Shown here piece by piece: positions 1 through 64,000 of a stretch of 64,000 nucleotides of DNA (positions within the stretch are counted from its first letter, which is position 1; each line of letters opens with the position of its first letter). Made by a program: the position numbers and the translations under genes. Under the pieces are notes generated by a model that was not told the origin of the DNA, made no database searches, and was given only the letters and a program-made list of their open reading frames with translations. Source of the DNA: Natrialba asiatica DSM 12278 (GTDB taxonomy: Archaea; Halobacteriota; Halobacteria; Halobacteriales; Natrialbaceae); contig NZ_AOIO01000020.1 of assembly GCF_000337555.1 (NCBI RefSeq), forward strand, positions 1 to 64,000. The letters run 5' to 3'.

Positions 1-82
1 ATCCTCCGCTGTCCGGGCTGACCCGGAAGCGAGCACCCACCCCCGAGTTCGTTCGTTACCGGTTCACGCCCCATCACAATTC

Positions 83-89
83 TTTTATT
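83..89 (+). promoter_or_regulatory. Putative TATA box of the thrS leader transcript
   Basis: The sequence is TTTTATT. A haloarchaeal TATA box is usually centred about 27 nt before the transcript start, which puts the start near position 112-114. That is the beginning of a strong stem-loop and about 170 nt before the thrS ATG. No better TATA candidate is seen closer to the ATG. Transcript start is inferred, not seen. Confidence 0.5.
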
Positions 90-112
90 CAGGTACGGGC
101 TATCCGTAGCCA

Positions 113-175
113 CGATGGTAGGTGTCCGCTTTACACGCCGGGCTTGCGCCCGCTTCTAACTCCCACCTACCGTTC
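113..175 (+). ncRNA. Candidate structured leader or small RNA upstream of thrS
   Basis: An 8-bp inverted repeat, GGTAGGTG at 117-124 and CACCTACC at 164-171, encloses a second stem, CGGGC at 139-143 and GCCCG at 148-152, with the loop TTGC. A third hairpin, GGCTA-TCCG-TAGCC, lies just before it at 98-111. No tRNA T-loop or other known RNA signature is present, so it is not a tRNA. It could be a regulatory leader of thrS or an independent small RNA. The structure is seen in the sequence; the function is inference. Confidence 0.4.
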
Positions 176-285
176 GCTGTGTCGGCGTCGTTCGGCCAGC
201 AAACGGTGACGATAGTTCGCCCGGCGACGGACACGCCACCGGCGTTTTCACAGCGCTCGTACCAACAGTAGCCACACCGACACCC

Positions 286-2250
286 ATGTCAGAATCAGAA
301 CCAGAATCAGAAGCAGATCCCGACGCAGAAGGAATCGTAGTCGTCCTCCCCGACGGCTCAGAACTCGCAGTCGACGCCGATGCAACCGTCGAAGACTGCG
401 CCTACGAAATCGGCCCCGGCCTCGGCCGCGACACCGTCGCCGGCAAACTCGACGGCGACCTCGTCGCCAAGGAAGAACCCGCCTACGACGGCGCTGAACT
501 CGAGATCATCACGGACCAGTCCGACGAGTTCGTCCGCGTCATGCGCCACTCCGCGTCCCACTGTCTCGCCCAGGCGGTCGAACGCCACTACGACGACGTG
601 GACCTCGCCATCGGCCCGCCGACGGACGAGGGCTTTTACTACGACTTCGACAACCTCGATATCGACGAGGACGACCTCCCCGAACTCGAGGCGGAGATGG
701 AGGCCATCATCGACGACGACTACGAGATCGAACGCGAGGAGGTTTCGATCGAAGACGCCGAAGAGCGACTCGCCGACGAGCCGTACAAACTCGAACTGCT
801 CGAGGAGTTGGCCGAGGAGTCAGACACCGTGACGTTCTACAGCCAGGGCGAGTGGGAGGACCTCTGTGCCGGCCCGCACGTCGACTCGACGGGCGAGATC
901 GGTGCGGTGAAACTGCTCGAGATCGCGGGTGCTTACTGGCGCGGCGACGAGGAAAACACGATGCAAACGCGCATCTACGGCACGGCCTTCGAGGACGAGA
1001 GCGACCTCGAAGCGTTCCTCGAACGAAAGGAAGAAGCCGAAGAGCGAGACCACCGCAAGATCGGCAACGAGATGAACCTGTTCTCGATCCAGGACGTGAC
1101 CGGTCCCGGCCTCCCCCTGTATCACCCGCCGGGGAAGACGATCCTGAAAGAACTCGAGGACTTCGTCGAGGCCTTAAACCAGGACGCCGGCTACGACTAC
1201 GTCGAGACGCCCCACGTCTTCAAGACGGATCTCTGGCACCGCTCGGGCCACTACGAGAACTACCAGGACGATATGTTCGTCTTCGACGTCGGCGACGACG
1301 AGTTCGGCCTGAAGCCGATGAACTGTCCCGGCCACGCCGCCATCTTCCAGGACCAGTCCTGGAGCTACCGCGACCTGCCGATCCGGTACGCCGAGAACGG
1401 CAAGGTCTACCGCAAGGAACAGCGCGGTGAACTCTCTGGGCTTTCGCGGGTCTGGGCGTTCACGATCGACGACGGTCACCTGTTCGTCAGACCGGATCAG
1501 ATCGAGGAGGAGGTCGAGCGGATCATCGAGATGATCTTCACCGTCCTCGAGACGTTCGATCTCGACTACGAGGTGTCGCTGGCGACGCGGCCCGAGAAGA
1601 GCGTCGGCAGCGACGAGATCTGGGAGCGAGCCGAATCGACGCTCGAGTCCGTTCTCGAGGAGTCGAAGATGGACTACGAGATCGAGGCGGGCGACGGCGC
1701 GTTCTACGGGCCGAAGATCGACTTCGGGTTCGAGGACGCGATCGGGCGCGTCTGGGACGGGCCGACGGTCCAGTTGGACTTCAACATGCCGGAGCGGTTC
1801 GACCTCTCCTACGTCGGCGAGGACAACGAGGAGCACCGGCCGGTGATGATCCACCGCGGTATCTACGGCAGCTACGAACGGTTCTTCATGGTGCTCATCG
1901 AGCACTACGAGGGTAAGTTCCCGTTCTGGCTCGCGCCCGAGCAGGTTCGCGTGCTGCCTATTTCGGACGACAACCTCGGTTACGCCCATCAGGTCGCAAA
2001 CGAGTTCGACGCGTTCCGCGTCGAGGTCGACGACCGGGATTCGACGCTCGAACGGAAGATCCGCGCGGCCCACGACGACCGGGTTCCCTACCAGATCATC
2101 GTCGGCGACAACGAGGAGGAAGACGAGACCATCGCGGTTCGGGACCGCTTCGAGGACCAGGAGTACGACGTCGAGATCGACGCGTTCCGCGAGCATCTGG
2201 ACGCCGAACGCGACGAAAAGCGGACGGAGCCGGACTTTTTGCAGGACTAA
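286..2250 (+). CDS. thrS: Threonyl-tRNA synthetase (bacterial-type, with editing domain)
   Basis: Class II aminoacyl-tRNA synthetase that charges tRNA-Thr in the cytoplasm. The 654 residues show the full bacterial architecture: a TGS domain (about 17-77), an editing domain with HSASH (H88, H92) and CAGPH (C194, H198), the catalytic core with MNCPGH and DGH, an [11 protein letters not shown] motif 3, and a C-terminal anticodon-binding domain. Haloarchaea use this bacterial-type enzyme rather than the form with an archaeal editing domain. The N-terminal dozen residues are a Ser/Glu/Pro-rich tract encoded by a degenerate 6-bp repeat. The gene stands alone, downstream of a structured leader, and converges on the methyltransferase-like gene that ends at 2334. 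Confidence 0.97.
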
Positions 2251-2255
2251 CGGCT

Positions 2256-2326
2256 GTCGTCTGCTGTCCGCTGTCTGCTGTCCATCATCTGTCTCCCATC
2301 TGTAATCTACCGTCTGCCGTAACCGG
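2256..2326. repeat. Degenerate CTGTC-rich short repeat between convergent genes
   Basis: The 3' flank of thrS is a run of related units of the form CTGTCNN, CTGCTGTCC and ATCTGTCTCCC. It fills nearly the whole 84-bp gap between two convergent genes. It resembles the other degenerate short-period repeats in this window. It has no coding sense that I can see. Confidence 0.4.
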
Positions 2327-2333
2327 TACGTCG

Positions 2334-2948
2334 TTAGTCTCCTGCGGACGGGCTACTCTCTCGACCACCGGTGAGCGCGCGAACCGTCCGCGTGCCGACG
2401 AACCGCGGCGTTCGAGCTGCATAGTGGGTGTAGGCGTCGCCGTACTCCTCGCGTAGCCACGGCTCTTCGGCGATCGGCAGCACGAGCCACCAGCCGAGAT
2501 AGACCGTACAGATCGCAGCGACCAACGTCGAGTTCGCAACCAGCGCGAAGCCGACGGTTGCGACGATGTAGCCGACGTACTGCGGGTTCCGAGAGTAGCG
2601 GTACCAGCCGCCGGTTCGCAGTTCGCCCTCGAGTCCCTTCGTTTCCTCGACGCCGAGGTCCAGACCGGCCGCGATGGCGACGGCGTACCCCGCGACGAAC
2701 AGCGCCGCGCCGACGGCGAGCGAGGGAACTCGCGGCAGTCCGAGGCTGTTCCAGTCCAGATAGACGAGCGCAAGCATCACACCATTGAGCGCGTGCGACA
2801 GACCCCAGTGGACGTAGTACTGCCAGCTTCGCTCGCCCGGCGGCCAGTAGTTCGCGAACCCGAGCGCGCTGGCGACGACCCCTGCCAGATTGCTCAGACT
2901 AACGGCGAGTCCGACTACGAATACCGCGGCAGTCACCGTCTCACTCAT
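2334..2948 (-). CDS. Isoprenylcysteine carboxyl methyltransferase/PEMT-like integral membrane protein
   Basis: The 204-residue protein has four or five hydrophobic segments and a C-terminal signature typical of the ICMT/phospholipid-methyltransferase superfamily: YSRNPQYVG (SAM-binding region) followed by EEPWLREEYGDAY. Family members are membrane SAM-dependent methyltransferases acting on isoprenylcysteine, phospholipids or other small hydrophobic substrates. The true substrate here cannot be told from sequence. The gene is alone, convergent with thrS, and its start faces the bat-type regulator on the other strand across about 226 bp. Confidence 0.75.
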   Translation of the reverse strand: MSETVTAAVFVVGLAVSLSNLAGVVASALGFANYWPPGERSWQYYVHWGLSHALNGVMLALVYLDWNSLGLPRVPSLAVGAALFVAGYAVAIAAGLDLGVEETKGLEGELRTGGWYRYSRNPQYVGYIVATVGFALVANSTLVAAICTVYLGWWLVLPIAEEPWLREEYGDAYTHYAARTPRFVGTRTVRALTGGRESSPSAGD

Positions 2949-3136
2949 CGGTGACCCTCCAGTTCCCTCAATTTACACTTGTGTCCGTGTTGCCCTCTCC
3001 TGCGGTCGAGTTGCGTCCTCGTCACGAGTTCAGGTCGCCTGCAGTGGGCACATTCAGTTCGGTGGCGTTGTCGGCAGTGCATATCGGATAGTCGTCGCTT
3101 GTACCCCCTGTGCGTTTTCGCGGACGGACTAGCGAA

Positions 3137-3143
3137 TTTATAT
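3137..3143 (+). promoter_or_regulatory. TATA box of the bat-type regulator
   Basis: TTTATAT lies 32 nt before the ATG at 3175. It overlaps an earlier in-frame ATG at 3142, which therefore sits upstream of the expected transcript start. This is why the later start was chosen. Confidence 0.6.
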
Positions 3144-3174
3144 GTGCGCGCCAGCCAGTCGTCACGAAGAAGCG

Positions 3175-3879
3175 ATGAAGTACCTCGATGTCCGGCTGTC
3201 CCAACCCGACTGGATGCTCCATCCGATGCAGCGATTTATCCGCGATGGCGAGGCAGTTCGGTACGAGGAACTTCGCGCCTGGAACATCGCCGGTGCCGAG
3301 GGCGTCGAATACGAACTGTTCTACGCCGACGCCGACCGCGAACCCTACGAGGCCGCACTCGAGCAGGCCGACTCGGTCCGCTGGTACGATCTTACGCCGG
3401 TCGACGACGACTCGTTTTATCTCTACCTCTGTCAGGAAACCCGCGAGGAGGATATCCGCTGGCGCGAGGCGTTTACGACCCTGAATCTCGTCGTCGTTCC
3501 GCCAATCGTCTACGATTCCACAGCCGCCTTCGCGATGACCATCGTCGGAACCGGCGAAAACCTCCAGGCGATGATCGATGGGCTTCCCGACGAGATCGAC
3601 GTTACCGTCCGCCAGATTGGGGAGTACAACCGCCGATACGCGCCACTGACCGGCGATCTCACCGATCGGCAACTCGAGGCCGTCGCCACCGCAGCCGACA
3701 TCGGCTACTTCGACGTTCCTCGCGACGCCGGCGTGGACGACGTTGCGGCCGAACTCGACTGTGCATCGAGTACCGCTGCAACGCTTCTGCAGAAAGCACA
3801 GTCCCGCGTGATGCGCCGGCTGGCTCGACGCGACGGCCATCGTCACGACGGCATCACGTCGACGGTCCAGTCGAACTAA
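3175..3879 (+). CDS. Bat-type helix-turn-helix transcriptional regulator
   Basis: A 234-residue putative DNA-binding protein of the bacterio-opsin activator type. Its C-terminal 60 residues (LTDRQLEAVATAADIGYFDVPR and onward, ending in a Leu/Arg-rich helix) are the HTH_10 domain. The N-terminal part, about 1-170, is the usual sensor-like region of these proteins without a recognised ligand site. Haloarchaea carry many of these, and target genes cannot be predicted. The start at MKYLDVRLS fits the TATA box at 3137. Next downstream, on the same strand, is gfcR. Confidence 0.85.
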   Translation: MKYLDVRLSQPDWMLHPMQRFIRDGEAVRYEELRAWNIAGAEGVEYELFYADADREPYEAALEQADSVRWYDLTPVDDDSFYLYLCQETREEDIRWREAFTTLNLVVVPPIVYDSTAAFAMTIVGTGENLQAMIDGLPDEIDVTVRQIGEYNRRYAPLTGDLTDRQLEAVATAADIGYFDVPRDAGVDDVAAELDCASSTAATLLQKAQSRVMRRLARRDGHRHDGITSTVQSN

Positions 3880-3894
3880 CCGCTGATCGCACTA

Positions 3895-3943
3895 CCCACA
3901 TACGTGGGATGTCCCTGCAGCACGGAGATCGAAATCCACATAC
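3895..3943 (+). promoter_or_regulatory. Candidate operator sites in the gfcR promoter
   Basis: A palindrome CCCAC-ATAC-GTGGG sits at 3895-3908. Its half, CCACATAC, recurs exactly 40 bp later at 3936-3943, where it overlaps the place a TATA box would sit for a leaderless start at 3966. The arrangement suggests that a regulator, possibly GfcR itself, controls the promoter. The repeats are seen; the regulator is inferred. Confidence 0.45.
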
Positions 3944-3965
3944 TTGCGGAATCGTGCATACCAGT

Positions 3966-4676
3966 ATGAACAGAGCAGAAAAGGCTGCCCTCCAGTTGCG
4001 GGCCGTCGACGTACTGCGGATGCTGAAGGAGACGCGAACCTACGACGAACTCGCCGAGACGACCGGGCTTCCGGCCGGCGACCTCAATCGCTACGTCAAC
4101 GGCCACGTTCTTCCCGGCACCGAACGCGCTCGTGAAGTCGTCGAAGATATCGGCCGCGAGGCCCTCGCCGCCGAACTCGATGCGCGCATTCGCGTCGACG
4201 ACGAGGGCTACGTCGACAACTCCGGCACCGTCTTCGATCAATCGTTTCTGGACCTCGTCGCACCAGTCGTCGCGAACGCCTTCGAGTTCGATCGGCCGGA
4301 TGTCGTCCTGACCGCCGCAACGGACGGAATCACGCTCGCCGCGTCGCTCGCGAGTTACTACGGCACGCGGTGTGCCTACGCGAAAAAGAGCAAAGAGACC
4401 GCAGTCGAGGAGTTCATCGAGGCGCGCCAGCGCCTACAGTCGGGCATCGAACTCACCTACTACCTCCCCGCCGCGGCTATCGACGCCGGCGAGTCGGTGC
4501 TGGTCGTCGACGACCTCATCCGCTCGGGTGAGACACAGGAACTCTTGCTCGATATCGTCGGGACGTCCGAAGCGGAGGTCGCCGGCGTTTTCGCGCTCAT
4601 CGCCGCCGGCGAGGACGGGATTCACCGCGCTCGCGACCGGACGGATGCACCGGTTGGCTCGCTAACCTCGGTCTAG
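3966..4676 (+). CDS. gfcR: GfcR-type transcriptional regulator (HTH plus phosphoribosyltransferase-like domain)
   Basis: The 236-residue protein joins an N-terminal helix-turn-helix (about 15-50, TYDELAETTGLPAGDLNRYV) to a type I phosphoribosyltransferase fold. The fold has a PRPP-loop-like VLVVDDLIRSGET near residue 178. In Haloferax this family, GfcR, regulates sugar degradation genes, with the PRTase domain thought to serve as ligand sensor. The start at MNRAEKAALQLRAV is the first ATG after the expected promoter; the reading frame is open far upstream but that part has no protein-like character. Paired candidate operators lie just upstream. Confidence 0.88.
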   Translation: MNRAEKAALQLRAVDVLRMLKETRTYDELAETTGLPAGDLNRYVNGHVLPGTERAREVVEDIGREALAAELDARIRVDDEGYVDNSGTVFDQSFLDLVAPVVANAFEFDRPDVVLTAATDGITLAASLASYYGTRCAYAKKSKETAVEEFIEARQRLQSGIELTYYLPAAAIDAGESVLVVDDLIRSGETQELLLDIVGTSEAEVAGVFALIAAGEDGIHRARDRTDAPVGSLTSV

Positions 4677-4895
4677 CTGTTCTCCACGGCAGGCACACCT
4701 CCCGAGCGGATCGCGCCGACCGCCCAGTTTGGAGGGACTGCTGATCGATGGGTGATGGCGGCCACTCACACCTCTAGTAGGTCTCGATGCTGCCGAAGAT
4801 CCATCTCGTCGTTCTGTCTGTGTCGTGTCCGTCTGTGTTCATGACGAAACCGCACCAGCGGCGGTATTGCAGCCAGCGGTGGGCGACCCGGGTCG

Positions 4896-5330
4896 CTATC
4901 GAACGATCGTCACCGGAACCGAAGAGCGCCGGGCGACGTTTTCCGCTACGCTTCCCAGCAAGATTCGACTCGCGCCCGTCCGGCCGTGACTCCCGATCGT
5001 GATGTGATCGACATCGTGTTCGTCCGCGTACGTGACGATCGATCGCGAGATGCCGCCGACGACGCGGTCCGTCTCGATTTCGCAGCCGAACTCGGCCGCC
5101 TCCTCGCGCGTCTGCTCGAGTAGCGCATCGGCTCGCTGTTCGTGCTGGGTCTGAATCTCCTCGTAATTTGCCACCGCGCCGCCCTCGATTCCCGTCGCCG
5201 CGTAGAAGTCGCCCGGATCGATGACGTGTAACGCCGTGATCGTCGCGTCCGGGTACTCCCGGCAGGTGAACTCGAGCGCGTCAGTTGAACGGTCCGAGTC
5301 GTCGACCGGGACGAGAACGTGACGTGGCAT
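4896..5330 (-). CDS. Universal stress protein, UspA family
   Basis: A single-domain UspA protein of 144 residues. It begins VLVPVDDSD and ends with the ATP-binding signature GSHGRTGASRILLGSVAENVARRSSVPVTIV, written here only in part as G-S-H-G-R-T-G and the following G-S-V-A-E-N. This suggests an ATP-binding Usp. These proteins act in stress responses as small cytoplasmic dimers. The start at MPRHVLV (5330) was chosen over an ATG seven codons upstream because a TATA-like CTTAAC is centred 27 nt before it, as expected for a leaderless mRNA. Nothing indicates an operon. Confidence 0.9.
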   Translation of the reverse strand: MPRHVLVPVDDSDRSTDALEFTCREYPDATITALHVIDPGDFYAATGIEGGAVANYEEIQTQHEQRADALLEQTREEAAEFGCEIETDRVVGGISRSIVTYADEHDVDHITIGSHGRTGASRILLGSVAENVARRSSVPVTIVR

Positions 5331-5354
5331 GCCTTCCGCTACGACGAGCATCGA

Positions 5355-5360
5355 GTTAAG
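5355..5360 (-). promoter_or_regulatory. TATA-like box of the uspA gene
   Basis: CTTAAC on the minus strand is centred 27 nt before the ATG at 5330. This supports a leaderless transcript and decides the start codon. Confidence 0.5.
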
Positions 5361-5516
5361 TTTCAGCCCGTCATACTGGTGCCGTCGCGTCGGTCTCCTC
5401 GCTTGGACGCGTACGGTGGTCGAATGAGGTGCATCGAAACGGCATCGGCTCGCCGAGAAGCGTCACGAGAGAACATGAATCGACGCCGCCGAGTGCGGCG
5501 AGTCTGTGCGTGCCGA

Positions 5517-6107
5517 TTACTTCGCGCGGCCCTGTCCGCCGGTGTTCGACGGACGGACCTTCTCGGCACCCTTGCCGCGGTTGTTGAGACCGCGGTTGTC
5601 CTTGCCCGCGTTGGTGAGACCGCGGAAAGCACGGTTCGTGTGGGAGTCGTCACAGATCCAGTTGAGATCGTCGTCGTTCTCGATTGCGGGGTGGTTCGGA
5701 TCGACGAGGATCACTTCGAACCACTTCTGACTGCCGTCTTCACCGACCCAGTAGCTGTTGAGCACGCGCATGTTGGGGTACTTTCGAGAGACGCGCTCTT
5801 CGCCGATGCGCTGGATGTTCTTGCGCCGTCCGATGCGGTTGACACCCTGGCGCTTGGAGCGACGACCGGCCGTAAAGCGCTGCTTGCGGGCGGTCCCTTT
5901 GCGAACCGACACGCGGGTCATGATGATACCCTGCTTTGCCTTGTAGCCGAGTTCACGGGCCTTGTCGAGCCGCGTTGGCCGTTCGATGCGCTCGATTGCG
6001 CCCTGATCGCGCCACTCTTGCTTTCGCTGCCATTGCAGTTCCCCGAGTTTACCGTCGTCGGGGTCCTTCCACGCGTCCTTGATGTGGGAATAGAAGCTCT
6101 TTGCCAT
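5517..6107 (-). CDS. rpl15e: 50S ribosomal protein L15e
   Basis: Archaeal/eukaryotic-type large-subunit protein of 196 residues. It is highly basic for a haloarchaeal protein and is recognised across its length, for example GKLGELQWQRKQEWRDQGAIER, here cited by its key stretch QWQRKQEWR, then GRRSKRQGVNRIGRRK and DDSHTNRAFRGLTNAG. The start is MAKSFYSHIKDAWK at 6107; a further ATG three codons upstream is less likely. The gene is monocistronic, and its leader contains a perfect 6-bp stem right before the start codon. Confidence 0.97.
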   Translation of the reverse strand: MAKSFYSHIKDAWKDPDDGKLGELQWQRKQEWRDQGAIERIERPTRLDKARELGYKAKQGIIMTRVSVRKGTARKQRFTAGRRSKRQGVNRIGRRKNIQRIGEERVSRKYPNMRVLNSYWVGEDGSQKWFEVILVDPNHPAIENDDDLNWICDDSHTNRAFRGLTNAGKDNRGLNNRGKGAEKVRPSNTGGQGRAK

Positions 6108-6112
6108 TGTAT

Positions 6113-6128
6113 TCACCGCGGGCGGTGA
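6113..6128 (-). promoter_or_regulatory. Hairpin at the rpl15e start codon
   Basis: TCACCG-CCCG-CGGTGA, a 6-bp stem with a 4-nt loop, ends six bases before the ATG. The nearest good TATA box (6251-6259) implies a leader of about 120 nt, long for a haloarchaeal mRNA. The hairpin could regulate translation, perhaps by ribosomal-protein feedback. That role is inferred. Confidence 0.4.
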
Positions 6129-6250
6129 TGGTTCAACCCGGCGAGGACGATTCCCCGCGGATCACATTCCGTCCTGTGGCGGCGTCGTGCCGGACAGGTG
6201 CCCGCTGGTGCCCGCGGCCCAGCGAGTTATGGTACTCTATCCAATTCCCG

Positions 6251-6259
6251 AGTATAAGG
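6251..6259 (-). promoter_or_regulatory. TATA box of rpl15e
   Basis: CCTTATACT on the minus strand. It predicts a transcript start near 6228 and therefore a 5' leader of roughly 120 nt before the rpl15e ATG. Confidence 0.45.
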
Positions 6260-6298
6260 GCTTCGAAGCGTTTCGAGTGTAACGAGCCCGTTGCCCCG

Positions 6299-6493
6299 TC
6301 AGGTTTGCTCGATCACGTCGTACTCTTGGGAGAGGTCGTACCACAGTTGGTTGATCGACTGCATCGATTCGAGTTCGTCCAGCCGATCGTGGAGCTGTTC
6401 GGCCTCTTCTTCGGAGGCCGTTCCCACGTACACCGCCTCGTCGATGATCGTTTCGAGCACATCCTTCTGATACTCGAGTGCTGTCTCGGACAT
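6299..6493 (-). CDS. Small acidic protein of unknown function
   Basis: A 64-residue protein starting MSETALEYQKDVLETIIDEA, predicted largely helical and acidic, with a coiled-coil-like middle (EEEAEQLHDRLDELESMQSI). It looks like a small conserved haloarchaeal protein, but I do not recognise the family. The start was chosen because a TATATAGCTATC-like box at 6521-6530 predicts transcription beginning at about 6499, just before this ATG. Earlier in-frame ATGs fall at or before that point. It lies upstream of rpl15e on the same strand but has its own promoter. Confidence 0.65.
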   Translation of the reverse strand: MSETALEYQKDVLETIIDEAVYVGTASEEEAEQLHDRLDELESMQSINQLWYDLSQEYDVIEQT

Positions 6494-6538
6494 CCTGATT
6501 ACTGCCATGCGATTAGTCCTGATAGCTATAGACTGCAC

Positions 6539-7127
6539 TAGGATCGTTGCTCGCTGGATAACGTCCAGCTAATCGGGACGAACGGCAAGAAGATACGTCA
6601 CGCTCGACCGCTTAACCTGGACCTGCGTCCCGCGTTCCTCGCACGGACGCTCCCACTCCTGGAACCGTCTTCCACACTGTGCAGTCGCAGTTTGCGTGAG
6701 ACGAACAGTTGTATACACGAAACGGGTCGCGGATCGGCAGCCAGATTGTCGCTGCTGGCCGTTCTCCATCCGGCACGCGTCGGTTCTCGCGATCGTGATG
6801 AACCCCTAACAGCTCGTCGAAAGGTGTGATGGCGTTTGTCATCGCCCCCGATGGCCGTCTCTCACGGAACGGACCAATTCGGCAGGCTCGTCCGCGGACG
6901 AATCGACGGGCGGTGTCGCGACTGGACGGCGATTCCACCGGCGTGGGAGCGACGGGTTTTGTCGGCGGAATCGGCCTCCCCGCGATCCCGTCACGCGTGA
7001 TACGACATCCCCTTCAAGACTGCACACGATCCTCGTCCGACTGTCTCTCCGGCCCGGTTGTCGTACTCCGGTGACTACCGGCACTATCCAAACCGAGTTA
7101 AAGCGAGCCTCAGCGACCGGAACCGAA
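6539..7127. other. Gene-poor interval between a small ORF and rio2
   Basis: About 590 bp with several overlapping ORFs on both strands (for example 6612-6938 minus and 6826-7074 plus). Their translations have the Arg/Ser/Pro-rich composition of antisense noise and lack haloarchaeal acidic character. I see no RNA gene or clear repeat. It may hold a decayed gene or a long regulatory region; nothing can be assigned. Confidence 0.5.
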
Positions 7128-7144
7128 CGCTGAGAGAGTCAGCG
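7128..7144 (-). terminator. Hairpin directly after the rio2 stop codon
   Basis: CGCTGA-CTCTC-TCAGCG forms a 6-bp stem with a 5-nt loop and abuts the rio2 TAG. There is no long U-run after it. It may mark transcript end or protect the 3' end. Confidence 0.35.
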
Positions 7145-8047
7145 CTACTCGCGAATCGTCTCGAACGACCCCGAAGCGATCTCCGCTGCCACCGCGTCGC
7201 TGTCGAGTTCATCCGAAACCTGCTGTGGGTACTTTCGACGGAAGTACCCCACGGCGTTCTGAAGATCTCGTCGGAGGAACTCGTCGGCGTTTTCGTGATC
7301 GGTCGGGACGGCCTGCGGCCAGTCGAAGATAGTGACGCCGTCTTCGTCGAGAAAGACGTTGTACTCGCTCATGTCCGCATGGACGTAGCCGGTTTCGTAC
7401 GCGCGAGCGATTTCGGAGATGAGCAGATCGAGGACGCCAAGAACCTGGTCGGCTTCGAGTTTCGTCCGCGAAAGTTCGACGCCGTCCATCTTTTCCATGA
7501 CGATGGCGTGGCGATTCTGGTCGATCGGTTGGGGAACCGCAACGTCCGGGTAGAGGTCTTCGAGGATGTCGTGTTCGCGTTCGGCGGCCTTTCGAGCGGT
7601 GTACATCCAGGAGACGTGTTCGTTGTCCGAGGTGTAATCGCGTTCCTTGTGGACCTCTCGAAAGTTCGTATACCCCTCACGGTGATATTTCAACGCGAGA
7701 GGCTTGTACGACCGAACTTCGTACACGTCGCTTTCCTTGCCGACGCCGAGCGGTGAGCCGAACTCCGAGATCGTATCGCGCTCGACGAGCGCTCGGAGTG
7801 CGAGGGTGTCGTACCCCTCGAACTGGAGGGTGTATCCCTCGTACTGGATGGTTTTTTTCTCGATGAGGCCACGTTTGAGACACCGTTCGAGTCGGTACGT
7901 TACTTCTTCGTCGGTCAGGCTGGCGAATTTCGGGAGTTTCTCGCGTTGTACCCACTCGGAGAAGCGCATTCCCTGTTCGACCCCCGAAAGGAGATAGAAA
8001 TCCTGCTCTTCGAGTTCCGGCAGTAATTCGGCGACGTTCCGCACCAT
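7145..8047 (-). CDS. rio2: RIO-type serine/threonine protein kinase Rio2
   Basis: The 300-residue protein has an N-terminal winged helix (about 1-90) followed by the RIO kinase fold. It shows the glycine-rich loop GVGKESDVY (101-109), ATP-binding Lys120, the catalytic loop HADMSEYN (D225, N230) and the metal-binding D242 in IFDWPQ. Family members are atypical kinases/ATPases needed for small-subunit ribosome maturation. A TATA-like box about 27 nt before the ATG supports a leaderless start at MVRNVAELL. The gene is monocistronic, with a hairpin at its stop codon. Confidence 0.95.
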   Translation of the reverse strand: MVRNVAELLPELEEQDFYLLSGVEQGMRFSEWVQREKLPKFASLTDEEVTYRLERCLKRGLIEKKTIQYEGYTLQFEGYDTLALRALVERDTISEFGSPLGVGKESDVYEVRSYKPLALKYHREGYTNFREVHKERDYTSDNEHVSWMYTARKAAEREHDILEDLYPDVAVPQPIDQNRHAIVMEKMDGVELSRTKLEADQVLGVLDLLISEIARAYETGYVHADMSEYNVFLDEDGVTIFDWPQAVPTDHENADEFLRRDLQNAVGYFRRKYPQQVSDELDSDAVAAEIASGSFETIRE

Positions 8048-8268
8048 GGACCGGGATACCCGCCGTGCACGTAAAAACGTCGTGACGCTGGTTTGGGTTG
8101 GGTGGTTCGACGCGTGTTGTGCTTTTACGAGAGCTGGTTCGTGTTGGTGCCGTCTGTGCGGTCAGTCGCAAGCGAATCTGTGGTTTCTGACGCTCAGTAA
8201 ACAGGATCGGTATAACTCGTATAGGGGGATACAGAACCGGATTCAGGAACCGCCCTAACTGTGCGTAA

Positions 8269-8294
8269 AACGATCTCGCTCATCACGGATCGTT
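8269..8294 (-). terminator. Inverted repeat downstream of the response regulator gene
   Basis: AACGATC and GATCGTT are separated by 12 nt and, reading in the direction of transcription, are followed by TTTAC, so a short U-run ends the stem. It lies about 36 nt past the response regulator stop. It fits an intrinsic-like archaeal terminator. Confidence 0.4.
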
Positions 8295-8329
8295 CTCAAA
8301 GACCCGTATAACGCGTTTCAGTAGCAGAC

Positions 8330-8788
8330 TCACTCCTCCGATGATGGCTCTTGAACGATTGCAAACCACAGGTTCTCGATCTCCTGCACGAAGTTGACGA
8401 AGTCTTCCGCTTCAACTGGCTTTTGGACGTACTGATCCGCATCAAAGCCGTGTGACTTGACGATGTCTTCGCCTATCTCCGAACTCGTTAGAGCGACAAC
8501 GGGAATCTCCTGGAGTGCGGGCTCGTTATTCAGCTCAGACAATACGTCCATACCGCTTTTGCCGGGTAACTTCGGCTCGAGGAGGATCAGATCCGGACGT
8601 GGTTTCGCTGCGTACTCGCCGCGTTGATTGACGAAATCAAGGGCAGCGTCACCATCGCTGATGGTGTACAGTTCGTTCTTGAGTTTCGCGTCTTTGAAGG
8701 ATTCTGTGAACAGACGCGTATCACCGGGATTCGGTTCGATCAGTAAAATGGTGATCTGATTGCCTCCCTGCTCGTCGTCTGGAGTCAT
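8330..8788 (-). CDS. Receiver-domain response regulator with Glu at the phosphoacceptor position
   Basis: The 152-residue stand-alone receiver domain resembles Rcp1/Fla-type single-domain regulators: LLIEPNPGD at the first acidic site, DLILLEPKLPGKSGMDVL around the usual phospho-Asp, T101 and K123 at the conserved Thr and Lys positions. The aligned phosphoacceptor is Glu71, and the acidic pair at 18-19 is Glu-Pro. Both depart from the standard Asp residues. The protein may therefore be a constitutive, phosphorylation-independent partner. No histidine kinase gene is nearby. Function in signalling is inferred from the fold. Confidence 0.85.
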   Translation of the reverse strand: MTPDDEQGGNQITILLIEPNPGDTRLFTESFKDAKLKNELYTISDGDAALDFVNQRGEYAAKPRPDLILLEPKLPGKSGMDVLSELNNEPALQEIPVVALTSSEIGEDIVKSHGFDADQYVQKPVEAEDFVNFVQEIENLWFAIVQEPSSEE

Positions 8789-8860
8789 TACGGAGTATTC
8801 TGAGCGGAAGTTTATAACAGCGAGGTCACCAGTTCTGATTACTCTCTCCGCCTATCCGTT

Positions 8861-9067
8861 TCACCTGTCGTGGACGATCGACTGAACGTGACCGACGACA
8901 CCGCTTTTCAATTCGACGGTCGGACCGGCGGGATCATCCTCGTAGACGGTTCCGACTTCACCGATGATCGGTTCTTGATCTTCCGATTCGACATCCTGGT
9001 CGCCCTGAATGATCTCAACAGTGAGCCCCTGGCGCAGTTCTTCCGCGGTTGGTCGTTCATTGGACAT
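8861..9067 (-). CDS. YwbE-like (DUF2196) small protein
   Basis: A 68-residue acidic protein, starting MSNERPTAEELRQG. The pattern GLTVEIIQGDQ ... IIGEVGTVYEDDP ... GPTVELKSGVVGHVQ is that of the YwbE family, small beta-rich proteins of unknown function. The in-frame ORF extends 29 codons upstream, but that part is not protein-like, and the ATG at 9067 begins the conserved region. It is on the same strand as the response regulator and msrB, with separate spacing of 72 and 144 bp. Confidence 0.75.
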   Translation of the reverse strand: MSNERPTAEELRQGLTVEIIQGDQDVESEDQEPIIGEVGTVYEDDPAGPTVELKSGVVGHVQSIVHDR

Positions 9068-9211
9068 GGTCGATAGTGCGACAGGAAATTCGAAAAGGAT
9101 GCTGCCTGCACTCGCGTCGTGCGCGCTGACCGTCTTCAGACGGATTGTGTCCACCCCTCCATCAGTTCTACGGACCGCTTTCAGTTGCGGTTTCGATCTT
9201 GGTCGCCGTTC

Positions 9212-9664
9212 TCAGTCGCGGTCGGCAGTATCGTCGTCTTCGAAGTCGAGTGCGGCGGAGTTGATACAGTATCGCTTACCGGTCGGTTCCGGCCCGTCCT
9301 CGAAGACGTGACCGAGATGACCTCCGCAGTTGGCACACAGGACTTCTGTGCGGCGCATTCCGTGACTGTCGTCCGATCGCGTCTCGATTCGATCGTCGTC
9401 AACATCGTAGAAACTTGGCCAGCCACAGCCGGAGTCAAACTTCGTGTCTCCATCGAAGAGTGCAGCGCCACAGCCGGCACATTCGTAGCTGCCGTCTGCC
9501 TTGTGATCGACGTACTCACCGCTGAAGGGGGCTTCGGTGCCGGCTTCGCGGAGGATGCGGTATTCTTCGTCGTCGAGTTCAGCGCGCCACTCGGCATCGG
9601 TTTCGGGGACGTCAGCCTGAGTTTCGGAGCCGGCTGTCCGTTCCCGGCTGGAATCGTCACTCAT
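9212..9664 (-). CDS. msrB: Peptide-methionine (R)-S-oxide reductase
   Basis: A 150-residue MsrB that repairs methionine-R-sulfoxide in proteins using a thiol reductant. Two CxxC pairs, CAGC and CANC, form the structural zinc site. GCGWPSF is the conserved substrate loop and RYCINSAAL carries the catalytic Cys. The N-terminal 25 residues are an acidic, presumably disordered tail. It is a free-standing cytoplasmic enzyme with no MsrA fusion. Confidence 0.95.
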
Positions 9665-9796
9665 GAATCTAGAAAGGGGAGAGAGGACAAAGAGTCTGTT
9701 GTGATGCCGGCTGTTGTGTCGCGCCGAAGAGTGCGTCGGGTGATACCACAGCCCGGTTGCGTGCCACGTCGAGTGCGAGAGAGCGTTTGACCTGCG

Positions 9797-9958
9797 CTAT
9801 CGACTCGTGATCACGTCCGTGCTCTCACAGATCGGACACTGCGTCATTCGACCGAGTTTCGGAACCTCGATTCGAAGCCACTGTTCGTCACCACCGGGCG
9901 CTTCGAAGCCGCAGTTGCGACACCGAGATTGTCCGCGAGTGGTTGATGTACCGGCCAT
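9797..9958 (-). CDS. Small CPxCG-type zinc-ribbon protein
   Basis: The 53-residue protein has two zinc knuckles, CRNCG and CPICES, 25 residues apart, which would bind one zinc ion. Haloarchaea carry dozens of such one-domain zinc-finger micro-proteins, mostly unstudied. The start MAGTSTTRG (9958) was chosen because a TATATAAG-like box centred near 9986 lies 27 nt upstream, as for leaderless mRNAs; the frame is open for nine more codons. Confidence 0.7.
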   Translation of the reverse strand: MAGTSTTRGQSRCRNCGFEAPGGDEQWLRIEVPKLGRMTQCPICESTDVITSR

Positions 9959-10230
9959 ATGAGAGACTATGATAAAAGCGACCATATAAGTTAGTACCAG
10001 AAAGGAATTTGATATTTGTCGGGGACGCGACCGAGCTGGAGCGACGGGCTACTTCCGTCCGCGCAGGGCTATCGAACGGTCCGCGGTGGCTACGCGACGA
10101 TCTGCTTCGTCCGTTTCATCGTCGGTACTTTCTTTCGTGATGGACGGCGGTCGCGCTGTAGCGGGTCGCGTTTCGTATCGTCCCGTCGATACCACTAGCG
10201 ACGGACTCAGTCCAGTAATCGTGATGAATG

Positions 10231-10237
10231 ATTTAAG
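10231..10237 (+). promoter_or_regulatory. TATA box of the cupredoxin gene
   Basis: TTTAAGT is centred about 30 nt before the ATG at 10264, predicting a very short or absent leader. Confidence 0.45.
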
Positions 10238-10263
10238 TACGTCGTCGTAGCCAGACGAATCTG

Positions 10264-10692
10264 ATGGTACGAGACACGACACGGCGGCGAGTCCTTCAAC
10301 TGACCGGCGGGGCACTTCTAATCGGGTTTGGAAGCGCGTCTGCAAGCGCACAAGACGATGAAGTCATCGAGCCCGAGACGCGAATCGAACTCGATGCACA
10401 GACCTCGGGCTGGGTCGGTATCGAACCCGAAGCGATCGCAGACGAAGACAATCCGACGCTGACGCTCCAGGAGGACGAAACGTACGAGATCGGCTGGGAA
10501 GAAGGCGACGGCGCGTCCCACAATATCGAACTCGTCGACGAGAACGACGAAGTAGTCGACGACTACGAGACCGAAGAGGCGACCGAAGGGGGCGAGGATC
10601 AGTTCATCGAGTTCGACGCGACCGACGAGATCGTCGAGTACGTCTGCCGAGTGCATCCGAACACGATGCGCGGCGAAATCGAGATCGAGTAG
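10264..10692 (+). CDS. Exported cupredoxin (halocyanin/plastocyanin-like) blue copper protein
   Basis: A 142-residue exported electron-transfer protein. The N-terminus has a twin-arginine signal (TRRRVLQLTGG) followed by a hydrophobic stretch and an ASA cleavage site near residue 29. It has no lipobox Cys, so it is probably released rather than lipid-anchored. The type 1 copper ligands can be placed as H86 (SHNIEL), C128, H131 and M135 in YVCRVHPNTM. The mature protein is extremely acidic. Halocyanins shuttle electrons at the outer membrane face; the partner here is unknown. Confidence 0.85.
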   Translation: MVRDTTRRRVLQLTGGALLIGFGSASASAQDDEVIEPETRIELDAQTSGWVGIEPEAIADEDNPTLTLQEDETYEIGWEEGDGASHNIELVDENDEVVDDYETEEATEGGEDQFIEFDATDEIVEYVCRVHPNTMRGEIEIE

Positions 10693-10840
10693 CCGGCACG
10701 CACAATCGGAACCAGCGAATCGATTTGTTTCGACCGTCGAAGCGCCAGACGTTGCTTTCGACTCTCGTCGTCCGCCGAACCGTTGATAGTGCCGACCGAA
10801 GACACACACCTTGACGGTCTTCGGTCGCCAACCCACACCA

Positions 10841-12130
10841 ATGACAGTTTCCCAGACCGTCGAACTCGAGGGTCACATTATCGACTCGGGGTCGATGGGC
10901 CATTGTTTCGGTGCCGTCATGGAGATGGGCGGCGAGTTCGAAGTCGAGGAGTTCGAGGTCGGCCGCCACAAACACGACGAGACGTACTGCCGGATGGAGG
11001 TCACCGCCGAGAGCCACGCGGACCTCCGGGCGATCCTGCACGAACTTAACCAGCAGGGGGCGACCGTCGCCGATCCGCGGGACGCGACGATAGAACCCGC
11101 TCCGGGCGATCAGGTCGTCCCGGTTGACTTCTACTCGACGACGAACCACCCGACGTACGTCCGCGTCGACGGCGACTGGGTGGCGGTCGAGGATATCGAG
11201 ATGGACTGCGCGTTGATCGTCGAACGGGATGGCGATAGCGTAGCCGATGCAAACGACGCGAACGAGGGCGACCAGAACGAACCCCGCGTCACCACGAAAG
11301 TACTGAACGCCGTCGAAGAAGGCGACCTCGTCGTCACCGGCGAAACCGGCATCAGGGTCGAACCCCCCGAACGCCCCCGCAACGGCGGCGGTTCTTTCGG
11401 CTTCATGCAAGGCGGCGTCTCCAGCGAGCGCCCCTCCGAGTCGCTGATCGAGGAAATCGCCGACGAAATGCGCGACGTCCGCGAGAACGACGGCACCGTC
11501 CTCGCCGTCTGCGGCCCCGCAATCGTCCACTCCGGCGGTCGAGACGCCCTCGCCGAACTCGTCCGAGAGGGGTACGTCGACGCGATCAGTGCCGGCAACG
11601 GGTTCGCCGTCCACGACTTAGAACGGGACCTCTACGGCACCTCGCTGGGTGTCGACACCGAGAGCCTCGAACACCCGCGAAAGGGACACAAGCACCACAT
11701 CTACACGATCAGCGAAATCGTCCGCCACGGCAGCATTCCGGAGGCCGTCGACGCCGGCGCCGTCGACGAGGGCGTGATGTACGAGTGCGTCAGCAACGAC
11801 GTTCCCTACGTGCTCGCCGGGTCGATCCGCGACGACGGCCCGCTGCCGGATACGATCACGGACTCGATCGACGCACAAAACGCGATCCGCGAACAGGCCC
11901 AGGACGCTGACATCGTCCTCATGCTCGCAACCCTCCTCCACTCCGTCGCCGTCGGCAACTGTCTGCCCTCGACGACGAAGACCGTCTGCGTCGACATCAA
12001 CCCCGCGACCGTCACGCAACTGCTCGACCGCGGCAGCGCCCAAGCGATCGGCATGGTCACCGACATCGGCGCGTTCATCCCGATGCTCGCGGACGAACTC
12101 TGCGAGTCGTCACGGCAGCACTCGGCGTGA
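10841..12130 (+). CDS. TIGR00300 family protein, LOR/SDH domain (archaeal ornithine cyclodeaminase-like)
   Basis: A 429-residue protein beginning MTVSQTVELEGHIIDSG. It has the LOR/SDH-type N-terminal domain (about 5-100, with GRHKHDETYCRMEV) and a Rossmann-like C-terminal half with a CGPAIVHSGG motif and STTKTVCVDINPATVTQL near the end. Archaeal members of this family have been linked to NAD-dependent ornithine cyclodeaminase activity, making proline from ornithine. Which reaction this one performs is not certain. The start ten codons into the open frame gives the conserved N-terminus. It is a monocistronic gene. Confidence 0.8.
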   Translation: MTVSQTVELEGHIIDSGSMGHCFGAVMEMGGEFEVEEFEVGRHKHDETYCRMEVTAESHADLRAILHELNQQGATVADPRDATIEPAPGDQVVPVDFYSTTNHPTYVRVDGDWVAVEDIEMDCALIVERDGDSVADANDANEGDQNEPRVTTKVLNAVEEGDLVVTGETGIRVEPPERPRNGGGSFGFMQGGVSSERPSESLIEEIADEMRDVRENDGTVLAVCGPAIVHSGGRDALAELVREGYVDAISAGNGFAVHDLERDLYGTSLGVDTESLEHPRKGHKHHIYTISEIVRHGSIPEAVDAGAVDEGVMYECVSNDVPYVLAGSIRDDGPLPDTITDSIDAQNAIREQAQDADIVLMLATLLHSVAVGNCLPSTTKTVCVDINPATVTQLLDRGSAQAIGMVTDIGAFIPMLADELCESSRQHSA

Positions 12131-12253
12131 CTTTCTAGTCGGGACGATCACGCAGGCCAGCACAGACGACTCGAAACAGAGCGTCTCTCCACCGAAGAGT
12201 CGCCCGTACCGACCGCAGTCAGGGCGTGGTATTTTATACGATTCTGTAGTACG

Positions 12254-13246
12254 ATGGCCATCTTTCAGCGACTAGCCGACCGGACACGAGCAAGAATGCA
12301 CCGAAAACACATCGCCGCCAGCAAGGAACTCCAACGACGAACCGGGAAGACGTTCTATCTCGCAACCAAATTCCTTCCGCGACGAGTTCGTCACGCGACC
12401 CACGTCCTCTACGCCTTTTTCCGGCTCGGAGACGAAATCGTCGACGACGCAGACGACGTTCCGCCGGCCACCCAGCGCGCTGAACTCGAATCGCTTCGTG
12501 CGCAGGCGCTCGGCGAAACCGAGCCGGAAGGGCCCGTACTCGCCGCCTTCCGGAACCTTCGGGGACGGTACGACATCCCCGAATCGGAAATCGACCTGTT
12601 CATCGACGCGATGACGACCGATATCACGACTGCCCGGTACGAGACCGCCGCCGCACTCCACTCGTACATGCGCGGTTCGGCGGCGGCGGTCGGCGTGATG
12701 ATGACTGCGATTATGGAACCGGAACTCGAAGCGATGGCGCGGCCACACGCCGTCAAACTCGGCGAGGCCCTCCAGATGACCAACTTTCTCCGAGACGTCC
12801 GCGAGGATATCGTCGAACGCAATCGGATCTATCTCCCGCAGGATACCCTCCGGAAACACGGTGTCTCGAACGAGCAACTCGAAGCTCTCGAGTTCAGCGA
12901 GTCGGTCGCCGCGGTGATGGCGGACGAACTCCAGCGAACGGAGGCGTTGTATCGGGAGGGTGTTGCCGGTATCCGATACCTACCGGCGGATTGCCAGTTT
13001 CCCGTGTTGCTGGCGGCCGTGCTCTACGCCGAATATCACGCGTGCATCCGCTCGCAGGGGTACGACGTGCTTTCGAGCGAGCCGTCGCTCTCGGCGACCC
13101 GTAAACTCCGGTGTCTCGTGCGGACGCGATGGCACTGGCAGTGGAACCGCGATCCGGAAGCGGTCTTTCGGCGCGCGTCGGCTGTTCCGCCGGTCACGAC
13201 CGACTCGCACGGATCGAGTTACGGTGAGGGGACGCCGATGCGCTAA
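12254..13246 (+). CDS. crtB: Phytoene synthase
   Basis: Condenses two geranylgeranyl diphosphates to phytoene, the first step of carotenoid synthesis. The 330 residues contain both Asp-rich motifs of the squalene/phytoene synthase family: LGDEIVDDADD (about 60) and NFLRDVREDIVERNRIYLP (about 177-195). The start is uncertain. A TATA box TTTTATA at 12232-12238 lies only 15 nt before this ATG, which would favour the in-frame ATG at 12296 (MHRKHIAASKELQRRTG), nearer the length of relatives. The gene converges on the crtD-lyeJ-cruF operon, which uses its product to make bacterioruberin. Confidence 0.95.
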   Translation: MAIFQRLADRTRARMHRKHIAASKELQRRTGKTFYLATKFLPRRVRHATHVLYAFFRLGDEIVDDADDVPPATQRAELESLRAQALGETEPEGPVLAAFRNLRGRYDIPESEIDLFIDAMTTDITTARYETAAALHSYMRGSAAAVGVMMTAIMEPELEAMARPHAVKLGEALQMTNFLRDVREDIVERNRIYLPQDTLRKHGVSNEQLEALEFSESVAAVMADELQRTEALYREGVAGIRYLPADCQFPVLLAAVLYAEYHACIRSQGYDVLSSEPSLSATRKLRCLVRTRWHWQWNRDPEAVFRRASAVPPVTTDSHGSSYGEGTPMR

Positions 13247-13557
13247 TCCGAGGGACTGCTGGCAGCCGGTGCCAGTGCACCCGCGCCCCGTCCTGCGGCG
13301 TCCCGTGAGTGCGCCGGGAACTCGGTACAGCAGGCCGTACCGGCTGCCGTCGCAACACTCGTCCGACAGCGGAATCGAGTTCGACGCGGACCGCTTCGGA
13401 GACTGGTTTACCGGTGGACTGGATCGCGGTTTCGCTAGTCACAATCGGCGGGAGCGCGCTTTCGTTATTCAAAAGCTCGTGTGGAGCTCGCGGGAAGTTC
13501 CGATCGAGTAGTCACTCGGCGACGAATCAGTTGACATCTCCTTCAGCCGGGACCCCG
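13247..13557. other. Convergent intergenic region between crtB and cruF
   Basis: 311 bp without a credible gene. It contains a short element near 13290-13338 that recurs, imperfectly, between ftsZ2 and ncsA around 34129-34166. No hairpin terminator with a U-run was found. Confidence 0.5.
13290..13338. repeat. Copy A of a short intergenic element
   Basis: GTCCTGCGG, a 14-nt gap, then GCCGGGAACTCGGTACAGCAGG and CCGT. The same two blocks, with 3 mismatches in the long one and a shorter gap, occur at 34129-34166. Both copies lie between convergent genes. Confidence 0.4.
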
Positions 13558-14592
13558 CTAGTTCTTGCCGGTCGGCGCGATCGCCGTCCGAAACAGGTCG
13601 CTGTCGTACCGATCAGTCCCGAACAACCCGGTACAGATGAGACCGGCAACGGCCGCGGCAATCCAGTTGCCGTAGAGCACGTTGATCACCCCCCACAGCA
13701 ACGCAAAGCTCACCAGGTCGTCCAGGATGAACTCGCACGACTGGATTCTCTCACGGAGCGTCTCGTGGTCGAATCCGAAATCGACGAGCACGACGGCGAC
13801 AGCTCCCGAAAGCAGCCAGCCGGCGTAATTCGAGGCCGGGACCCCGTAGTACGCACCCGCCGGGATGAACTCCCAGAAGCCGATGGCAACGGCCGCGGGA
13901 TCGAGGACGAGATCGATTGCGAGTATCGTGGCAACCGCTCCCGCCAGCCTGGCGAGCGGCGTCTCGAACCGGTTCTCGTAGTGGGAATCGAGTACCAGCA
14001 CCGTTAGCAGGTAGGCGTCGAGTACCAGCGGAACGAAGAACAGCGGCAGTGCGAGTGGCACCTCGCCGGCGAGCATCGGCCCGAGTTCAATTGCGTACTC
14101 GAACGTCCCGTAGGGCCAGCCGGTCCGCAGGCCGACGAGCTCGATCGCGTAGGTGAAGGCGGTGAGCGCGCCGAGACAGCCGAGCGCTCGCCGGCCGAGC
14201 GTCGGGAGCACGCCGACGAGCAGCGGCGAACGCATGACGGCGGTGCCGACGAGCAAGAACAGGGGGTTGTACGCGAGCGGTGCGGGGAGGTGCCCGAGAT
14301 CGCTCGCGACGAGCGTTATCGCGCCGACGATGGGGAAGACGACCGCGATGGTGAACCGGTTCTCCCGGACGCGGGTTTCGAGCCACCGCTGGAGGGCGGT
14401 CCCGGCGCTGTCGGCGTCGTCGGTCGACCGGCGTCGCCCCCGGCGGCTGAGTGCGGTTCGGCTCGTATCCTTATCTCCTCGACCCTGATTTTGCCCGCGG
14501 TCTCGATTTTGCTCTCGATTCCGGTCCTGATCCTGATCTTGGTCCCGGTCTCGATCGCTCCCGGCGCTCGGATCGGGTTCCGAGCTATCCAT
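13558..14592 (-). CDS. cruF: Bisanhydrobacterioruberin hydratase, CruF family
   Basis: Last step of bacterioruberin synthesis: hydration at C3'' of bisanhydrobacterioruberin in the membrane. The 344-residue protein has about seven hydrophobic segments and the family signature YGTFEYAIELGP and FEFIPAGAYYGVP-like WEFIPAGAYYG and YAGW. The first 60 or so residues are an unusual Asp/Arg/Gln/Asn-rich tail encoded by a degenerate 6-bp repeat. It is the third gene of the crtD-lyeJ-cruF operon; its ATG (14592) overlaps the lyeJ stop by 8 nt. An ATG 7 codons upstream is also possible. Confidence 0.92.
   Translation of the reverse strand: MDSSEPDPSAGSDRDRDQDQDQDRNREQNRDRGQNQGRGDKDTSRTALSRRGRRRSTDDADSAGTALQRWLETRVRENRFTIAVVFPIVGAITLVASDLGHLPAPLAYNPLFLLVGTAVMRSPLLVGVLPTLGRRALGCLGALTAFTYAIELVGLRTGWPYGTFEYAIELGPMLAGEVPLALPLFFVPLVLDAYLLTVLVLDSHYENRFETPLARLAGAVATILAIDLVLDPAAVAIGFWEFIPAGAYYGVPASNYAGWLLSGAVAVVLVDFGFDHETLRERIQSCEFILDDLVSFALLWGVINVLYGNWIAAAVAGLICTGLFGTDRYDSDLFRTAIAPTGKN
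14488..14580. repeat. Degenerate 6-bp repeat encoding the hydrophilic N-terminus of CruF
   Basis: Units such as CCTGAT, CTTGGT, CCCGGT and CTCGAT follow each other in a 6-bp period, so the protein reads as an alternating Arg/Asp/Gln/Asn tract. The period of two codons keeps the frame open. Confidence 0.5.
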
Positions 14593-15559
14593 GGAGGACC
14601 CCCCGGAGGCCACCCATCGTCAGCACCGCGCCGACGGCCGCGTTGATCAGGGGGAACCACCAGTAGGCCCGGCGAACGTCGATTCGGGTCGTGGCGAGCA
14701 CCGCGATGAGAGCGGGATAGACGAGCAGGACGAGACCGAGGCGAACGTCGAGCGAGCCGAACGCGGCGGCGCTCGCCAGCCAGCACGCGCCGCAGTAGAC
14801 GGCTGTCCGCGTCTCGCCGAGGGCCGTCGCAGTCGTCCGAACACCCGCCTCGCGGTCGGGGACGATATCCGGGATCGCCGAGAAGGTGTGCATTCCCATC
14901 GCCCACACCCAGCCGCCGGCGACGGCGAGCAGGGGCGGTTGCGTTCCGGCGACGGCGGCGTAGGCCGCGGCTCCCGGCGCGACGTAGAGGCCGTTCGAAA
15001 CCGAATCGAGCGGCGGCACCGTCTTGAATCGGATCGGCGGCGCACTGTAGGTCGTCCCGAGGACGAGAAACGCGACGAGCCAGGGCCACGCCGCGACCGG
15101 AAGCAGCGGAACGAAAAGCAGCGGGAGTGCTGCACAGAGTCCGACGACGACGGGAACGTACCGCCGGCCCCGATAGCGGGTCTCGCGCTCGTCCGCGTCT
15201 TTCTTCGGGTTTTCAGCGTCGATCTCGCGGTCGTAGATATCGTTGATCCCGTAGAGAAAGACGTTCGCCGGGACGAGGAAGTACGCGAAGAGGACGACGG
15301 CGGCGGGCGTGAACAGTTCGCTGACGGCGTCGGCGGCGTAGGCGACGCCCACCAGAACCGGCCCCGCGAGGTAGAGCCAAAACCGGGGCCGGGACAGCAC
15401 GAGCACGTGAGACAGGCAATCGACGAGTGCAGGTCCGTCACCGGTGCGGGGCCGTCCGTCCCGAGGGGTGCGGACGGCGGGTCCGGCAGCGTCGCTATCG
15501 CTGCTGTCGTCGCTCGTCTCCCCGCCATTTCCTTGCCCAGTTGAACTCGAGTCGGTCAT
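14585..15559 (-). CDS. lyeJ: Lycopene elongase / 1,2-hydratase (UbiA-type prenyltransferase)
   Basis: A 324-residue membrane prenyltransferase of the UbiA family. It adds C5 units to lycopene and hydrates the ends on the way to bacterioruberin. The first Asp-rich motif NDIYDREIDAENPKKD is seen near residue 106 and a second, DIVPDREAG, near 235. About eight hydrophobic segments follow a disordered Ser/Asp-rich N-terminus of 40 residues. Its ATG overlaps the crtD stop by 4 nt (ATGA), so the two are translated from one mRNA. Confidence 0.93.
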   Translation of the reverse strand: MTDSSSTGQGNGGETSDDSSDSDAAGPAVRTPRDGRPRTGDGPALVDCLSHVLVLSRPRFWLYLAGPVLVGVAYAADAVSELFTPAAVVLFAYFLVPANVFLYGINDIYDREIDAENPKKDADERETRYRGRRYVPVVVGLCAALPLLFVPLLPVAAWPWLVAFLVLGTTYSAPPIRFKTVPPLDSVSNGLYVAPGAAAYAAVAGTQPPLLAVAGGWVWAMGMHTFSAIPDIVPDREAGVRTTATALGETRTAVYCGACWLASAAAFGSLDVRLGLVLLVYPALIAVLATTRIDVRRAYWWFPLINAAVGAVLTMGGLRGVLHG

Positions 15560-17064
15560 CGGTCATAGCGCGGATGAGGGCCGTCACCGTAGTCTGCGAG
15601 CATTGCGTCTGCCGTTAGTTCACCGCTGATGAGACACATCGGGACGCCGATACCGGGCGTCGTGTCCGCGCCCGTGAAGTAGAGTCCGTCGACGGCCTTC
15701 GAACGGTGTGGCGGACGCAGGAGGGCGGTCTGTCGGAGCGTGTGCGCCAGTCCGAGGGCAGTCCCATCGTAGCTGTTGTAGCGCGCGGCAAAGTCAGAGA
15801 CGCAAAAGCGCTTCTCGAAGACGATCCGTTCGCGAACGTCCAGCCCGGTGTGTGCGGCGAGATCGGCAAGGATCGTCTCGCGATACTGCTCGCGGAATTC
15901 TGGCGTGTCGTCGAGTCCGGGTGCGATCGGAACCAGGACGAACAGCGCGCTATGGCCCGCTGGCGCGACCGTCTCGTCCGTCTGCGACGGGACGCAGACG
16001 TAATACGCGGGGTCGTCGGGCCACTGCGGGTTCTCAAAAATCTGCTCGAAGTGCTCTTCCCACTCCAACGGCAAGACGAGCGAGTGATGTGCGAGTTCGG
16101 GAACGTCCCCCTCGACGCCCAGGTAGAGGAGGAACGCGGACGGGGCGTAGGTTCTCGACTCCCAGTACTCGGACTCGTACTGTCGCTGTTCGGGCGCGAG
16201 CAGCTCCTGCTCGGTATGGGCGTAATCGGCGTTGCTGACGACCAGGTCCGACCGCAACGGCCCGTCGGGCGTCTCGACGAGGAAGGCACCTTCCCGTCCC
16301 TTGATCCGTGTCACCGGACGGTCCGTACTGAACTCGACGCCGAGTTCACGAGCGAGGTCGACGAGTGCGTCGATGACGGCACCGATGCCGCCGTCGGGAT
16401 ACCAGACGCCGAGGTTGAAATCGACGTGGCTCATCAGGTTGTAGATCGCGGGCGTGTTCGATGGTGATCCGCCGAGAAAGACGAGCGTGTACTGCATGAG
16501 TTGCTGCAGTTTTGGATGGTCGAAATAGTCCTCGACGTGGCCCTGCATCGATCCGAGAAGTGAGAGACCATGTGCGTGCTGGGCGACATCGGGGTCGATG
16601 TAGTCTCGAACTCGCGGCCGATCCTCGTAGACGAAGTGTTCCATGCCGATCTCGTAGTGGTGGCGAGCGGTCTCGAGATAACGTTCGAGCGCGTCGCCGG
16701 CACCCGTTTCGTAGGACTCGAAGATTTGTTTCGTCCGTTCTCTGTCGGGTGTCACGTCCACCTGGTCTCCGTCTTTGAAGAAGATCCGATAGTGCGGATC
16801 GAGGTGGGTGAGGTCGTAGTACTCGGCGGGCGTCCGGTCGAAGGCGGCGAAGAACCGTTCGAAGACGTCGGGCATCAGGTACCAGGACGGGCCCATATCG
16901 AATCGGAACCCGTCGCGTTCGAGCCGACTCGCGCGGCCGCCGAGTTGGTCGTTTTGCTCGACAACGTGAACTGACACGCCGGCATCGGCGAGATAACAGG
17001 CGGTCGAGAGACCGCCAACACCGGCTCCGACGACGATGGCTGTGGACCCGGCCGGGGACTGCAT
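15556..17064 (-). CDS. crtD: Carotenoid 3,4-desaturase (CrtI/CrtD-family FAD enzyme)
   Basis: A 502-residue FAD-dependent desaturase. The start is at MQSPAGSTAIVVGAG. The dinucleotide-binding motif GAGVGGLSTACYLADAG lies at the N-terminus, with GGRASRLERDGFRFDMGPSW nearby, and the family C-terminal signature GLYFTGADTTPGIGVPM near residue 470. The crtD-lyeJ-cruF order is the conserved haloarchaeal bacterioruberin operon, so CrtD (desaturating the elongated C45/C50 carotenoid) is the best call. CrtI (phytoene desaturase) cannot be excluded from sequence alone. It shares a 95-bp divergent promoter region with the FNT-Usp gene. Confidence 0.9.
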   Translation of the reverse strand: MQSPAGSTAIVVGAGVGGLSTACYLADAGVSVHVVEQNDQLGGRASRLERDGFRFDMGPSWYLMPDVFERFFAAFDRTPAEYYDLTHLDPHYRIFFKDGDQVDVTPDRERTKQIFESYETGAGDALERYLETARHHYEIGMEHFVYEDRPRVRDYIDPDVAQHAHGLSLLGSMQGHVEDYFDHPKLQQLMQYTLVFLGGSPSNTPAIYNLMSHVDFNLGVWYPDGGIGAVIDALVDLARELGVEFSTDRPVTRIKGREGAFLVETPDGPLRSDLVVSNADYAHTEQELLAPEQRQYESEYWESRTYAPSAFLLYLGVEGDVPELAHHSLVLPLEWEEHFEQIFENPQWPDDPAYYVCVPSQTDETVAPAGHSALFVLVPIAPGLDDTPEFREQYRETILADLAAHTGLDVRERIVFEKRFCVSDFAARYNSYDGTALGLAHTLRQTALLRPPHRSKAVDGLYFTGADTTPGIGVPMCLISGELTADAMLADYGDGPHPRYDR

Positions 17065-17128
17065 ACGGGGGGTACTGCAAGTAGCGTGAAGAATGTGCAC
17101 CCCGATTCCGGTGAGCGAAATACCAATG

Positions 17129-17137
17129 CCTTAGTTC
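17129..17137 (+). promoter_or_regulatory. TATA-like box of the FNT-Usp gene
   Basis: CCTTAGTT is centred about 27 nt before the ATG at 17160, consistent with a leaderless mRNA. Confidence 0.4.
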
Positions 17138-17159
17138 GTCTGGGAGACTCGATCTAGTA

Positions 17160-19091
17160 ATGGATACCTCTGAACACGAACACACGCCACCGCCTGGTAA
17201 CGAGGACAGTTCGAGAGACGAGGACGACCGGCGCGACCGCGAGGCGAATGGGTCGGGTGCGGACCGTGGGACGGATCCCACGGTACCGGAAGTGACCACT
17301 ACGGAACGCCAGGATGCGGTGCGGGACGCCGTCGAACGCTCGCGTAGCGGCGCGCCCGCGGTCGGTTCGGTCGTTCGCGATCGCTTCTCCGCGGACGAGG
17401 TCTTCCAGCGGATCGTCGCCGCCGCGGACGAGGAGGTCACGTCCGGAAACCGGGAACTGCTCTTCAGCGGGATCGCTGCGGGGTTTGCAATCACGATCAC
17501 GTTCCTGTTGTACGCCTCGCTGTACGGTTCGACGGACGGCCATCCGATACTGAGCGCGCTGTTGTACCCGCTCGGGTTCATCTACATCATCATCGGCGGC
17601 TACCAACTCTACACCGAAAACACGCTCCCGCCGGTGGCGCTCACGCTCGAGCGCCTGACGAGCATTCCGGCGCTCTTTCGCCACTGGACGATCGTCCTCA
17701 TCGGGAACTTCCTCGGTGCTATCATGGGCGCAGCGACGCTCGCATGGGGTGGTGTTTTCTCCGAGGACGCAGCCGAGGCTGCACTGTACCTTGGAAGACA
17801 CGGCATCGAGACGCCTTGGTTCGACCTGTTTTTCAAGGCGGCCTTCGCGGGGCTGATCGTCGCCGGCGTCGTCTGGGTCACGTTCGCCTCCCGCGATACG
17901 ATCTCTCGACTCGTCGTCGTCTACATGGCGTTCCTGGCGATTCCGATCGGAAACCTGTTTCACGTCGTCACCTCGTTCACCGAGATGTCCTACGCCGTCT
18001 TCGTCAGCAGCGATCTCGGCTTTTTCACCGGCCTGATCCACTTCGTCCTGCCGGTCCTGCTCGGCAACACCATCGGCGGGATTCTCCTCGTCACCGTCGT
18101 CAACTACTTCCAGACGAGCGAGGAGCGACTCAAATCCGCCCGCTTCGAGGGGATTAAACGCCGGCTGTCGTTCAAGGAGTGGGTGTTCGGCGGCCTCGTC
18201 GGTCGGTCGTACGTTCCCCTGATCGACACAGCCGACCGAACAGAGGAGGACGACGAGGGCTACCGCGTCCTCGTCCCGATCGCGAACCCGCGAACCGAAT
18301 CGCGGCTCATCGACCTCGCCGCAACGCTCGCAGCACAGCGCGAGTCCGCGATCGTACACGTGGTCCACATCGTGCAAATCCCGGATCAGTCCAGCGGCAC
18401 AAGACAGCGCGATCAGATCGTGTCCGAATCCGAAGCGTTACTGCGAGACGTCGGCGATGAGATCGACGACTACGACGTCGAGTTCGAGTACTCGACGATC
18501 GTCACGCACCGCTCGTTCGAGGAAATCTTCAACCTGGCCGAGAGCAAACGCAGCGACCTCGTCGTGATCGGTTGGGGCGTCAACGAACTCTGGGGCGCTG
18601 CGCGCGCCGAACGGCCGCTCAGCGAATTGACGAGACAGCTCCCCTGCGACTTCCTCGTCCTGAAAGACCGCGGACTGGATCCATCCAGGATCCTCCTGCC
18701 GACCGCCGGCGGGCCGGACTCGGACCTGAGCGCCGAGGTCGCCCGAACGTTCCGCGAAACGGGGGACGTCGACGTGACGCTCCTGCACGTCGTCGAGGGT
18801 CCCGAGAAGCGCCAGACCGGAGAACAGTTCCTCTCGGACTGGGCGGTCGACCACGGCCTGCAGGACGCAGAACTCGTGGTCGACGATTCGGGCGACGTCG
18901 AACGTGCGATCTGTCGTCACTCGAAAGAGCATTCGATGCTCCTCATCGGCGCAACGGAGCGTGGGCTCCTCTCGCGGCTACTCACCGGATCGCTCCACTT
19001 CGATGTGGTCAACGAAGTCGACTGCTCGGTGATTCTCGCAGAACGACCGAGCGGCCGCTCGCTCGCCAAGCGGCTCTTCGGCTGGAAGTAA
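17160..19091 (+). CDS. Formate/nitrite-type channel fused to two universal stress domains
   Basis: The 643-residue protein has three parts. Residues about 1-75 are a charged, disordered tail. Residues about 78-325 are an FNT-family membrane channel with six hydrophobic segments, the substrate-path GGYQLYTENT, His268 in LFHVV and a GNTIGG motif. Residues about 367-510 and 517-635 are two UspA domains, the last with IGATERGLLSRLLTGS. FNT channels carry formate, nitrite, hydrosulfide or similar anions, and Usp domains often bind nucleotides, so cytoplasmic control of the channel is plausible. The substrate cannot be assigned. Confidence 0.88.
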   Translation: MDTSEHEHTPPPGNEDSSRDEDDRRDREANGSGADRGTDPTVPEVTTTERQDAVRDAVERSRSGAPAVGSVVRDRFSADEVFQRIVAAADEEVTSGNRELLFSGIAAGFAITITFLLYASLYGSTDGHPILSALLYPLGFIYIIIGGYQLYTENTLPPVALTLERLTSIPALFRHWTIVLIGNFLGAIMGAATLAWGGVFSEDAAEAALYLGRHGIETPWFDLFFKAAFAGLIVAGVVWVTFASRDTISRLVVVYMAFLAIPIGNLFHVVTSFTEMSYAVFVSSDLGFFTGLIHFVLPVLLGNTIGGILLVTVVNYFQTSEERLKSARFEGIKRRLSFKEWVFGGLVGRSYVPLIDTADRTEEDDEGYRVLVPIANPRTESRLIDLAATLAAQRESAIVHVVHIVQIPDQSSGTRQRDQIVSESEALLRDVGDEIDDYDVEFEYSTIVTHRSFEEIFNLAESKRSDLVVIGWGVNELWGAARAERPLSELTRQLPCDFLVLKDRGLDPSRILLPTAGGPDSDLSAEVARTFRETGDVDVTLLHVVEGPEKRQTGEQFLSDWAVDHGLQDAELVVDDSGDVERAICRHSKEHSMLLIGATERGLLSRLLTGSLHFDVVNEVDCSVILAERPSGRSLAKRLFGWK

Positions 19092-19154
19092 CTGTCTCAC
19101 CCAGTTGCAAGCGTAGGTACAACCGTTTTCCTTCTCCCGCACCGAGTTCAGTGC

Positions 19155-19718
19155 ATGAGCACCGACGAGCGGTCACTCGACGGAACGACGGTCGGAATCT
19201 TCATCGCGCCGGCGGGGACCGAGGAAATCGAGTTCACCGAACCGAAACAGACGGTTGCCGACGCCGGCGCGACCGTCGACGTGCTCGGGAGCGAGACCGG
19301 CGAGGCTCAGAGCGTCAACAACGATCTCGAGGAGAGCGAGAGCTACGCGGTCGACAAACAGTTCAGCGAGGTCAGCGCGGACGATTACGACGCACTCATC
19401 GTTCCCGGCGGCACCGTCGGCGCGGATACGCTCCGACTCGACGAGGATGCGGTGTCCCTTCTCCGCGAGCACGTCGAAGCCGGAAAACCGGCCGGCGTAA
19501 TCTGTCACGGCCCCTGGCTGCTCGTCGAGGCGGGCGTCGTCGACGGCCGGACGCTCACCTCCTATCCGAGTCTGCAGACGGATATCCGTAACGCGGGCGG
19601 CGAGTGGGTCGACGACGAACTCGTCACTGACCAGGGGCTCGTGACGAGCCGAAATCCGGACGATATCGACGCTTTCTGTGAGGGAATCGTCGAGGCGTTC
19701 GCAGGCGATTCGGTGTGA
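19155..19718 (+). CDS. DJ-1/PfpI family protein (class I glutamine amidotransferase-like)
   Basis: A 187-residue one-domain protein with the nucleophile elbow VICHGPWLLVEAG (Cys near residue 117), the following His and an N-terminal GTEEIEF that supplies the usual acidic residue. Members act as deglycases, proteases or stress chaperones; the activity is uncertain here. It lies 63 nt after the FNT-Usp gene on the same strand, so co-transcription is possible. Both could belong to stress adaptation. Confidence 0.9.
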   Translation: MSTDERSLDGTTVGIFIAPAGTEEIEFTEPKQTVADAGATVDVLGSETGEAQSVNNDLEESESYAVDKQFSEVSADDYDALIVPGGTVGADTLRLDEDAVSLLREHVEAGKPAGVICHGPWLLVEAGVVDGRTLTSYPSLQTDIRNAGGEWVDDELVTDQGLVTSRNPDDIDAFCEGIVEAFAGDSV

Positions 19719-19766
19719 GAAGCGCGGCTCGGTCACGCGGGCGTCAGCACGCGAGCGCGAGTAAAA

Positions 19767-20051
19767 TCAGTCGATGTGGCCTTCGCGGCGGAGCTGGTCG
19801 GCGTCCTGGCTGGTGTAGCGCCACTCGATCGTGGCCTTCTCGTCCTGCCAGTCCCAGGGTTCGGCGACGACGATGTCGTCCTGTTCGATCCAGGTGCGGT
19901 ATTTCATCCGGCCGGGAATACGGCCAAGACGTTCCTCGCCGTCCGCACAGCGGAGTTGCACGTGGTTGCCGCCGAGGTGTTCGGTGACGACGGCGAATAC
20001 TTCATCGTTGTTGGGCATACGGAGATTCCGTCGCCCGGAGTCTTCTGTCAC
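19767..20051 (-). CDS. tif1A: Translation initiation factor eIF-1A
   Basis: The 94-residue protein is the archaeal homologue of eIF1A, an OB-fold factor that binds the A site of the small ribosomal subunit. Recognised stretches are [39 protein letters not shown] and [19 protein letters not shown] start is used at 20051 (the codon is GTG, read as Met): a TATA box centred 27 nt upstream (20074-20081) puts the transcript start on it, and the upstream residues match the usual N-terminus. A later ATG at 20018 is an alternative. Confidence 0.95.
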
Positions 20052-20073
20052 ACCTCCCCTACGTGGGGCAGCC

Positions 20074-20081
20074 GTTTAAAC
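20074..20081 (-). promoter_or_regulatory. TATA box of tif1A
   Basis: The palindromic GTTTAAAC is centred 27 nt before the GTG at 20051, which decides between the GTG and a downstream ATG. Confidence 0.55.
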
Positions 20082-20159
20082 TATCGGAAAGGTGTGGTAT
20101 CACGTGTCACTCAACGGGTGGCAAAAATTGGCCCGTTCGCGGGCAAATCATAAGGGATC

Positions 20160-20669
20160 TTAGAGTTCTCGATCCGAGTCTGGGTCGTCGAGGTCCCACA
20201 ATAGCTCCGGCAGGAACGCCTCGAGGTTGTCGATCACGCGGCGTTCGCTGACGTTCAGTCCCTCACAGTGTTCGTGTGCTGACTCTCGAATATCGACGTG
20301 GAGGTCGCCCCCTTCGAGCCAGACGCCGAGCGGAAAGACCGAACACCGCGTCGGTTTCCAGTCCTCGTCCAGATGCAGCGAGCAGAGTCCGTCTTCCCGA
20401 AGAAACGCGCAGGCGTGACCGTCTTCAGCGACGTGCTCGTCCCGCGATTTTTCCTCGCGCGTGACGAACTTCTCGCCCCGAAAATCGGTCGTCGTCTCCG
20501 CGAGATTCGCGCGTTGGGCGAGTTCGAGTAAGTCCCTGTCGTACAGCAAGACGCCGTGCTGACAGCACCAGGTGCAGTCGTCGACACACTCGAAGGTGAG
20601 TTCCGGATCGAACTCGACGACGGCCTCGCGGCCGGGGTGGACCTCGACGCGGCGGGAGTCAGCGCTCAC
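20160..20669 (-). CDS. YkgJ family cysteine-cluster protein
   Basis: A 169-residue protein with a Cys-rich signature: CVDDCTWCCQHG near residue 28, then a spaced CAFL, GLCSLH and KPTRCSVFPLG. This is the YkgJ (Fe-S or zinc cluster) family, of unknown function. The GTG at 20669 is the best start because upstream codons run over a degenerate repeat and the neighbouring gene, and the protein-like stretch begins at VSADSRRVEVHPG. It follows the FAH-family gene on the same strand with a 115-bp gap. Confidence 0.8.
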   Translation of the reverse strand: MSADSRRVEVHPGREAVVEFDPELTFECVDDCTWCCQHGVLLYDRDLLELAQRANLAETTTDFRGEKFVTREEKSRDEHVAEDGHACAFLREDGLCSLHLDEDWKPTRCSVFPLGVWLEGGDLHVDIRESAHEHCEGLNVSERRVIDNLEAFLPELLWDLDDPDSDREL

Positions 20670-20699
20670 GTGTCGGCGGAGGGTGTTCGGCCTGAAGTG

Positions 20700-20760
20700 C
20701 CTTTCTACCCGTACCCATACCCGTTCGCACCCGCATTCGTACTCGTACCCGACGCTCACC
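20700..20760. repeat. Degenerate CCCGTA hexamer repeat
   Basis: A run of related 6-bp units (TACCCG, TACCCA, TACCCG, TTCGCA, CCCGCA, TTCGTA, CTCGTA, CCCGAC) lies between the ykgJ start and the stop of the FAH-family gene. One of several similar repeats in the window. Confidence 0.5.
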
Positions 20761-20784
20761 GATCTGCCGCCGGTCGCGCTCCGC

Positions 20785-21522
20785 TCACTCGCTGTTTTCA
20801 GCCGACTTGACGACCGTATTCCGCAGCGTTCCGACGCCCTCGTAGGTGATTTCAACGGTATCTCCGGGTTCGACTAGGCCGGGATTGGCCGGACTGCCGA
20901 ACGCGATCACGTCGCCGGGGCGAAGGGTGAACCGTTTCGAGAGATAAGAGACGATCTCGGCGACTCCGAACAGCATCAGATCCGTGGTCGCCTCCTGGCG
21001 ACGCTCGCCCGCGACGTCGGTGTACATCTCGATCTCCGTCGCCGTCGCATCGAGTTCGGTTTCGAGCCACGGGCCGAGCGGGCCGGAGCCGTCGAAGGCC
21101 TTCCGCGCGGTGCGACCCTGCTGGTCGAGGGCGTCCACGTCGTTCATGATCGTGTAGCCGCGGACGACGTCGGCGACCTCGTCTTCGCTGACGTCGTGGC
21201 AGGGCTCGCCGATGACGGCCGCGAGTTCACCGGCGTAGGTCAGTTCGTCGGTGAACTCGGGGTAGGGAATCGGCTCCTCGTGGGCCAGCAGCGACGCCGG
21301 CGGCTTGATGAAGAAGTCGGGTTCCTCGGGGCGTTCGTATTCCATTTGCTCGAGCGTCTCGGCGTAGTTGCGGCCGACGCAGTACAGCGCCGTCGGCTCG
21401 CAGGGCGGGAGCAGTTCGCCGTCGACGCCGACCTCGTAGGTGCCGTCGTCGGTGTGGACGACGCCGTCCTCGTATCGGCCTGCTACAGGCCCGGACGACG
21501 TTTCGATCCGTGCGAGTCGCAT
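20785..21522 (-). CDS. Fumarylacetoacetate hydrolase family protein
   Basis: A 245-residue protein with the FAH fold: the short N-terminal part, YCVGRNYAETLEQM, the metal-ligand stretch YPEFTDELTYAGELAAVIG, GYTIMNDVDALD, and the C-terminal GDVIAFGSPANPGLVEPGDTVEITYEGVG. Members are Mg-dependent hydrolases or isomerases/decarboxylases of aromatic and keto-acid breakdown products, and of 2-keto-acids generally. The particular substrate is unknown and no aromatic-ring genes are adjacent. The start MRLARIETSSG is conserved. Confidence 0.88.
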   Translation of the reverse strand: MRLARIETSSGPVAGRYEDGVVHTDDGTYEVGVDGELLPPCEPTALYCVGRNYAETLEQMEYERPEEPDFFIKPPASLLAHEEPIPYPEFTDELTYAGELAAVIGEPCHDVSEDEVADVVRGYTIMNDVDALDQQGRTARKAFDGSGPLGPWLETELDATATEIEMYTDVAGERRQEATTDLMLFGVAEIVSYLSKRFTLRPGDVIAFGSPANPGLVEPGDTVEITYEGVGTLRNTVVKSAENSE

Positions 21523-21593
21523 ACACAGCGGTCGTGGCTCGAGTTTGGTAGCCTTACCGGTTCAGTTTCGAACGTGTCGGTCCGGTCCGTGTT

Positions 21594-21602
21594 ACGCTTT
21601 TG
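21594..21602 (+). promoter_or_regulatory. TATA-like box of the rhodanese gene
   Basis: TACGCTTTT is centred about 30 nt before the ATG at 21629, supporting that start over the long upstream open frame. Confidence 0.35.
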
Positions 21603-21628
21603 CCGTTGCTCGTCGGAGTCGCGCGTGC

Positions 21629-22519
21629 ATGTCCGAATACGACACCGACGTGCTGGTTTCGGCGGATTGGGTCGAAGACCACCTCGACGAGTTCCAGGCC
21701 GACGATCCGGACTATCGTCTCGTGGAGGTCAACAGTCCCGAATCCCCGGAAGAGGGCGACTTTCCCTCGCGGTACGACGAGGGTCACATCCCCGGTGCGG
21801 TCGGACTCCAGTGGGACGACGACCTCTCCGATCCGGATCAGCGAGACATCCTGAAAAAGGCGGACTTCGAGGAGACGGTCGGCGAACGCGGCATCAGCGA
21901 GGACTCGACGGTCGTCTTCTACGGCGACGGCCACATTCCGAACTGGTTCGCCCTCTTCGCCTACTGGGAGTTCAAATACTACGGTCACGATGACGCACGC
22001 GTCCTCGATGGCGGGAAGGACTACTGGGTGAACGAAGACTACCCGCTGACCGACGAGGTACCCGACTTCGACGCCGTCGAGTACACCGCGAAGGGCCCCT
22101 TCGAAAGCATCCGCGCCTACAAAGACGACGTCGACAAGGCCCGCGAGGTCGGCATCCCGATGGTCGACGTTCGCTCACCCGCGGAGTTCTCCGGCGAGAC
22201 CATCGCCCCCGAAGGACTCCAGGAGACCGCCCAGCGCGGCGGGCACATCCCCGGTGCCTCGAACGTCCCGGTGAAGACGAACCTGCGCGACGACGGTCGA
22301 TTCAAGGGGCCGGACGAACTCGAAGAGATGTACGCCGACTCGGGAATCGACGGCGACGAATCCGTCGTCACGTACTGTCGCGTCGGCGAGCGCTCCGCAA
22401 TCGCGTGGTTTACTCTCCACGAACTGCTCGGCTACGACGACGTGCACAACTACGACGGCTCCTGGACCGAATGGGGGAACCTCATCCGCGCGCCGATCGA
22501 GAAGGGTGAGGGCGACTGA
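21629..22519 (+). CDS. Thiosulfate/3-mercaptopyruvate sulfurtransferase (two rhodanese domains)
   Basis: The 296-residue protein has two rhodanese domains. The first (about 8-140) lacks the active Cys and is structural, with GHIPGAVGLQWDDDL. The second (about 155-290) carries the active-site loop TYCRVGERSA with the catalytic Cys. Such enzymes move sulfane sulfur to thiol acceptors or cyanide and may feed sulfur into tRNA or cofactor synthesis. The ATG at 21629 is preferred because the upstream open frame is not protein-like and a TATA-like element precedes it. Confidence 0.92.
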   Translation: MSEYDTDVLVSADWVEDHLDEFQADDPDYRLVEVNSPESPEEGDFPSRYDEGHIPGAVGLQWDDDLSDPDQRDILKKADFEETVGERGISEDSTVVFYGDGHIPNWFALFAYWEFKYYGHDDARVLDGGKDYWVNEDYPLTDEVPDFDAVEYTAKGPFESIRAYKDDVDKAREVGIPMVDVRSPAEFSGETIAPEGLQETAQRGGHIPGASNVPVKTNLRDDGRFKGPDELEEMYADSGIDGDESVVTYCRVGERSAIAWFTLHELLGYDDVHNYDGSWTEWGNLIRAPIEKGEGD

Positions 22520-22624
22520 CCGGCACCGGCTACCGACGCCGTGTCGCTACGTCGCCGCGTTACCACGCCGCACCAGTTCGCCATTACAGCAGTTCGCCAT
22601 TCCGCAGTTGCCGCCCACGAGGCG

Positions 22625-22843
22625 CTACTCCAGCACGAGGTACGTCCGCGCACCGCGGTGCTCGAGCGACACCTGATCCGTGTCGACATCCACCCGAGCC
22701 TGGACGAACTCGTCGATGCTCGCCGCATCGAGTTCGGTAACCTCGATCCGTTCGCGCTGTGGAGCCGTCGCCGTTTCGGGACTCGATTCGCTCTCAGTTT
22801 CAACCCCGATGGAGCCACCGCTTCGGTCGACGATCAGTGTCAT
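22625..22843 (-). CDS. Small acidic haloarchaeal protein of unknown function
   Basis: A 72-residue protein (start MTLIVDRSGG) made of a beta-like N-terminus, an acidic linker and a C-terminal segment ending SLEHRGARTYLVLE. It has normal haloarchaeal codon use, so it is probably expressed. I do not recognise a family. The ATG at 22843 is the first reasonable start; a GTG lies three codons upstream. Confidence 0.55.
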   Translation of the reverse strand: MTLIVDRSGGSIGVETESESSPETATAPQRERIEVTELDAASIDEFVQARVDVDTDQVSLEHRGARTYLVLE

Positions 22844-22995
22844 ACAACTCACTTAGGCTGACAGTACGTCAATCCGACCCGTCCGGAGTGGAAGTGAAAG
22901 TGGTCGCTGGAGCGCCTCACTACGGGAGATTCGATCGGAGACGAATCGGTTAGCAGTCGAAATCAAAATCGAAAGCGGCAGCGGTACCGACGCCG

Positions 22996-23430
22996 TCAGC
23001 CGAGCGACTTGAGTTCGACCTGCCGACGGCCGTGGTCGGTTTCGATCGAAACCGTCTCGGTCAGCGACTTGCGTGCGCGCTCTCGCCACGTCTCGACGGC
23101 CGTAGCGTGGCGTTTGCGCCGCTGGTCCGGTGTGAGTGACGGATCGCCCGAATCGGCGGGCTGTTCGCCGTCTTTCGTCCGGAGTTGCGGGTACGACGCA
23201 CGCGCCTCAGCGTCGAGAACGTCGGCGGGATCGACGTGAACCGCCCCGGTCAGTTCAGCGTCATCGCGCCGGTAGACGTGAATCCGGGCCCGCATGCGGC
23301 CGTGAAACGGTGGCGTAATTCGCAGGACGGCCTCGCCGGGATTTTCCTGCGTATAGGCGTAGGCGTCGACAACGTCCGCCGGCGAGACGGCAATCGATCG
23401 GATCGCCGTCGGGTCGTCCTCCGCATCCAT
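22996..23430 (-). CDS. Uncharacterised haloarchaeal protein near the cobamide operon
   Basis: A 144-residue protein that begins MDAEDDPTAIRSIAV. It contains ITPPFHGRMRARIHVYRR near residue 40 and a helical C-terminal half with LTPDQRRKRHATAVETWRERARK. Beta-rich followed by a basic helical tail, without known motifs. It lies 25 nt after the cbiZ stop, on the same strand, so it may be the last gene of that operon, but a cobamide role is only suggested by position. The long frame upstream (into cbiZ) is not its own coding region. Confidence 0.65.
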   Translation of the reverse strand: MDAEDDPTAIRSIAVSPADVVDAYAYTQENPGEAVLRITPPFHGRMRARIHVYRRDDAELTGAVHVDPADVLDAEARASYPQLRTKDGEQPADSGDPSLTPDQRRKRHATAVETWRERARKSLTETVSIETDHGRRQVELKSLG

Positions 23431-23455
23431 TATCGGGCGTTTGGCCTCCAATCGG

Positions 23456-24397
23456 TTAAGTACCGTCGTCCGGCGATACGGGCCGCTCGGGATCGGAACC
23501 GACGCCAGCACCAGTCGCCGGCCGAAAAACCGTCGCCTCGACCTCCGTCGAGACCCCGTAGGCCGCCCCTTCGACTGACGACGGGAGCGTGAACTCGGCG
23601 TCTCGGTAGTGCGCTCGCAACGAGGCGCGAACCGCCTCGCGAACGCAGGCCCGCGTTGCCGCTCCGACCGCGGTCGCGCTGCCGCTGAACTCGGCGCGAC
23701 GGCCGGTCGGATCGTGACCGACGACGACCGCATCCGTGGTCGTCCCCGGAAACCCGGTTTCGGCGAGCAGCGTCGCGGTTTTGGCCTCCGTCGCAACCGC
23801 GAGGAGGTTCGTCAGCGCGCCGGGTGCGAGTTCGCGAGTCGTGCTGACGATGACGTTTACGGTACCGGTCCCCGGTTCCGAACTGTCGGCGTCGGTGCTG
23901 GCGCCAGCGTCGGGATTCTCCTCGGTGGTGACGGTCGAGCCGAGTTCAGTCGCGGATTCGCGACCGGAAAGCGAGCCGCCGCTCGGGTCCATCGGGAGGG
24001 CTGCGGGGTTCGAGATGCCGGCGGTCGCGTACGCGGTGACGGAGCCACAGCGTGCGCCGCGAGCGTCGTCGATGTCGACGCCGGTGAGCAGGGCCGGTCC
24101 GGGCAGCCTTCGGCTGGCATCCCCACTGTCGCTGTTCGCTTTCCCCTCGCTCTCCCCGAAACGGCCACCGCCGCAATCGCGTTCACGAACGCCAACTCCC
24201 GCCCGGTCGAGTCGGTCGACGATGTACGTCCCGAGATCCCGTTGCCCCCACCCGTCGGGAACCGAGAGGTTGTACGCGCAGTCGCTCGTCCAGCGACCGC
24301 CGTTCCAGCCGCTCGAGAGCCACTCCGTCCCGGGTCGGCGAATCCTGAGCACCCCGTCGCGCCGAACGGCCTCGTACGCGAACTCTCGCCCCGACAT
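23456..24397 (-). CDS. cbiZ: Adenosylcobinamide amidohydrolase
   Basis: A 313-residue enzyme that cleaves the aminopropanol side chain of adenosylcobinamide, giving adenosylcobyric acid for salvage. Seen are an N-terminal WLSSGWNGGRW with YNLSVPDGW, GPALLTGVDI, AYATAGISNP and NVIVSTTRELAPGALTNLLAVATEAKTA, all typical of CbiZ. The middle carries a long Ser/Thr/Asp-rich insertion between GISNPAAL and TVNVIVST. The start overlaps the cobD stop (TGATG). It lets the cell rebuild cobamides from incomplete corrinoids. Confidence 0.92.
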   Translation of the reverse strand: MSGREFAYEAVRRDGVLRIRRPGTEWLSSGWNGGRWTSDCAYNLSVPDGWGQRDLGTYIVDRLDRAGVGVRERDCGGGRFGESEGKANSDSGDASRRLPGPALLTGVDIDDARGARCGSVTAYATAGISNPAALPMDPSGGSLSGRESATELGSTVTTEENPDAGASTDADSSEPGTGTVNVIVSTTRELAPGALTNLLAVATEAKTATLLAETGFPGTTTDAVVVGHDPTGRRAEFSGSATAVGAATRACVREAVRASLRAHYRDAEFTLPSSVEGAAYGVSTEVEATVFRPATGAGVGSDPERPVSPDDGT

Positions 24398-25461
24398 CAG
24401 CTAGCGCCACCACCGTCGTCGGTGTCACCGGCACCGACACCGAGCGCGGCGAGCAACCGATCGTTCGAGTCCCGGTCCTTGACCGCAACCCGAACGTGTG
24501 ACTCGAGGGTCCGAAAGGTCCGCGCGTCGCGGACGGCGACGCCGCGCTCTCGCGCCGACGCGAGCACGTCCCCAACGTCGCGGCCACCGACGTCACACAG
24601 CAGGTACGGCGCATCGGAATCGCACACGTCGAATCCGAGTTCAGCGTCGAGCGTCTCGCGAAGCCGCGCGCGCTCGCTGGCGACGCGCGAACGAGTCGCG
24701 CGGATGAACTCGTCCTGACGCAGGCAGTATGCGCCGACGCGTGCGGCCGGCGTACCGAGCGACCACGCTCGACGGGCCGTCTCGAGGGCGTCGCGGCGCT
24801 CGCCGGTGGCGACGGCGAAGCCGGCGCGGAGTCCGGGCAGCCCGAACAGTTTGGTGAGCGAGCGCGCGACGATGACGTTTTCACGGTCGAGCGTGGCCGC
24901 CGACGGACGCTCGGTGAATCCGAGGAACGCCTCGTCGACGAGGAGGGTCGTCCCGGCTTCCGCACAGCGAGCGGCGAAGGCGGCCAGATCGTCCGGATCG
25001 ACCACGTCGCCGGTCGGGTTGTTCGGCGTGCAGACGACCGCGAGCGAACAATTTTCAAGCGCCACCTGGCGCAGATCACAGCAGTCGTCGTACCGGACGA
25101 ACCGCGGCGTCGCACCCTGTAATCGGACCTCACGGGCGTACTCGCCGAAACTGGGGTAGGGGACCAGCGCCTCGTCGCCGGGCTCGAGTTCGAGTTCCAT
25201 CACCAGTCGAATCGCGGCCAGGCCGCCCGGCGTCGGGATTACTCGGTCGGAATCGCAGTCGACGAACGCGGCTGCGGCGGCCCGGAAGTCGGCGTAGTCG
25301 TCGTCGGGGTATCGGCGGGCGGCCTCGAGTGCGTCGGCGTATACGTCGTCGACGCCCGCGGGCGTCGACGGGTTGGTGTTCGCCGAGAAATCGAGAACGT
25401 CCGGGTCGGGGTCGCCGCCGTGGTGGACGCGGCTCCCGGCGCGGATCGACTCAGGATCCAT
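24397..25461 (-). CDS. cobD: L-threonine-O-3-phosphate decarboxylase (PLP-dependent)
   Basis: Makes (R)-1-amino-2-propanol-O-2-phosphate, the linker joined to adenosylcobyric acid. The 354-residue class I/II aminotransferase-fold protein has FSANTNPSTP near the start, CTPNNPTGDVVDP, the segment LLVDEAFLGFTERPS, and the PLP lysine in ARSLTKLFGLPGLRAG. Start MDPESIRAGSRVHHGG; the open frame continues upstream but into the cobT reading region. Its first bases overlap the cobT stop, so the genes are translationally linked. A kinase making threonine phosphate was not seen here. Confidence 0.92.
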   Translation of the reverse strand: MDPESIRAGSRVHHGGDPDPDVLDFSANTNPSTPAGVDDVYADALEAARRYPDDDYADFRAAAAAFVDCDSDRVIPTPGGLAAIRLVMELELEPGDEALVPYPSFGEYAREVRLQGATPRFVRYDDCCDLRQVALENCSLAVVCTPNNPTGDVVDPDDLAAFAARCAEAGTTLLVDEAFLGFTERPSAATLDRENVIVARSLTKLFGLPGLRAGFAVATGERRDALETARRAWSLGTPAARVGAYCLRQDEFIRATRSRVASERARLRETLDAELGFDVCDSDAPYLLCDVGGRDVGDVLASARERGVAVRDARTFRTLESHVRVAVKDRDSNDRLLAALGVGAGDTDDGGGAS

Positions 25462-26509
25462 CCTCGTCCCCCGTTTCCATCTGGCTCGGGTCTCCGACCC
25501 CCTCGCCGTCGGCATCGATTCCGAGCCGCGAACAGACGAGTTCGAACCGCTCTCTGACCGTTGCCATCTCGCCGTCCGGAACCAGTGAGAGCGCACCGCC
25601 CATCGCGACGCCCTCCTTCGCTTCGCCGGCACGGTAACGGTCCATCGCGACGTGCTCGTTCCCGTGGCGGTCGAAGCCCGGATCGGTGACCGTGAGTTCG
25701 CAGTCGAGTTCGCCACACGCCTCCCGAAGGGGTTGGCCCTGTTCGGCCGCGACGAACGAGGTCGTCGCGATTTCGAGCGCGGCGTCGACGCCGGCGTGGC
25801 GGAGGACGGCGGCGACGGCGACCATCTGGGTGCCGCCCGCGAGCGTCACGTCGGCTCCCGACTCGAGCGCGCCGGCCGCGACGCCCGCGACGGTCGGCTG
25901 GACCGGGTCGCCGACGGATCGAATCGCCGCAAACGGGTCCGCCGCGCAGTCGCCGGGTTCGAGATCGCTCGCCGCGAGGCCCTCGGAGACGACGCGGCGC
26001 TTGCGCTCGACCGGATTCTCGGGCAGCGACGACGAGACGCTCGTCGGCTCGCCCAGCGCGGTGAGCACGCCGAGCGCCGTCGTCGTCCCGCCGGGAATCG
26101 TCTCGCCGATCACGAGTTCACTCTCGCCGGCCGGCAGGCTCGCGCCGTAGCCGTACGCGCGGTCGAAAATCGCCGCCGCGCCGGGGACGGCCGCCGGTTC
26201 GCGGATGTCCGTCCCCGGTTGGACGCCGAGGTCCACCGTCGGCGAACTCGTCGGCTTCGCGAGGCCGGCGTCGACCACCGTTACGTCGAAGCCGACGACC
26301 TCGCGGACGGCCCGCGTGACGGCGGCGGGCGTCGGGCAGCCACTCGGGCTGACTGGCGTTACGGGCGAGCGCGCGGGCGCGCCGAACTCGAGGATCTCAA
26401 CGTCTGCGGACGGCGTATGCGCCATGAGCTCCGGCGCCGCACCGGCGGCGCTGATGCCGTCGACGAGCGCCGTGTCGGTCGTTCCGGCGGTGAGGATGAT
26501 GCGTGTCAT
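25451..26509 (-). CDS. cobT: Archaeal CobT-type nicotinate-nucleotide:base phosphoribosyltransferase
   Basis: A 352-residue member of the archaeal CobT group (TIGR00303 type) that activates the lower-ligand base as alpha-riboside phosphate. Seen are MTRIILTAGTTDTALVDG, GESELVIGETIPGGTTTALGVLTALG, ADVTLAGGTQMVAVAAV and ATTSFVAAEQ-type stretches. It is in the operon between cobY (12 nt gap) and cobD (overlap). The lower ligand used by this organism cannot be told; haloarchaea usually make pseudo- or dimethylbenzimidazole-type cobamides. Confidence 0.9.
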   Translation of the reverse strand: MTRIILTAGTTDTALVDGISAAGAAPELMAHTPSADVEILEFGAPARSPVTPVSPSGCPTPAAVTRAVREVVGFDVTVVDAGLAKPTSSPTVDLGVQPGTDIREPAAVPGAAAIFDRAYGYGASLPAGESELVIGETIPGGTTTALGVLTALGEPTSVSSSLPENPVERKRRVVSEGLAASDLEPGDCAADPFAAIRSVGDPVQPTVAGVAAGALESGADVTLAGGTQMVAVAAVLRHAGVDAALEIATTSFVAAEQGQPLREACGELDCELTVTDPGFDRHGNEHVAMDRYRAGEAKEGVAMGGALSLVPDGEMATVRERFELVCSRLGIDADGEGVGDPSQMETGDEDGS

Positions 26510-26521
26510 TGGGATGGGTCG

Positions 26522-27145
26522 TTATCGATCGGTCGAACGACGGATGCGTTCGGTCGCAAGTCGGGCGTCTTCGCGGCGGTTCACGTTGATCGCGAGTCGC
26601 GGATCGTCGGTTACGTAGGTCATGGATTCGGCGGTGGAGTCGTCCGCCGTGGCGTCGACAACGTTGATGCCGGTCGGGACGAGTTCGTCGGGCGAGGTGG
26701 CCGTGTCGAGTCGGGAATCGATGCTGGTTCCGAGTCGTCGTTTACGGGCCTCGGGGACGCAGACGGTCAGCGAGCCCGCGTGACCGCGGTCGTCGTAGAC
26801 CGTGAGTACCTCCTCGACGACCGCAGCGTCCAGAAGCGGAAGGTCGGCGGCGACGGTGAGTATCGGCGTCGTTACGTCCGGTCGGTCGAGAACCGCCCGG
26901 AGGTCGGCGACGTAGCCGTCACCGGCGGTGCTGATCGTCGTCACGGGACCGTCGGAAGCGGAGAGGTGGTCGCGGGTTTCCGGCGCGTTCGGCGATACCG
27001 CCGCGTAAACCACGCCGATGCGGCTCTGTACGAGCGCGGTCACGACGCGGTCGACCATTGCAATACCGTCGATCGGGTACAGCGGCTTCTCGCGGTCGCT
27101 CTCGAGGCGCGTTCCCTTTCCGCCGCACATCACAAGAGCGTCCAC
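26522..27145 (-). CDS. cobY: GTP:adenosylcobinamide-phosphate guanylyltransferase, CobY type
   Basis: A 207-residue nucleotidyltransferase, the archaeal non-orthologous replacement of CobU. It starts with a GTG at 27145 so that the protein reads VDALVMCGGKGTRLES, with the GGKGTR nucleotide loop, then EKPLYPIDGIAMVDRVV and LTVAADLPLLDA with the metal-binding Asp. It overlaps the cobS stop by 16 nt. It converts adenosylcobinamide phosphate to the GDP form used by CobS. Confidence 0.9.
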   Translation of the reverse strand: MDALVMCGGKGTRLESDREKPLYPIDGIAMVDRVVTALVQSRIGVVYAAVSPNAPETRDHLSASDGPVTTISTAGDGYVADLRAVLDRPDVTTPILTVAADLPLLDAAVVEEVLTVYDDRGHAGSLTVCVPEARKRRLGTSIDSRLDTATSPDELVPTGINVVDATADDSTAESMTYVTDDPRLAINVNRREDARLATERIRRSTDR

Positions 27146-27897
27146 GCGATCACCCCCGCGTGCACGCCGGCGACGCGCCCCAGCTCGTTCGCCGCGCCGA
27201 AGATATCGCCGTTGATCCCGCCGAGGTGGCGGTTCGCCCAGTACCAGGGGAGGGTGACGCCCCCGATTCCGCCGCAGACGGCGACCGTCGCCGGATGCGG
27301 CCAGCCGATCGTCGCCGCCGAAAGGACGACTGCCGCCGGGACGAGCCACGATCCTGAACTCGCGGCCTCGGTGAACTGCCGGCCCATTCCCTCGTAGGGT
27401 GCGCGGCCGAAGCAGGCCATCGACGCCATGCCGAACTTCGCGCCGATTTCGGCTCCGATTGCGACCGTCACCGCCGTCAGGACCGGCAGTGAGGCGAGAC
27501 CGAGCCCCGCGAGTGCGAGCCCGGCGACGGTGATCGCCACCGCGAGAATTGCACCAACACCCGTCGTCGTATCCTTCAGGACCTCCCGGCGGCGGTCGGA
27601 ATCACCGTGGACTACGAGCGCGTCGCCGAGGTCGGCGACACCATCGAGGTGGTTGATCCCCATCACCGCGTATACGGCGAGGAGGTAACCGAACGCGACG
27701 GTCGGCGGTGCCAATACATCGGCCGCGAGTAACGGGAGTGCAGCGACCGCTCCCGCGGCGAGTCCGACGAGCGGAAAGGCGGCCGGCGTCGAGCGGAACG
27801 CGTCCCAGTCGCCGTCGTGGTGGTTGACCGGGAACCGCGTCAGAAAGCCGAGCGCCCCGCGAATTGCGCGGCCCCAGCGTCTGACGTTTACGACCAT
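27130..27897 (-). CDS. cobS: Adenosylcobinamide-GDP ribazoletransferase (cobalamin synthase)
   Basis: A 255-residue polytopic membrane enzyme that joins adenosylcobinamide-GDP and the activated lower ligand. It has about six hydrophobic segments, the conserved motif GINHLDGVADLGDALVVHGDS near residue 80 and RREVLKDTTTGVGAI. Start MVVNVRRWGRAIRGAL at 27897, which overlaps the cbiB stop by 10 nt. Its product needs a phosphatase to become the coenzyme; the HAD protein upstream in this operon is a candidate. Confidence 0.93.
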   Translation of the reverse strand: MVVNVRRWGRAIRGALGFLTRFPVNHHDGDWDAFRSTPAAFPLVGLAAGAVAALPLLAADVLAPPTVAFGYLLAVYAVMGINHLDGVADLGDALVVHGDSDRRREVLKDTTTGVGAILAVAITVAGLALAGLGLASLPVLTAVTVAIGAEIGAKFGMASMACFGRAPYEGMGRQFTEAASSGSWLVPAAVVLSAATIGWPHPATVAVCGGIGGVTLPWYWANRHLGGINGDIFGAANELGRVAGVHAGVIAWTLL

Positions 27898-28946
27898 TGA
27901 TCCACCCCCACGGAAAGTAATTCGACCGACGAGTTCAACGTGCCGCCCACCGGCCCATCCGCGACGCCGGACGCAGCAGCGAGCGAAGCGACTCCGACCG
28001 ATGCGACGATCGCGAACAGGATCGCGACGGCTGCTGCCACCCCGACAACAGTCGTCGCTCGCGAACCGTCCGCCAGCGTCGGCAGCGGCGCTGTCGGATT
28101 GAGGTCGTACACGCCCGGTTTCGTGAGCCGAACGGAGAGCGCGCAGGCGAGCGTCGCCATCGGCCAGCCCGAGTTCGGCGACGGCGGAGCGCGAGTCCAC
28201 GCGGTGGCGCGGCGGATCGCGAGCGGATCCACAGTAGCGAGTGCGATCGCCGCCGCCGTCACGCGGGCGGGAATCCACATCACGACATCGTCGAGGCGCG
28301 CACTCGCGCTGCCGATCGGTTTCGACGGATACCCGAGCATCGAATCCAGCGTGTTGACGCCTTTGACCCAGGCGGCGACCGCCGCGGCTCCCGGGAGCGA
28401 GACGGGAGCGAGCACCGCGAACGGGAGCACCGTCGCCACGACGCCGTCGGCGAGGTTTTCGGCCGCGCTCTCGACCGCCGCGCTACGGATCTCGGCCGGC
28501 GATAACGACGACACGTCCCGTCCGACGAGTCCTCGAACTCGACTACGAGCCGTTTCGAGATCCGTCGCGTTCCCTACAGTCGCGCTCACGACCTCGTCGG
28601 TCAGCGCGAGCAGCGACCGGAGACTCATCGTCAGAAAGAGGACGACCGCGGCGATTGCGGCACCGAGCAGCGGGAAAATCGTCGTGGAAACGAGGACGGC
28701 AGCGCCAGCGACGCCTGCGGGGACGAGCGGAACCAAGAGTGCAATTGCGCCTCCGACGAGACGCTGTCGCCGCTCGCTCTCGCTCCACTCGCGATCGAGT
28801 GCACCGACGAGACGGCCGAGCCAGGCGACGGGGTGCATCGAGTTCGGTGGCTCGCCGATGAGCCAGTCGAGTCCGACTGCGACGACGAGGACGATGACCG
28901 TCGTCAGCACCGTGGACCGTCCTCCGTGTTCGTGACGGGACGCCAC
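27888..28946 (-). CDS. cbiB: Adenosylcobinamide-phosphate synthase (CbiB family)
   Basis: A 352-residue membrane protein that attaches aminopropanol phosphate to adenosylcobyric acid. It has DWLIGEPPNSMHPVAWLGRLVG near the N-terminus, LVGRDVSSL with AAVESAAENLADGVVATVL, and VNTLDSMLGYPSKPIGSASARLDDV. It lies 21 nt downstream of the HAD gene and overlaps cobS, so it is part of one transcript. The start MASRHEHGG is the first ATG; a few residues later could also serve. Confidence 0.93.
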   Translation of the reverse strand: MASRHEHGGRSTVLTTVIVLVVAVGLDWLIGEPPNSMHPVAWLGRLVGALDREWSESERRQRLVGGAIALLVPLVPAGVAGAAVLVSTTIFPLLGAAIAAVVLFLTMSLRSLLALTDEVVSATVGNATDLETARSRVRGLVGRDVSSLSPAEIRSAAVESAAENLADGVVATVLPFAVLAPVSLPGAAAVAAWVKGVNTLDSMLGYPSKPIGSASARLDDVVMWIPARVTAAAIALATVDPLAIRRATAWTRAPPSPNSGWPMATLACALSVRLTKPGVYDLNPTAPLPTLADGSRATTVVGVAAAVAILFAIVASVGVASLAAASGVADGPVGGTLNSSVELLSVGVDQWS

Positions 28947-28967
28947 GCCGGCTCCCGTTTCACGAGT

Positions 28968-29630
28968 TCAGGTCACCTCCAGGGCCGCGAGCCGATCCGC
29001 AATCGCGTCGAGGTTCGGTAGACGCGTTCGGGCAGTCGGTTCCGCGTCAGCGTCGAGAATCAGCGCCGTCCCGTCGACGGCTTCGACGCCGCCGTCCGTT
29101 CGCGGATCGTCGCCGACGTGGACGAGTTCGGACGGCTCGACGCCGAACTCGTCGGCGGTCACCTCGAATATTTCGGGTGCCGGCTTGCGCCAGCCACAGC
29201 CGACGCTCGTGACGATCGCGTCGAAGTCCTCGCGTGTGAGTTCCGATCGAACGAGCGTTCGTCCGACGAGTTCGGGGACGCTACAGTTCGAACAGAGGGC
29301 GACGGCGTGGCCCCGGGAGCGAGCGGCCTCGATCGCCTCCCGTGCGCCCGGTCTGGTCTCGACGGCGGGATCGAACGCCGCCACGACCGCCCGTCTGGGA
29401 ACGTTGCCGCCGAACTCGACGCCGCGGCTCGCGAGCGCGCGAGAAACGTGCGCTGGGAGGGGGGTCTCTGCGCCCGCAGGTGCATCGATGTGCACTTCGG
29501 TATACGCGTCAGCCCAATCGTCCGGAACCGAGACGTCGCGGCTCTCGAGTTCGGTTGCGATGGCGGCGGCTGGATCGGTCGGATAGTCGGCGGTGACGAG
29601 CGTGTCGAAGAGATCGAACGAGACTCCCAC
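28968..29630 (-). CDS. HAD-superfamily hydrolase, first gene of the cobamide operon
   Basis: A 220-residue HAD phosphatase. Motif I is VGVSFDLFDTLV with the two catalytic Asp residues, motif II is ALCSNCSVPEL, the Lys is in CGWRKPAPEIFEV, and motif IV is HVGDDPRTDGGVEAV. The start is a GTG at 29630: a CTTTATGG-type box centred about 28 nt upstream suggests a leaderless mRNA. Placed 21 nt before cbiB, it may dephosphorylate an intermediate (adenosylcobalamin 5'-phosphate or alpha-ribazole phosphate); this step has no other candidate here. That role is inferred only from position. Confidence 0.8.
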   Translation of the reverse strand: MGVSFDLFDTLVTADYPTDPAAAIATELESRDVSVPDDWADAYTEVHIDAPAGAETPLPAHVSRALASRGVEFGGNVPRRAVVAAFDPAVETRPGAREAIEAARSRGHAVALCSNCSVPELVGRTLVRSELTREDFDAIVTSVGCGWRKPAPEIFEVTADEFGVEPSELVHVGDDPRTDGGVEAVDGTALILDADAEPTARTRLPNLDAIADRLAALEVT

Positions 29631-29654
29631 GCTCGTGTGACTAGCCCAAGTTGA

Positions 29655-29662
29655 CTTTATGG
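29655..29662 (-). promoter_or_regulatory. TATA-like box of the cobamide operon
   Basis: CCATAAAG on the minus strand is centred about 28 nt before the GTG at 29630. No cobalamin riboswitch-like structure was recognised in the short leader. Confidence 0.5.
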
Positions 29663-29757
29663 TCGCGGTTTTGGCGAGGCCGTCCTGGTGGGAGTCAGCG
29701 CCGTGAAAACGAACGGAACAGAACGGGGTAGTAATCGAACGGAAGCAGGGCCGGGAG

Positions 29758-30369
29758 TCAGTCGAGTCGAGCGAACGCGAGGTTACCCGAAATGTTCTTG
29801 ATGTAGATGTCGACCACGTCGCCTTCCTGTGCGCCGGGGACGAAAATCGTGTACTCGCCCTTTTCTGCGACGCCGTCGCCCTTGCGTCCGGTGCCAGTGA
29901 TCTCGACAGTGTAGGTCTTGCCCTCTTCGACGGCCTCCTGCTGTTGTTGCTGTTGGGTGCTCGCCGAGCGCTTGGTGACGGGGCGGAACGCACCGCAGGC
30001 GTCACAGCGCAACATCGGCGTCCGGTCCTCGCGCACGAGACGAGTGTCCGGCAGGCCACACTCCGAACAGAGAACGTATTCGTCGACGTAGGCCTCGACG
30101 GCGGCGTTAAAGTCCTGCTCCGAGAACGTCCCGTTGTACCGACCACGCCCGTCCTCGAATTTGCCGCTTGTCCCCATCTCGCGCTGGATAAATCGGTGCA
30201 GGTGTTCGTCCTCGCGCGAGAGCACATCGGCGATCTCGCCCAGGTTCGTAAACCGCGTAAACGCGCCGTCTTTTTGCGTTTCCGCATCCGGAATCTGTAA
30301 CCGCTGCTCGTCGCCCCCAATGTCGGGGACATCGTCCATTGCTCGGTCGAGACTCGACTCGTAATCCAT
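29758..30369 (-). CDS. tif2b: Translation initiation factor IF-2 subunit beta with C-terminal TRAM domain
   Basis: Beta subunit of the archaeal eIF2 complex that brings initiator tRNA to the ribosome. The 203-residue protein has the alpha-beta domain with FEDGRGRYNG, the zinc ribbon with four Cys (CSECG and CDACG near residue 100 and 122), a Gln-rich linker of six to seven Gln residues and a TRAM domain (about 147-203) ending AFARLD. The TRAM addition is a feature of haloarchaeal members. A TATA-like GATTTACG centred about 27 nt upstream supports the start MDYESSL. Confidence 0.95.
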   Translation of the reverse strand: MDYESSLDRAMDDVPDIGGDEQRLQIPDAETQKDGAFTRFTNLGEIADVLSREDEHLHRFIQREMGTSGKFEDGRGRYNGTFSEQDFNAAVEAYVDEYVLCSECGLPDTRLVREDRTPMLRCDACGAFRPVTKRSASTQQQQQQEAVEEGKTYTVEITGTGRKGDGVAEKGEYTIFVPGAQEGDVVDIYIKNISGNLAFARLD

Positions 30370-30444
30370 ACACGAAACCAGACGACGCTGACGTAAATCG
30401 GTTCTGCTATCACGCTCCGGGGCCCGAATTGGCCTCGTCAGCCC

Positions 30445-30837
30445 TTAAAGCGAGTCGCTCCCACTTTCGCCAAGCGACCCCTGTTTTTCCTCGTCTAGCC
30501 GCGAGAGATCGCGCTCCGGATTCGCTTCGTTCGGACTCCCCGCCTCGCCTGTAATCTCTCCGTAAATCGCCTCCCGCGCTTCCTCCTGGCTGTCGAACTC
30601 TTCGTTGGCCAGCCGATCGAAGACGCTCCCGAGAGATTCCGTCTCGTTCGGCATATCGATCGGTTCGCTGCCGTACTCCGCCGCGATTTCTTCGCCCGTG
30701 ATCGGGTACTCCATCTCGCCGAGGTGGCGGTTGACATCTTCGAGAATCGACTCGGTGGTGTCCGCTCGCTGGGATTTTCGCTGTTCGGCACGATCCTGAG
30801 CACGATCACGATCCGGTTCTGAACGATCCTCGCTCAT
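30445..30837 (-). CDS. DUF5789-like acidic protein
   Basis: A 130-residue acidic protein starting MSEDRSEPDRDR. The middle has YPITGEEIAAEYGSEPIDMPNETESLGSVFDRL and EAREAIYGEITG, the signature I associate with the haloarchaeal DUF5789 family (function unknown). Tails at both ends are charged and disordered. The ATG at 30837 was chosen over one 42 codons upstream: the extension is basic and antisense-like, and a TATA-like CTTTTGG sits 27 nt before 30837. Same strand as tif2b with 75 bp between them. Confidence 0.7.
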   Translation of the reverse strand: MSEDRSEPDRDRAQDRAEQRKSQRADTTESILEDVNRHLGEMEYPITGEEIAAEYGSEPIDMPNETESLGSVFDRLANEEFDSQEEAREAIYGEITGEAGSPNEANPERDLSRLDEEKQGSLGESGSDSL

Positions 30838-30866
30838 ACGCGCGGTATCACCACACGACCCAAAAG

Positions 30867-31402
30867 CCGACGGCCGGCGTTTGCGTGCTTGCCGTCGTCG
30901 GACGATGGGGACCCCCTTCGAGATCGAAGGGCGATCGACATAGGTTGCCATCGTCGCAGCCATTTATCCGCTCGCTGCGTGTTGTTTAACTGCCTGCGGT
31001 AGTTCCAACACCACCATCACCACCTACCACTACCGCACGGCTTAGCCGGTTTCTGGCCCCTTTCCGATACGCTCGGCCAAAGCAAACTGGATCGGGTGGA
31101 CACCGATCTCCCCGCTTCTTCCGCCTCTCTATCTATGCGTAATCTCACTATTGCCGAAAATGGAATAGAGCCCGTTCCGCTGCGGTGATCGCTGTGTTAT
31201 CTTCTGCTCGCTGGACGATCGTCACCCAGACCACCCCGAATTTCCATTACAAAATTCGCCAGCAAGGGAGACTCCCGAGTGGAAACGAGCTTCACTCCGG
31301 ATTCACCGGTTGCTTCTCCGAACAAGAACCAGGGCGTACAAGCTCGAAAACTGACGCAAACGTCACCATCCGGTTTTGACTACAGTCCGGCGAGAATCCG
31401 AG
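30867..31402. other. Unassigned region upstream of tRNA-Tyr and DUF5789-like gene
   Basis: About 535 bp with no convincing gene. Parts are AT-richer than the surroundings and a CACC/ACCACT-rich simple stretch occurs near 31008-31035. ORFs below 65 codons occur by chance (for example 31185-31379 plus) but have no start signals. A small RNA cannot be excluded. Confidence 0.45.
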
Positions 31403-31476
31403 TCCGCCCTCCCCGATTTGAACGGGGGGCAAGTCGATCTACAGTCGACTGCTCTACCAGTCTGAGCTAAGGGCGG
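31403..31476 (-). tRNA. tRNA-Tyr (anticodon GTA)
   Basis: The 74-nt cloverleaf reads CCGCCCT for the acceptor 5' strand and AGGGCGG plus discriminator A at the 3' end. The D-arm is GCTC/GAGC. The anticodon stem GTCGA/TCGAC encloses CTGTAGA, giving anticodon GTA. The T-arm is CCCCG-TTCAAAT-CGGGG. C1-G72 with A73 is the known archaeal tRNA-Tyr identity pair. No intron and no encoded CCA. A TATA-like box (31504-31513) lies about 32 nt upstream. Confidence 0.97.
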
Positions 31477-31503
31477 GTGCACTCAAACGTAGTCGCCGAA
31501 CGG

Positions 31504-31513
31504 AACATAAGGG
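31504..31513 (-). promoter_or_regulatory. TATA-like box of tRNA-Tyr
   Basis: CCCTTATGTT on the minus strand is centred 32 nt before the mature 5' end of the tRNA, which fits a transcript start just upstream of the tRNA. Confidence 0.45.
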
Positions 31514-31601
31514 TTATTATTTCAGCTGCTGGAATGAGTTTGGTAGCACGTAACAGCATGATTGATATAGGTGGCTCATCAATAGTCCTGTATATCGGGT
31601 T

Positions 31602-32342
31602 ATGAGTAAGATCACGTTCCGCGCCGATGACGCCCTCGTCGACGAACTCGAGGCCCTCGATCTTTCGAAGAGCGAGGCAATGCGCCAGGCGCTTCGTTCG
31701 TACCTCGGTCACGAGGGGCCAGTCTCCGATACCCGCGCGGAGCGGAACGCGACAACCGATGCCGAATCTGGGAGTTCGGCACTCGATCGGACGCTCGACG
31801 AACTCGTCCGCGAACGCGTCGATGAACTCGTAGCCGAGCAGGTCGCGTCGCTTGTCGGCCAGACCAGTCCACAGGAGCCGTCATACGCCGGCGACAACCG
31901 ACGTGGTGGACGCGTCCGCAACCGTGAGACACAGGACATCAATGTCACCGTCTCGCTCGCGGGGCAGGCGTTCCAGTCGGCTGACCAGCAATCTGAGACG
32001 CACGTGTCCGAACGAGCGTCGTCTGAAGACCCTATCAGAGGGCCAAACGACCAATCGGCTGATTCGGCACAGCGTTTACGAGCGAACTCGAGTCGAAACG
32101 CCAGCGGGCAGCCTTCACCGCACCAGGCCGACCAGGAACAGACTCAATCGGAATCGGTGCAAACGACGTGTGGACAGTGTGGCGAGCCCGTTGACGACGA
32201 CCACGTCTACTGCCCGAACTGCGGGGAAAAATCCTCACGGCGATTGTTCTGTGAGTGCGGCGATGAGTTCAGATCCGATTGGTCGTTCTGTCCGGGCTGT
32301 GGACGCCGAACGCCAGCAGCGGACGTACTGGAGTCGAGGTAG
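31602..32342 (+). CDS. cdrL: CdrL-like ribbon-helix-helix protein with C-terminal zinc ribbons
   Basis: A 246-residue putative DNA-binding protein. The N-terminus (about 1-37, ITFRADDALVDELEALDLSKSEAMRQALR) is a ribbon-helix-helix domain. A long disordered Ser/Asp/Gln-rich middle follows. The C-terminal 50 residues hold eight Cys as two zinc ribbons (CGQCG, CPNCG, CECGD, CPGCG). It lies just upstream of cdrS-ftsZ2, matching the cell-division regulator CdrL, reported to act on the cdrS-ftsZ2 promoter. The start is at MSKITFRADD. Confidence 0.85.
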   Translation: MSKITFRADDALVDELEALDLSKSEAMRQALRSYLGHEGPVSDTRAERNATTDAESGSSALDRTLDELVRERVDELVAEQVASLVGQTSPQEPSYAGDNRRGGRVRNRETQDINVTVSLAGQAFQSADQQSETHVSERASSEDPIRGPNDQSADSAQRLRANSSRNASGQPSPHQADQEQTQSESVQTTCGQCGEPVDDDHVYCPNCGEKSSRRLFCECGDEFRSDWSFCPGCGRRTPAADVLESR

Positions 32343-32362
32343 CCGTAGACGCCAGATCGATG

Positions 32363-32540
32363 ACTGTCGTAAGACAGTGATCGTCCGGATCGCCGGTAGT
32401 TTTATTATCCAAGACAGTATTCCGTTTATTCGCGTAAGACGGTCGTCTTACACCACATGCAAAACGGCGGAAATCGCCCGATGTCGGGCGGTTCCGGTGT
32501 AAGACACGACGTGTCTGACAGGGGCGCGCCACCGTCTTAC
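32363..32540. promoter_or_regulatory. Array of GTAAGAC palindromes at the cdrS-ftsZ2 promoter
   Basis: The cdrL-cdrS gap holds palindromes: ACTGTC-GTAA-GACAGT (32363-32378), GTAAGAC-GGTC-GTCTTAC (32434-32451, perfect), and TGTAAGACAC-GAC-GTGTCTGACA (32498-32520, one mismatch per arm), plus AAGACAGT at 32411-32418 (exactly 40 bp after 32371) and a lone GTCTTAC at 32534-32540. The second palindrome sits between the best TATA box (32424-32430) and its expected transcript start, a repressor position. These are probably binding sites of the CdrL/CdrS ribbon-helix-helix proteins; the proteins bound are inferred. Confidence 0.7.
32424..32430 (+). promoter_or_regulatory. TATA box of cdrS-ftsZ2
   Basis: GTTTATT is centred 27 nt before about 32454. 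This gives a leader of about 105 nt before the cdrS ATG at 32559 that contains two of the operator palindromes. A TTTATTA at 32401-32407 is a second candidate. Confidence 0.5.
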
Positions 32541-32558
32541 CCTACGGGGAATATAACC

Positions 32559-32738
32559 ATGGAGCGTGTGACACTGCGTATTCCGAAACAGCAGATCGAC
32601 GAAGTAGAACAGTTGGTTGACTCGGGCGAGTTCCCAAACCGGAGTGAGGCGATCCGGTCGGCGGTCCGGGAAATGATCAACGAACAGTACGACGGCCACG
32701 GCGAACAGGCCGGTAAACACAACTGGGCCAAGGTGTAA
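32559..32738 (+). CDS. cdrS: CdrS, short ribbon-helix-helix cell-division regulator
   Basis: A 59-residue protein consisting almost only of a ribbon-helix-helix domain: [20 protein letters not shown], then [19 protein letters not shown]. CdrS of haloarchaea controls ftsZ2 expression and cell division, and is co-transcribed with ftsZ2. The ORF could be extended to 32457 (93 residues) but that tract is Gly/Ser/Pro-rich and carries operator palindromes, so the short form, conserved in relatives, is preferred. The stop lies 2 nt before the ftsZ2 ATG. Confidence 0.93.
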
Positions 32739-32740
32739 CG

Positions 32741-33931
32741 ATGCAGGATATTGTTCAGGACGCCCTCGAGAACGCGGAACAGGAAGCCCGTGAGATGGAC
32801 GCATCGATGGACGAAGACGAGTTCGGCGAGCCCCGGATCGTCATCGTCGGCTGCGGTGGTGCGGGGAACAACACCATCAATCGGCTGTACAACATCGGTG
32901 TCGACGGTGCTGACACGGTTGCGATCAATACGGACAAACAGCACCTGAAGATGATCGAGGCCGACACGAAGATCCTCGTCGGCAAGTCGCTCACGAACGG
33001 ACTCGGTGCAGGTGGCGATCCGTCGATGGGCGAACGGGCGACGGAGATGGCCCAGAGTACGATCAAGGAAGTCCTCGGCGACGCAGACCTCGTCTTCGTG
33101 ACCGCGGGGATGGGCGGTGGCACCGGCACGGGTGCCGCCCCCGTCGTCTCGAAGATCGCCAAAGAGCAGGGTGCGATCGTCGTCGGAATGGTCTCGACGC
33201 CCTTTAACGTCGAGCGCGCCCGCACGGTCAAAGCCGAGGAAGGTCTCGAGAAACTCCGCGAGCAGGCCGACTCCATCATCGTGCTGGACAACAACCGGCT
33301 GCTCGATTACGTCCCGAACCTGCCGATCGGCAAGGCGTTCTCCGTGATGGACCAGATCATCGCCGAGACCGTCAAAGGCATCTCGGAGACGATTACCCAG
33401 CCGTCCCTGATCAACCTGGACTACGCGGACATGTCCACGATCATGAACCAGGGCGGCGTCGCCGTCATGCTCGTCGGCGAAACCCAGGACAAGAACAAAA
33501 CCGACGAGGTCGTCAAAGATGCGATGAACCACCCGCTGTTGGACGTCGACTACCGCGGTGCATCCGGCGGACTCGTCCACATCACGGGTGGCCCCGACCT
33601 CACACTCAAAGAGGCAGAAGGGATCGCGGACAACATCACGGAACGCCTCGAAGCCTCCGCAAACGTCATCTGGGGTGCCCGCATTCAGGAGAACTACAAG
33701 GGCAAGGTCCGCGTCATGGCGATCATGACCGGCGTCCAGAGCGCCCAGGTTCTCGGTCCGACGACGCAAAAGCAGGCCGACAAGTCCCGCGCCAGCATCG
33801 AAGGGCTCAACGATGCCGACTTCGACGCGAGCAACAACGTCGAATCCGGACGCAAACAGGGATTCGGCGCGCAGAGCGACGGCGGCCGAAGCGAACTCGA
33901 GAAACAAAACGGCGTCGACGTTATCCGGTAA
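32741..33931 (+). CDS. ftsZ2: Cell division protein FtsZ2
   Basis: A tubulin-like GTPase of 396 residues, one of two haloarchaeal FtsZ proteins needed for division. Seen are [13 protein letters not shown] (nucleotide-binding), [12 protein letters not shown] (tubulin signature, near residue 122), [17 protein letters not shown] and [19 protein letters not shown] (T7 region). The N-terminus [16 protein letters not shown] is typical of FtsZ2 rather than FtsZ1. The C-terminal tail after residue 345 is disordered and acidic/basic mixed. Expression is tied to cdrS by a 2-nt gap. Confidence 0.97.
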
Positions 33932-34128
33932 ACTCGTCGCTCTTCAGGCGATCGAGTGCAGTTTTGGTTTAAAACACACCGTGAGCGTCGGCCATGTATG
34001 ACACGGCAGCATCTGTCGTACACATTGCATACAGCGACGCGGGTGAACGGTACACAGCGACGACATCGGAGATTCCGATTCGCGCTCTCACGGACTGCTG
34101 TCAGTCAGTTCCGGCGTACCCACGCGCT

Positions 34129-34166
34129 GTCCTGCGGTTGGGCCGGGAAATCGGTACAGCAAACCG
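34129..34166. repeat. Copy B of a short intergenic element
   Basis: GTCCTGCGG, then GCCGGGAAATCGGTACAGCAAA and CCGT with a 4-nt gap, in the ftsZ2-ncsA convergent region. It matches the element at 13290-13338 in the crtB-cruF convergent region. Confidence 0.4.
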
Positions 34167-34168
34167 TC

Positions 34169-35128
34169 TCAAACGAGCGCCTCGAGCAACGAACACTTCC
34201 GGCAGACCTCACGCGTCGTCGTCGACCCACACTCGACGCACTCCTGAAGGTCCGCACCGTCATCGCCGCTGAACTCGTCCGCCGCAATCTCCGCGACTTC
34301 TTCGTAGCCCGAGATGATCGAATGGCGCGTCCCGGGATGGTTCTCCTCTAACTCGTACAGCAACTGCTGGATCTCGCCGCGGTAGGCTTCGCTCGCGTGC
34401 GGACACTCCGTGATGTGCGCCGGGAGGTCCTCGAGATGGGCGTAGAGGGCGACCTCTTTCTCGGGAACGTCGCGAAGCGGTTTGGCGCGCGGCACGAACT
34501 CGCTCTGGTCCTCGCGTTTCGAGAGCGGGCCGAGACTCGCATCGAAGTGTTTGGCGATCTGTTCGACGTCGCCTTCGAGGAAGTTCATTAACGCCGTCTG
34601 GGCCTCGTCGTCCAAGTTGTGCCCCGTCAACAGCAGGTCGGCCTCGAGTTCATCGGCGTACGTCGAGAGCAGGTCTCGGCGGAAGACGCCGCAGTAGGCG
34701 CAGGCGGCCATATTCTCGGGGTCGTCCTCGACGACGTCGTCCATCCGAACGCCGAACTCCTCCGCGTAGGAGACGAGTTCGTGGTGAATGCCGAGGTCGT
34801 CGCTGAGTTCGACGCAGGCGTCGACGCTCTTGTCGCGGTAGCCCTCGATGCCCTCGTGAATCGTCAGGCCGACGAGTTCGATACGCGGGTCGTCGTCGAA
34901 CGTGTCGTGGAGGAGCTGTGTGAGGACGACGCTGTCCTTGCCGCCGGAGAGGCCGATGACCCATGTTTGAGGGTTCTCGGGGGTTGCGTCCTGAGGGACG
35001 AGGTCGTCGCGTCGGATGCGACGGCGCACTCGTTTGGCGACGGATTCGCGGAAGTGATCGGCACAGAGGTGAGATCCGGAATAGGCGGCGTGCATGACCG
35101 CATCCTGGTCACACCGATTGCAGTCCAT
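34169..35128 (-). CDS. ncsA: tRNA 2-thiolation protein NcsA (TtuA/Ncs6 type)
   Basis: An ATP-pyrophosphatase-fold enzyme of 319 residues that adenylates and thiolates uridines of tRNA, using SAMP-linked sulfur in haloarchaea. It has an N-terminal zinc knuckle (C3, C6, with the conserved MHAAYSG), the PP-loop GLSGGKDSVVLTQLL near residue 60, catalytic Cys in ACAYCGVFRR, TGHNLDDEAQT, ITECPHASEAYRG, and a C-terminal zinc ribbon CVECGSTTTREVCRKC. The start MDCNRCDQDAVM at 35128 is supported by a TATA-like box about 24 nt upstream and matches relatives. Confidence 0.93.
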   Translation of the reverse strand: MDCNRCDQDAVMHAAYSGSHLCADHFRESVAKRVRRRIRRDDLVPQDATPENPQTWVIGLSGGKDSVVLTQLLHDTFDDDPRIELVGLTIHEGIEGYRDKSVDACVELSDDLGIHHELVSYAEEFGVRMDDVVEDDPENMAACAYCGVFRRDLLSTYADELEADLLLTGHNLDDEAQTALMNFLEGDVEQIAKHFDASLGPLSKREDQSEFVPRAKPLRDVPEKEVALYAHLEDLPAHITECPHASEAYRGEIQQLLYELEENHPGTRHSIISGYEEVAEIAADEFSGDDGADLQECVECGSTTTREVCRKCSLLEALV

Positions 35129-35247
35129 CGCGGAGAGGTTGCGGTCGAATGCGTATGTCGGTTTCGTCTCCATGGTCGCGGCCGGTCTTTCGCCGTCTCG
35201 GTCGCACCCGTCAGGAGACTCGCGTTCGAGCAGTGCGAAATCGCGCC

Positions 35248-35967
35248 TCAGGCCGGCACGATCGACCGCGCTTCGATAGCTTCGGCCCCATCTTCGAGGG
35301 CGTCGAGCAGGAGGTCGACGTAGTGCTCCCGCGTCGCGGAGGAAAAGAGTTCGTGACCGCCGTCGTAGAGGACGACGTGTTCCGCGGGGACGCGTTCGCC
35401 GATCGGGCGGAGGCTGATAACCGGGTCTCGAAGCGAGCAGAAGACGACCGCGTCGTGGTCGATCGTGAGCAGGTCCTGTTGGGCGTGGCGCGTCTCGCGG
35501 ACGAACGCGGGCGAGACCCACTGCGGGGTCGTCGCGAGCTGGTGGTCGGTTGCCTGCTCACCGAGGGCATCGCGGTCCATTTCGCCGACGGGCAGACAGG
35601 GCAGCGTCGTCGGGAGCTTCGAAACCAGATCGAAAAGGGCGTCGGGATAGTCCGCGCCGTAGCCCCACCACGGACTCAGGTAGACGTGGTCGTCCGCGCC
35701 GTCTAACGCCTGGGCGACGAGTGCACCCGAACTGTGGGCCAACAGCTGGTACTCCTCGAGGTCGAGGACGTACTCCGCGATCGGCTCGAGCCAGTCCGCT
35801 TTGAAATCCTCGATGTTCGTCGGGAGTTCGAACGCGTGAACTCGATAGCCGGCGTCGGTCAGCTTCCCGATGAGCCAACTGACGTTCTCGTGGGTCCAGC
35901 GGTTGCCCCAGCCCATGACGAACACGAGTTCAGTGTCGCCGTCTTCGTTGAAGACGCGGTGTCGCAT
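35248..35967 (-). CDS. Alpha/beta hydrolase
   Basis: A 239-residue alpha/beta hydrolase-fold protein with an oxyanion-region GWGNRWTHENV near the start, the nucleophile elbow LLAHSSGALVAQAL (Ser near residue 83), the acidic residue in the C-terminal half (SLRDPVISLRPIGE) and the active His in YDGGHELFS near 210. Substrate unknown; esterase, lipase or thioesterase activities are all possible. Start MRHRVFNEDGDTE at 35967, preceded by a TTTTTAT box centred near 35992. The open frame runs another 1.4 kb upstream against other genes but is not coding. Confidence 0.85.
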   Translation of the reverse strand: MRHRVFNEDGDTELVFVMGWGNRWTHENVSWLIGKLTDAGYRVHAFELPTNIEDFKADWLEPIAEYVLDLEEYQLLAHSSGALVAQALDGADDHVYLSPWWGYGADYPDALFDLVSKLPTTLPCLPVGEMDRDALGEQATDHQLATTPQWVSPAFVRETRHAQQDLLTIDHDAVVFCSLRDPVISLRPIGERVPAEHVVLYDGGHELFSSATREHYVDLLLDALEDGAEAIEARSIVPA

Positions 35968-36120
35968 ATCTTGGCATTCGATGTGATCGGATAAAAACCT
36001 GCTCTCTTGACACGATTCGCGCCGGCGTCCGACGGTGTCGGTGGACAGAGGCATCGACAACGCGCGGACACGAACACGGGGTTTACCAACGGCTTTGAGC
36101 GTACTCGACCGAGACGGCGT

Positions 36121-36594
36121 ATGTTCGACTCGCTTCGCGCGCGACTCTACCGGATCGGGTTCAACCTCTTTCCGGCCTACCGCGGCACCGGCGGCCGCGT
36201 CACGTACATCGCGCCTGACTGGCAGGAGGTTCGGATCAAACTCCCGCACACCTGGCGGACGCGAAACTACGTCGGAACGACCTTCGGCGGCAGCATGTAC
36301 GCCGCGACCGACCCGTTCTACATGATGATGCTCCTCAAGAATCTCGGCGACGAGTTCACCGTCTGGGACAAAGAGGCCGACATTCGATTTAAGAAACCGG
36401 GGCAAGAGACGTTGTACGCGCGGTTTACGATCAGCGACGAGGAACTGGCTGCGGTCCGCGCTGCACTCGCGGATTCGGAGACGGACTCGATCGATCGCCA
36501 CTACACCGTCGACCTCGTCGACGCGGCCGGGACGGTGCACGCGACGGTTCGAAAGACGGTGTACGTGACGACCGATCGATCGAAGCGGGTTTGA
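36121..36594 (+). CDS. DUF4442 (hotdog-fold) protein
   Basis: A 157-residue protein with the N-terminal FPAYRGTGGRVTYIA, then WRTRNYVGTTFGGSMYAATDPFYMMMLLKNLG and ADIRFKKPGQETLYARFTIS. These are the features of the DUF4442 thioesterase-like hotdog family. Members may hydrolyse acyl thioesters or carry acyl groups; none is proven here. Its 5' end is only about 150 bp from the divergent alpha/beta hydrolase, so the two could share control. Confidence 0.8.
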   Translation: MFDSLRARLYRIGFNLFPAYRGTGGRVTYIAPDWQEVRIKLPHTWRTRNYVGTTFGGSMYAATDPFYMMMLLKNLGDEFTVWDKEADIRFKKPGQETLYARFTISDEELAAVRAALADSETDSIDRHYTVDLVDAAGTVHATVRKTVYVTTDRSKRV

Positions 36595-36605
36595 ATCGCC
36601 GCTGG

Positions 36606-36690
36606 GAGCAGGCGCGGGAACGGGGATGGGAACGCAATCGAAATCGAAATCGAAGCCGAAACCGAAAATGAAAACGAGAAACCGTTTTGC
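36606..36690. repeat. Degenerate GAAATC hexamer repeat between two genes
   Basis: A run of 6-bp units, GAAATC, GAAATC, GAAGCC, GAAACC, GAAAAT, GAAAAC, follows GGGAACGGGGATGGGAACGC. The run lies between the DUF4442 gene and the next gene and contains no coding sense in either strand. It is one of the same class as the repeats near 14.5, 20.7 and 55.2 kb. Confidence 0.55.
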
Positions 36691-36714
36691 GACTCGAGAC
36701 CCCACCAACCCATA

Positions 36715-37395
36715 ATGAGTGGATTTGACCGCGCCGACGCGGTCGCCCGGCTCGAAGAACTCGTCGACACCGTCGAACGCGAACAGTTGCCGGTGCCCGT
36801 CCGCGAAGTCTGGGCCTTCGGCGACGTCGCGCTCGGCCTCGACCCGGTCGAACGCCTCGATGTCTACCTGACGAAGGACATCCTGTTGCGCGACGGGAGC
36901 GCGTCCGCCAGCGACACCGGAGACGACCCGGACGCCCGATTTCGCGACTCCCACGGCATTGCCGGCGTCGGCAAATCCGTCCGCGCCGACTGGGCCGACG
37001 ACCATCCCGACCTCTTGCGAGCGAACGCGAACGGCCACGCCGCTCCCGAACGGTGTCTCGCCGCCCACCTGCTCGGCGACGAGGACGAGCCGATCCACCT
37101 CGAAGTCTGTAACGCCTCCTTCGAGGACAACGTCACCCAGCGTCTCCGCGGCGCGAAACGCCGTGGCGACTACACGCAACTGCTCGACCCCCGCGGCGTC
37201 TGCCTCTGGGCCGAGGGCACGAAAAGCGACGAGGCCTTCCGGAAACTCCGCGAGAGCGAACTCGCGCTGCCGACGCTCTCCGCGGCCCTGGAGATGCTCG
37301 GACTGGACGACGAGGAGGCGACCGAGGCCGCCCACGACCTCCACGCCTGGCGCGAGCAACAGGACGGCGTGACGGTTCGAGGCGACGTCGTCTGA
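36715..37395 (+). CDS. Uncharacterised haloarchaeal protein, 226 residues
   Basis: An acidic, soluble protein with conserved-looking VREVWAFGDVALGLDPVERLDVYLTKDIL near the N-terminus, AAPERCLAAHLLGDEDEPIHLEVCNASFEDNV in the middle and a C-terminal helical DEEATEAAHDLHAWREQQDG. The first stretch weakly resembles the nucleotidyltransferase fold, but without a clear catalytic Asp pair, so no function is claimed. It ends 20 bp from the convergent transporter-regulator gene. Start ATG at 36715 follows a poor TATA-like element. Confidence 0.7.
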   Translation: MSGFDRADAVARLEELVDTVEREQLPVPVREVWAFGDVALGLDPVERLDVYLTKDILLRDGSASASDTGDDPDARFRDSHGIAGVGKSVRADWADDHPDLLRANANGHAAPERCLAAHLLGDEDEPIHLEVCNASFEDNVTQRLRGAKRRGDYTQLLDPRGVCLWAEGTKSDEAFRKLRESELALPTLSAALEMLGLDDEEATEAAHDLHAWREQQDGVTVRGDVV

Positions 37396-37415
37396 GAACG
37401 GCGGGCTGTATTCTC

Positions 37416-38216
37416 CTACTCTCGGTTCTGTGCCGCCGGAATCGTCCGTGCCGCCGTCGCTTTGAACGACGCGCGCACCGCCGCGCCGGGTTCGAGTTCG
37501 AGTCGCTGCAGGCTCGTCCGCGTGATGACCGTTTGGAGGGTGAACTCGTTGCCATCGTCGTCACCGTCGCCACCGCCGCCGCCGAGATCGAGCGTAACTC
37601 TGGCGATGGCGTCGGCGGCGTCGATCGCCGTGACGGTTCCCGTAAACTGGTTTCGAAGGCTCGTCCGCCGCGGGTCGCCGCCGTCTGTGGCATCGCTATC
37701 GGTTGTCGACGCGTCGGACGCCGACGGATCGTCGGTCGCTGTCGCGTCGACTGTCGACGGATCGGACAGCACGACCGCATCCGAGCGGACGCCGACCTCG
37801 ACCGTCCTCGCGTCGTCGGGAACGAGGGCGACGATCCGACCGATCGGCGTCTCGACCGTCCCGAGTTCACCAGTTCGATCGACCACGGTCCCCGGAAACA
37901 CGGATTCGGTGACGCGGGCGACGCCGTCGAGTTCGGTCTGGTGGCGTTCGAACTGCTGGAGGAGATCGACAGCCGCGGGCGTGAGTTCGGTTCCGCCGCC
38001 GTCCGCACCGCCGCGGCGGCGTTTGGCGACCGCGCCGACTGCGTCCTCGAGTTCGACGACGCGACGCTGGAGGCGAGCGTACGAGCGCCCGAGCGCGTCG
38101 GCGGCGGCGTGCATCGAGCCGTGGCGGTCGATGGCTTCGAGCATCTCGACGTCCCGGCGGTCGATCGTCACGCCGTCGATGGCGAGTTCGGTTCGGTACC
38201 GCTTCTCGACGGTCAC
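37416..38216 (-). CDS. ModE/TOBE-type transcriptional regulator of the tungstate transporter
   Basis: A 266-residue protein with an N-terminal winged helix of the LysR/ModE type (about 15-75, LEAIDRHGSMHAAADALGRSYARLQRRV) and a C-terminal TOBE/Mop-type oxyanion-binding region (about 195-266, SLRNQFTGTVTAIDAADAI). ModE-like regulators sense molybdate or tungstate. A GTG at 38216 is taken as start; an earlier TTG at 38258 is less likely. It lies 50 nt after the tupC stop and is likely in the same operon. Gly/Asp-rich insertions interrupt the second half. Confidence 0.82.
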   Translation of the reverse strand: MTVEKRYRTELAIDGVTIDRRDVEMLEAIDRHGSMHAAADALGRSYARLQRRVVELEDAVGAVAKRRRGGADGGGTELTPAAVDLLQQFERHQTELDGVARVTESVFPGTVVDRTGELGTVETPIGRIVALVPDDARTVEVGVRSDAVVLSDPSTVDATATDDPSASDASTTDSDATDGGDPRRTSLRNQFTGTVTAIDAADAIARVTLDLGGGGGDGDDDGNEFTLQTVITRTSLQRLELEPGAAVRASFKATAARTIPAAQNRE

Positions 38217-38268
38217 GGTGACCTCCGTCGTACGGGAATTGGTGGCATACGAAGACAATACAGCGCCA

Positions 38269-39141
38269 TTAGTAAATCAACTCCCCGTCGATGAACTTTC
38301 GCGTTCGCGGGTCCTCCGGGTCTTCGAACATCGTCTTCGTCTCGCCGACCTCGATGATCCCGTCGCCGAGTAACACCGCAACCCGGTCGGCGACGCGCCG
38401 GGCTTGGTTCATGTCGTGCGTCGCGATCGCCACGCCGATCCCGCGCTCGCTCGCCTCGCGGACCGCATCCTCGATGACCGCCGTATTCCGCGGGTCGAGG
38501 TCCGACGTGGGTTCGTCGAGCAAGAGCACGTCGGGATCGAACGCCAGCGCCCGTGCAAACGCGACGCGCTGGGCCTCTCCGCCCGAGAGCGAACTCGCGT
38601 GCCGGTCGAGTTCGTCCGCGAGCCCGACCACGTCGAGCGCCTCGAGCGCCTCGCTCGTTCCGTCGCGCAACCCGACGAGGTCGGCGAACTCGCGGCGAAG
38701 GCGGTCGATCCAGGACTGGCGGACGTGCAGGCCGTACTCGGCGTTGCGTCGCACGCTCGCGTCGAAGAGGCTGGCGTCCTGGAACACCATGCCGATCCGC
38801 CGGCGGAAGGCGAGACGCTGTTGTGTCGTGATTTCCCAGACGTCGGTTCCGTCGTACTCCAGCGCCCCGTCGCGGGGCTGCTCGAACAGCGCAAGGAGAC
38901 GCAGGAGCGTCGTCTTGCCGACTCCCGAAGGCCCGATGATCGCGACGACCTCGCCGGCGTCGATCGACAGCGAGACGGTTTCGAGGACGGTTTCGGAGCC
39001 GTATCCGTGCTGGATGTCGACGGCCCGGAGCGTCGGCGTCGACGTTGCTGTTGACGTCGATGTCGTCGTCGAAGACGGATCGTCCACCGTCCGTCCCGAA
39101 CTCGCGTCCCTCGACGCCGTCGCCGACTCGTCCATCGTCAT
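38269..39141 (-). CDS. tupC: Tungstate-type ABC transporter ATP-binding protein
   Basis: A 290-residue ABC ATPase: Walker [15 protein letters not shown] near residue 76, [16 protein letters not shown] signature, Walker [14 protein letters not shown] and the switch His in [11 protein letters not shown]. The first 40 residues are a disordered Ser/Thr-rich tail encoded by a 6-bp periodic sequence. It overlaps tupB by ATGA (4 nt), so the two are translated from one mRNA. Specificity for tungstate or molybdate is taken from its partner TupA. Confidence 0.9.
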
Positions 39142-39911
39142 CGGTACCCTCCGTTGGTGCCCCCGAGGCGGATCACGAGCGCGTTGACGAGCAAGACGAG
39201 GACGACGAGAATCGCGCCGAGGAGAAACGCCGTATCGAACTGGCCGTTCCGGGCTTCGACGCGGATCGCCGTCGTAAGCGTCCGCGTGTAGGACTCGCCG
39301 TCCGATCCGACGATGTTGCCGCCCACGATGAGGACGCTGCCGATCTCGCTGATCGCCCGGCCGAATCCGGCGAGGACGGCGGTGACGAGTCCGTACCGGG
39401 CCTCTTTGATCGTGACGAGTGCGACATCGAGACGCGTCCCGCCCATCGCGAAGGCCGCATCGCGGACCTGCTGGTCGACGCTCGAGACGGCGGCGAGGCT
39501 CACGCCCATGATGACCGGCGTCGCGAGGACCAACTGGGACAGGATCATCGCCTCGGTCGTGAAGATCAGTTCGAGCGAGCCGAGCGGCCCTTGATTGGAG
39601 ACGAGAAACAGGACCGAAAGCCCCACGACGACGCTCGGAAAGCCCATTCCGGTCGTGATGACCGACCGCAGAAAGCCCTTGCCGCGGAACTCGGTAAAAC
39701 CGAGCACGAGCGCGACGGGGATGCTCAGGAGGGTACTCAGGGCGACGGCGACGAGACTGACGTAGAGCGAGACCTCGATGATGCTCCTGATGTAGATCCA
39801 CTCGAAGGGGAACTCGGATTGGAGCGGGGCGATCGCCGCCACGTGCGGCGCCTGGCCGAGGCAGTCGCTACAGTCGGCCATCGACGCGGCGCTCGTTCGG
39901 ATGATACTCAC
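39138..39911 (-). CDS. tupB: Tungstate-type ABC transporter permease
   Basis: A 257-residue inner-membrane permease with five to six hydrophobic segments and a BPD-transport domain: [29 protein letters not shown] and [45 protein letters not shown], the latter holding the EAA loop. Likely the TupB subunit partner of TupA and TupC. The N-terminal Cys-containing segment ([20 protein letters not shown]) is unusual; the start could instead be the ATG at residue 11. Confidence 0.9.
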
Positions 39912-39978
39912 GATCGGTTCACCGGATTCGTCCTCGGGTATCGTCTCGTTGCTCGGTCACGCGTTATCACCACGTCGA

Positions 39979-40911
39979 TTACGTCTCGTCGTCGCTTTGC
40001 CACCCCTCGGGGACGTACTGCTGGAAGTTCGGGTCCTCGCTTAACGCATCGGGGTAGAACAACTGCTCGCCGTTTGCCGTGTACTCCTCGATGATCGATT
40101 GCGCCTCGGGACTCGTCACGTAGCCGATGTACGCCATCGCCAGCGTGTACTCGACGTTGTCGTGAATCTCGGGGTTGACCGCGACGATCCCGTACGGGTT
40201 CGAGAGCAGTTCCGGCCCGCCCTCGATCGGTCCCTGCACGTGGATCTCGAGGTCGAGATCACTGCGCATCGAGAGGAAGGTTCCCCTGTCCGAGAGCGTA
40301 TAGGTCCCGTCCAGGTTCGCCTGGTTCAACGCATCACCCATGCCGGATCCGATACTGCGATACCACTCGCCCGAGGGCTCCCCGAGCGACGTTTCGCCCC
40401 AGAGTTCCTGTTCTTTCGTGTACGTCCCCGAATTATCGCCGCGGGAGACGAACGTCGAACCGGTGTCGGCGATCGCTTCGAACGCCTCGACAACCGACTC
40501 GGTGCCGTTGATTCCGGCCGGATCGTCGGGCGGCCCGACGACGACGAAATCGTTGAACATCAGATCGCGCCGGTTCACGCCGTAGCCGTCCTGCATGAAC
40601 TCGTCCTCGAGCGAGCGGGCGTGGACCATCACCACGTCGGAATCGCCGCGGCGAGCCGTTTTGATGGCGTTTCCGGTCCCCTGTGGAACCGGTTCGACCG
40701 TCACCCCGTAGTGCTCCTCGAACGGCGGGTTGAGTTCGCTTAGAAGCCCCGAATCGTCGGTGCTGGTCGTCGTGGTAAGTGTGAGCGACGCGCCGCTCAC
40801 GTCCGGCATATCGTCGCCTTCGTCCGATCCACCGTTTCCGAGACAGCCCGCACTGCCGACGGCGAGACCACCCCCGACTGTCGCGATGAACGCTCGGCGT
40901 TGTATCGACAT
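39979..40911 (-). CDS. tupA: Tungstate-binding lipoprotein
   Basis: Extracellular substrate-binding subunit of 310 residues. A twin-arginine-type N-terminus ([13 protein letters not shown]) ends in a lipobox, AGC, near residue 23, so it is exported and lipid-anchored. [13 protein letters not shown] near residue 46 and [18 protein letters not shown] in the middle are the ligand-binding loops of the TupA/WtpA group. The oxyanion is tungstate or molybdate; Tup-type proteins prefer tungstate. It is the first gene of tupA-tupB-tupC-regulator. Confidence 0.9.
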
Positions 40912-40921
40912 CGATATATCG
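40912..40921. promoter_or_regulatory. Palindrome at the tupA start
   Basis: CGATATATCG is a perfect 10-bp palindrome directly before the ATG, followed by GTTATC. It lies at the transcript start predicted by an upstream TATA-like element near 40940, the position of a repressor site. The ModE-like regulator at the end of the operon could bind here; this is inferred. Confidence 0.4.
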
Positions 40922-41257
40922 TTATCATTCGGTGTGCAAATAGCTATGGGGAACTCGTAACCGGAGGTGGTTACAATTCTCCGAGCCGGTGATCGAACGC
41001 CCCTCCGTGCGACATTCTGAAACCGGCCGGCTGCCGACAGTAACCGCCGGCCGTTTCACTGCAGCGTGAACGCGGTAGGGGTTCGTGACTGTGATCGTGA
41101 TTGCATGCTCGAATCGTCGCACACGGACAGCGGTCGGCGATATCGCGCCGTCTGACCCAGCCTTGGCCCGCGGCGGGGAGGACGAGCGTCACGCCGAGCA
41201 ATGGTTGAATCGTCGCCGTCCCGGCCCTTCGTCAGTCGATAGGTTCGGGTCCGCGTT
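40922..41257. other. Region between tupA and the alcohol dehydrogenase gene
   Basis: About 335 bp with no gene. A strong imperfect inverted repeat lies at 41019-41057 (GAAACCGGCCGGC and GCCGGCCGTTTC, 14-nt loop). It follows the alcohol dehydrogenase gene by about 200 nt in its direction of transcription. No other feature is clear. Confidence 0.5.
41019..41057. terminator. GC-rich inverted repeat between tupA and the alcohol dehydrogenase gene
   Basis: An 11-12 bp stem with one bulged C, loop of 14 nt. It could end the alcohol dehydrogenase transcript or act on the tup promoter. No U-run follows, so termination is only a guess. Confidence 0.35.
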
Positions 41258-42325
41258 CTAGAACTCGGTACAGACCGGGATACCCAGGGTGTCGTACTCG
41301 CCGAGGCGGTCCATCACGTCGGGCACGTCCTCGAGCGAACAGGTTTCCGTGACGATCGTTCCCGGATCGATCGTCCCCGCCGTCATCATCCGGAAGATTT
41401 CGTCGTACTCGTTCGGCGGCATACCGTACGAGCCGTAGAACTCGCGTTCGTCGGTGACCATCGTATCGATCGGCACGGCGATCTCGCCGGCCTCGTCCGA
41501 CGTCGTCATCCCGATCTGGAGGTGCTGACCGCCCTTTCCGAGCGAGTTCACCGAGTTTTGAACCGTCTCCGCGACGCCGAGGGCGTCGATCGAGACGGCG
41601 ACGCCGCGACTCCGCTCGGTGTGGGCTTTCACGGCCTGCGGAACGTCGTCGACGGCCGTCGCGTCGACGGTCTCGACGGCACCGACTTCCTCGGCCATGG
41701 CGAGTTTGTCGGCGGCGATGTCGACGGCGATCACGTTCGCGCCGAGCGCGCTCGCGACGTGGGTCGCGGAGAGTCCGACGCCGCCGCAGCCGTGGACCGC
41801 AACCCAGTCGCCGGCGGTGACGTCCACGCGGTGAACGACGCCGTGGAAGGCGGTGGCGAACCGACAGCCCAGACCCGCGACTTCCGCGGCATCGACCGAG
41901 TCGGGAACCTGAACGAGGTTCTGGTCGGCGTTTCGAACCGGGTACTCCTCGGCGAAGGCACCCTGCTGGAACGGGACGAATCCCATCGGAACGGACCGTT
42001 CGCAGATGTTCGCCCGTCCCGCTCGACAGTGGGGACACGTCCCGTCGCTCAGGTTGAACGGATTCGTCACGCGGTCGCCCTCGCCGACGCGCTCGACGTT
42101 CTCGCCGACCTCGACGACGCGACCGACGGGTTCGTGGCCGAATATCAATCCCGGCGACGGGACCAGTCCGATCCAGTCCCAGTCGCCCTGCCACGCGTGC
42201 CAGTCGCTCCGACAGATGCCGCAGGCTTCGGTCTCGACGACGACGCCGTCCGGCTCGCACTCCGGCCGATCTACGTCCTCGACCGCGAGCGGTTCGTCCA
42301 CGCCCTGGAACACGACTGCTTTCAT
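41258..42325 (-). CDS. Zinc-dependent alcohol dehydrogenase
   Basis: A 355-residue MDR-family NAD(P)-dependent dehydrogenase. Zinc site: Cys in EACGICRSDWHAW and HEP in FGHEPVGRVVEVGENVE. The structural zinc loop reads DGTCPHCRAGRANIC, so the first of the four usual Cys is Asp. Rossmann motif HGCGGVGLSATHVASALGA near residue 180. A TATA box TTAATTTTAT at 42351-42360, centred about 29 nt before the ATG, gives a leaderless start at MKAVVFQG. It is separated by 120 bp from the ALDH gene on the same strand. Confidence 0.9.
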   Translation of the reverse strand: MKAVVFQGVDEPLAVEDVDRPECEPDGVVVETEACGICRSDWHAWQGDWDWIGLVPSPGLIFGHEPVGRVVEVGENVERVGEGDRVTNPFNLSDGTCPHCRAGRANICERSVPMGFVPFQQGAFAEEYPVRNADQNLVQVPDSVDAAEVAGLGCRFATAFHGVVHRVDVTAGDWVAVHGCGGVGLSATHVASALGANVIAVDIAADKLAMAEEVGAVETVDATAVDDVPQAVKAHTERSRGVAVSIDALGVAETVQNSVNSLGKGGQHLQIGMTTSDEAGEIAVPIDTMVTDEREFYGSYGMPPNEYDEIFRMMTAGTIDPGTIVTETCSLEDVPDVMDRLGEYDTLGIPVCTEF

Positions 42326-42350
42326 AGCCGGTCACACGAGATCCGCCCCC

Positions 42351-42360
42351 ATAAAATTAA
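42351..42360 (-). promoter_or_regulatory. TATA box of the alcohol dehydrogenase gene
   Basis: TTAATTTTAT on the minus strand, centred about 29 nt before the ATG at 42325, in an AT-rich tract. The dehydrogenase thus has its own promoter apart from the aldehyde dehydrogenase upstream. Confidence 0.55.
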
Positions 42361-42445
42361 TCATCGATCATTATGTAATGGGCGCAGCTATCGACGCGCC
42401 ACAAGCGCCGCCATCCGAGGCGGGTCGCCGACCGCTAGCGCTCGG

Positions 42446-43999
42446 TCAGCCCATCTTCGGAACGCCGCCCAGATTCACCTTCACCGTCTTCACCTGCGAG
42501 TATTCCGCGAGCGCCTCTTCGGCGAGTTCACGTCCCGTCCCGCTTTCCTTGTAGCCGCCGTGGGGTGCCGGATCGAAGAGGTCGTTGTAGGTGTTGATCC
42601 AGACCGTCCCCGCCTCGAGTTCGGCGGCGAACTCGTGGGCCGTTCGGAGGTCTTCGGTCCAGACGCCCGCGGCGAGGCCGTAGGACGTGTCGTTCGCTCG
42701 TCGAAGGACCTCCTCGGGGTCGCGCCACTCGAAGACGGAGAGTACGGGGCCGAACACCTCCTCGCAGCCGATGCAGTCGTCGTCGCCGACGTCGGTCAAC
42801 ACCGTCGGCCGAACGAAGGGTGCTCCCTCGAGTTCACCTTCGATCCCGCCGGTTCCACCGGCGGCAACCGTCGCGCCCTCGGCGACGGCCGTCTCGACGT
42901 ACTCGCGAACGCGCTCCCGGTGTGCGTGGTCGATCATCGGTCCGACGTCCGTCGCGGGGGCGAGCGGATCGCCGACGACGAGGCCGGCGACGGCATCGCG
43001 AAGGCGTTCGATGAACTCGGCGGCGATGTCTTCGTGGAGGTACAGCCGCGAGCCGGCGGTACACTGCTGGCCGGAGTTGAAGAAGATACTCACGAGCGTC
43101 CCCTCGATCGCCCGCTCGAGATCGGCGTCGGGGAAGACGATGTTCGGACTCTTGCCGCCGAGTTCGAGCGAGGTCGGCGTAATCGTCTGTGCGGCGTTCT
43201 CGAGGGTTGCGACGCCCGCCGCGCGCGAGCCGGTCAGACTCAGTTTGTCGATGTCCTCGTGAGAGGTCATCGCTGCCCCGACCGCGTCGCCGGTACCGGT
43301 GACGACGTTGACGGTCCCCGGCGGCAGCACTCGGTCGCAGATTCGCGCGACCGCGAGGGAGGAAAGCGCGGCTCGCTCGGAGGGCTTGAAGACCACCGCG
43401 TTGCCGGCTGCAAGCGCCGGGCCGAGCTTCCACGCGACGAACATCGCGGGGAAGTTCCACGCGGAGATCGCGCCGACGACGCCGTAGGGCTCCCGGTGCG
43501 TGAAGACGCGTTTTTCGTCCCCCGTCGGGACGACGCGCCCTTCGTCGGTCGAGCGCGCGAGCGCCGCGAAGTGGCGGAACTGCTCGACCAGCACCTCGCA
43601 GTCGACAAACAGCGCGTGGAGGTTCGGCTTCCCGGTCTCGAGGCTGTCGAGTTTCGCGATTTCCGTCGTCCGACCTGCCAGCCGATCGGCGATCTCCCCG
43701 AGTCGGTCGGCCCGTTGTCCGGGCGTGAGCTGTCCCCAGCTCCCCTCGACGGCCGCCCGTGCGGCCTCGACGGCCCGGTCTACGTCCTCGGGAGTGCCGC
43801 GTTGTACGGTCGCGAGTTCAGCGCCCGTCGTCGCGTCGATGGCGACGCCGTCCTCGCCCGTCGCGGCGTCGACCCACTCGCCGGCGATCAGGTGCCCGTA
43901 CCGCTCGCGCGAGACGACCGTCTCGGCCGCGGCCCGGTGGCGTTCGCGGACGGCGTCGCTCACCTCGTAGCGCGCCCGGTCGTAAAACTGCTCCTGCAT
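42446..43999 (-). CDS. NAD(P)-dependent aldehyde dehydrogenase
   Basis: A 517-residue aldehyde dehydrogenase that oxidises an aldehyde to an acid. Seen are the cofactor motifs AWNFPAMFVAWKLGPALAAGN and LTGSRAAGVATLEN, the general base Glu in PTSLELGGKSPNIVF and the catalytic Cys in FFNSGQQCTAGSRL. The C-terminal YGLAAGVWTEDLRTAHEF and YNDLFDPAPHGGYKESGTGRE are typical. Adjacent Zn-alcohol dehydrogenase and R2lox-type oxidase suggest a chain oxidising an alcohol or hydrocarbon-derived aldehyde. The N-terminal ATG is at 43999. Confidence 0.92.
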   Translation of the reverse strand: MQEQFYDRARYEVSDAVRERHRAAAETVVSRERYGHLIAGEWVDAATGEDGVAIDATTGAELATVQRGTPEDVDRAVEAARAAVEGSWGQLTPGQRADRLGEIADRLAGRTTEIAKLDSLETGKPNLHALFVDCEVLVEQFRHFAALARSTDEGRVVPTGDEKRVFTHREPYGVVGAISAWNFPAMFVAWKLGPALAAGNAVVFKPSERAALSSLAVARICDRVLPPGTVNVVTGTGDAVGAAMTSHEDIDKLSLTGSRAAGVATLENAAQTITPTSLELGGKSPNIVFPDADLERAIEGTLVSIFFNSGQQCTAGSRLYLHEDIAAEFIERLRDAVAGLVVGDPLAPATDVGPMIDHAHRERVREYVETAVAEGATVAAGGTGGIEGELEGAPFVRPTVLTDVGDDDCIGCEEVFGPVLSVFEWRDPEEVLRRANDTSYGLAAGVWTEDLRTAHEFAAELEAGTVWINTYNDLFDPAPHGGYKESGTGRELAEEALAEYSQVKTVKVNLGGVPKMG

Positions 44000-44234
44000 C
44001 GACGATCACCGGCCCTCCGGCGCGCGGCGGCCGCGGATCGGTGCCGGTTCGAGCGCGACGATTGCCCAGCGTTCGGTTCGTGGTGGCTGTGTGTGAATCA
44101 CATGCATCTATGGACAAGCCATCGTCGCTCCCGCTCGTCAGCGTGATCCCTCGGAAACGCGGGGCTCTTTAAACGGGAAGCGACCGCCTCACCGGATCGC
44201 ATGCCCAACGCGACAGCGGTCGGCGACAGACGGC

Positions 44235-44540
44235 TCACAGCGCGTCGAGACCGAGTAGTTCGTTCTGGACGCGCTCGCCCACCCGAATCTCACAGTCCGC
44301 TCGCGGGGACGAACAACACAGCAGCACGTAGCCGTCGGCCTCCTGGTCCGGCGTGAGCGCCGTCCCGCCACCGTCGAGGTCCCCCGCGAGCAGTTCGCCG
44401 GCACACGAGGTACACATGCCGTTCCGACAGGAGTGGGGCAGTTCGAGTCCGGCTCGCTCGGCCGCGTCGAGGACGAACTCGTCGGGGGCGACCTCGATCG
44501 TCTCCGTCCCGTCCTCGAAGTAAAACGTGATCTCGTACAT
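44235..44540 (-). CDS. Plant-type [2Fe-2S] ferredoxin
   Basis: A 101-residue ferredoxin with the Cys pattern HSCRNGMCTSCAG (C-x4-C-x2-C) near residue 38 and the fourth Cys in LLCCSS near residue 75. It has no long haloarchaeal insertion, so it is a short dedicated ferredoxin rather than the abundant halophilic one. It is the third gene of the operon R2lox - small acidic protein - ferredoxin with a 6-nt gap and is the obvious electron donor for the R2lox protein. Confidence 0.9.
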   Translation of the reverse strand: MYEITFYFEDGTETIEVAPDEFVLDAAERAGLELPHSCRNGMCTSCAGELLAGDLDGGGTALTPDQEADGYVLLCCSSPRADCEIRVGERVQNELLGLDAL

Positions 44541-44546
44541 CTCCGT

Positions 44547-44903
44547 TTAGATCCGCTGGCGAAGCTCGTACAGTTCCAGCGCCTCCAGGCGCGGATCGCC
44601 GGTCCCCACCTCGTCGTGATCGAGACTGGTGCCGCTGATACTCTCGTTGAACGAGGTGCTGACGCCCTCGTCCTCGAACGTCGAATCCATGATGTAGGCG
44701 ACGTTCTCGCGGACCTCGTCGGCGCTCTGGCCGAGTTCGGCGGCGGCGTCCTCGATCGCCTCGGCAACCTCCTCCTCCGTAGCGGTGAACTCGGCTCCGC
44801 GCGCGAGTTCGGTTAGTTCGGTCGGTTCGGTGTCCGCGTCGGTCGCAGTGGCGGTGTCGGCTGGCGCATCAGTCGCGTTCGTGGGGTCCGCGTTGTCCGT
44901 CAT
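44547..44903 (-). CDS. Small acidic protein between R2lox and its ferredoxin
   Basis: A 118-residue acidic protein. The N-terminal 30 residues are an Asp/Thr/Ala-rich disordered stretch. The middle is helical (EEEVAEAIEDAAAELGQSADEVRENVAYIMDSTFEDEG) and the C-terminus LEALELYELRQRI. I do not recognise a domain. It lies 1 nt from the R2lox stop and 6 nt from the ferredoxin start, so it may be an accessory subunit or assembly factor. That is inference from operon position. Confidence 0.8.
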   Translation of the reverse strand: MTDNADPTNATDAPADTATATDADTEPTELTELARGAEFTATEEEVAEAIEDAAAELGQSADEVRENVAYIMDSTFEDEGVSTSFNESISGTSLDHDEVGTGDPRLEALELYELRQRI

Positions 44904-44904
44904 A

Positions 44905-45963
44905 TTATCGCCCTCCGTCGGCCGCGGCTTCGACGCCGCGCTTTCGCTGGTACAGGTCCCGATACGTCCGAACCGCGTCGTCGATGTCCCTCTCGAGACA
45001 CTCCTGGTGGCGGTCGGCGACGCGGCCGACGACGGTCCGGTGGTCCATGTCGAGATCGAGCGCTTCGTTGAACTGGCCGTCGATGAGGTGTCCGACCCGC
45101 ATCAGGAGGTCGTTAAAGTTGATTTCGAGCGGATCGTCGACGGCGTCCGTGAACATGTAGCCGAAGTCCGCGACCGCCGGGACGTTCTCGTACAGAACGT
45201 CGACGATCGCCTGGCTGACTCCCTGGAACTCGGGTTCCCCGGCGCGTTCCTTCGCGATGAGTTCGGAGAGCGCTTCGACGCCGTGGGTCATGTGTCGTCC
45301 CTCGTCGGTGCTGATGAACTTGAACCCGTGATTCAAAAGCGGTAGCGGCGCGTTCCGGGAGAGTTTGTTGATCGAGTAGAAGCCGCCGCGAGCGAGCAGT
45401 CCCTCGACGATCATGTGGTAGACCGTCAGCGCCTTCGCGATGTCGACCGGGTCCCTCGAGTGGGCGGCCCTGGCCGTGAGTTGGCCCTGCCGATCGAAGA
45501 TTTCGCCGAGGCCGGTCGCCTGGACGATCGGGATCCGAGCGCCGCCGCGTTTCGGGTTGAGGTCGGCGAACACGTCCTGCTCGCCCATCACCTCGTGCAT
45601 GTACACGTCGAGGAACTGCGTGTGCTTGTGCTCGGTCAGGGTGAACATCGTCATGTACATCTCCATCTCCTCGTTGTCGTCGAAACACGGCGCGCCCGCG
45701 ATGCGCTGGAGGTGGTGACTCGCATCCTCGCCGACGGCGAACTCGCCGTCAAGGAATCCCGACAGCAGGTATCGAATCTGCTTTCGCTCGCCGGGTTCGA
45801 GCGATTCCCAAATCGCTCGGTCCTCCTCGAAGCCGACCTCGTCGAACAGTTTTTCGACGTTCCACGTCCCGAGCTCGACCCCCTTCTGGAAGAGGTCGTA
45901 CCACTTACTCGAGGTATCGATCCGTTCGGCCTGGAATCCTGACTGTGTGGTAGATTGTGACAC
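44905..45963 (-). CDS. R2lox-type ferritin-like metal oxidase (R2-like ligand-binding oxidase)
   Basis: A 352-residue protein of the ribonucleotide-reductase R2 fold. Metal ligands can be placed as E74, E111, H114, E187, E221 and H224. V77 and Y182 then match, by spacing from E74 (+3) and E187 (-5), the Val-Tyr pair that forms the ether cross-link in R2lox. So it is an R2lox rather than a true ribonucleotide-reductase subunit; no large subunit is near. R2lox proteins hold a Mn/Fe centre and bind a long-chain lipid. The reaction is unknown. It is the first gene of a three-gene operon with a small acidic protein and a ferredoxin. Confidence 0.87.
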   Translation of the reverse strand: MSQSTTQSGFQAERIDTSSKWYDLFQKGVELGTWNVEKLFDEVGFEEDRAIWESLEPGERKQIRYLLSGFLDGEFAVGEDASHHLQRIAGAPCFDDNEEMEMYMTMFTLTEHKHTQFLDVYMHEVMGEQDVFADLNPKRGGARIPIVQATGLGEIFDRQGQLTARAAHSRDPVDIAKALTVYHMIVEGLLARGGFYSINKLSRNAPLPLLNHGFKFISTDEGRHMTHGVEALSELIAKERAGEPEFQGVSQAIVDVLYENVPAVADFGYMFTDAVDDPLEINFNDLLMRVGHLIDGQFNEALDLDMDHRTVVGRVADRHQECLERDIDDAVRTYRDLYQRKRGVEAAADGGR

Positions 45964-46153
45964 AGGAACGCTTCGCCGCAGTTACCAATGAGCGTACCCG
46001 CTCGAATACGCGGGAGTTGAAGTCCTTCCGCTCGCGTTTCTCTCGTCCGCCTCCGTCCGGCCGGGCGAGCGGTTGTCACTCGCGTGGTAAGGGTTATGCG
46101 AGCCAAGAGCCCGCGCGGGACACACGACGGCGTGATCCACCGCGGCCCGCCGC

Positions 46154-46870
46154 TCAGAACAGGTGCCGCGCGTCGGTCTCGCCGGCGACATCACCCATCG
46201 CCGCCGCCGCATCCCCGTAGTGAAGCACTCGCGTCACGTCCCCGTCGAGCGCCATCTCGTTCGACATCACCGACTCGATCACGTCGGCACCCTCGACGAG
46301 TTCGGACCAGGTCTCGTAGGGCGCTTCGAGTTCGAATCCCGGATCGCGAGCCGACGGATCGGCGACGAGTTCCGCTCGCTCGCAGTCGCCGTCTTCGAGC
46401 GCGAGATGGGCGTACACCGTCGATCCGTCGACGACGTACGCCTCCAGTTGTGCGAGCAGTGACTCGAGGTCGCCCCGAATATGCGTCTCGAGCGCCGGCC
46501 AGACGACGGTCGGCACGTCGGCGAGCGCGACGGTCGAGAGTGCCCGTCGGAATCGAACTCGTTCGTCGTCGTCGTTGCCGTCGCCGTCGGCGGCGGCGAA
46601 TCGCTCGTCGAAGGCCGGCGTCGCCGTCTCCCGTAACCGATCGAACTCGGTGGCGGAGAGCGCGTCGATCCGGTCGAATAGCTCGGCGGTCAACGCGTCG
46701 GGAAGGTCGCCGAGCGTCGTCTCTTCGAGGGGAAGGTGCGTCAGGACGAAGCGGAAGTCGCCGTCGAAACCGACGCCCCAGCCCTCGCTCGCCGCCGCGT
46801 ACGCGTCGTCTTCGGCGAGGTTCCTGCGGTAGCTCTCGAGCCATTCTTCGGACGGAAACCAGTCGGCCAT
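46154..46870 (-). CDS. SCP2-like (sterol-carrier-fold) acidic protein, paralogue 1
   Basis: A 238-residue protein starting MADWFPSEEWLESYRRNL. It has GWGVGFDGDFRFVL, an alpha-helical middle with a Gly/Asp/Asn-rich insertion near 95 and DGDCERAELVADPSARDPGFELEAPYETWSELVEGADVIESVMSNEMALDGDV, an SCP2-type lipid-binding pattern. A clear paralogue is encoded head to head at 47093-47866. Members bind acyl or sterol-like ligands. The exact ligand is unknown; the lipid-oxidation neighbourhood suggests carriage of an acyl or hydrocarbon compound. Confidence 0.75.
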   Translation of the reverse strand: MADWFPSEEWLESYRRNLAEDDAYAAASEGWGVGFDGDFRFVLTHLPLEETTLGDLPDALTAELFDRIDALSATEFDRLRETATPAFDERFAAADGDGNDDDERVRFRRALSTVALADVPTVVWPALETHIRGDLESLLAQLEAYVVDGSTVYAHLALEDGDCERAELVADPSARDPGFELEAPYETWSELVEGADVIESVMSNEMALDGDVTRVLHYGDAAAAMGDVAGETDARHLF

Positions 46871-46920
46871 GCGTGTACGCACTGCAGTCGATCGCTTCAG
46901 CGTTCGTCCGCGAATCCGAG

Positions 46921-46933
46921 GGAGTATATATCG
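46921..46933 (-). promoter_or_regulatory. TATA-like element of SCP2-like paralogue 1
   Basis: On the minus strand, CGATATATACTCC, about 50 nt before the ATG at 46870, predicts a start near 46900 and a short leader. Confidence 0.35.
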
Positions 46934-46970
46934 GTCCCCCGGGAGCGACTGACGAGAGTAACGAACTGAT

Positions 46971-47018
46971 GTACGGACTGACAGGAGCAGCGAACGGAGT
47001 GTACGGACTGGCAGGCGC
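46971..47018. repeat. 18-bp direct repeat in the divergent promoter region of two SCP2-like genes
   Basis: GTACGGACTGACAGGAGC at 46971-46988 and GTACGGACTGGCAGGCGC at 47001-47018 differ at 2 positions and lie exactly 30 bp apart, about three turns of the helix. They lie upstream of the TATA elements of both divergent genes, so they may be shared operator or activator sites. Confidence 0.55.
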
Positions 47019-47092
47019 GCAAACGAAGTTTACGGCCACCGCCCGTGATAAACCCCCTCGTATACCCGGAGAAATCACAACAAGAGTTCACA

Positions 47093-47866
47093 ATGAGCAC
47101 AGTTCTAGATCGGGTCCACCGCGGCCCGGAAACCCAGATGAGCACGCAACAACGCCGACCGATCGAACAGTACTTCCCGACGGAGCCGTGGCTCGAGCAG
47201 TACCGCGCGGCGATCGACGAAAACGACGCCTACGCCGACCACTCGGCCGGGTGGGGCGTCGACTTCGACGGCTCGTTCGTCTTCCAGATCGAGGCCGTTC
47301 CGCTCGACTCCACGACGGTCGCCGACCTCCCGTCCGAACTCGTCGAGTCGGTCGAAGACGACCTCTCCGCGCTCTCCGACGACCGACTCGAAGCGGTTCT
47401 CGAACAAGCGCCGGCGGGTGCCCGAGAGCGCATCGAGTCCCGCAACGGTTCGCTCGAGGAGCGCGTTACCGCCGAGGTTCGAGGGACGACCATGGCGGCG
47501 CTTCCCGATCGTACCTGGCCGGCGCTCCGGACGGAACTGCCGGCCAACCTCGACGAACTGATACCCCAACTCGAGGAGAACGTGGCCGACGACGGCACGA
47601 TCTACGCGTATCTCGAACTCTACGACGGCGAGTGCGAATCGGTGGATACGATGCTCGACCTCGACGACCGAGAGCACGGCTTTCGACTCATCGGCGACTA
47701 CGACACCTGGACCGACCTCGTCCGCGGCGAGGGCGACGTCATCAACATGCTGATGTCCGGCGAGTTCGAGATCGACGGCGACATGCAGAAGATCCTGCAG
47801 TACTCCGACGCGGCGGTCGATCTCGCGGAGATCGCCGCCGACGTCGACACGCGATTCATCTTCTGA
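47093..47866 (+). CDS. SCP2-like acidic protein, paralogue 2
   Basis: A 257-residue protein related to the divergent gene at 46154-46870: YFPTEPWLEQYRAAIDENDAY matches WFPSEEWLESYRRNLAEDDAY, and both end in TD-R-LF or -TRFIF. The SCP2-type region includes YDGECESVDTMLDLDDREHGFRLIGDYDTWTDLV. The start at 47093 follows a TATA-like CGTATACC at 47056-47063; a later ATG at 47138 (MSTQQRRPIEQYF) would match the paralogue length more closely. Function as carrier or chaperone of hydrophobic substrate is inferred. Confidence 0.75.
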   Translation: MSTVLDRVHRGPETQMSTQQRRPIEQYFPTEPWLEQYRAAIDENDAYADHSAGWGVDFDGSFVFQIEAVPLDSTTVADLPSELVESVEDDLSALSDDRLEAVLEQAPAGARERIESRNGSLEERVTAEVRGTTMAALPDRTWPALRTELPANLDELIPQLEENVADDGTIYAYLELYDGECESVDTMLDLDDREHGFRLIGDYDTWTDLVRGEGDVINMLMSGEFEIDGDMQKILQYSDAAVDLAEIAADVDTRFIF

Positions 47867-47888
47867 GCCGGAGACGCGCCTCGTGCGT

Positions 47889-48539
47889 TCAGGACTCGAG
47901 AATCAGTCCGTACACCAGCCCGAGCGTCCCCCCGTAAATCGCCCACGCGAGGACGCCGACGACGCCGGCGACTGTGACGTTCGAAAACGGCGTCGAGGCG
48001 CCCATCGCGACCGGGAGCCAGCCCGGGACGAGGAACAGGGAACTGACCGCACCCACGACGATCCCGTATCCGTTCCCGAGCGCGAACGTGGTCGTCGCGA
48101 GTGCGGACCGCTTGAGAAGCGGCGTGAGGAGCCGCCGAAGGGACTCGTTGCGGCTCGAGAGCGCCATCACCGTCCCGACGAACGAATCGATCGACCGCGA
48201 GACGACCAGGCTAAACGGGAGCGCGAACAGCACGCCCAGCGCGAACATCGCGAGCCAGCCGCCGTCTAACGTCGGCGATCCGAAGCCCCCGCCGATGCGT
48301 CTGATCGCGTCGGTATCGTACAGTTGGAGCACCAGCGCCGCCTGAAACCCGCCCGCGAGGCCACCCGCAACGGCGGCCTCGATCTCCCGCACGCTGCACT
48401 CGAGGGATGCGAGCCACTCGTCGACCGAGTTCAGGACGATCCGAAACGGCGGCGCATCGGTGTCGGCGGTTGGGGTGGTCGTCTCGGCGTCGGAATTCGA
48501 ACCGGCGTCGTGATCGGCGCTGGTGTCTCCATCTGCCAT
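47889..48539 (-). CDS. Multi-pass membrane protein of unknown function
   Basis: A 216-residue protein with an acidic, Asp/Thr-rich N-terminal tail and five to six hydrophobic segments, some glycine-rich (GGFQAALVLQL, GVLAWAIYGGTLGLVYGLIL). No catalytic or transport signature is recognised. It converges with the SCP2-like paralogue 2 at 22 bp. The start at MADGDTSADHDAG is the first reasonable ATG. Confidence 0.75.
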   Translation of the reverse strand: MADGDTSADHDAGSNSDAETTTPTADTDAPPFRIVLNSVDEWLASLECSVREIEAAVAGGLAGGFQAALVLQLYDTDAIRRIGGGFGSPTLDGGWLAMFALGVLFALPFSLVVSRSIDSFVGTVMALSSRNESLRRLLTPLLKRSALATTTFALGNGYGIVVGAVSSLFLVPGWLPVAMGASTPFSNVTVAGVVGVLAWAIYGGTLGLVYGLILES

Positions 48540-48741
48540 ACCCTGCTATCGAGTTCGGTGGTACCGTGCCTCAGTATTGTTCCGCGTATCCGGGGTCGTT
48601 TATACGGTGTAGTCCGATCCTGGATCGGTCCAAAAAGCGCCGATCGGCGGTTCTCACACCGGGACGCCCGAACTGGTTCGATAGCTTGCCGGACGGCTCC
48701 GATCGCACGGGCCGCCGCGAGTGCCGTCCGACGACCGCAAT

Positions 48742-48750
48742 CGTTTACTA
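48742..48750 (+). promoter_or_regulatory. TATA-like element of the PRC-barrel gene
   Basis: GTTTACTAT is centred about 28 nt before the ATG at 48774, as for a leaderless mRNA, and decides this start. Confidence 0.5.
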
Positions 48751-48773
48751 TCGGGATGTGGGCCCGAGAAGGT

Positions 48774-49031
48774 ATGGACGAACTATTCGCACGGGACCTC
48801 GGCGGAAAGACAATCGTCGGAACCGATGGCACCGCGTTCGGCACGCTCCACACCATTACGATCGAACCCAAGTCCGGCGCGCTCCGCGATCTCGTCGTCG
48901 ACCCCGACGACCACTCCCCCTCCTCGATCACGCCCCGCACCGACGACGACCGGCTGCGAATCCCCGTCAGCCGGATCGAGCGAGTCAGCGACCAAATCGT
49001 CGTCGGGACGGACGACGACCGCGGGCGGTGA
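48774..49031 (+). CDS. PRC-barrel domain protein
   Basis: An 85-residue beta-barrel protein: MDELFARDLGGKTIVGTDGTAFGTLHTITIEPKSGALRDLVVDPDD is typical of the PRC-barrel fold, followed by IPVSRIERVSDQIVVG. These domains occur in ribosome maturation factors and photosynthetic reaction centres, and as stand-alone proteins in haloarchaea, where some are linked to cell-division control (CdpB). This one could be a CdpB-like cell division protein, but only by family. It converges with the acyl-CoA dehydrogenase at 20 bp. Confidence 0.75.
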   Translation: MDELFARDLGGKTIVGTDGTAFGTLHTITIEPKSGALRDLVVDPDDHSPSSITPRTDDDRLRIPVSRIERVSDQIVVGTDDDRGR

Positions 49032-49051
49032 ACTCGCGGGATCGGCGACGA

Positions 49052-50257
49052 TCAGTACGCACTCATTCCGGTCAGTTCCTTGCCGACGATGAGCTTCTGG
49101 ATCTCGGTCGTTCCGTCCGGGATCGTCATTACCCGGGCGTCGCGGTAGTACCGCTCCATCCGGTTCTCGAGATCGAGCCCCGCGGCACCGAGAACCTGGA
49201 GCGCGTCGCTCGTCGCTTCGATCGACTGCTCGCAGGCGTAGCCCTTTGCGAGCGACGAGAGCAATCGCGCGTCGGGGTTGCCCTCGACGAGCGCCTCGGC
49301 GGCGCGCCGCGAAAGACCCCTCGAGGCTTCGATCGCCGCCCGAACGTCGTAGAGTTTCTCCTGTACCAACTGATGCTGCGCGATCGGGTCGCCGAACGTC
49401 TCCCGATCCTGGGCGTAGGCGAGCGCGTCGTCGAACGCGGCCTGCATGATCCCGACGGCCATGAACGCCATCCCCGTCCGCATGAACGAGAACATCACGT
49501 TCAACGGCTTGTGCTCGAAGAAGAGTTGACTGACGCTCTCCGGGAACGGCACGATCTCGGAGATGTCGTGGCCGTCGGCGATGGCGTCGCCGAAGATCGT
49601 CGAAAAGCGGTTCTCGACCGGAACGCGAACGTCGTCGAACGTCATGCGGCCGTTCGGGACGCCCTTCCAGCCCAGTTTGTTCATCTCCTCGGTTTCGAAG
49701 TCGGCGTTCGCCCGGTCGACCAGGAACAGGTCCTGAACGTCCTCCGATGCGTCGTGAGCGACGACGAGCGCAACGTCGGCGATCTGGGCGTTACCGACCC
49801 AGACCTTCTCGCCGTTCAGCACGAACGCCTCGCCGTCCTTGCGCGCGACGGTGTTCGGGTGGGCCGTATCGCTGCCGCCTTCGGGTTCGGTCACCGCGAG
49901 ACAGCCGATACACCGGTTCTCTTCGAGTTTCGGCAGCATCGCCTGTCGCGTCTCGTCGGCCGCAAACCGGACGAACAGCGCCGGAAACGACATCTGCAGG
50001 GCGACGTTCAGACTCGGCCAGACGCGGCTGATCTCCTCCGAAGCGATGACGAACCGCCAGACGTCCCCGAAGTATCGGTGGACCGTAGCCGGTGTAAAGC
50101 CGATCCCGAGTTCTTGAAGATCGTCGAGGTAGCCCACGAGTTCGTCCCGGGTCATCGGCCCGTTGCGATCCGCCTCGTCGACGATCGGCTCGATTTCGGT
50201 TTCGAGGTACGTTCGGAGGTCATCGCGAAACGCCGTCTGGTCGTCGGTCAGGCGCAT
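49052..50257 (-). CDS. Acyl-CoA dehydrogenase family protein
   Basis: A 401-residue FAD protein of the acyl-CoA dehydrogenase fold: N-terminal helical domain, CLAVTEPEGGSDTAHPNTVARKDGE around residue 120-145, KVWVGNAQIADVAL, and the C-terminal part with DARVMTIPDGTTEIQKLIVGKEL. In well-known acyl-CoA dehydrogenases the catalytic Glu lies in YEGT; here that position is Asp (PDGT). It starts directly after the SCP2-like stop (TAA-ATG) so they are co-translated. It likely oxidises an acyl-CoA in the lipid-oxidation neighbourhood; chain length unknown. Confidence 0.9.
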   Translation of the reverse strand: MRLTDDQTAFRDDLRTYLETEIEPIVDEADRNGPMTRDELVGYLDDLQELGIGFTPATVHRYFGDVWRFVIASEEISRVWPSLNVALQMSFPALFVRFAADETRQAMLPKLEENRCIGCLAVTEPEGGSDTAHPNTVARKDGEAFVLNGEKVWVGNAQIADVALVVAHDASEDVQDLFLVDRANADFETEEMNKLGWKGVPNGRMTFDDVRVPVENRFSTIFGDAIADGHDISEIVPFPESVSQLFFEHKPLNVMFSFMRTGMAFMAVGIMQAAFDDALAYAQDRETFGDPIAQHQLVQEKLYDVRAAIEASRGLSRRAAEALVEGNPDARLLSSLAKGYACEQSIEATSDALQVLGAAGLDLENRMERYYRDARVMTIPDGTTEIQKLIVGKELTGMSAY

Positions 50258-50836
50258 TTACGACTCCGCGGATGCGGGAACCTGGTCGGACAGCGAGTTC
50301 ATGATCGGTGCGAGGCGGGTGCCTTTGTGGACCGGGCCGTCCATCTGGTACTGCTGTTGCATGAACCCCTGAATCGGATCGACGCGGCCGACGATGAGCC
50401 CGACGAGCGTGTCCGCCGGGCCGGTGATCTCGAGCATCGGGTCGTCGAGCGTGCCCGCCCCGCCGGTCATCGTCTGCTCGGTCCCGTCGACCTCGAGGTG
50501 GCCGGCCATCGGGCAGTCCTCGGCCTCGAAATTGACGGTGATGTCGTCGTCGATGCTTTCTTTCACCTCGGGTGAACTCTCGACGAGGACGTTCATGCCG
50601 GCCCAGAGCAGTTCCTGGAACTGATCCGCGGTCTCGGGGTTCTCGGAGACGAACGATGCGATGTCCATCGTCTCCATCCGCGCTACCACGCGGCCGAACG
50701 TCTCTGGGTGCTCGCGGACGAGATCCTCGGTCTGGCCCTCCATTCGGCCGAGCAGTTCCGGGAGGTCGTCTTCGAGTTCGTCGTCGGATTGCTCGAGCGA
50801 TGCGTCGATGTCCTGAATCAGGTCGGTGTCGGTCAT
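50258..50836 (-). CDS. SCP2-like protein, paired with acyl-CoA dehydrogenase
   Basis: A 192-residue acidic protein: helical N-terminal half (about 1-95), then SPEVKESIDDDITVNFEAEDCPMAGHLEVDGTEQTMTGGAG and the SCP2-type sheet with GPADTLVGLIVGRVDPIQGFMQQQYQMDG. Members bind long-chain acyl groups. The stop codon abuts the acyl-CoA dehydrogenase start, showing a strict pairing. It is a third SCP2-like gene within 5 kb, more distant in sequence from the divergent pair. The start MTDTDLIQDID is chosen at 50836. Confidence 0.8.
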   Translation of the reverse strand: MTDTDLIQDIDASLEQSDDELEDDLPELLGRMEGQTEDLVREHPETFGRVVARMETMDIASFVSENPETADQFQELLWAGMNVLVESSPEVKESIDDDITVNFEAEDCPMAGHLEVDGTEQTMTGGAGTLDDPMLEITGPADTLVGLIVGRVDPIQGFMQQQYQMDGPVHKGTRLAPIMNSLSDQVPASAES

Positions 50837-51010
50837 GGGTATCGAGTCGGGGCTCACGACGGGGTGAGTCCCGGTGGTAGTCAATAGGGAACACCCGACG
50901 AACAGTGTGATCCGTGGAATGCGCGGATGTTTATAATGGTCACCGTGACGGTCGGCGAACGATCACGGCGACGGGAGGGTGTTTCGAAGGCGAATTTCGG
51001 CGGGCGGCGC

Positions 51011-52123
51011 TCATCGGAGGTCGTACTTTCGAATCCAATTCGGTCTCGGCAGGTGGCTCCCGCCGACCTCGACGACCCCGTGTTTGTACGCGAGGAGATA
51101 GACGAACAGGGCCCCGAAGAACGTCGCCGGCGTCAACGCGAGATGCCACCACAGCGACGATTCGATCTCGTACCCGTTTGCGACGAGCAGTTCGCCGACC
51201 GTTTCCAGCGCGAATAACACCGCCGGGTGGACGACGTAGACGCCGACGGCGTACTTCCCCCACGACGGTAACGAGGTCGACCGTCCGAGGGACGGCCGCG
51301 AGAGGAGAAACGCGAACAGCGAGAGCGTGACCAGCACGGTAAGGACCGAGTAACTGGCGGTGTAGACGCCGTGTGCGAACGTCTCGTCTCCCACGACGTA
51401 CCCCAGTACGTATCGTTCGCCGACGTGGAGTGCGCTGAAGAGGACGGTCGCGCCGAGATAGCGCGTGCTTCGCTCGGGGGCTGGCTGCCAGTCCTGCGAG
51501 GCGATGACGTACCCGAGACTCGTATAAAAGAACCCGAAGAACAACGCATCCCTGATCTCGAACGGGACGTCTACGAACATCGTATAGCTCGCCCCGAGCA
51601 GTCCGACGACGTGGAACGCGACCGAGATCGGCAGCAGGTACGATGTCTTGTCCGTGAGCACGAACAGACAGATCAACCCGAGCGAAACCAGGAGCGCCGG
51701 AAGAAACCACAGGATTTCCGACACGGAATTCCCGTAGTAGAACAACGCCACCGGCGACGTGAACTCGACCAGCTTGCCGACGACGCTGGCCGTGACAGCC
51801 CGATTGTCGAACCCGGCGCGCGCGGCGGTCCCCGCGAGAAAAACCGGCGCAGAAAGCAACAGCCCGAACGTGTAAATCGAGGCGATGGTTGTCGCTCGTT
51901 TGGCAAAGTATCCGACCGGGTCACGGTAGGCCGTTTTCCGGGCGAAGAAGTATCCCGACGTTACGAAGAAAAACGGGACTGCGAACCTCGCCGAGCTGTC
52001 GATTGCGAAATTTATCAAATTACCATATATAGTAATATTCCTGAATGGATCTGTATGAATAGCGACAACGAACAGCATCGCAATTATCCGCATCGAATCG
52101 ATGCTATAGATGCGTTCGCCCAT
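51011..52123 (-). CDS. Acyltransferase 3 family membrane protein
   Basis: A 370-residue protein with about ten hydrophobic segments and the acyltransferase-3 signature near the N-terminus: YSIDSMRIIAMLFVVAIHTDPF (key catalytic-type His in the HTDP motif) and FFFVTSGYFFARK. Members acetylate or acylate sugars, lipids or glycans at the membrane. The start MGERIYSIDS at 52123 is preceded by a TATA-like TATTCAG box. The first 40 codons and the upstream region are markedly AT-richer than the window, so part or all of the gene may be acquired. Confidence 0.8.
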   Translation of the reverse strand: MGERIYSIDSMRIIAMLFVVAIHTDPFRNITIYGNLINFAIDSSARFAVPFFFVTSGYFFARKTAYRDPVGYFAKRATTIASIYTFGLLLSAPVFLAGTAARAGFDNRAVTASVVGKLVEFTSPVALFYYGNSVSEILWFLPALLVSLGLICLFVLTDKTSYLLPISVAFHVVGLLGASYTMFVDVPFEIRDALFFGFFYTSLGYVIASQDWQPAPERSTRYLGATVLFSALHVGERYVLGYVVGDETFAHGVYTASYSVLTVLVTLSLFAFLLSRPSLGRSTSLPSWGKYAVGVYVVHPAVLFALETVGELLVANGYEIESSLWWHLALTPATFFGALFVYLLAYKHGVVEVGGSHLPRPNWIRKYDLR

Positions 52124-52431
52124 ACCCCGGGCAACCACATTTCTGAATATGATCCTTTTGCCTCAGGTAAACGGTTCGCCGACCTGTAATTTTGTCAATT
52201 ATAGAATTAGTTCGAATATATTCAATCTTATTGATATACATTACGACGACCGAGATAGCTGCTGCGACGAACCGATCACCGAACTCGAGTGCAGGCGCGG
52301 ACCGGTATCAGCCACGGCCAAACGAGTCAGGCTGTCGAACAGCACTCGGTGGAAGTCGGTCACGATTCGTCCCGCCACCCTCGGAGACGGCCACAGAAGC
52401 GTGATTGCTCTTCACAGAGAGTGCACCAGTA
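52124..52431. other. Upstream AT-rich region
   Basis: About 308 bp with no gene. The first 120 bp are AT-rich (for example ATTATAGAATTAG and TATTGATATACATTAC), unlike the rest of the window, then GC-rich. It may mark the edge of imported DNA that includes the acyltransferase start. Confidence 0.5.
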
Positions 52432-54120
52432 TCAGCCGTCCGCCTCGGTCGTTGCGTCCTCTCGGAGCGCCTGCTTGTCCGTCTTTCCAATGTCGGTGAG
52501 CGGGATCGACTCGACGAACGTTACCGTCGACGGGAGGGCCTGTCGTGGCACCGTGCCCTCGAGATGGTCGCGAACGTCCTGTTCGGTTACGTCCGCATCC
52601 GGTTCCGGTTCGATGAAGATGCGGACGCGCTCGCTGCCCGGCCGCTCCGGATCGGGGACGCCGACCGTGGCCGGTCGTTCGACGCCCTCGAGACCGTACA
52701 GGATCTCGTCGACTTCCTCGGAGTAGACCTTCAATCCCGAGACGTTGATCATGTTCTTGATGCGGTCGACGACGTAGAACCGACCGCTGGAGTCGACTTT
52801 CGCGATGTCGCCCGTGGCGACGTACCCCTCCTCGTCGAACGGGTCTTTCCCCTCGTCGAGATATCCCGTCATCCGCTGTGGGCCCTTCACGAGGAGTTCA
52901 CCCTCGAGTTCGTCATCGACGGCGCGGTCGATCGGAATCGCCTCGCCGGAGTCGATATCGCGGAGTTTGACGCTCGTGTCGGGAACCGGAATTCCGATGG
53001 TCGGATGGTCCAACCCGTCCTCGCTCTCACCGCCGGCGAGGAGTTCGTAGAGTCCGTGAACGTCGAAGTGGGTGATCGGGGACATCTCCGAGAGGCCGTA
53101 GCCCTGGGACACGCCGCCGGCCTCGCGTTCGAACTGGGACTTCGTCTCGACCGCGAGGGGAGCGGAGCCGGAGATGCCGACGACCGAGGATGCGACCTCC
53201 TCGTCGACCAGTTCCATGAACTGGGTCGGCACGCCGAGCATGAGCAGCGGTTCGTGGCGCTCGACCAGTTCGCGCATCTGCACCGTATCCCTGGCGTCGG
53301 GAACGACCAGCATATCGAGTCCGAGTTCGAGCAGGCTGTTCGTGATCGAGTAGCCGTAGGCGTGATACATCGGCAGCGCCATCACGGCCGCCTCGCTGCC
53401 GCGCATCGCCGTCGCCAACTGGGACTGCACGGCGACGCCCTGGAGCGCGTTCGCGACGAGATTCCGATGGGTCAGCAGACACCCCTTGGGTAAGCCGGTC
53501 GTCCCGCCCGTGAACAACAGCGTGTGTCCGTCCGTTTCGACGCTGAACTCGACGGTGGGCGGGTCCGGCTCCGTCGCGTCGATGACCGGGCGGAGCCGTT
53601 CGGCTCCGTCGATCGCCTCTCGCTCGCCCTCGTCCGGCGGGTCCGCCGAGTAGTCCTCGAGCGACGTCAGGAGCACGTGCTCGAGTTCGAGTTCAGTTTG
53701 GAGCGACCGGATGAGATCGATGTGTTCGTCGTGGCCGATCAGTACGTCGGGGTCGCCTTGCTCGAGTCGGTAGACGAGGTCGTCCTCGGCGTCGAGGAAG
53801 TCGTTCGGGATGTGGACGCCGCCGGCCCGCGAGATGGCGTGGGTGGCGACGACGAACTGGACGGATGTCGGGAGGATCGTTGCGACTCTGTGGCCCTTCT
53901 CGATGCCGCGCTGGCGCAGCGCCGTCGCCAGTCGGTCGACGTCATCGCGGATGTCGGGGTAGGGGAATCGCTGGCCCAACTGGACGATCCCCTGCGCCGG
54001 ATGGTCGTCTGCGGCGTCGTACAGGAACTGATGAACCGGCTCGTCGGGATAGGGCTCGAGTGACTCGGGGATGCCGAACCGTTCGTACGCCGCCGTCCAG
54101 GGTGTCGCGTCTCGGGACAT
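52432..54120 (-). CDS. Acyl-CoA synthetase / AMP-dependent CoA ligase
   Basis: A 562-residue adenylate-forming enzyme that activates a carboxylic acid to its CoA thioester. Seen are the P-loop LLFTGGTTGLPKGCLLTH near residue 213, YGLSEMSPITHFD, ATGDIAKVDSSGRFYVVDRIKNMINVSGLKVYSEEVDEI and the C-terminal catalytic Lys in IGKTDKQAL. It would feed acids made by the aldehyde dehydrogenase to the acyl-CoA dehydrogenase. Its specific acid is unknown. The start MSRDATPWTAAYERFG is conserved in tone with the family. Confidence 0.92.
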   Translation of the reverse strand: MSRDATPWTAAYERFGIPESLEPYPDEPVHQFLYDAADDHPAQGIVQLGQRFPYPDIRDDVDRLATALRQRGIEKGHRVATILPTSVQFVVATHAISRAGGVHIPNDFLDAEDDLVYRLEQGDPDVLIGHDEHIDLIRSLQTELELEHVLLTSLEDYSADPPDEGEREAIDGAERLRPVIDATEPDPPTVEFSVETDGHTLLFTGGTTGLPKGCLLTHRNLVANALQGVAVQSQLATAMRGSEAAVMALPMYHAYGYSITNSLLELGLDMLVVPDARDTVQMRELVERHEPLLMLGVPTQFMELVDEEVASSVVGISGSAPLAVETKSQFEREAGGVSQGYGLSEMSPITHFDVHGLYELLAGGESEDGLDHPTIGIPVPDTSVKLRDIDSGEAIPIDRAVDDELEGELLVKGPQRMTGYLDEGKDPFDEEGYVATGDIAKVDSSGRFYVVDRIKNMINVSGLKVYSEEVDEILYGLEGVERPATVGVPDPERPGSERVRIFIEPEPDADVTEQDVRDHLEGTVPRQALPSTVTFVESIPLTDIGKTDKQALREDATTEADG

Positions 54121-54328
54121 TCGGTCACGCTATCACGCCTGCGTTGCTAAAGCGTACTCGCTGGGATACGCGGTCGTTGAAGACCGAAGCGGGACACGGC
54201 CGCGGCCGGACAGTCGTGCGAGGATCCGTGGCCGGGCGACTGCTCGGTACCGGCGGCCTCCACGCCGATATAAATCGCCTGCGATCCGTCGAAAAACGCC
54301 CTTCGTCGTCGCCGGTGGTGCTCACCGT

Positions 54329-55105
54329 ATGGATTTCGGACTGGACGAGAAGACCGCTCTCGTGACGGGAGCAGGCGGGCGCATCGGCAGCGTCGACTGC
54401 GAGATACTCGCCGCGGAAGGGGCCGAGGTGATCGCGCTGGACATCGATACCGACGCGGCACGGACCGTCGTCGACGACATCGAAGACGCCGGCGGGACGG
54501 CGCGCACGCTCGAGTGCGACCTGACCGATCGCGACGAGGTAGCGGAGACGATTTCGGCGGTCGACGAGGACGCCGGCGGGATCGACGTGCTGATCAACAA
54601 CGCGGGGCTGGTCGACGCTCGCGACAAGGTCGAGGACTTCGACGACGAGATCTGGGACCGCGACGTGGCGGTCAACCTGACGGGAACCTACAACGTCACC
54701 CGCGCCGTCTATCCGGGAATGAAAGAGCGCGGATGGGGCCGCATCGTCACCGTGTCCTCGGTCGCCGGCTGGCACGGCGGCTTCGGACAGGCGTCGTACG
54801 CGGCGACGAAATCGGCGCTGATCGGCTTCGGCAAGACGCTCGCCTTAGAGGGCGCACAGCACGGTATTACGAGCAACGTCGTCGCACCGAGCATCGTCGT
54901 CGGCGCGCTCGCGGACCTCCCGCTCGACCAGCTCGAACAGGTCGACGAGCACTTCGCCCGGATCGCCGAGGCGACCCCGATGCGGCGACTCGGTCGGGAG
55001 GAAGACGTCGCGAATCTGATCGCGTACCTCTGCTCGGAGCAGGCCGATTACGTCACCGGACAGGTCGTCGGCGTCACCGGCGGCGTCGATCTCTTTAGTT
55101 TCTGA
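54329..55105 (+). CDS. Short-chain dehydrogenase/reductase (FabG/HSD-like)
   Basis: A 258-residue SDR: nucleotide motif TGAGGRIGSVDCEIL, NNAGLV, Ser in TVSSVAGWHG and the YAATK active site. The first 86 codons of the longer open frame precede a credible start at 54329 (MDFGLDEKTALVTGAG), which matches SDR starts. It could be a 3-hydroxyacyl-CoA dehydrogenase or ketoreductase of the lipid cluster. It is divergent from the acyl-CoA ligase across about 208 bp. Confidence 0.92.
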   Translation: MDFGLDEKTALVTGAGGRIGSVDCEILAAEGAEVIALDIDTDAARTVVDDIEDAGGTARTLECDLTDRDEVAETISAVDEDAGGIDVLINNAGLVDARDKVEDFDDEIWDRDVAVNLTGTYNVTRAVYPGMKERGWGRIVTVSSVAGWHGGFGQASYAATKSALIGFGKTLALEGAQHGITSNVVAPSIVVGALADLPLDQLEQVDEHFARIAEATPMRRLGREEDVANLIAYLCSEQADYVTGQVVGVTGGVDLFSF

Positions 55106-55139
55106 CGATCCGGGCGGTGTTCCACCCAAACGGTGTTCT

Positions 55140-55245
55140 CCCGGTCACAGCCTTAGCCCAGTCTCAGACTCAGCCCAGTTTCAGCCACAGCCACAGTCTC
55201 GGTCTCAGTCACTATCTCAGCCTCAGTTACAGTCTCGACCTCAGG
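55140..55245. repeat. Degenerate (C/T)TCAG hexamer repeat
   Basis: About 14 units such as TCTCAG, ACTCAG, TTTCAG, CCACAG, TCTCGG, CCTCAG and TTACAG fill the gap between the SDR stop and the end of the bat-type regulator. The period is 6 bp and the units drift at most positions. It has no ORF of significance. It may be decaying simple-sequence DNA. Confidence 0.6.
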
Positions 55246-55891
55246 GAACGATCTGCGAAAGGAGTTTCGCCTCGATTTTTCGCAGGTGACCGCCGACCGT
55301 ACCGCCCGTACACCCGAGTTCATCTCCGATATCCGCGTGTGTCACCTCCCGCGGAACGTTGTAGTATCCCATATCGACGGCAGTCTCGAGGATTTCCTGT
55401 TGCCGATCCGTGAGCTGTGAGAACAACCGATCCGTGTTCGGCTCGTAAGTCCCCGTCTTGAGGAGTTTGATCCGAATCCCGTCGGGAACGTCCGGAATCG
55501 CCTGCTGAAAGCTCCCTACGTCGCCGATCATCGTCACGCGCAATCCCCCACGTCGCGTGTACTCGAGGGGCGTATCGAAGATGAACTCGAACTCGCGGAA
55601 CATGCTCAAGAGCCCCACGAGCCTGTCGTGGGCTCCGACGTGGATGTAGGCGTGAATTGCGTCATCTGCCTTCGAAAGGTGGTACATGCGAACCATCTTC
55701 GAATCCGTCAGAATCGACTCGAGCGCCGCTGCATCACCGGACAGTTGATAGAGCGTGACGATCGTATCGTCGGCGAGGAGATTGACGTTGTGGAGGAGTT
55801 CACGCGCGATATCGGGATGATCTGCAATTTGCTGGTCGACGGGGTGTAACCCCTCGTCGTCCGGGATAACGATGCACTTTGCGTATCTCAT
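55241..55891 (-). CDS. Bat-type helix-turn-helix regulator
   Basis: A 216-residue regulator of the HTH_10 family. The C-terminal part LTDRQQEILETAVDMGYYNVPREVTHADIGDELGCTGGTVGGHLRKIE is the DNA-binding domain. The N-terminal 160 residues are a sensor-like region with a hydrophobic core pattern but no known ligand site. Target genes are unknown; the methyltransferase next to it is the nearest candidate. The start MRYAKCIVIPDD is plausible. It is the second member of this family in the window (see 3175-3879). Confidence 0.88.
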   Translation of the reverse strand: MRYAKCIVIPDDEGLHPVDQQIADHPDIARELLHNVNLLADDTIVTLYQLSGDAAALESILTDSKMVRMYHLSKADDAIHAYIHVGAHDRLVGLLSMFREFEFIFDTPLEYTRRGGLRVTMIGDVGSFQQAIPDVPDGIRIKLLKTGTYEPNTDRLFSQLTDRQQEILETAVDMGYYNVPREVTHADIGDELGCTGGTVGGHLRKIEAKLLSQIVP

Positions 55892-56064
55892 CTCGTGAGA
55901 GTCACCTCACTGTGAGCATACTTCTTGGTATCGTTTGACAGAGTGTGTGACGTCCAGGGTTTCGAAGAGAAACCGAACGCGGAAACGGTGGCCAGACGAA
56001 CACCGCTCATCGGCCGGCGGTCTTCACCTCGAACTCGACGGTTGCACATCGGCGAAACACCCCA

Positions 56065-56916
56065 TCACGCCGGTAACTCCGCAGTAAAGTCACCGTGCAC
56101 TGCGAGTCCCCGGTCGAGAACGTCGTACTGGTGATAGAGCGTCACCCCCTGTTTGACCGACGAATCACTTTTCACGCCCAGCGCGGAGGCAGCCCTGAGA
56201 AGCGGCGTGACGGCGCGCGAGAGCCACCGTTGACGGCGGGACGACGGCATAATCCGGTCGTAGTGGTCGTCGAACGTCACGTTCGTAAAGCCGGCCGCTT
56301 CGAGGGCAGTTCTGAACTCGCCGACGTGTGCGAGTTCGGGAACGGCCCAGCCGTCGAGTACCGTTCGGACCGTCTCTTTCTCCGGTGCCGTCAGCGCCGT
56401 TCGACTCATGTAGCCGTCGGAGAGTAGCACGCGGCCGCCCGGCACGAGGACGCGGCGAATTTCCTCGAGTACTCGGTCCTTTTGCGCGGAGTGACAGACC
56501 GTTTCGATACCGGAGACTGCGTCGAACGTGTCGTCGGGGTACGGAATTTCGTGATAGGTACCGACGCCGAACGCGGTCGATTCCGCCACGTCGCGTTCGC
56601 GAGCGTTCGCTCGGGCGTCGCGGATGTGAGACGGGTCGATATCGATGCCGTGAACGTCGGCGTCGCGTTCGGCCGCGATGTGGATCGGCAGCCCGCCGCG
56701 CCCGGTCCCGATGTCCAGTATCGTATCCGTCTCGTCGGCGTCGAGTTTGTCGGCGTAGACGCTGTTCGAGTTCGTCATGGCTTCCCGATGGCTCGTGTGT
56801 GCGTCGTCGTAGAAGCCGTAGTGCAGGTTGACCTCGCTCCAGAAAAACCGGTACTCCCACGCGGTCTCGTTGTAGAACTCGACTATATCAGTAGTACTGA
56901 ACGATTTCGGTTGCAT
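56065..56916 (-). CDS. Class I SAM-dependent methyltransferase (sterol/tocopherol-methyltransferase-like)
   Basis: A 283-residue methyltransferase. Motif I is ILDIGTGRGGLPIHIA near residue 70, motif II is VHGIDIDPSHI, motif III is FDAVSGIETVCHS. The N-terminal WEYRFFWSEVNLHYGFYDD is the gamma-tocopherol/sterol C-methyltransferase signature, so the substrate may be a lipid such as a quinone or carotenoid. A TATA-like AGTACTATCG centred about 28 nt before the ATG gives a leaderless start MQPKSFSTTDIV. It is divergent from the envelope module at 57.1 kb. Confidence 0.87.
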   Translation of the reverse strand: MQPKSFSTTDIVEFYNETAWEYRFFWSEVNLHYGFYDDAHTSHREAMTNSNSVYADKLDADETDTILDIGTGRGGLPIHIAAERDADVHGIDIDPSHIRDARANARERDVAESTAFGVGTYHEIPYPDDTFDAVSGIETVCHSAQKDRVLEEIRRVLVPGGRVLLSDGYMSRTALTAPEKETVRTVLDGWAVPELAHVGEFRTALEAAGFTNVTFDDHYDRIMPSSRRQRWLSRAVTPLLRAASALGVKSDSSVKQGVTLYHQYDVLDRGLAVHGDFTAELPA

Positions 56917-57087
56917 ACCCCGACACGCACTGGTGTAGCCGATAGTACTTCTCCCGCGTTTCCGCGTGTCTTTATAGGCGTCCGGCACTGACTCTCTCGA
57001 TTTCCGATCAATAGTCAAAACCTCGAGAAAATCCACTCATGGCCGTGATATCGAAACAACCGTCGCCGCGTTCTCGTACAGCCGCGA

Positions 57088-57094
57088 TATAAAT
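57088..57094 (+). promoter_or_regulatory. TATA box of the envelope module
   Basis: TATAAAT is centred 27 nt before position 57118, where an ATG lies. The expected transcript start therefore coincides with the start codon of a 45-codon ORF, so that ORF would be leaderless. Confidence 0.65.
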
Positions 57095-57117
57095 GACGCC
57101 GTATACGAGGAGGAAAA

Positions 57118-57255
57118 ATGATTACAAACCATGTTGGGTGTGTGCCTGTGACATCCAACACCCACCGGCAACTCGGGCGAACTGTAACCGACGGCGCGGG
57201 ACGGTCCCCGCTCAGTGGCGAGGGGGAATCGAACAGCACCGAAAGAGGCGCTTAA
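57118..57255 (+). CDS. Leaderless 45-codon ORF before the DUF6230-like gene
   Basis: A 45-residue reading frame (MITNHVGCVPVTSNT..., ending NSTERGA) starting on the predicted transcript start and ending one nucleotide before the next ATG (TAA-C-ATG). The peptide is Thr/Ser/Gly-rich, not very haloarchaeal, and has no signal. It may be a leader peptide, a micro-protein or a chance frame. A 7-bp stem (TGGGTGT 57135-57141, ACACCCA 57158-57164) lies within it. The position is striking, the peptide itself is not. Confidence 0.45.
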   Translation: MITNHVGCVPVTSNTHRQLGRTVTDGAGRSPLSGEGESNSTERGA

Positions 57256-57256
57256 C

Positions 57257-57874
57257 ATGTACAATACGAAACGGCTGCTGACGGGAACAAGTGCGTCGAT
57301 TCTCGTGGTCGCGCTCGTCGGCCTGATCGTGCTGTCGTCAGGGACGGCCTACGCCGCACCGCTGGCCGCCGGCGGCTTTACCGTCGAAGCCGACGAGATC
57401 AGATCCGACGAATTCCTCCTCTATCCCGGCGTCGGGGAGAGTAGCGAGGCCCAGGCGACGCCCGTCGTCGTCGTCGAACAGCGAGGCGTCGAGATCGACG
57501 GTCTGGTGCTGACGAAAGAACAGCCCGTCGATAACCTGCCCGGGATCGATGGAACGATCGAGATCTCCTTTACCACGGACGAAACCGTCGAAGCGGACGA
57601 ACAGTACATCAAGTTGACCGGGCTGAGCGCGGAGGAGGCGACGTTCAACGGCCAGGTGATCAACGACCAGTACAGCGACGATCCGAACCAGCAGTTCCAG
57701 CAGGCGGCCGGAGAGAACGCCGAACCCGAAGAGGGGCTTCTAACCGACGTAAGCGGGGATTCCCCCGGAATGGTGCAAGAAGATGTTGAAATCGAGATGG
57801 TGTATCTCGCGTCGAACGAGATCAGCCTGCCCGGTCTCGATGTCAACGTCGAGTACACGGACGAGGGGACGTGA
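57257..57874 (+). CDS. Exported DUF6230-like protein
   Basis: A 205-residue protein with an N-terminal hydrophobic signal segment (ILVVALVGLIVLSSGTAYAAPLA), probably cleaved after AYA. The rest is a beta-rich, acidic domain with PVVVVEQRGVEIDGLVLTKEQPVDNLPGIDGTIEISFTTDE and AEEATFNGQVINDQYSDD. I recognise the DUF6230 style, a family seen in Actinobacteria and haloarchaea beside DUF6114 proteins; function unknown. Together with the next gene it forms a conserved-looking pair with a 6-nt gap. Confidence 0.75.
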   Translation: MYNTKRLLTGTSASILVVALVGLIVLSSGTAYAAPLAAGGFTVEADEIRSDEFLLYPGVGESSEAQATPVVVVEQRGVEIDGLVLTKEQPVDNLPGIDGTIEISFTTDETVEADEQYIKLTGLSAEEATFNGQVINDQYSDDPNQQFQQAAGENAEPEEGLLTDVSGDSPGMVQEDVEIEMVYLASNEISLPGLDVNVEYTDEGT

Positions 57875-57880
57875 TCATCC

Positions 57881-58456
57881 ATGGCAACCAAATCTAGCTA
57901 CGACGACGCAACGAGTACAACAGACCGAATCAGAAGTCGCTGGGATCGGTTCACCGCCTGGCGACTCCGGCGACCGTTCCTGGGCGGTCTCCTGTTGTGT
58001 CTGGCCGGGATCATCATCACCTGGGTCCCGATGCAAATCCTGCCGGACCTTCTCTTCGTCGGCGGCGAGTTGACCGGCTTTCTCGCCATCGGCGTCGCGT
58101 TCGGCGTGTTAGTGTTCCTGACGGGCGTCTTCGCGCTGTACAAACCGGCCCACTCCGACGTGATCGGCGTCGTTGGCATCGCCCTGTCGATTCTCTCGCT
58201 GGTGGGTTCACTCGGCGGGTTAGTGTTCGGGCTCCTATTCGGCATCCTCGGCGGTAACCTCTGTCTCGCGTGGAAACCCGACGAGGATCGCGTCCCCGAC
58301 CGCGTCACTGAGCCGAGTCCCGTCGACAACGCTGTCGCGGGCGTTCGCAACCGGCTCCAGCGCGTCGTCGGGCCAGTTCGCCGGCGGCTTCGGCACCGTC
58401 TCGAAACTGCGACGACCGAGACTGGGCCACAGAACGCGGAAACGACCGATGAGTGA
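57881..58456 (+). CDS. DUF6114-like membrane protein
   Basis: A 191-residue protein: a basic N-terminal segment (RFTAWRLRRPFLGGLLLCLAG), then four hydrophobic segments, and a basic C-terminal tail. The pattern WRLRRPF-GG-LL matches what I know of DUF6114 proteins, which follow DUF6230 in Actinobacteria. The role is unknown; anchoring or translocating the DUF6230 partner is an inference. It starts 6 nt after the DUF6230-like stop. Confidence 0.75.
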   Translation: MATKSSYDDATSTTDRIRSRWDRFTAWRLRRPFLGGLLLCLAGIIITWVPMQILPDLLFVGGELTGFLAIGVAFGVLVFLTGVFALYKPAHSDVIGVVGIALSILSLVGSLGGLVFGLLFGILGGNLCLAWKPDEDRVPDRVTEPSPVDNAVAGVRNRLQRVVGPVRRRLRHRLETATTETGPQNAETTDE

Positions 58457-58547
58457 GCGCCATCGCCGCGGCGCAAAACGCGTCACCGGGCACCGAAACC
58501 GCGGGGCAATCACCGCGAGAGAACACTGAGACGTGAGCTGACATGAT

Positions 58548-59831
58548 ATGACTCGAACGAAGTCCCTCCTCGTCGTCGCACTCGTCGTCCTCGCCAGCGT
58601 CATCTCGGGAATCGGTACCCTTCCCGTGGCCGCCCAGGAGACGAACGACGGCACCGTCACGGTGGAACTGGGATCGATCGAGGACGCAACCGTTTGCGCC
58701 CAGCAACTCACCTCCGGCACCAACGAACTCCTCGTTCGGAACGGAAGTTACGACAACACCACCGTCTACCTCGGCGAGAACAGACGCGTCGAACTCGAGC
58801 AGACCCGACCGGATGCAACGATGCTGCTCCGTACCGAGCACCAGAGCGAGGCGTTGGACAACCTCTCCGCAGCCGGCGACTGTCTCCCCACCGAGGAAAC
58901 GAACCTGACAATCACCGCTACGTCGATAACGACATCGGGGCTGTCAGTAGACGGCTACTCGATCGAAGTCGGGCCGGACGACGAGACGCCCGGAGCCGAC
59001 GGATTCGGCGAACTCGATCTCGGTCACCTCGAGCAGGACGACTCCTCGAACGGTACCAGCGACACCAATTCCGCGAACGACTCGACCGATTCGAATGACT
59101 CGAACCAGTCGAACGAGGGCAACGACGACAGTGACGAATCCCGACCCGATGACAACGACCGAGAGACTGACAACCGGACTGATTCCGAGGACGATAACGA
59201 CAACTCGGACGAGGAAGACGAACTGAACGACGAGGACGATAAACCGACCGATGACGAGGAAACCGGGTCAGACGACGGGAACGGGAACGACACTGGCGAA
59301 GACGAAGGCGAGGACGAGGATGAAGACGGGAACGACAATGACGAAGGCGAGAACGGGAACGAAAACGAAAGCGACGAGCAAAACGACACCGTAACTGATC
59401 CGGTCACCGACCCCGTCAACGAAACGCTCAACCACACCGAAGAGACGGCAGAGAACACGCTCAACCACACCGAGGAAACGGTCGAGAGCTCCCTCAACCA
59501 TACCGAAGAGACGACCGAAGACACACTCGATCACACCGAAGGAACAGTCGAGGGAACGCTCGACCACACCGAGAACACCACTGCGGACGTAACGCAGACG
59601 ATCGCCGAGAACCCGAACGAAACGGACGAACAACTCGCAGAATCCCTCGAAGAAACCGGGGACCACGTCGAAGAGACGGTAACCGAAACCGGAGATCACA
59701 TCGACGAAACGGTCGCGGACACCGGCGAGCACCTCGAAGAGACGAGCAACGAGACGGGCGACCATCTCGAGGAAACAGCCACCAACAGTACCGAGTTCCT
59801 CCGGGAAACAACCGGACTCCTCGCCCCGTAA
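58548..59831 (+). CDS. Exported acidic protein with eleven consecutive 11-residue repeats
   Basis: A 427-residue exported protein. It has a signal segment (LLVVALVVLASVISGI), a small N-terminal domain (about 31-145) with two Cys (C50, C112) that may pair, a very acidic linker (about 160-285) and, from 294 to 414, eleven back-to-back 11-residue units. The early units read LNHTEETAENT and LNHTEETVESS, the middle TQTIAENPNET and DEQLAESLEET, and the late GDHVEETVTET and GDHLEETATNS. An 11-residue period suits an extended coiled coil. Several units carry an N-H-T glycosylation sequon. Function unknown. Confidence 0.85.
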   Translation: MTRTKSLLVVALVVLASVISGIGTLPVAAQETNDGTVTVELGSIEDATVCAQQLTSGTNELLVRNGSYDNTTVYLGENRRVELEQTRPDATMLLRTEHQSEALDNLSAAGDCLPTEETNLTITATSITTSGLSVDGYSIEVGPDDETPGADGFGELDLGHLEQDDSSNGTSDTNSANDSTDSNDSNQSNEGNDDSDESRPDDNDRETDNRTDSEDDNDNSDEEDELNDEDDKPTDDEETGSDDGNGNDTGEDEGEDEDEDGNDNDEGENGNENESDEQNDTVTDPVTDPVNETLNHTEETAENTLNHTEETVESSLNHTEETTEDTLDHTEGTVEGTLDHTENTTADVTQTIAENPNETDEQLAESLEETGDHVEETVTETGDHIDETVADTGEHLEETSNETGDHLEETATNSTEFLRETTGLLAP

Positions 59832-59917
59832 CCCAGAGCGTGAGCGCCGAATCGACCGCGAATCGGCGTACTACGGGAGCGATGACGACCACCGACGATG
59901 CGTAGGAAACACCGACT

Positions 59918-60376
59918 ATGAGTGAGGACAACTCGTCCACTGCCACGGCTCCGGCGATCCGCATGGAACTCGACACGAAAATCCTTCTCGCGGCCGTCAT
60001 CGTCGGCGTTCTCGTCGACCTCACCGCGCTGTTGGTTCCGTTGCTCGGCCGTCTTGGCGGCGGCGTCGTTGCCGGATTCGTCGCCGCATACGCCACCGGA
60101 CGGATCGTATCGGGACTCATCCACGCGATCCTCGCGAGTTCGCTCGTTGGCATTGCTGCAGGAACGGTTACGGGAACGCTCGGCACCGTCCTTGGATTGT
60201 ACAACGAGCCGCCACTGCTGGTGTTCGGTTCGATCGGCCCCGTGAGTCCGATGGTTTCGGGGCTCGGGTTCCCGAGTATCGTCCTGCTTGCACTCCTCTT
60301 CTCGCTCTTGACCGTTGCCGACGGCGTGCTTGGCGGCGTGGTCGGCGGTGGGCTTCGGACGCTGCTGCCCCGGTGA
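59918..60376 (+). CDS. DUF5518-like small membrane protein
   Basis: A 152-residue membrane protein with four hydrophobic segments, glycine-rich turns (GRLGGGVVAGFVAAYATG, LLTVADGVLGGVVGGGLRTLL) and a Ser/Thr-rich start. The glycine pattern is that of haloarchaeal DUF5518-type proteins of unknown function. It lies 86 bp after the hendecad protein and on the same strand as the module, so co-expression is plausible but not proven. Confidence 0.7.
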   Translation: MSEDNSSTATAPAIRMELDTKILLAAVIVGVLVDLTALLVPLLGRLGGGVVAGFVAAYATGRIVSGLIHAILASSLVGIAAGTVTGTLGTVLGLYNEPPLLVFGSIGPVSPMVSGLGFPSIVLLALLFSLLTVADGVLGGVVGGGLRTLLPR

Positions 60377-60400
60377 CGGTCGGGAATCGCGGTCGCGGTC

Positions 60401-61300
60401 TCAGCCCTGATCGTGGGTTCGGGTGCCGGCACCGTCGGAAAGCCGTCCAACCGTCACGAAGAACGGGACGGCTTCCGCTCGGCGATACTCTCGATCTTCC
60501 ATCTGATCGATCACGTCCCGCCCCATCGACCGCCATTCGCTTCGCAATTCGTCGTATTCCGCCGCCGTCAACGGTCCATCGAGCATCGTTTCCCGGTCAT
60601 CGGCTAACCCCGCTCCAGTCGCCTTCCGACGCGCGGCGCGCACTGCACCGTCGCTATAGGGAGGTTCGATCGTCCGAACGTGGTCGTATCGGCGCGTCTC
60701 GAGAACATCGAGTGTCGCGTCGTCGAAGACCTCGCGGGCGTCAGCACCGAGCGCAACGTCAGTGTCGATCCCGTCGAGGTAAGCGTCCCTGGCGCGTCGC
60801 TCCAGTGCGCCCTCGGCACGGACGCTCGATTCGATCTCGACGGCCTCGTTGTTCGGTTCGACGGCCGCGACGAGGTCCGTCGAGACGCGTGCGAACTCAT
60901 CGAGCGCAGCCGCAGGGTCCGGCAGGTTGATCAACAGCGCCTGACAGACGACGAGATCGAAGGCGTCGTCGGGGAACGGCAATCGATGGGCGTCCCCGGC
61001 GACCGTCGGAACGAACTCGCCGGCAGCCCGCAGCAGTTCGGGATCGGCGTCGCAGCCGATCACCTCGCCAGGCGACTCCGCCGCGAGAACGCGGCTCAAC
61101 TCCCCCGTTCCACAGCCGACGTCGAGGATTCGCTCGCGCGAGTCGAGTTCGAGCGGGGAAAGCGCCGCCCGGGAATCGTCCCACATGCCGGCACGGGTCC
61201 GACGCAGGTAGTCTTCGGAGAACTCGCGCACGAACCCCGATAGGTCGCTCGGGGGTAAAAGCAGGTCGATTTCGGCGACAGGGCCGGAAACGTGGCCCAT
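60401..61300 (-). CDS. Class I SAM-dependent methyltransferase
   Basis: A 299-residue methyltransferase with motif I ILDVGCGTGELSRVLA near residue 60, VIGCDADPELLRA, VAGDAHRLPFPDDAFDLVVCQALL and a C-terminal part with RKATGAGLADDRETML. No substrate can be assigned. The start MGHVSGPVAEIDL at 61300 is preferred; the codon four places upstream is a TTG. It converges on the DUF5518-like gene with 24 bp between stops. Confidence 0.85.
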   Translation of the reverse strand: MGHVSGPVAEIDLLLPPSDLSGFVREFSEDYLRRTRAGMWDDSRAALSPLELDSRERILDVGCGTGELSRVLAAESPGEVIGCDADPELLRAAGEFVPTVAGDAHRLPFPDDAFDLVVCQALLINLPDPAAALDEFARVSTDLVAAVEPNNEAVEIESSVRAEGALERRARDAYLDGIDTDVALGADAREVFDDATLDVLETRRYDHVRTIEPPYSDGAVRAARRKATGAGLADDRETMLDGPLTAAEYDELRSEWRSMGRDVIDQMEDREYRRAEAVPFFVTVGRLSDGAGTRTHDQG

Positions 61301-61407
61301 ACTGTCGGACAAAAGTCAGTGAGCACTCGATCGCGTCTCACGGATCGTCGCTTGTGGCGACGACCGTTCGAGTCCGATCGACGTGTGAATAGTTTTGTCC
61401 GGCAGTA

Positions 61408-62283
61408 TCAGTCGTCGCGCAGTTCTTTTACTTTCTGGATGTTCCAGGCGAAGCCGCGGCCGTCCTCCGTCGGTGTTTCGAGCGCGAAGGGCAGGTCGCG
61501 AAGGTCGGGGTGGTTAACGATCGCCCGCATCCCGTCTTCGCCGATATAGCCCTCTCCGATGAGGGCGTGTTCGTCCTTGTGCGTGCCAACGTCGTGTTTC
61601 GAGTCGTTCAGGTGGATGTACTGCAGGTACTCGAGGCCGACCTCGTCGTCGAACCGGGAGACCGTTTCGTCGACGGCGTCGGGCGTCGTGAGGTCGTTCC
61701 CCGCGACGAGCGTGTGGGCGGTATCGATGCAGATGCCGATGTCCGTCTCGGTCCGGTCGATGATGCCCGCGAGATGAGCGAACTCGCCGCCGAGTTTGGT
61801 CCCGCTGCCGGCGTCGGATTCGATGAGAATCTGTACACCGTCGGGAACGTCGAGTTCGTCGATGAGACTTGCGGCGTTGTCCAGACCGCCTTCGACGCCG
61901 GCCCCCGTGTGGGCACCGAGGTGGACGTTGACGTACGGAATGCCCAACCGGGCAGCGGCGTCGAGTTCAGCCTGCATGCTCTCTTTCGATTTCCGGCGGA
62001 GGTCGTCCTTGGGGGTACAGAGATTGACGAGGTAGGCCGAGTGAATGACCCACGGCCCCTCGAGTTGGTCGTCGCTTTCCGCCCGAAATCCGTCGGCAGC
62101 CTCGTCGCTAATTTCCGGCCGTTGCCAGACCTGCGGCGAGGTTGTAAAGATCTGGCCGCAGTTCCCGCCGAAGGCAAGTTGTCGGTGGACGGCGTTGCGA
62201 ACGTCGTCGTACGGCGGTGTTTCGTCGTCGGAGGAGACGCGCGAACCGGAGATCGAAACGTGTGCGCCGACCTTCATGGTCAT
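61408..62283 (-). CDS. nfo: Endonuclease IV (apurinic/apyrimidinic endonuclease)
   Basis: A 291-residue Zn-dependent AP endonuclease that nicks abasic sites in base-excision repair. The metal ligands of this TIM-barrel family are visible: [31 protein letters not shown] with Glu, GICIDTAHT with Asp/His, [22 protein letters not shown] with two His, and ALETP. Start [13 protein letters not shown] at 62283, supported by a TATA-like TATACATATC box about 29 nt upstream; the second ATG at 62277 is as likely. Confidence 0.95.
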
Positions 62284-62510
62284 GGATTCTCGTCAGTACC
62301 GGTCCGTGATATGTATACCGGACCAGTGCGGACGGCGTCATTACTCGGCAGTCACCGATCGAAGATTTTCGAGTTGCGCCTCGAGTGGCGGACGGGGCGA
62401 CCGGAGTCCGGTTGAGTATCGGAGCACGTCCCGCGGGTCCGACGATCACGGACGAACTCTGTAGGCAACCGTCTGGAAAGCGGTCTGTATCGTTCGACTC
62501 GTCGGCGGAC

Positions 62511-63347
62511 TCAGCGCTCGGGCACGTCCGGAACCTCCCGATTTCGAACCCAGGGGTCGGTTCCGTACTTCCGTGCTGCGAGTTCGCGAGCGTCCTCGAG
62601 TTCGTCGTCGCGCCACCCTCCGTTTGCGGCGTCACACCAGTCACCGAGCGCTGCGGAAAGCGTCTCGACCGCCTCCTCGCGATCGATACCGCCCTCTTGG
62701 CGGATACTCGTCACCCGGTCGGTAAACGTCTCCGTCTCGAGTTCGGTATCGAACGCACCGACGTGCCGGGCGGGCTCGCGGTCGTAGCTCAGCGACCCGT
62801 GCTGGATGACGACGTCGCGCTGGCGGTACTGGGCGTTGCCGCTGATCTTTCGCGCCCGTGTGGCGGCGCTCGCTGGGGCGACGATGTCGTGTGCCGGATT
62901 GATATCCCGCAGGTAGCACGACGGTTCGTAAATCGACGACTGCTCGGTGCCGGCGAAATCGGCGTCGACGCCCATTCGCTCGAAGGCGTCGAGAATCGGC
63001 TCGCAAAACAGCGCGTAGCAGTCCATCAGGTCCCCCGGAACCTCGTCGGCCGGTGCGACGATCGTATAGGAAATATCGGCGTGCCGGTCGTGATAGATGC
63101 CGCCGCCACCGGTCTGTCGACGAGTTACGTCGATTCCGTTGCGTTCGCAGAACTCCCAGTCGACTGTGTCTGCGTCCTGTCGGTATCCCAGCGAGAGCGT
63201 GCTGGGTTCCCACGAGTAAACGCGCACCGTTCGAACGCCGTCTTCGATCGCCGTCTGGGCGGCGATCTCCTCGAGAGCCATCTGGGTCTGGCCGTCGCGG
63301 ATCTCGTCCGTAATGAGCCGCCACTCGCGGTCGGCAAGCGCTGTCAT
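62511..63347 (-). CDS. lplA: Lipoate-protein ligase (LplA type)
   Basis: A 278-residue lipoyl/octanoyl ligase that attaches lipoate to 2-oxoacid dehydrogenases or related proteins. Seen are the RRQTGGGGIYH motif with the following substrate loop and the catalytic Lys in ARKISGNAQYRQRDVVIQHGSL. The lipoate or octanoate donor is unknown, and no lipA or lipB is present here. The start MTALADREW is the first ATG. Confidence 0.9.
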   Translation of the reverse strand: MTALADREWRLITDEIRDGQTQMALEEIAAQTAIEDGVRTVRVYSWEPSTLSLGYRQDADTVDWEFCERNGIDVTRRQTGGGGIYHDRHADISYTIVAPADEVPGDLMDCYALFCEPILDAFERMGVDADFAGTEQSSIYEPSCYLRDINPAHDIVAPASAATRARKISGNAQYRQRDVVIQHGSLSYDREPARHVGAFDTELETETFTDRVTSIRQEGGIDREEAVETLSAALGDWCDAANGGWRDDELEDARELAARKYGTDPWVRNREVPDVPER

Positions 63348-63459
63348 ACGCTGTCACAGAACGGCATAACGGAAAGCGATTCCGCAGTTACGCGACCGAT
63401 GTATGGTTGTCGGACCGTACTACCCTGCTGGTAACGGAAACCAAGAAAATGCGTCGGGA

Positions 63460-63534
63460 TGCTCCGACGGGGATTCGAACCCCGGTCATTGCCTCGAGAG
63501 GGCAATATGATTGGCCGGACTACACTATCGGAGC
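63460..63534 (-). tRNA. tRNA-Glu (anticodon CTC)
   Basis: The 75-nt cloverleaf has acceptor GCTCCGA/TCGGAGC with discriminator A, a D-arm with TAGTCCGGCC, anticodon stem TTGCC/GGCAA around CTCTCGA (anticodon CTC) and T-arm CGGGG-TTCGAAT-CCCCG. No intron, no encoded CCA. A GCTTAAAC-type element upstream at 63580-63588 could be its TATA box. Confidence 0.97.
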
Positions 63535-63579
63535 ACGTCGCGGTTCGTCGCGAGTGCATCCTGACGTAGCGCAGTACGA

Positions 63580-63588
63580 TGTTTAAGC
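63580..63588 (-). promoter_or_regulatory. TATA-like element of tRNA-Glu
   Basis: GCTTAAACA on the minus strand lies about 50 nt upstream of the mature 5' end. This would leave a short leader of about 23 nt to be removed. Confidence 0.35.
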
Positions 63589-63633
63589 ATTCCGTTTCGG
63601 ATTAGGACTGTCTCACAGTCCCACGCCGATAGC

Positions 63634-64000
63634 TCACTCCTCGAACGGCGACTTCGTCGCCTCCGGTTCGAAGCCATCGAGGCTGATAATGTTCTCTCGC
63701 CCCACACGCAGTTTGCTTATCGTTCCGTCGTCTTCCATCTCGGAAAGGAGCATACTCACCTTGGATTTTGACCATCCCGTCTCGTCGACGATGTTGACCT
63801 GCTTCATGCGACCACCGTTCTCCTGGATGAGTTTGACGACGCGATCCTCGTCGGTGAGCAGTTCCTCCTCCGAGAGCGCCATCGGCGCGGCGTTCGGGTC
63901 CGCCTCTGTCTCGGGTTCCGTGGCACCCACACTACCCGCTGATCGTCTCTCCGAGTTCTGCTCGCCGGCCGCAGGCGACTCGGATCGGGTCGCTGTGTTG
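63634..64000 (-). CDS. Winged-helix (MarR-like) regulator, 5' end outside the window
   Basis: The C-terminal 122 or more residues of a helix-turn-helix protein: EEELLTDEDRVVKLIQENGGRMKQVNIVDETGWSKSKVSMLLSEMEDDGTISKLRVGRENIISL is the winged helix. The segment before it is a Ser/Glu/Thr-rich linker and stays open to the window edge, so the protein continues upstream; a GTG at 63930 would only give a short form. Many haloarchaeal proteins with this C-terminal wHTH (DUF7343 type) are membrane-anchored with an N-terminal sensor. That is inferred, as the N-terminus is missing. Confidence 0.8.
   Translation of the reverse strand, partial: NTATRSESPAAGEQNSERRSAGSVGATEPETEADPNAAPMALSEEELLTDEDRVVKLIQENGGRMKQVNIVDETGWSKSKVSMLLSEMEDDGTISKLRVGRENIISLDGFEPEATKSPFEE

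Follow-up and report, generated by a model that had tools for sequence, protein, structure and literature searches.

A haloarchaeal clade of R2lox-related proteins encoded with a small acidic protein, a plant-type ferredoxin and an SCP2-like neighbor

Described R2lox proteins and the gene row in Natrialba asiatica

R2lox proteins have been studied for more than 15 years, and their electron donor, partners and substrate are little known. They oxidize their own scaffold, forming a Val-Tyr cross-link (as described in a passage of PMC6399176), and Y175 of G. kaustophilus R2loxI (GkR2loxI) is a conserved residue of the R2lox ligand cavity (PMC4118035). A 2024 paper (PMC10867098) reports that GkR2loxI acts as an alkane monooxygenase, consuming C10-C22 alkanes in crude lysate, and that its gene cluster includes an alcohol dehydrogenase (ADH), an aldehyde dehydrogenase (ALDH), a CoA ligase and an acyl-CoA dehydrogenase. 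The same paper cites Kumar et al. 2020 for the up-regulation by hexadecane of an R2lox gene in the haloarchaeon Halorientalis, and it records no aldehyde deformylating oxygenase activity for purified MtR2lox and SeR2lox. An earlier, sequence-only reading of the DNA analyzed here had stated that R2lox proteins have no known reaction, which has been out of date since the GkR2loxI report.

We analyzed a 64,000-nucleotide stretch of the Natrialba asiatica DSM 12278 genome (contig NZ_AOIO01000020.1; here, the window), in which an R2lox-related protein that we call R2F is encoded in a tight minus-strand row with SM, a small acidic protein, and with a plant-type [2Fe-2S] ferredoxin (Table 1). The gaps between the three genes are 1 and 6 nt, and the open reading frames are those that the sequence-only reading had described as tightly packed.

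Table 1. Genes of the R2F module and its surroundings in the window
Feature	Coordinates	Strand	Remarks
Zinc alcohol dehydrogenase (ADH)	41258..42325	-	downstream of aldehyde dehydrogenase
Aldehyde dehydrogenase (ALDH)	42446..43999	-	downstream of module; in 9/36 loci
Plant-type [2Fe-2S] ferredoxin	44235..44540	-	101 aa; C-x4-C-x2-C...C
SM, small acidic helical protein, no known family	44547..44903	-	118 aa
R2F, R2-fold dinuclear metal oxidase/oxygenase (predicted), R2lox-related clade	44905..45963	-	352 aa; GTG start
SCP2-like lipid-carrier homologue	46154..46870	-	directly upstream of R2F; conserved neighbor
Second SCP2-like family copy	47045..47866	+	divergently transcribed; true start probably internal ATG (MSTQ...)
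Acyl-CoA dehydrogenase	49052..50257	-	same family in 21/36 loci
SCP2-domain protein	50258..50884	-	abuts acyl-CoA dehydrogenase; same family in 22/36 loci; start 50857 possible
AMP-binding acyl-CoA ligase family protein	52432..54120	-	

Active site and phylogenetic position of R2F

We aligned the window R2F with Mtb R2lox (3ee4), GkR2loxI (4hr0) and E. coli NrdB/NrdF. Residues E74, E111, H114, E187, E221 and H224 align with the metal ligands of the two R2lox proteins, V77 and Y182 align with their Val-Tyr pair, and none of these positions varies across 34 relatives. The column of Tyr122 of E. coli NrdB holds Leu in the window R2F and Leu, Val, Ile or Phe across the relatives. No ribonucleotide reductase (RNR) large subunit is encoded near R2F; a single large-chain match exists in the genome, and it falls on a different contig. 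The six ligands, the V77-Y182 pair and the lack of a neighboring large subunit had all been claimed from the window, and each claim is borne out by these comparisons. Identity as a class I RNR R2 is excluded by the non-Tyr residue at the Tyr122 column together with the absence of NrdA or NrdE nearby. The nearest solved structures, by sequence and by fold, are R2lox; for the AF2 model (pLDDT 88.8), the top 31 Foldseek matches are all R2lox, and RNR R2 ranks behind. The alignment thus supports a predicted active site that is R2lox-like and other than that of RNR R2.

R2F matches PF00268 at 45 bits, and its best score against the curated NCBIfam models of R2-like ligand-binding oxidases is 99 bits, under the cutoff of 194. 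The cavity Tyr corresponding to Y175 of GkR2loxI is absent from the window R2F, where F195 is aligned instead; the column is Phe in clade 1 (the group of the window), mostly Ala, Ser or Gly in clade 2, and Tyr in clade 3. In a maximum-likelihood tree of 64 proteins, 35 R2F relatives group in one haloarchaeal clade (support 100/100, stem 2.14), and other R2lox lineages fall outside it, including an R2-like protein of the window's own genome (G000:C17). Because the tree program warns of long branches, the attachment point of the R2F clade among R2lox lineages is unsure.

Compared with Mtb Rv0233, GkR2loxI and SaR2loxII, R2F is alike in its fold, six ligands, Val-Tyr pair and lack of a radical Tyr, and in that acyl-CoA and alcohol genes are often near. 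It differs in its sequence (approximately 30% identity, under all curated cutoffs, in a clade of its own), in the replacement of Y175 by Phe, Ala, Ser or Gly in clades 1 and 2, and in having an obligate SM, a linked plant-type ferredoxin and an SCP2-like neighbor. The R2lox-type assignment of the sequence-only reading therefore stands for the fold, the ligands and the Val-Tyr pair, but R2F falls short of the curated R2lox scores and forms a separate, related clade, and the window protein has another residue in place of the cavity Tyr. With class I RNR R2 (NrdB/NrdF), R2F shares the R2 fold, and E. coli also has an adjoining [2Fe-2S] ferredoxin gene, yfaE; however, R2F has no radical Tyr, carries Val and Tyr in place of the RNR residues, and is encoded with a different partner and with no large subunit nearby.

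Other R2-like genes were observed in the sampled genomes. Besides R2F, the window's own genome encodes a standard R2lox that has neither SM nor ferredoxin (L079, G000:C17:79000-88000), and three or four R2-like genes are present in some haloarchaea. On a Streptomyces plasmid (L101 2851-3840), an R2-like protein whose gene adjoins an enediyne chromoprotein gene keeps the metal ligands and has Gly and Phe instead of the Val-Tyr pair.

Conserved partners and metabolic setting

Our survey covered archaea from a single phylum, together with plasmids and viral contigs, and it reached bacterial chromosomes through one pattern-based search for close relatives. Of 394 Halobacteria genomes, 29 carry R2F-type matches (at least 44% identity). 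The SM profile detected 33 copies in the same 29 genomes, each adjoining R2F, and in a 394-genome sample of the phylum SM is confined to R2F-bearing genomes. Considering 36 distinct loci, SM lies directly downstream of R2F in all 36, ferredoxin comes next in 33, and 30 have an SCP2-like gene at most two genes upstream or four genes downstream. R2F is always encoded with SM, nearly always with ferredoxin and usually with an SCP2-like gene. The three-gene linkage proposed from the window is therefore conserved in relatives, whereas its description as a three-component system left out the SCP2-like protein as a fourth component, and the neighboring ADH, ALDH, acyl-CoA ligase and acyl-CoA dehydrogenase genes had also gone unnoticed. 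Neither of the two outcomes named in advance as refuting the sequence-only reading, a radical Tyr in the alignment or a lack of conserved linkage, was observed. SM, plant-type ferredoxin and the SCP2-like family were all absent within roughly 2-4 kb on each side of 24 R2lox loci outside the R2F clade (19-20 haloarchaeal and 5 plasmid-borne), and passages on R2lox and ferredoxin in the open-licence literature do not describe the R2F-SM-ferredoxin arrangement.

On a Rhodococcus plasmid (L106 339-3909), genes for an alcohol dehydrogenase, an FAD oxidoreductase, an FdxA-type ferredoxin and a standard R2lox stand in a row. These likely form an electron chain for that R2lox, which would be an independent parallel to the R2F module, with a ferredoxin of a different type.

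SM had been described as a 118-residue protein of unknown family, and our family searches gave nothing convincing. The best profile match in the PDB (SHERP, E 0.1) is at chance level, and Pfam matches to Trigger factor C and other families are weak and differ from member to member. An MmoB-type effector was rejected as a candidate, given that Pfam returned no MmoB_DmpM match. With a dN/dS of about 0.15-0.3, SM is under purifying selection and is a real gene; its conserved part is the C-terminal ~90 aa, with the motifs TASDEEV, VAYIMDS, NE.VSG and DPRLEALELYKLR. The structural model, a helical hairpin at low confidence (mean pLDDT 63.6), has two helices, then a disordered stretch, then a C-terminal helix. 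The aligned members have no invariant Cys or His, which makes metal or cluster binding by SM unlikely. Viral contigs contained no SM, and plasmid-borne copies were detected in Natronococcus only.

The window ferredoxin scores above the TIGR02008 cutoff, in agreement with its earlier identification as plant-type, and gives a weak match to the YfaE model (E 2e-7, under cutoff). It had also been called dedicated; given that it is absent at three loci and SM at none, its tie to R2F may be looser than that of SM.

In total, the window locus encodes three SCP2-like proteins beside ADH, ALDH, acyl-CoA dehydrogenase and acyl-CoA ligase genes. The profile of the SCP2-like neighbor family matches the SCP2 structures 1wfr/2cx7 at E 3e-12, and PF02036 matches 14 of 27 members (best 1e-8); taken alone, the copy at 46154 is below the Pfam SCP2 cutoff and the copy at 47045 is above it. 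Among 125 genomes of the window's own family, 18 carry full-length SCP2-like copies, 16 of them with R2F. The gene is not exclusive to R2F genomes, as it is also present in G176 and G711, which lack R2F. G176 retains the acyl-CoA locus, including one SCP2-like copy. From this we infer that such a copy is part of the acyl-CoA locus, whereas the one upstream of R2F belongs to the module itself.

In clade 3b, which comprises one genus, R2F-SM adjoins cobalamin genes (L044 3434-4760, L046 4721-6047, L067 5507-7141). In two genomes, where the ferredoxin is missing, these are chelatase-like MoxR/VWA, CbtA and CbiX genes; in the third, where the ferredoxin is present, the neighbor is a CobQ-like gene.

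A candidate oxygenase system and its alternatives

Our best reading, which we consider reasonably probable, is that the module encodes a ferredoxin-fed dinuclear (Mn/Fe or Fe/Fe) monooxygenase that oxidizes a lipid or hydrocarbon, with SM as a coupling or assembly subunit. R2F, SM and ferredoxin would be subunits of one O2-activating enzyme system. The R2lox-like scaffold of R2F would hold the dinuclear Mn/Fe or Fe/Fe site, and the [2Fe-2S] ferredoxin would supply two electrons per turnover. SM would dock on R2F, where it may gate substrate or electron entry or assemble the cofactor. The SCP2-like protein would deliver a hydrophobic substrate for a reaction that is likely hydroxylation of a lipid or hydrocarbon, and in the window genome the product could then pass through ADH, ALDH, acyl-CoA ligase and acyl-CoA dehydrogenase. 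The multi-component enzyme probably oxidizes lipids or hydrocarbons, making the R2F clade a candidate family for such oxidation in halophilic archaea. With somewhat less than even confidence, we suggest that the system could represent a new class of multi-component monooxygenase with a dinuclear, possibly Mn/Fe, site and a lipid or hydrocarbon substrate. Its R2lox-like oxygenase would rely on a dedicated ferredoxin and on a small coupling protein from a new family, and the class would be an R2lox-type system with a partner set readable from the genome. Because the clade brings a fixed set of partners, reconstitution of the four proteins could directly test what such enzymes do.

The monooxygenase reading draws on the invariant ligands and V77/Y182, the missing radical Tyr and the closeness of R2lox structures; on the strict co-occurrence of R2F and SM, the ferredoxin linkage and the absence of these partners at other R2lox loci; on the SCP2-like neighbor at 30 of 36 loci; and on the Rhodococcus plasmid context and the GkR2loxI alkane report (in passages of PMC10867098). 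The sequence-only proposal of an oxygenase with its own electron donor thus remains the best account, given linkage at 36/36 loci for SM and 33/36 for ferredoxin. Against the monooxygenase reading are the R2F-SM pairs without ferredoxin (three loci) or without an SCP2-like gene (six loci), the two loci beside cobalamin genes, and the low-confidence SM model, which gives no function. In addition, the GkR2loxI assay was done in crude lysate, and MtR2lox and SeR2lox were inactive as aldehyde deformylating oxygenases (both from passages of PMC10867098). Only some R2F loci have ADH and ALDH alongside; therefore, the substrate pathway may differ between clades.

The main rival to the monooxygenase reading is cofactor maintenance, in which ferredoxin and SM would assemble or repair the R2F cofactor and R2F itself would have a single-turnover or lipid-sensing role. 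YfaE, encoded directly 3' of nrdB in E. coli, offers a precedent for maintenance beside NrdB (Wu et al. 2007, as cited in a passage of PMC8463856), and the weak YfaE match of the window ferredoxin, the loss of ferredoxin at three loci and the self-oxidation of the R2lox scaffold (in a passage of PMC6399176) are consistent with it. We nevertheless regard it as rather unlikely, because the ferredoxin, above the TIGR02008 cutoff and below that of YfaE, is a better fit to plant-type electron carriers, no such ferredoxin occurs at the other sampled R2lox loci, and the recurrent SCP2, ADH, ALDH and acyl-CoA genes indicate metabolism.

R2F could instead work as a desaturase or as a two-electron oxidase of another kind, with acyl or isoprenoid lipids bound to a carrier as its substrates; it might then serve, for instance, the synthesis of membrane or storage lipids and not hydrocarbon breakdown. 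SCP2-like proteins adjoin the module, the acyl-CoA dehydrogenase could be biosynthetic or degradative, and a desaturase role has been put forward for R2lox (PMC4118035). However, the ADH and ALDH beside the module in the window's own group better fit an alcohol product, and no fatty-acid synthesis genes were seen nearby, which leaves this alternative distinctly unlikely. It is highly improbable that R2F ancestrally oxidized a tetrapyrrole or cofactor and acquired its lipid setting secondarily. In two clade 3b genomes R2F-SM comes after chelatase-like and CbtAB genes, and in a third it shares a region with a cobyric acid synthase-like gene, but all three genomes belong to a single genus, the ferredoxin is missing in two of the three cases, and lipid-type neighbors occur at the great majority of loci.

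Soluble methane monooxygenase (sMMO) combines a dinuclear hydroxylase with a small partner protein and a [2Fe-2S] electron carrier. The resemblance of the proposed R2F system to bacterial multicomponent monooxygenases of this type is a works-like analogy of component roles: R2F would act as a single R2 subunit from one gene and not as a two-subunit hydroxylase, its carrier has no FAD reductase domain, and SM is not recognized as a member of the MmoB family. A parallel among Mn/Fe monooxygenases is AibH2/SfbO (PF04909), for which passages of PMC10401708 and PMC10811679 describe C-H hydroxylation and a co-encoded small iron-sulfur protein; that family is unrelated, and its partner is a Rieske protein whereas R2F has a plant-type ferredoxin.

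Regulators of the HVO_0513/HTH_10 type recur near the R2F module at 12 loci (for example, window 55241-55891, L045 4257-4940 and L009 4497-5150) and may control it. In a genus without R2F (L108 3706-7643), members of the same ALDH and ADH families are accompanied by a short SCP2-like protein and by a gene resembling an HTH regulator.
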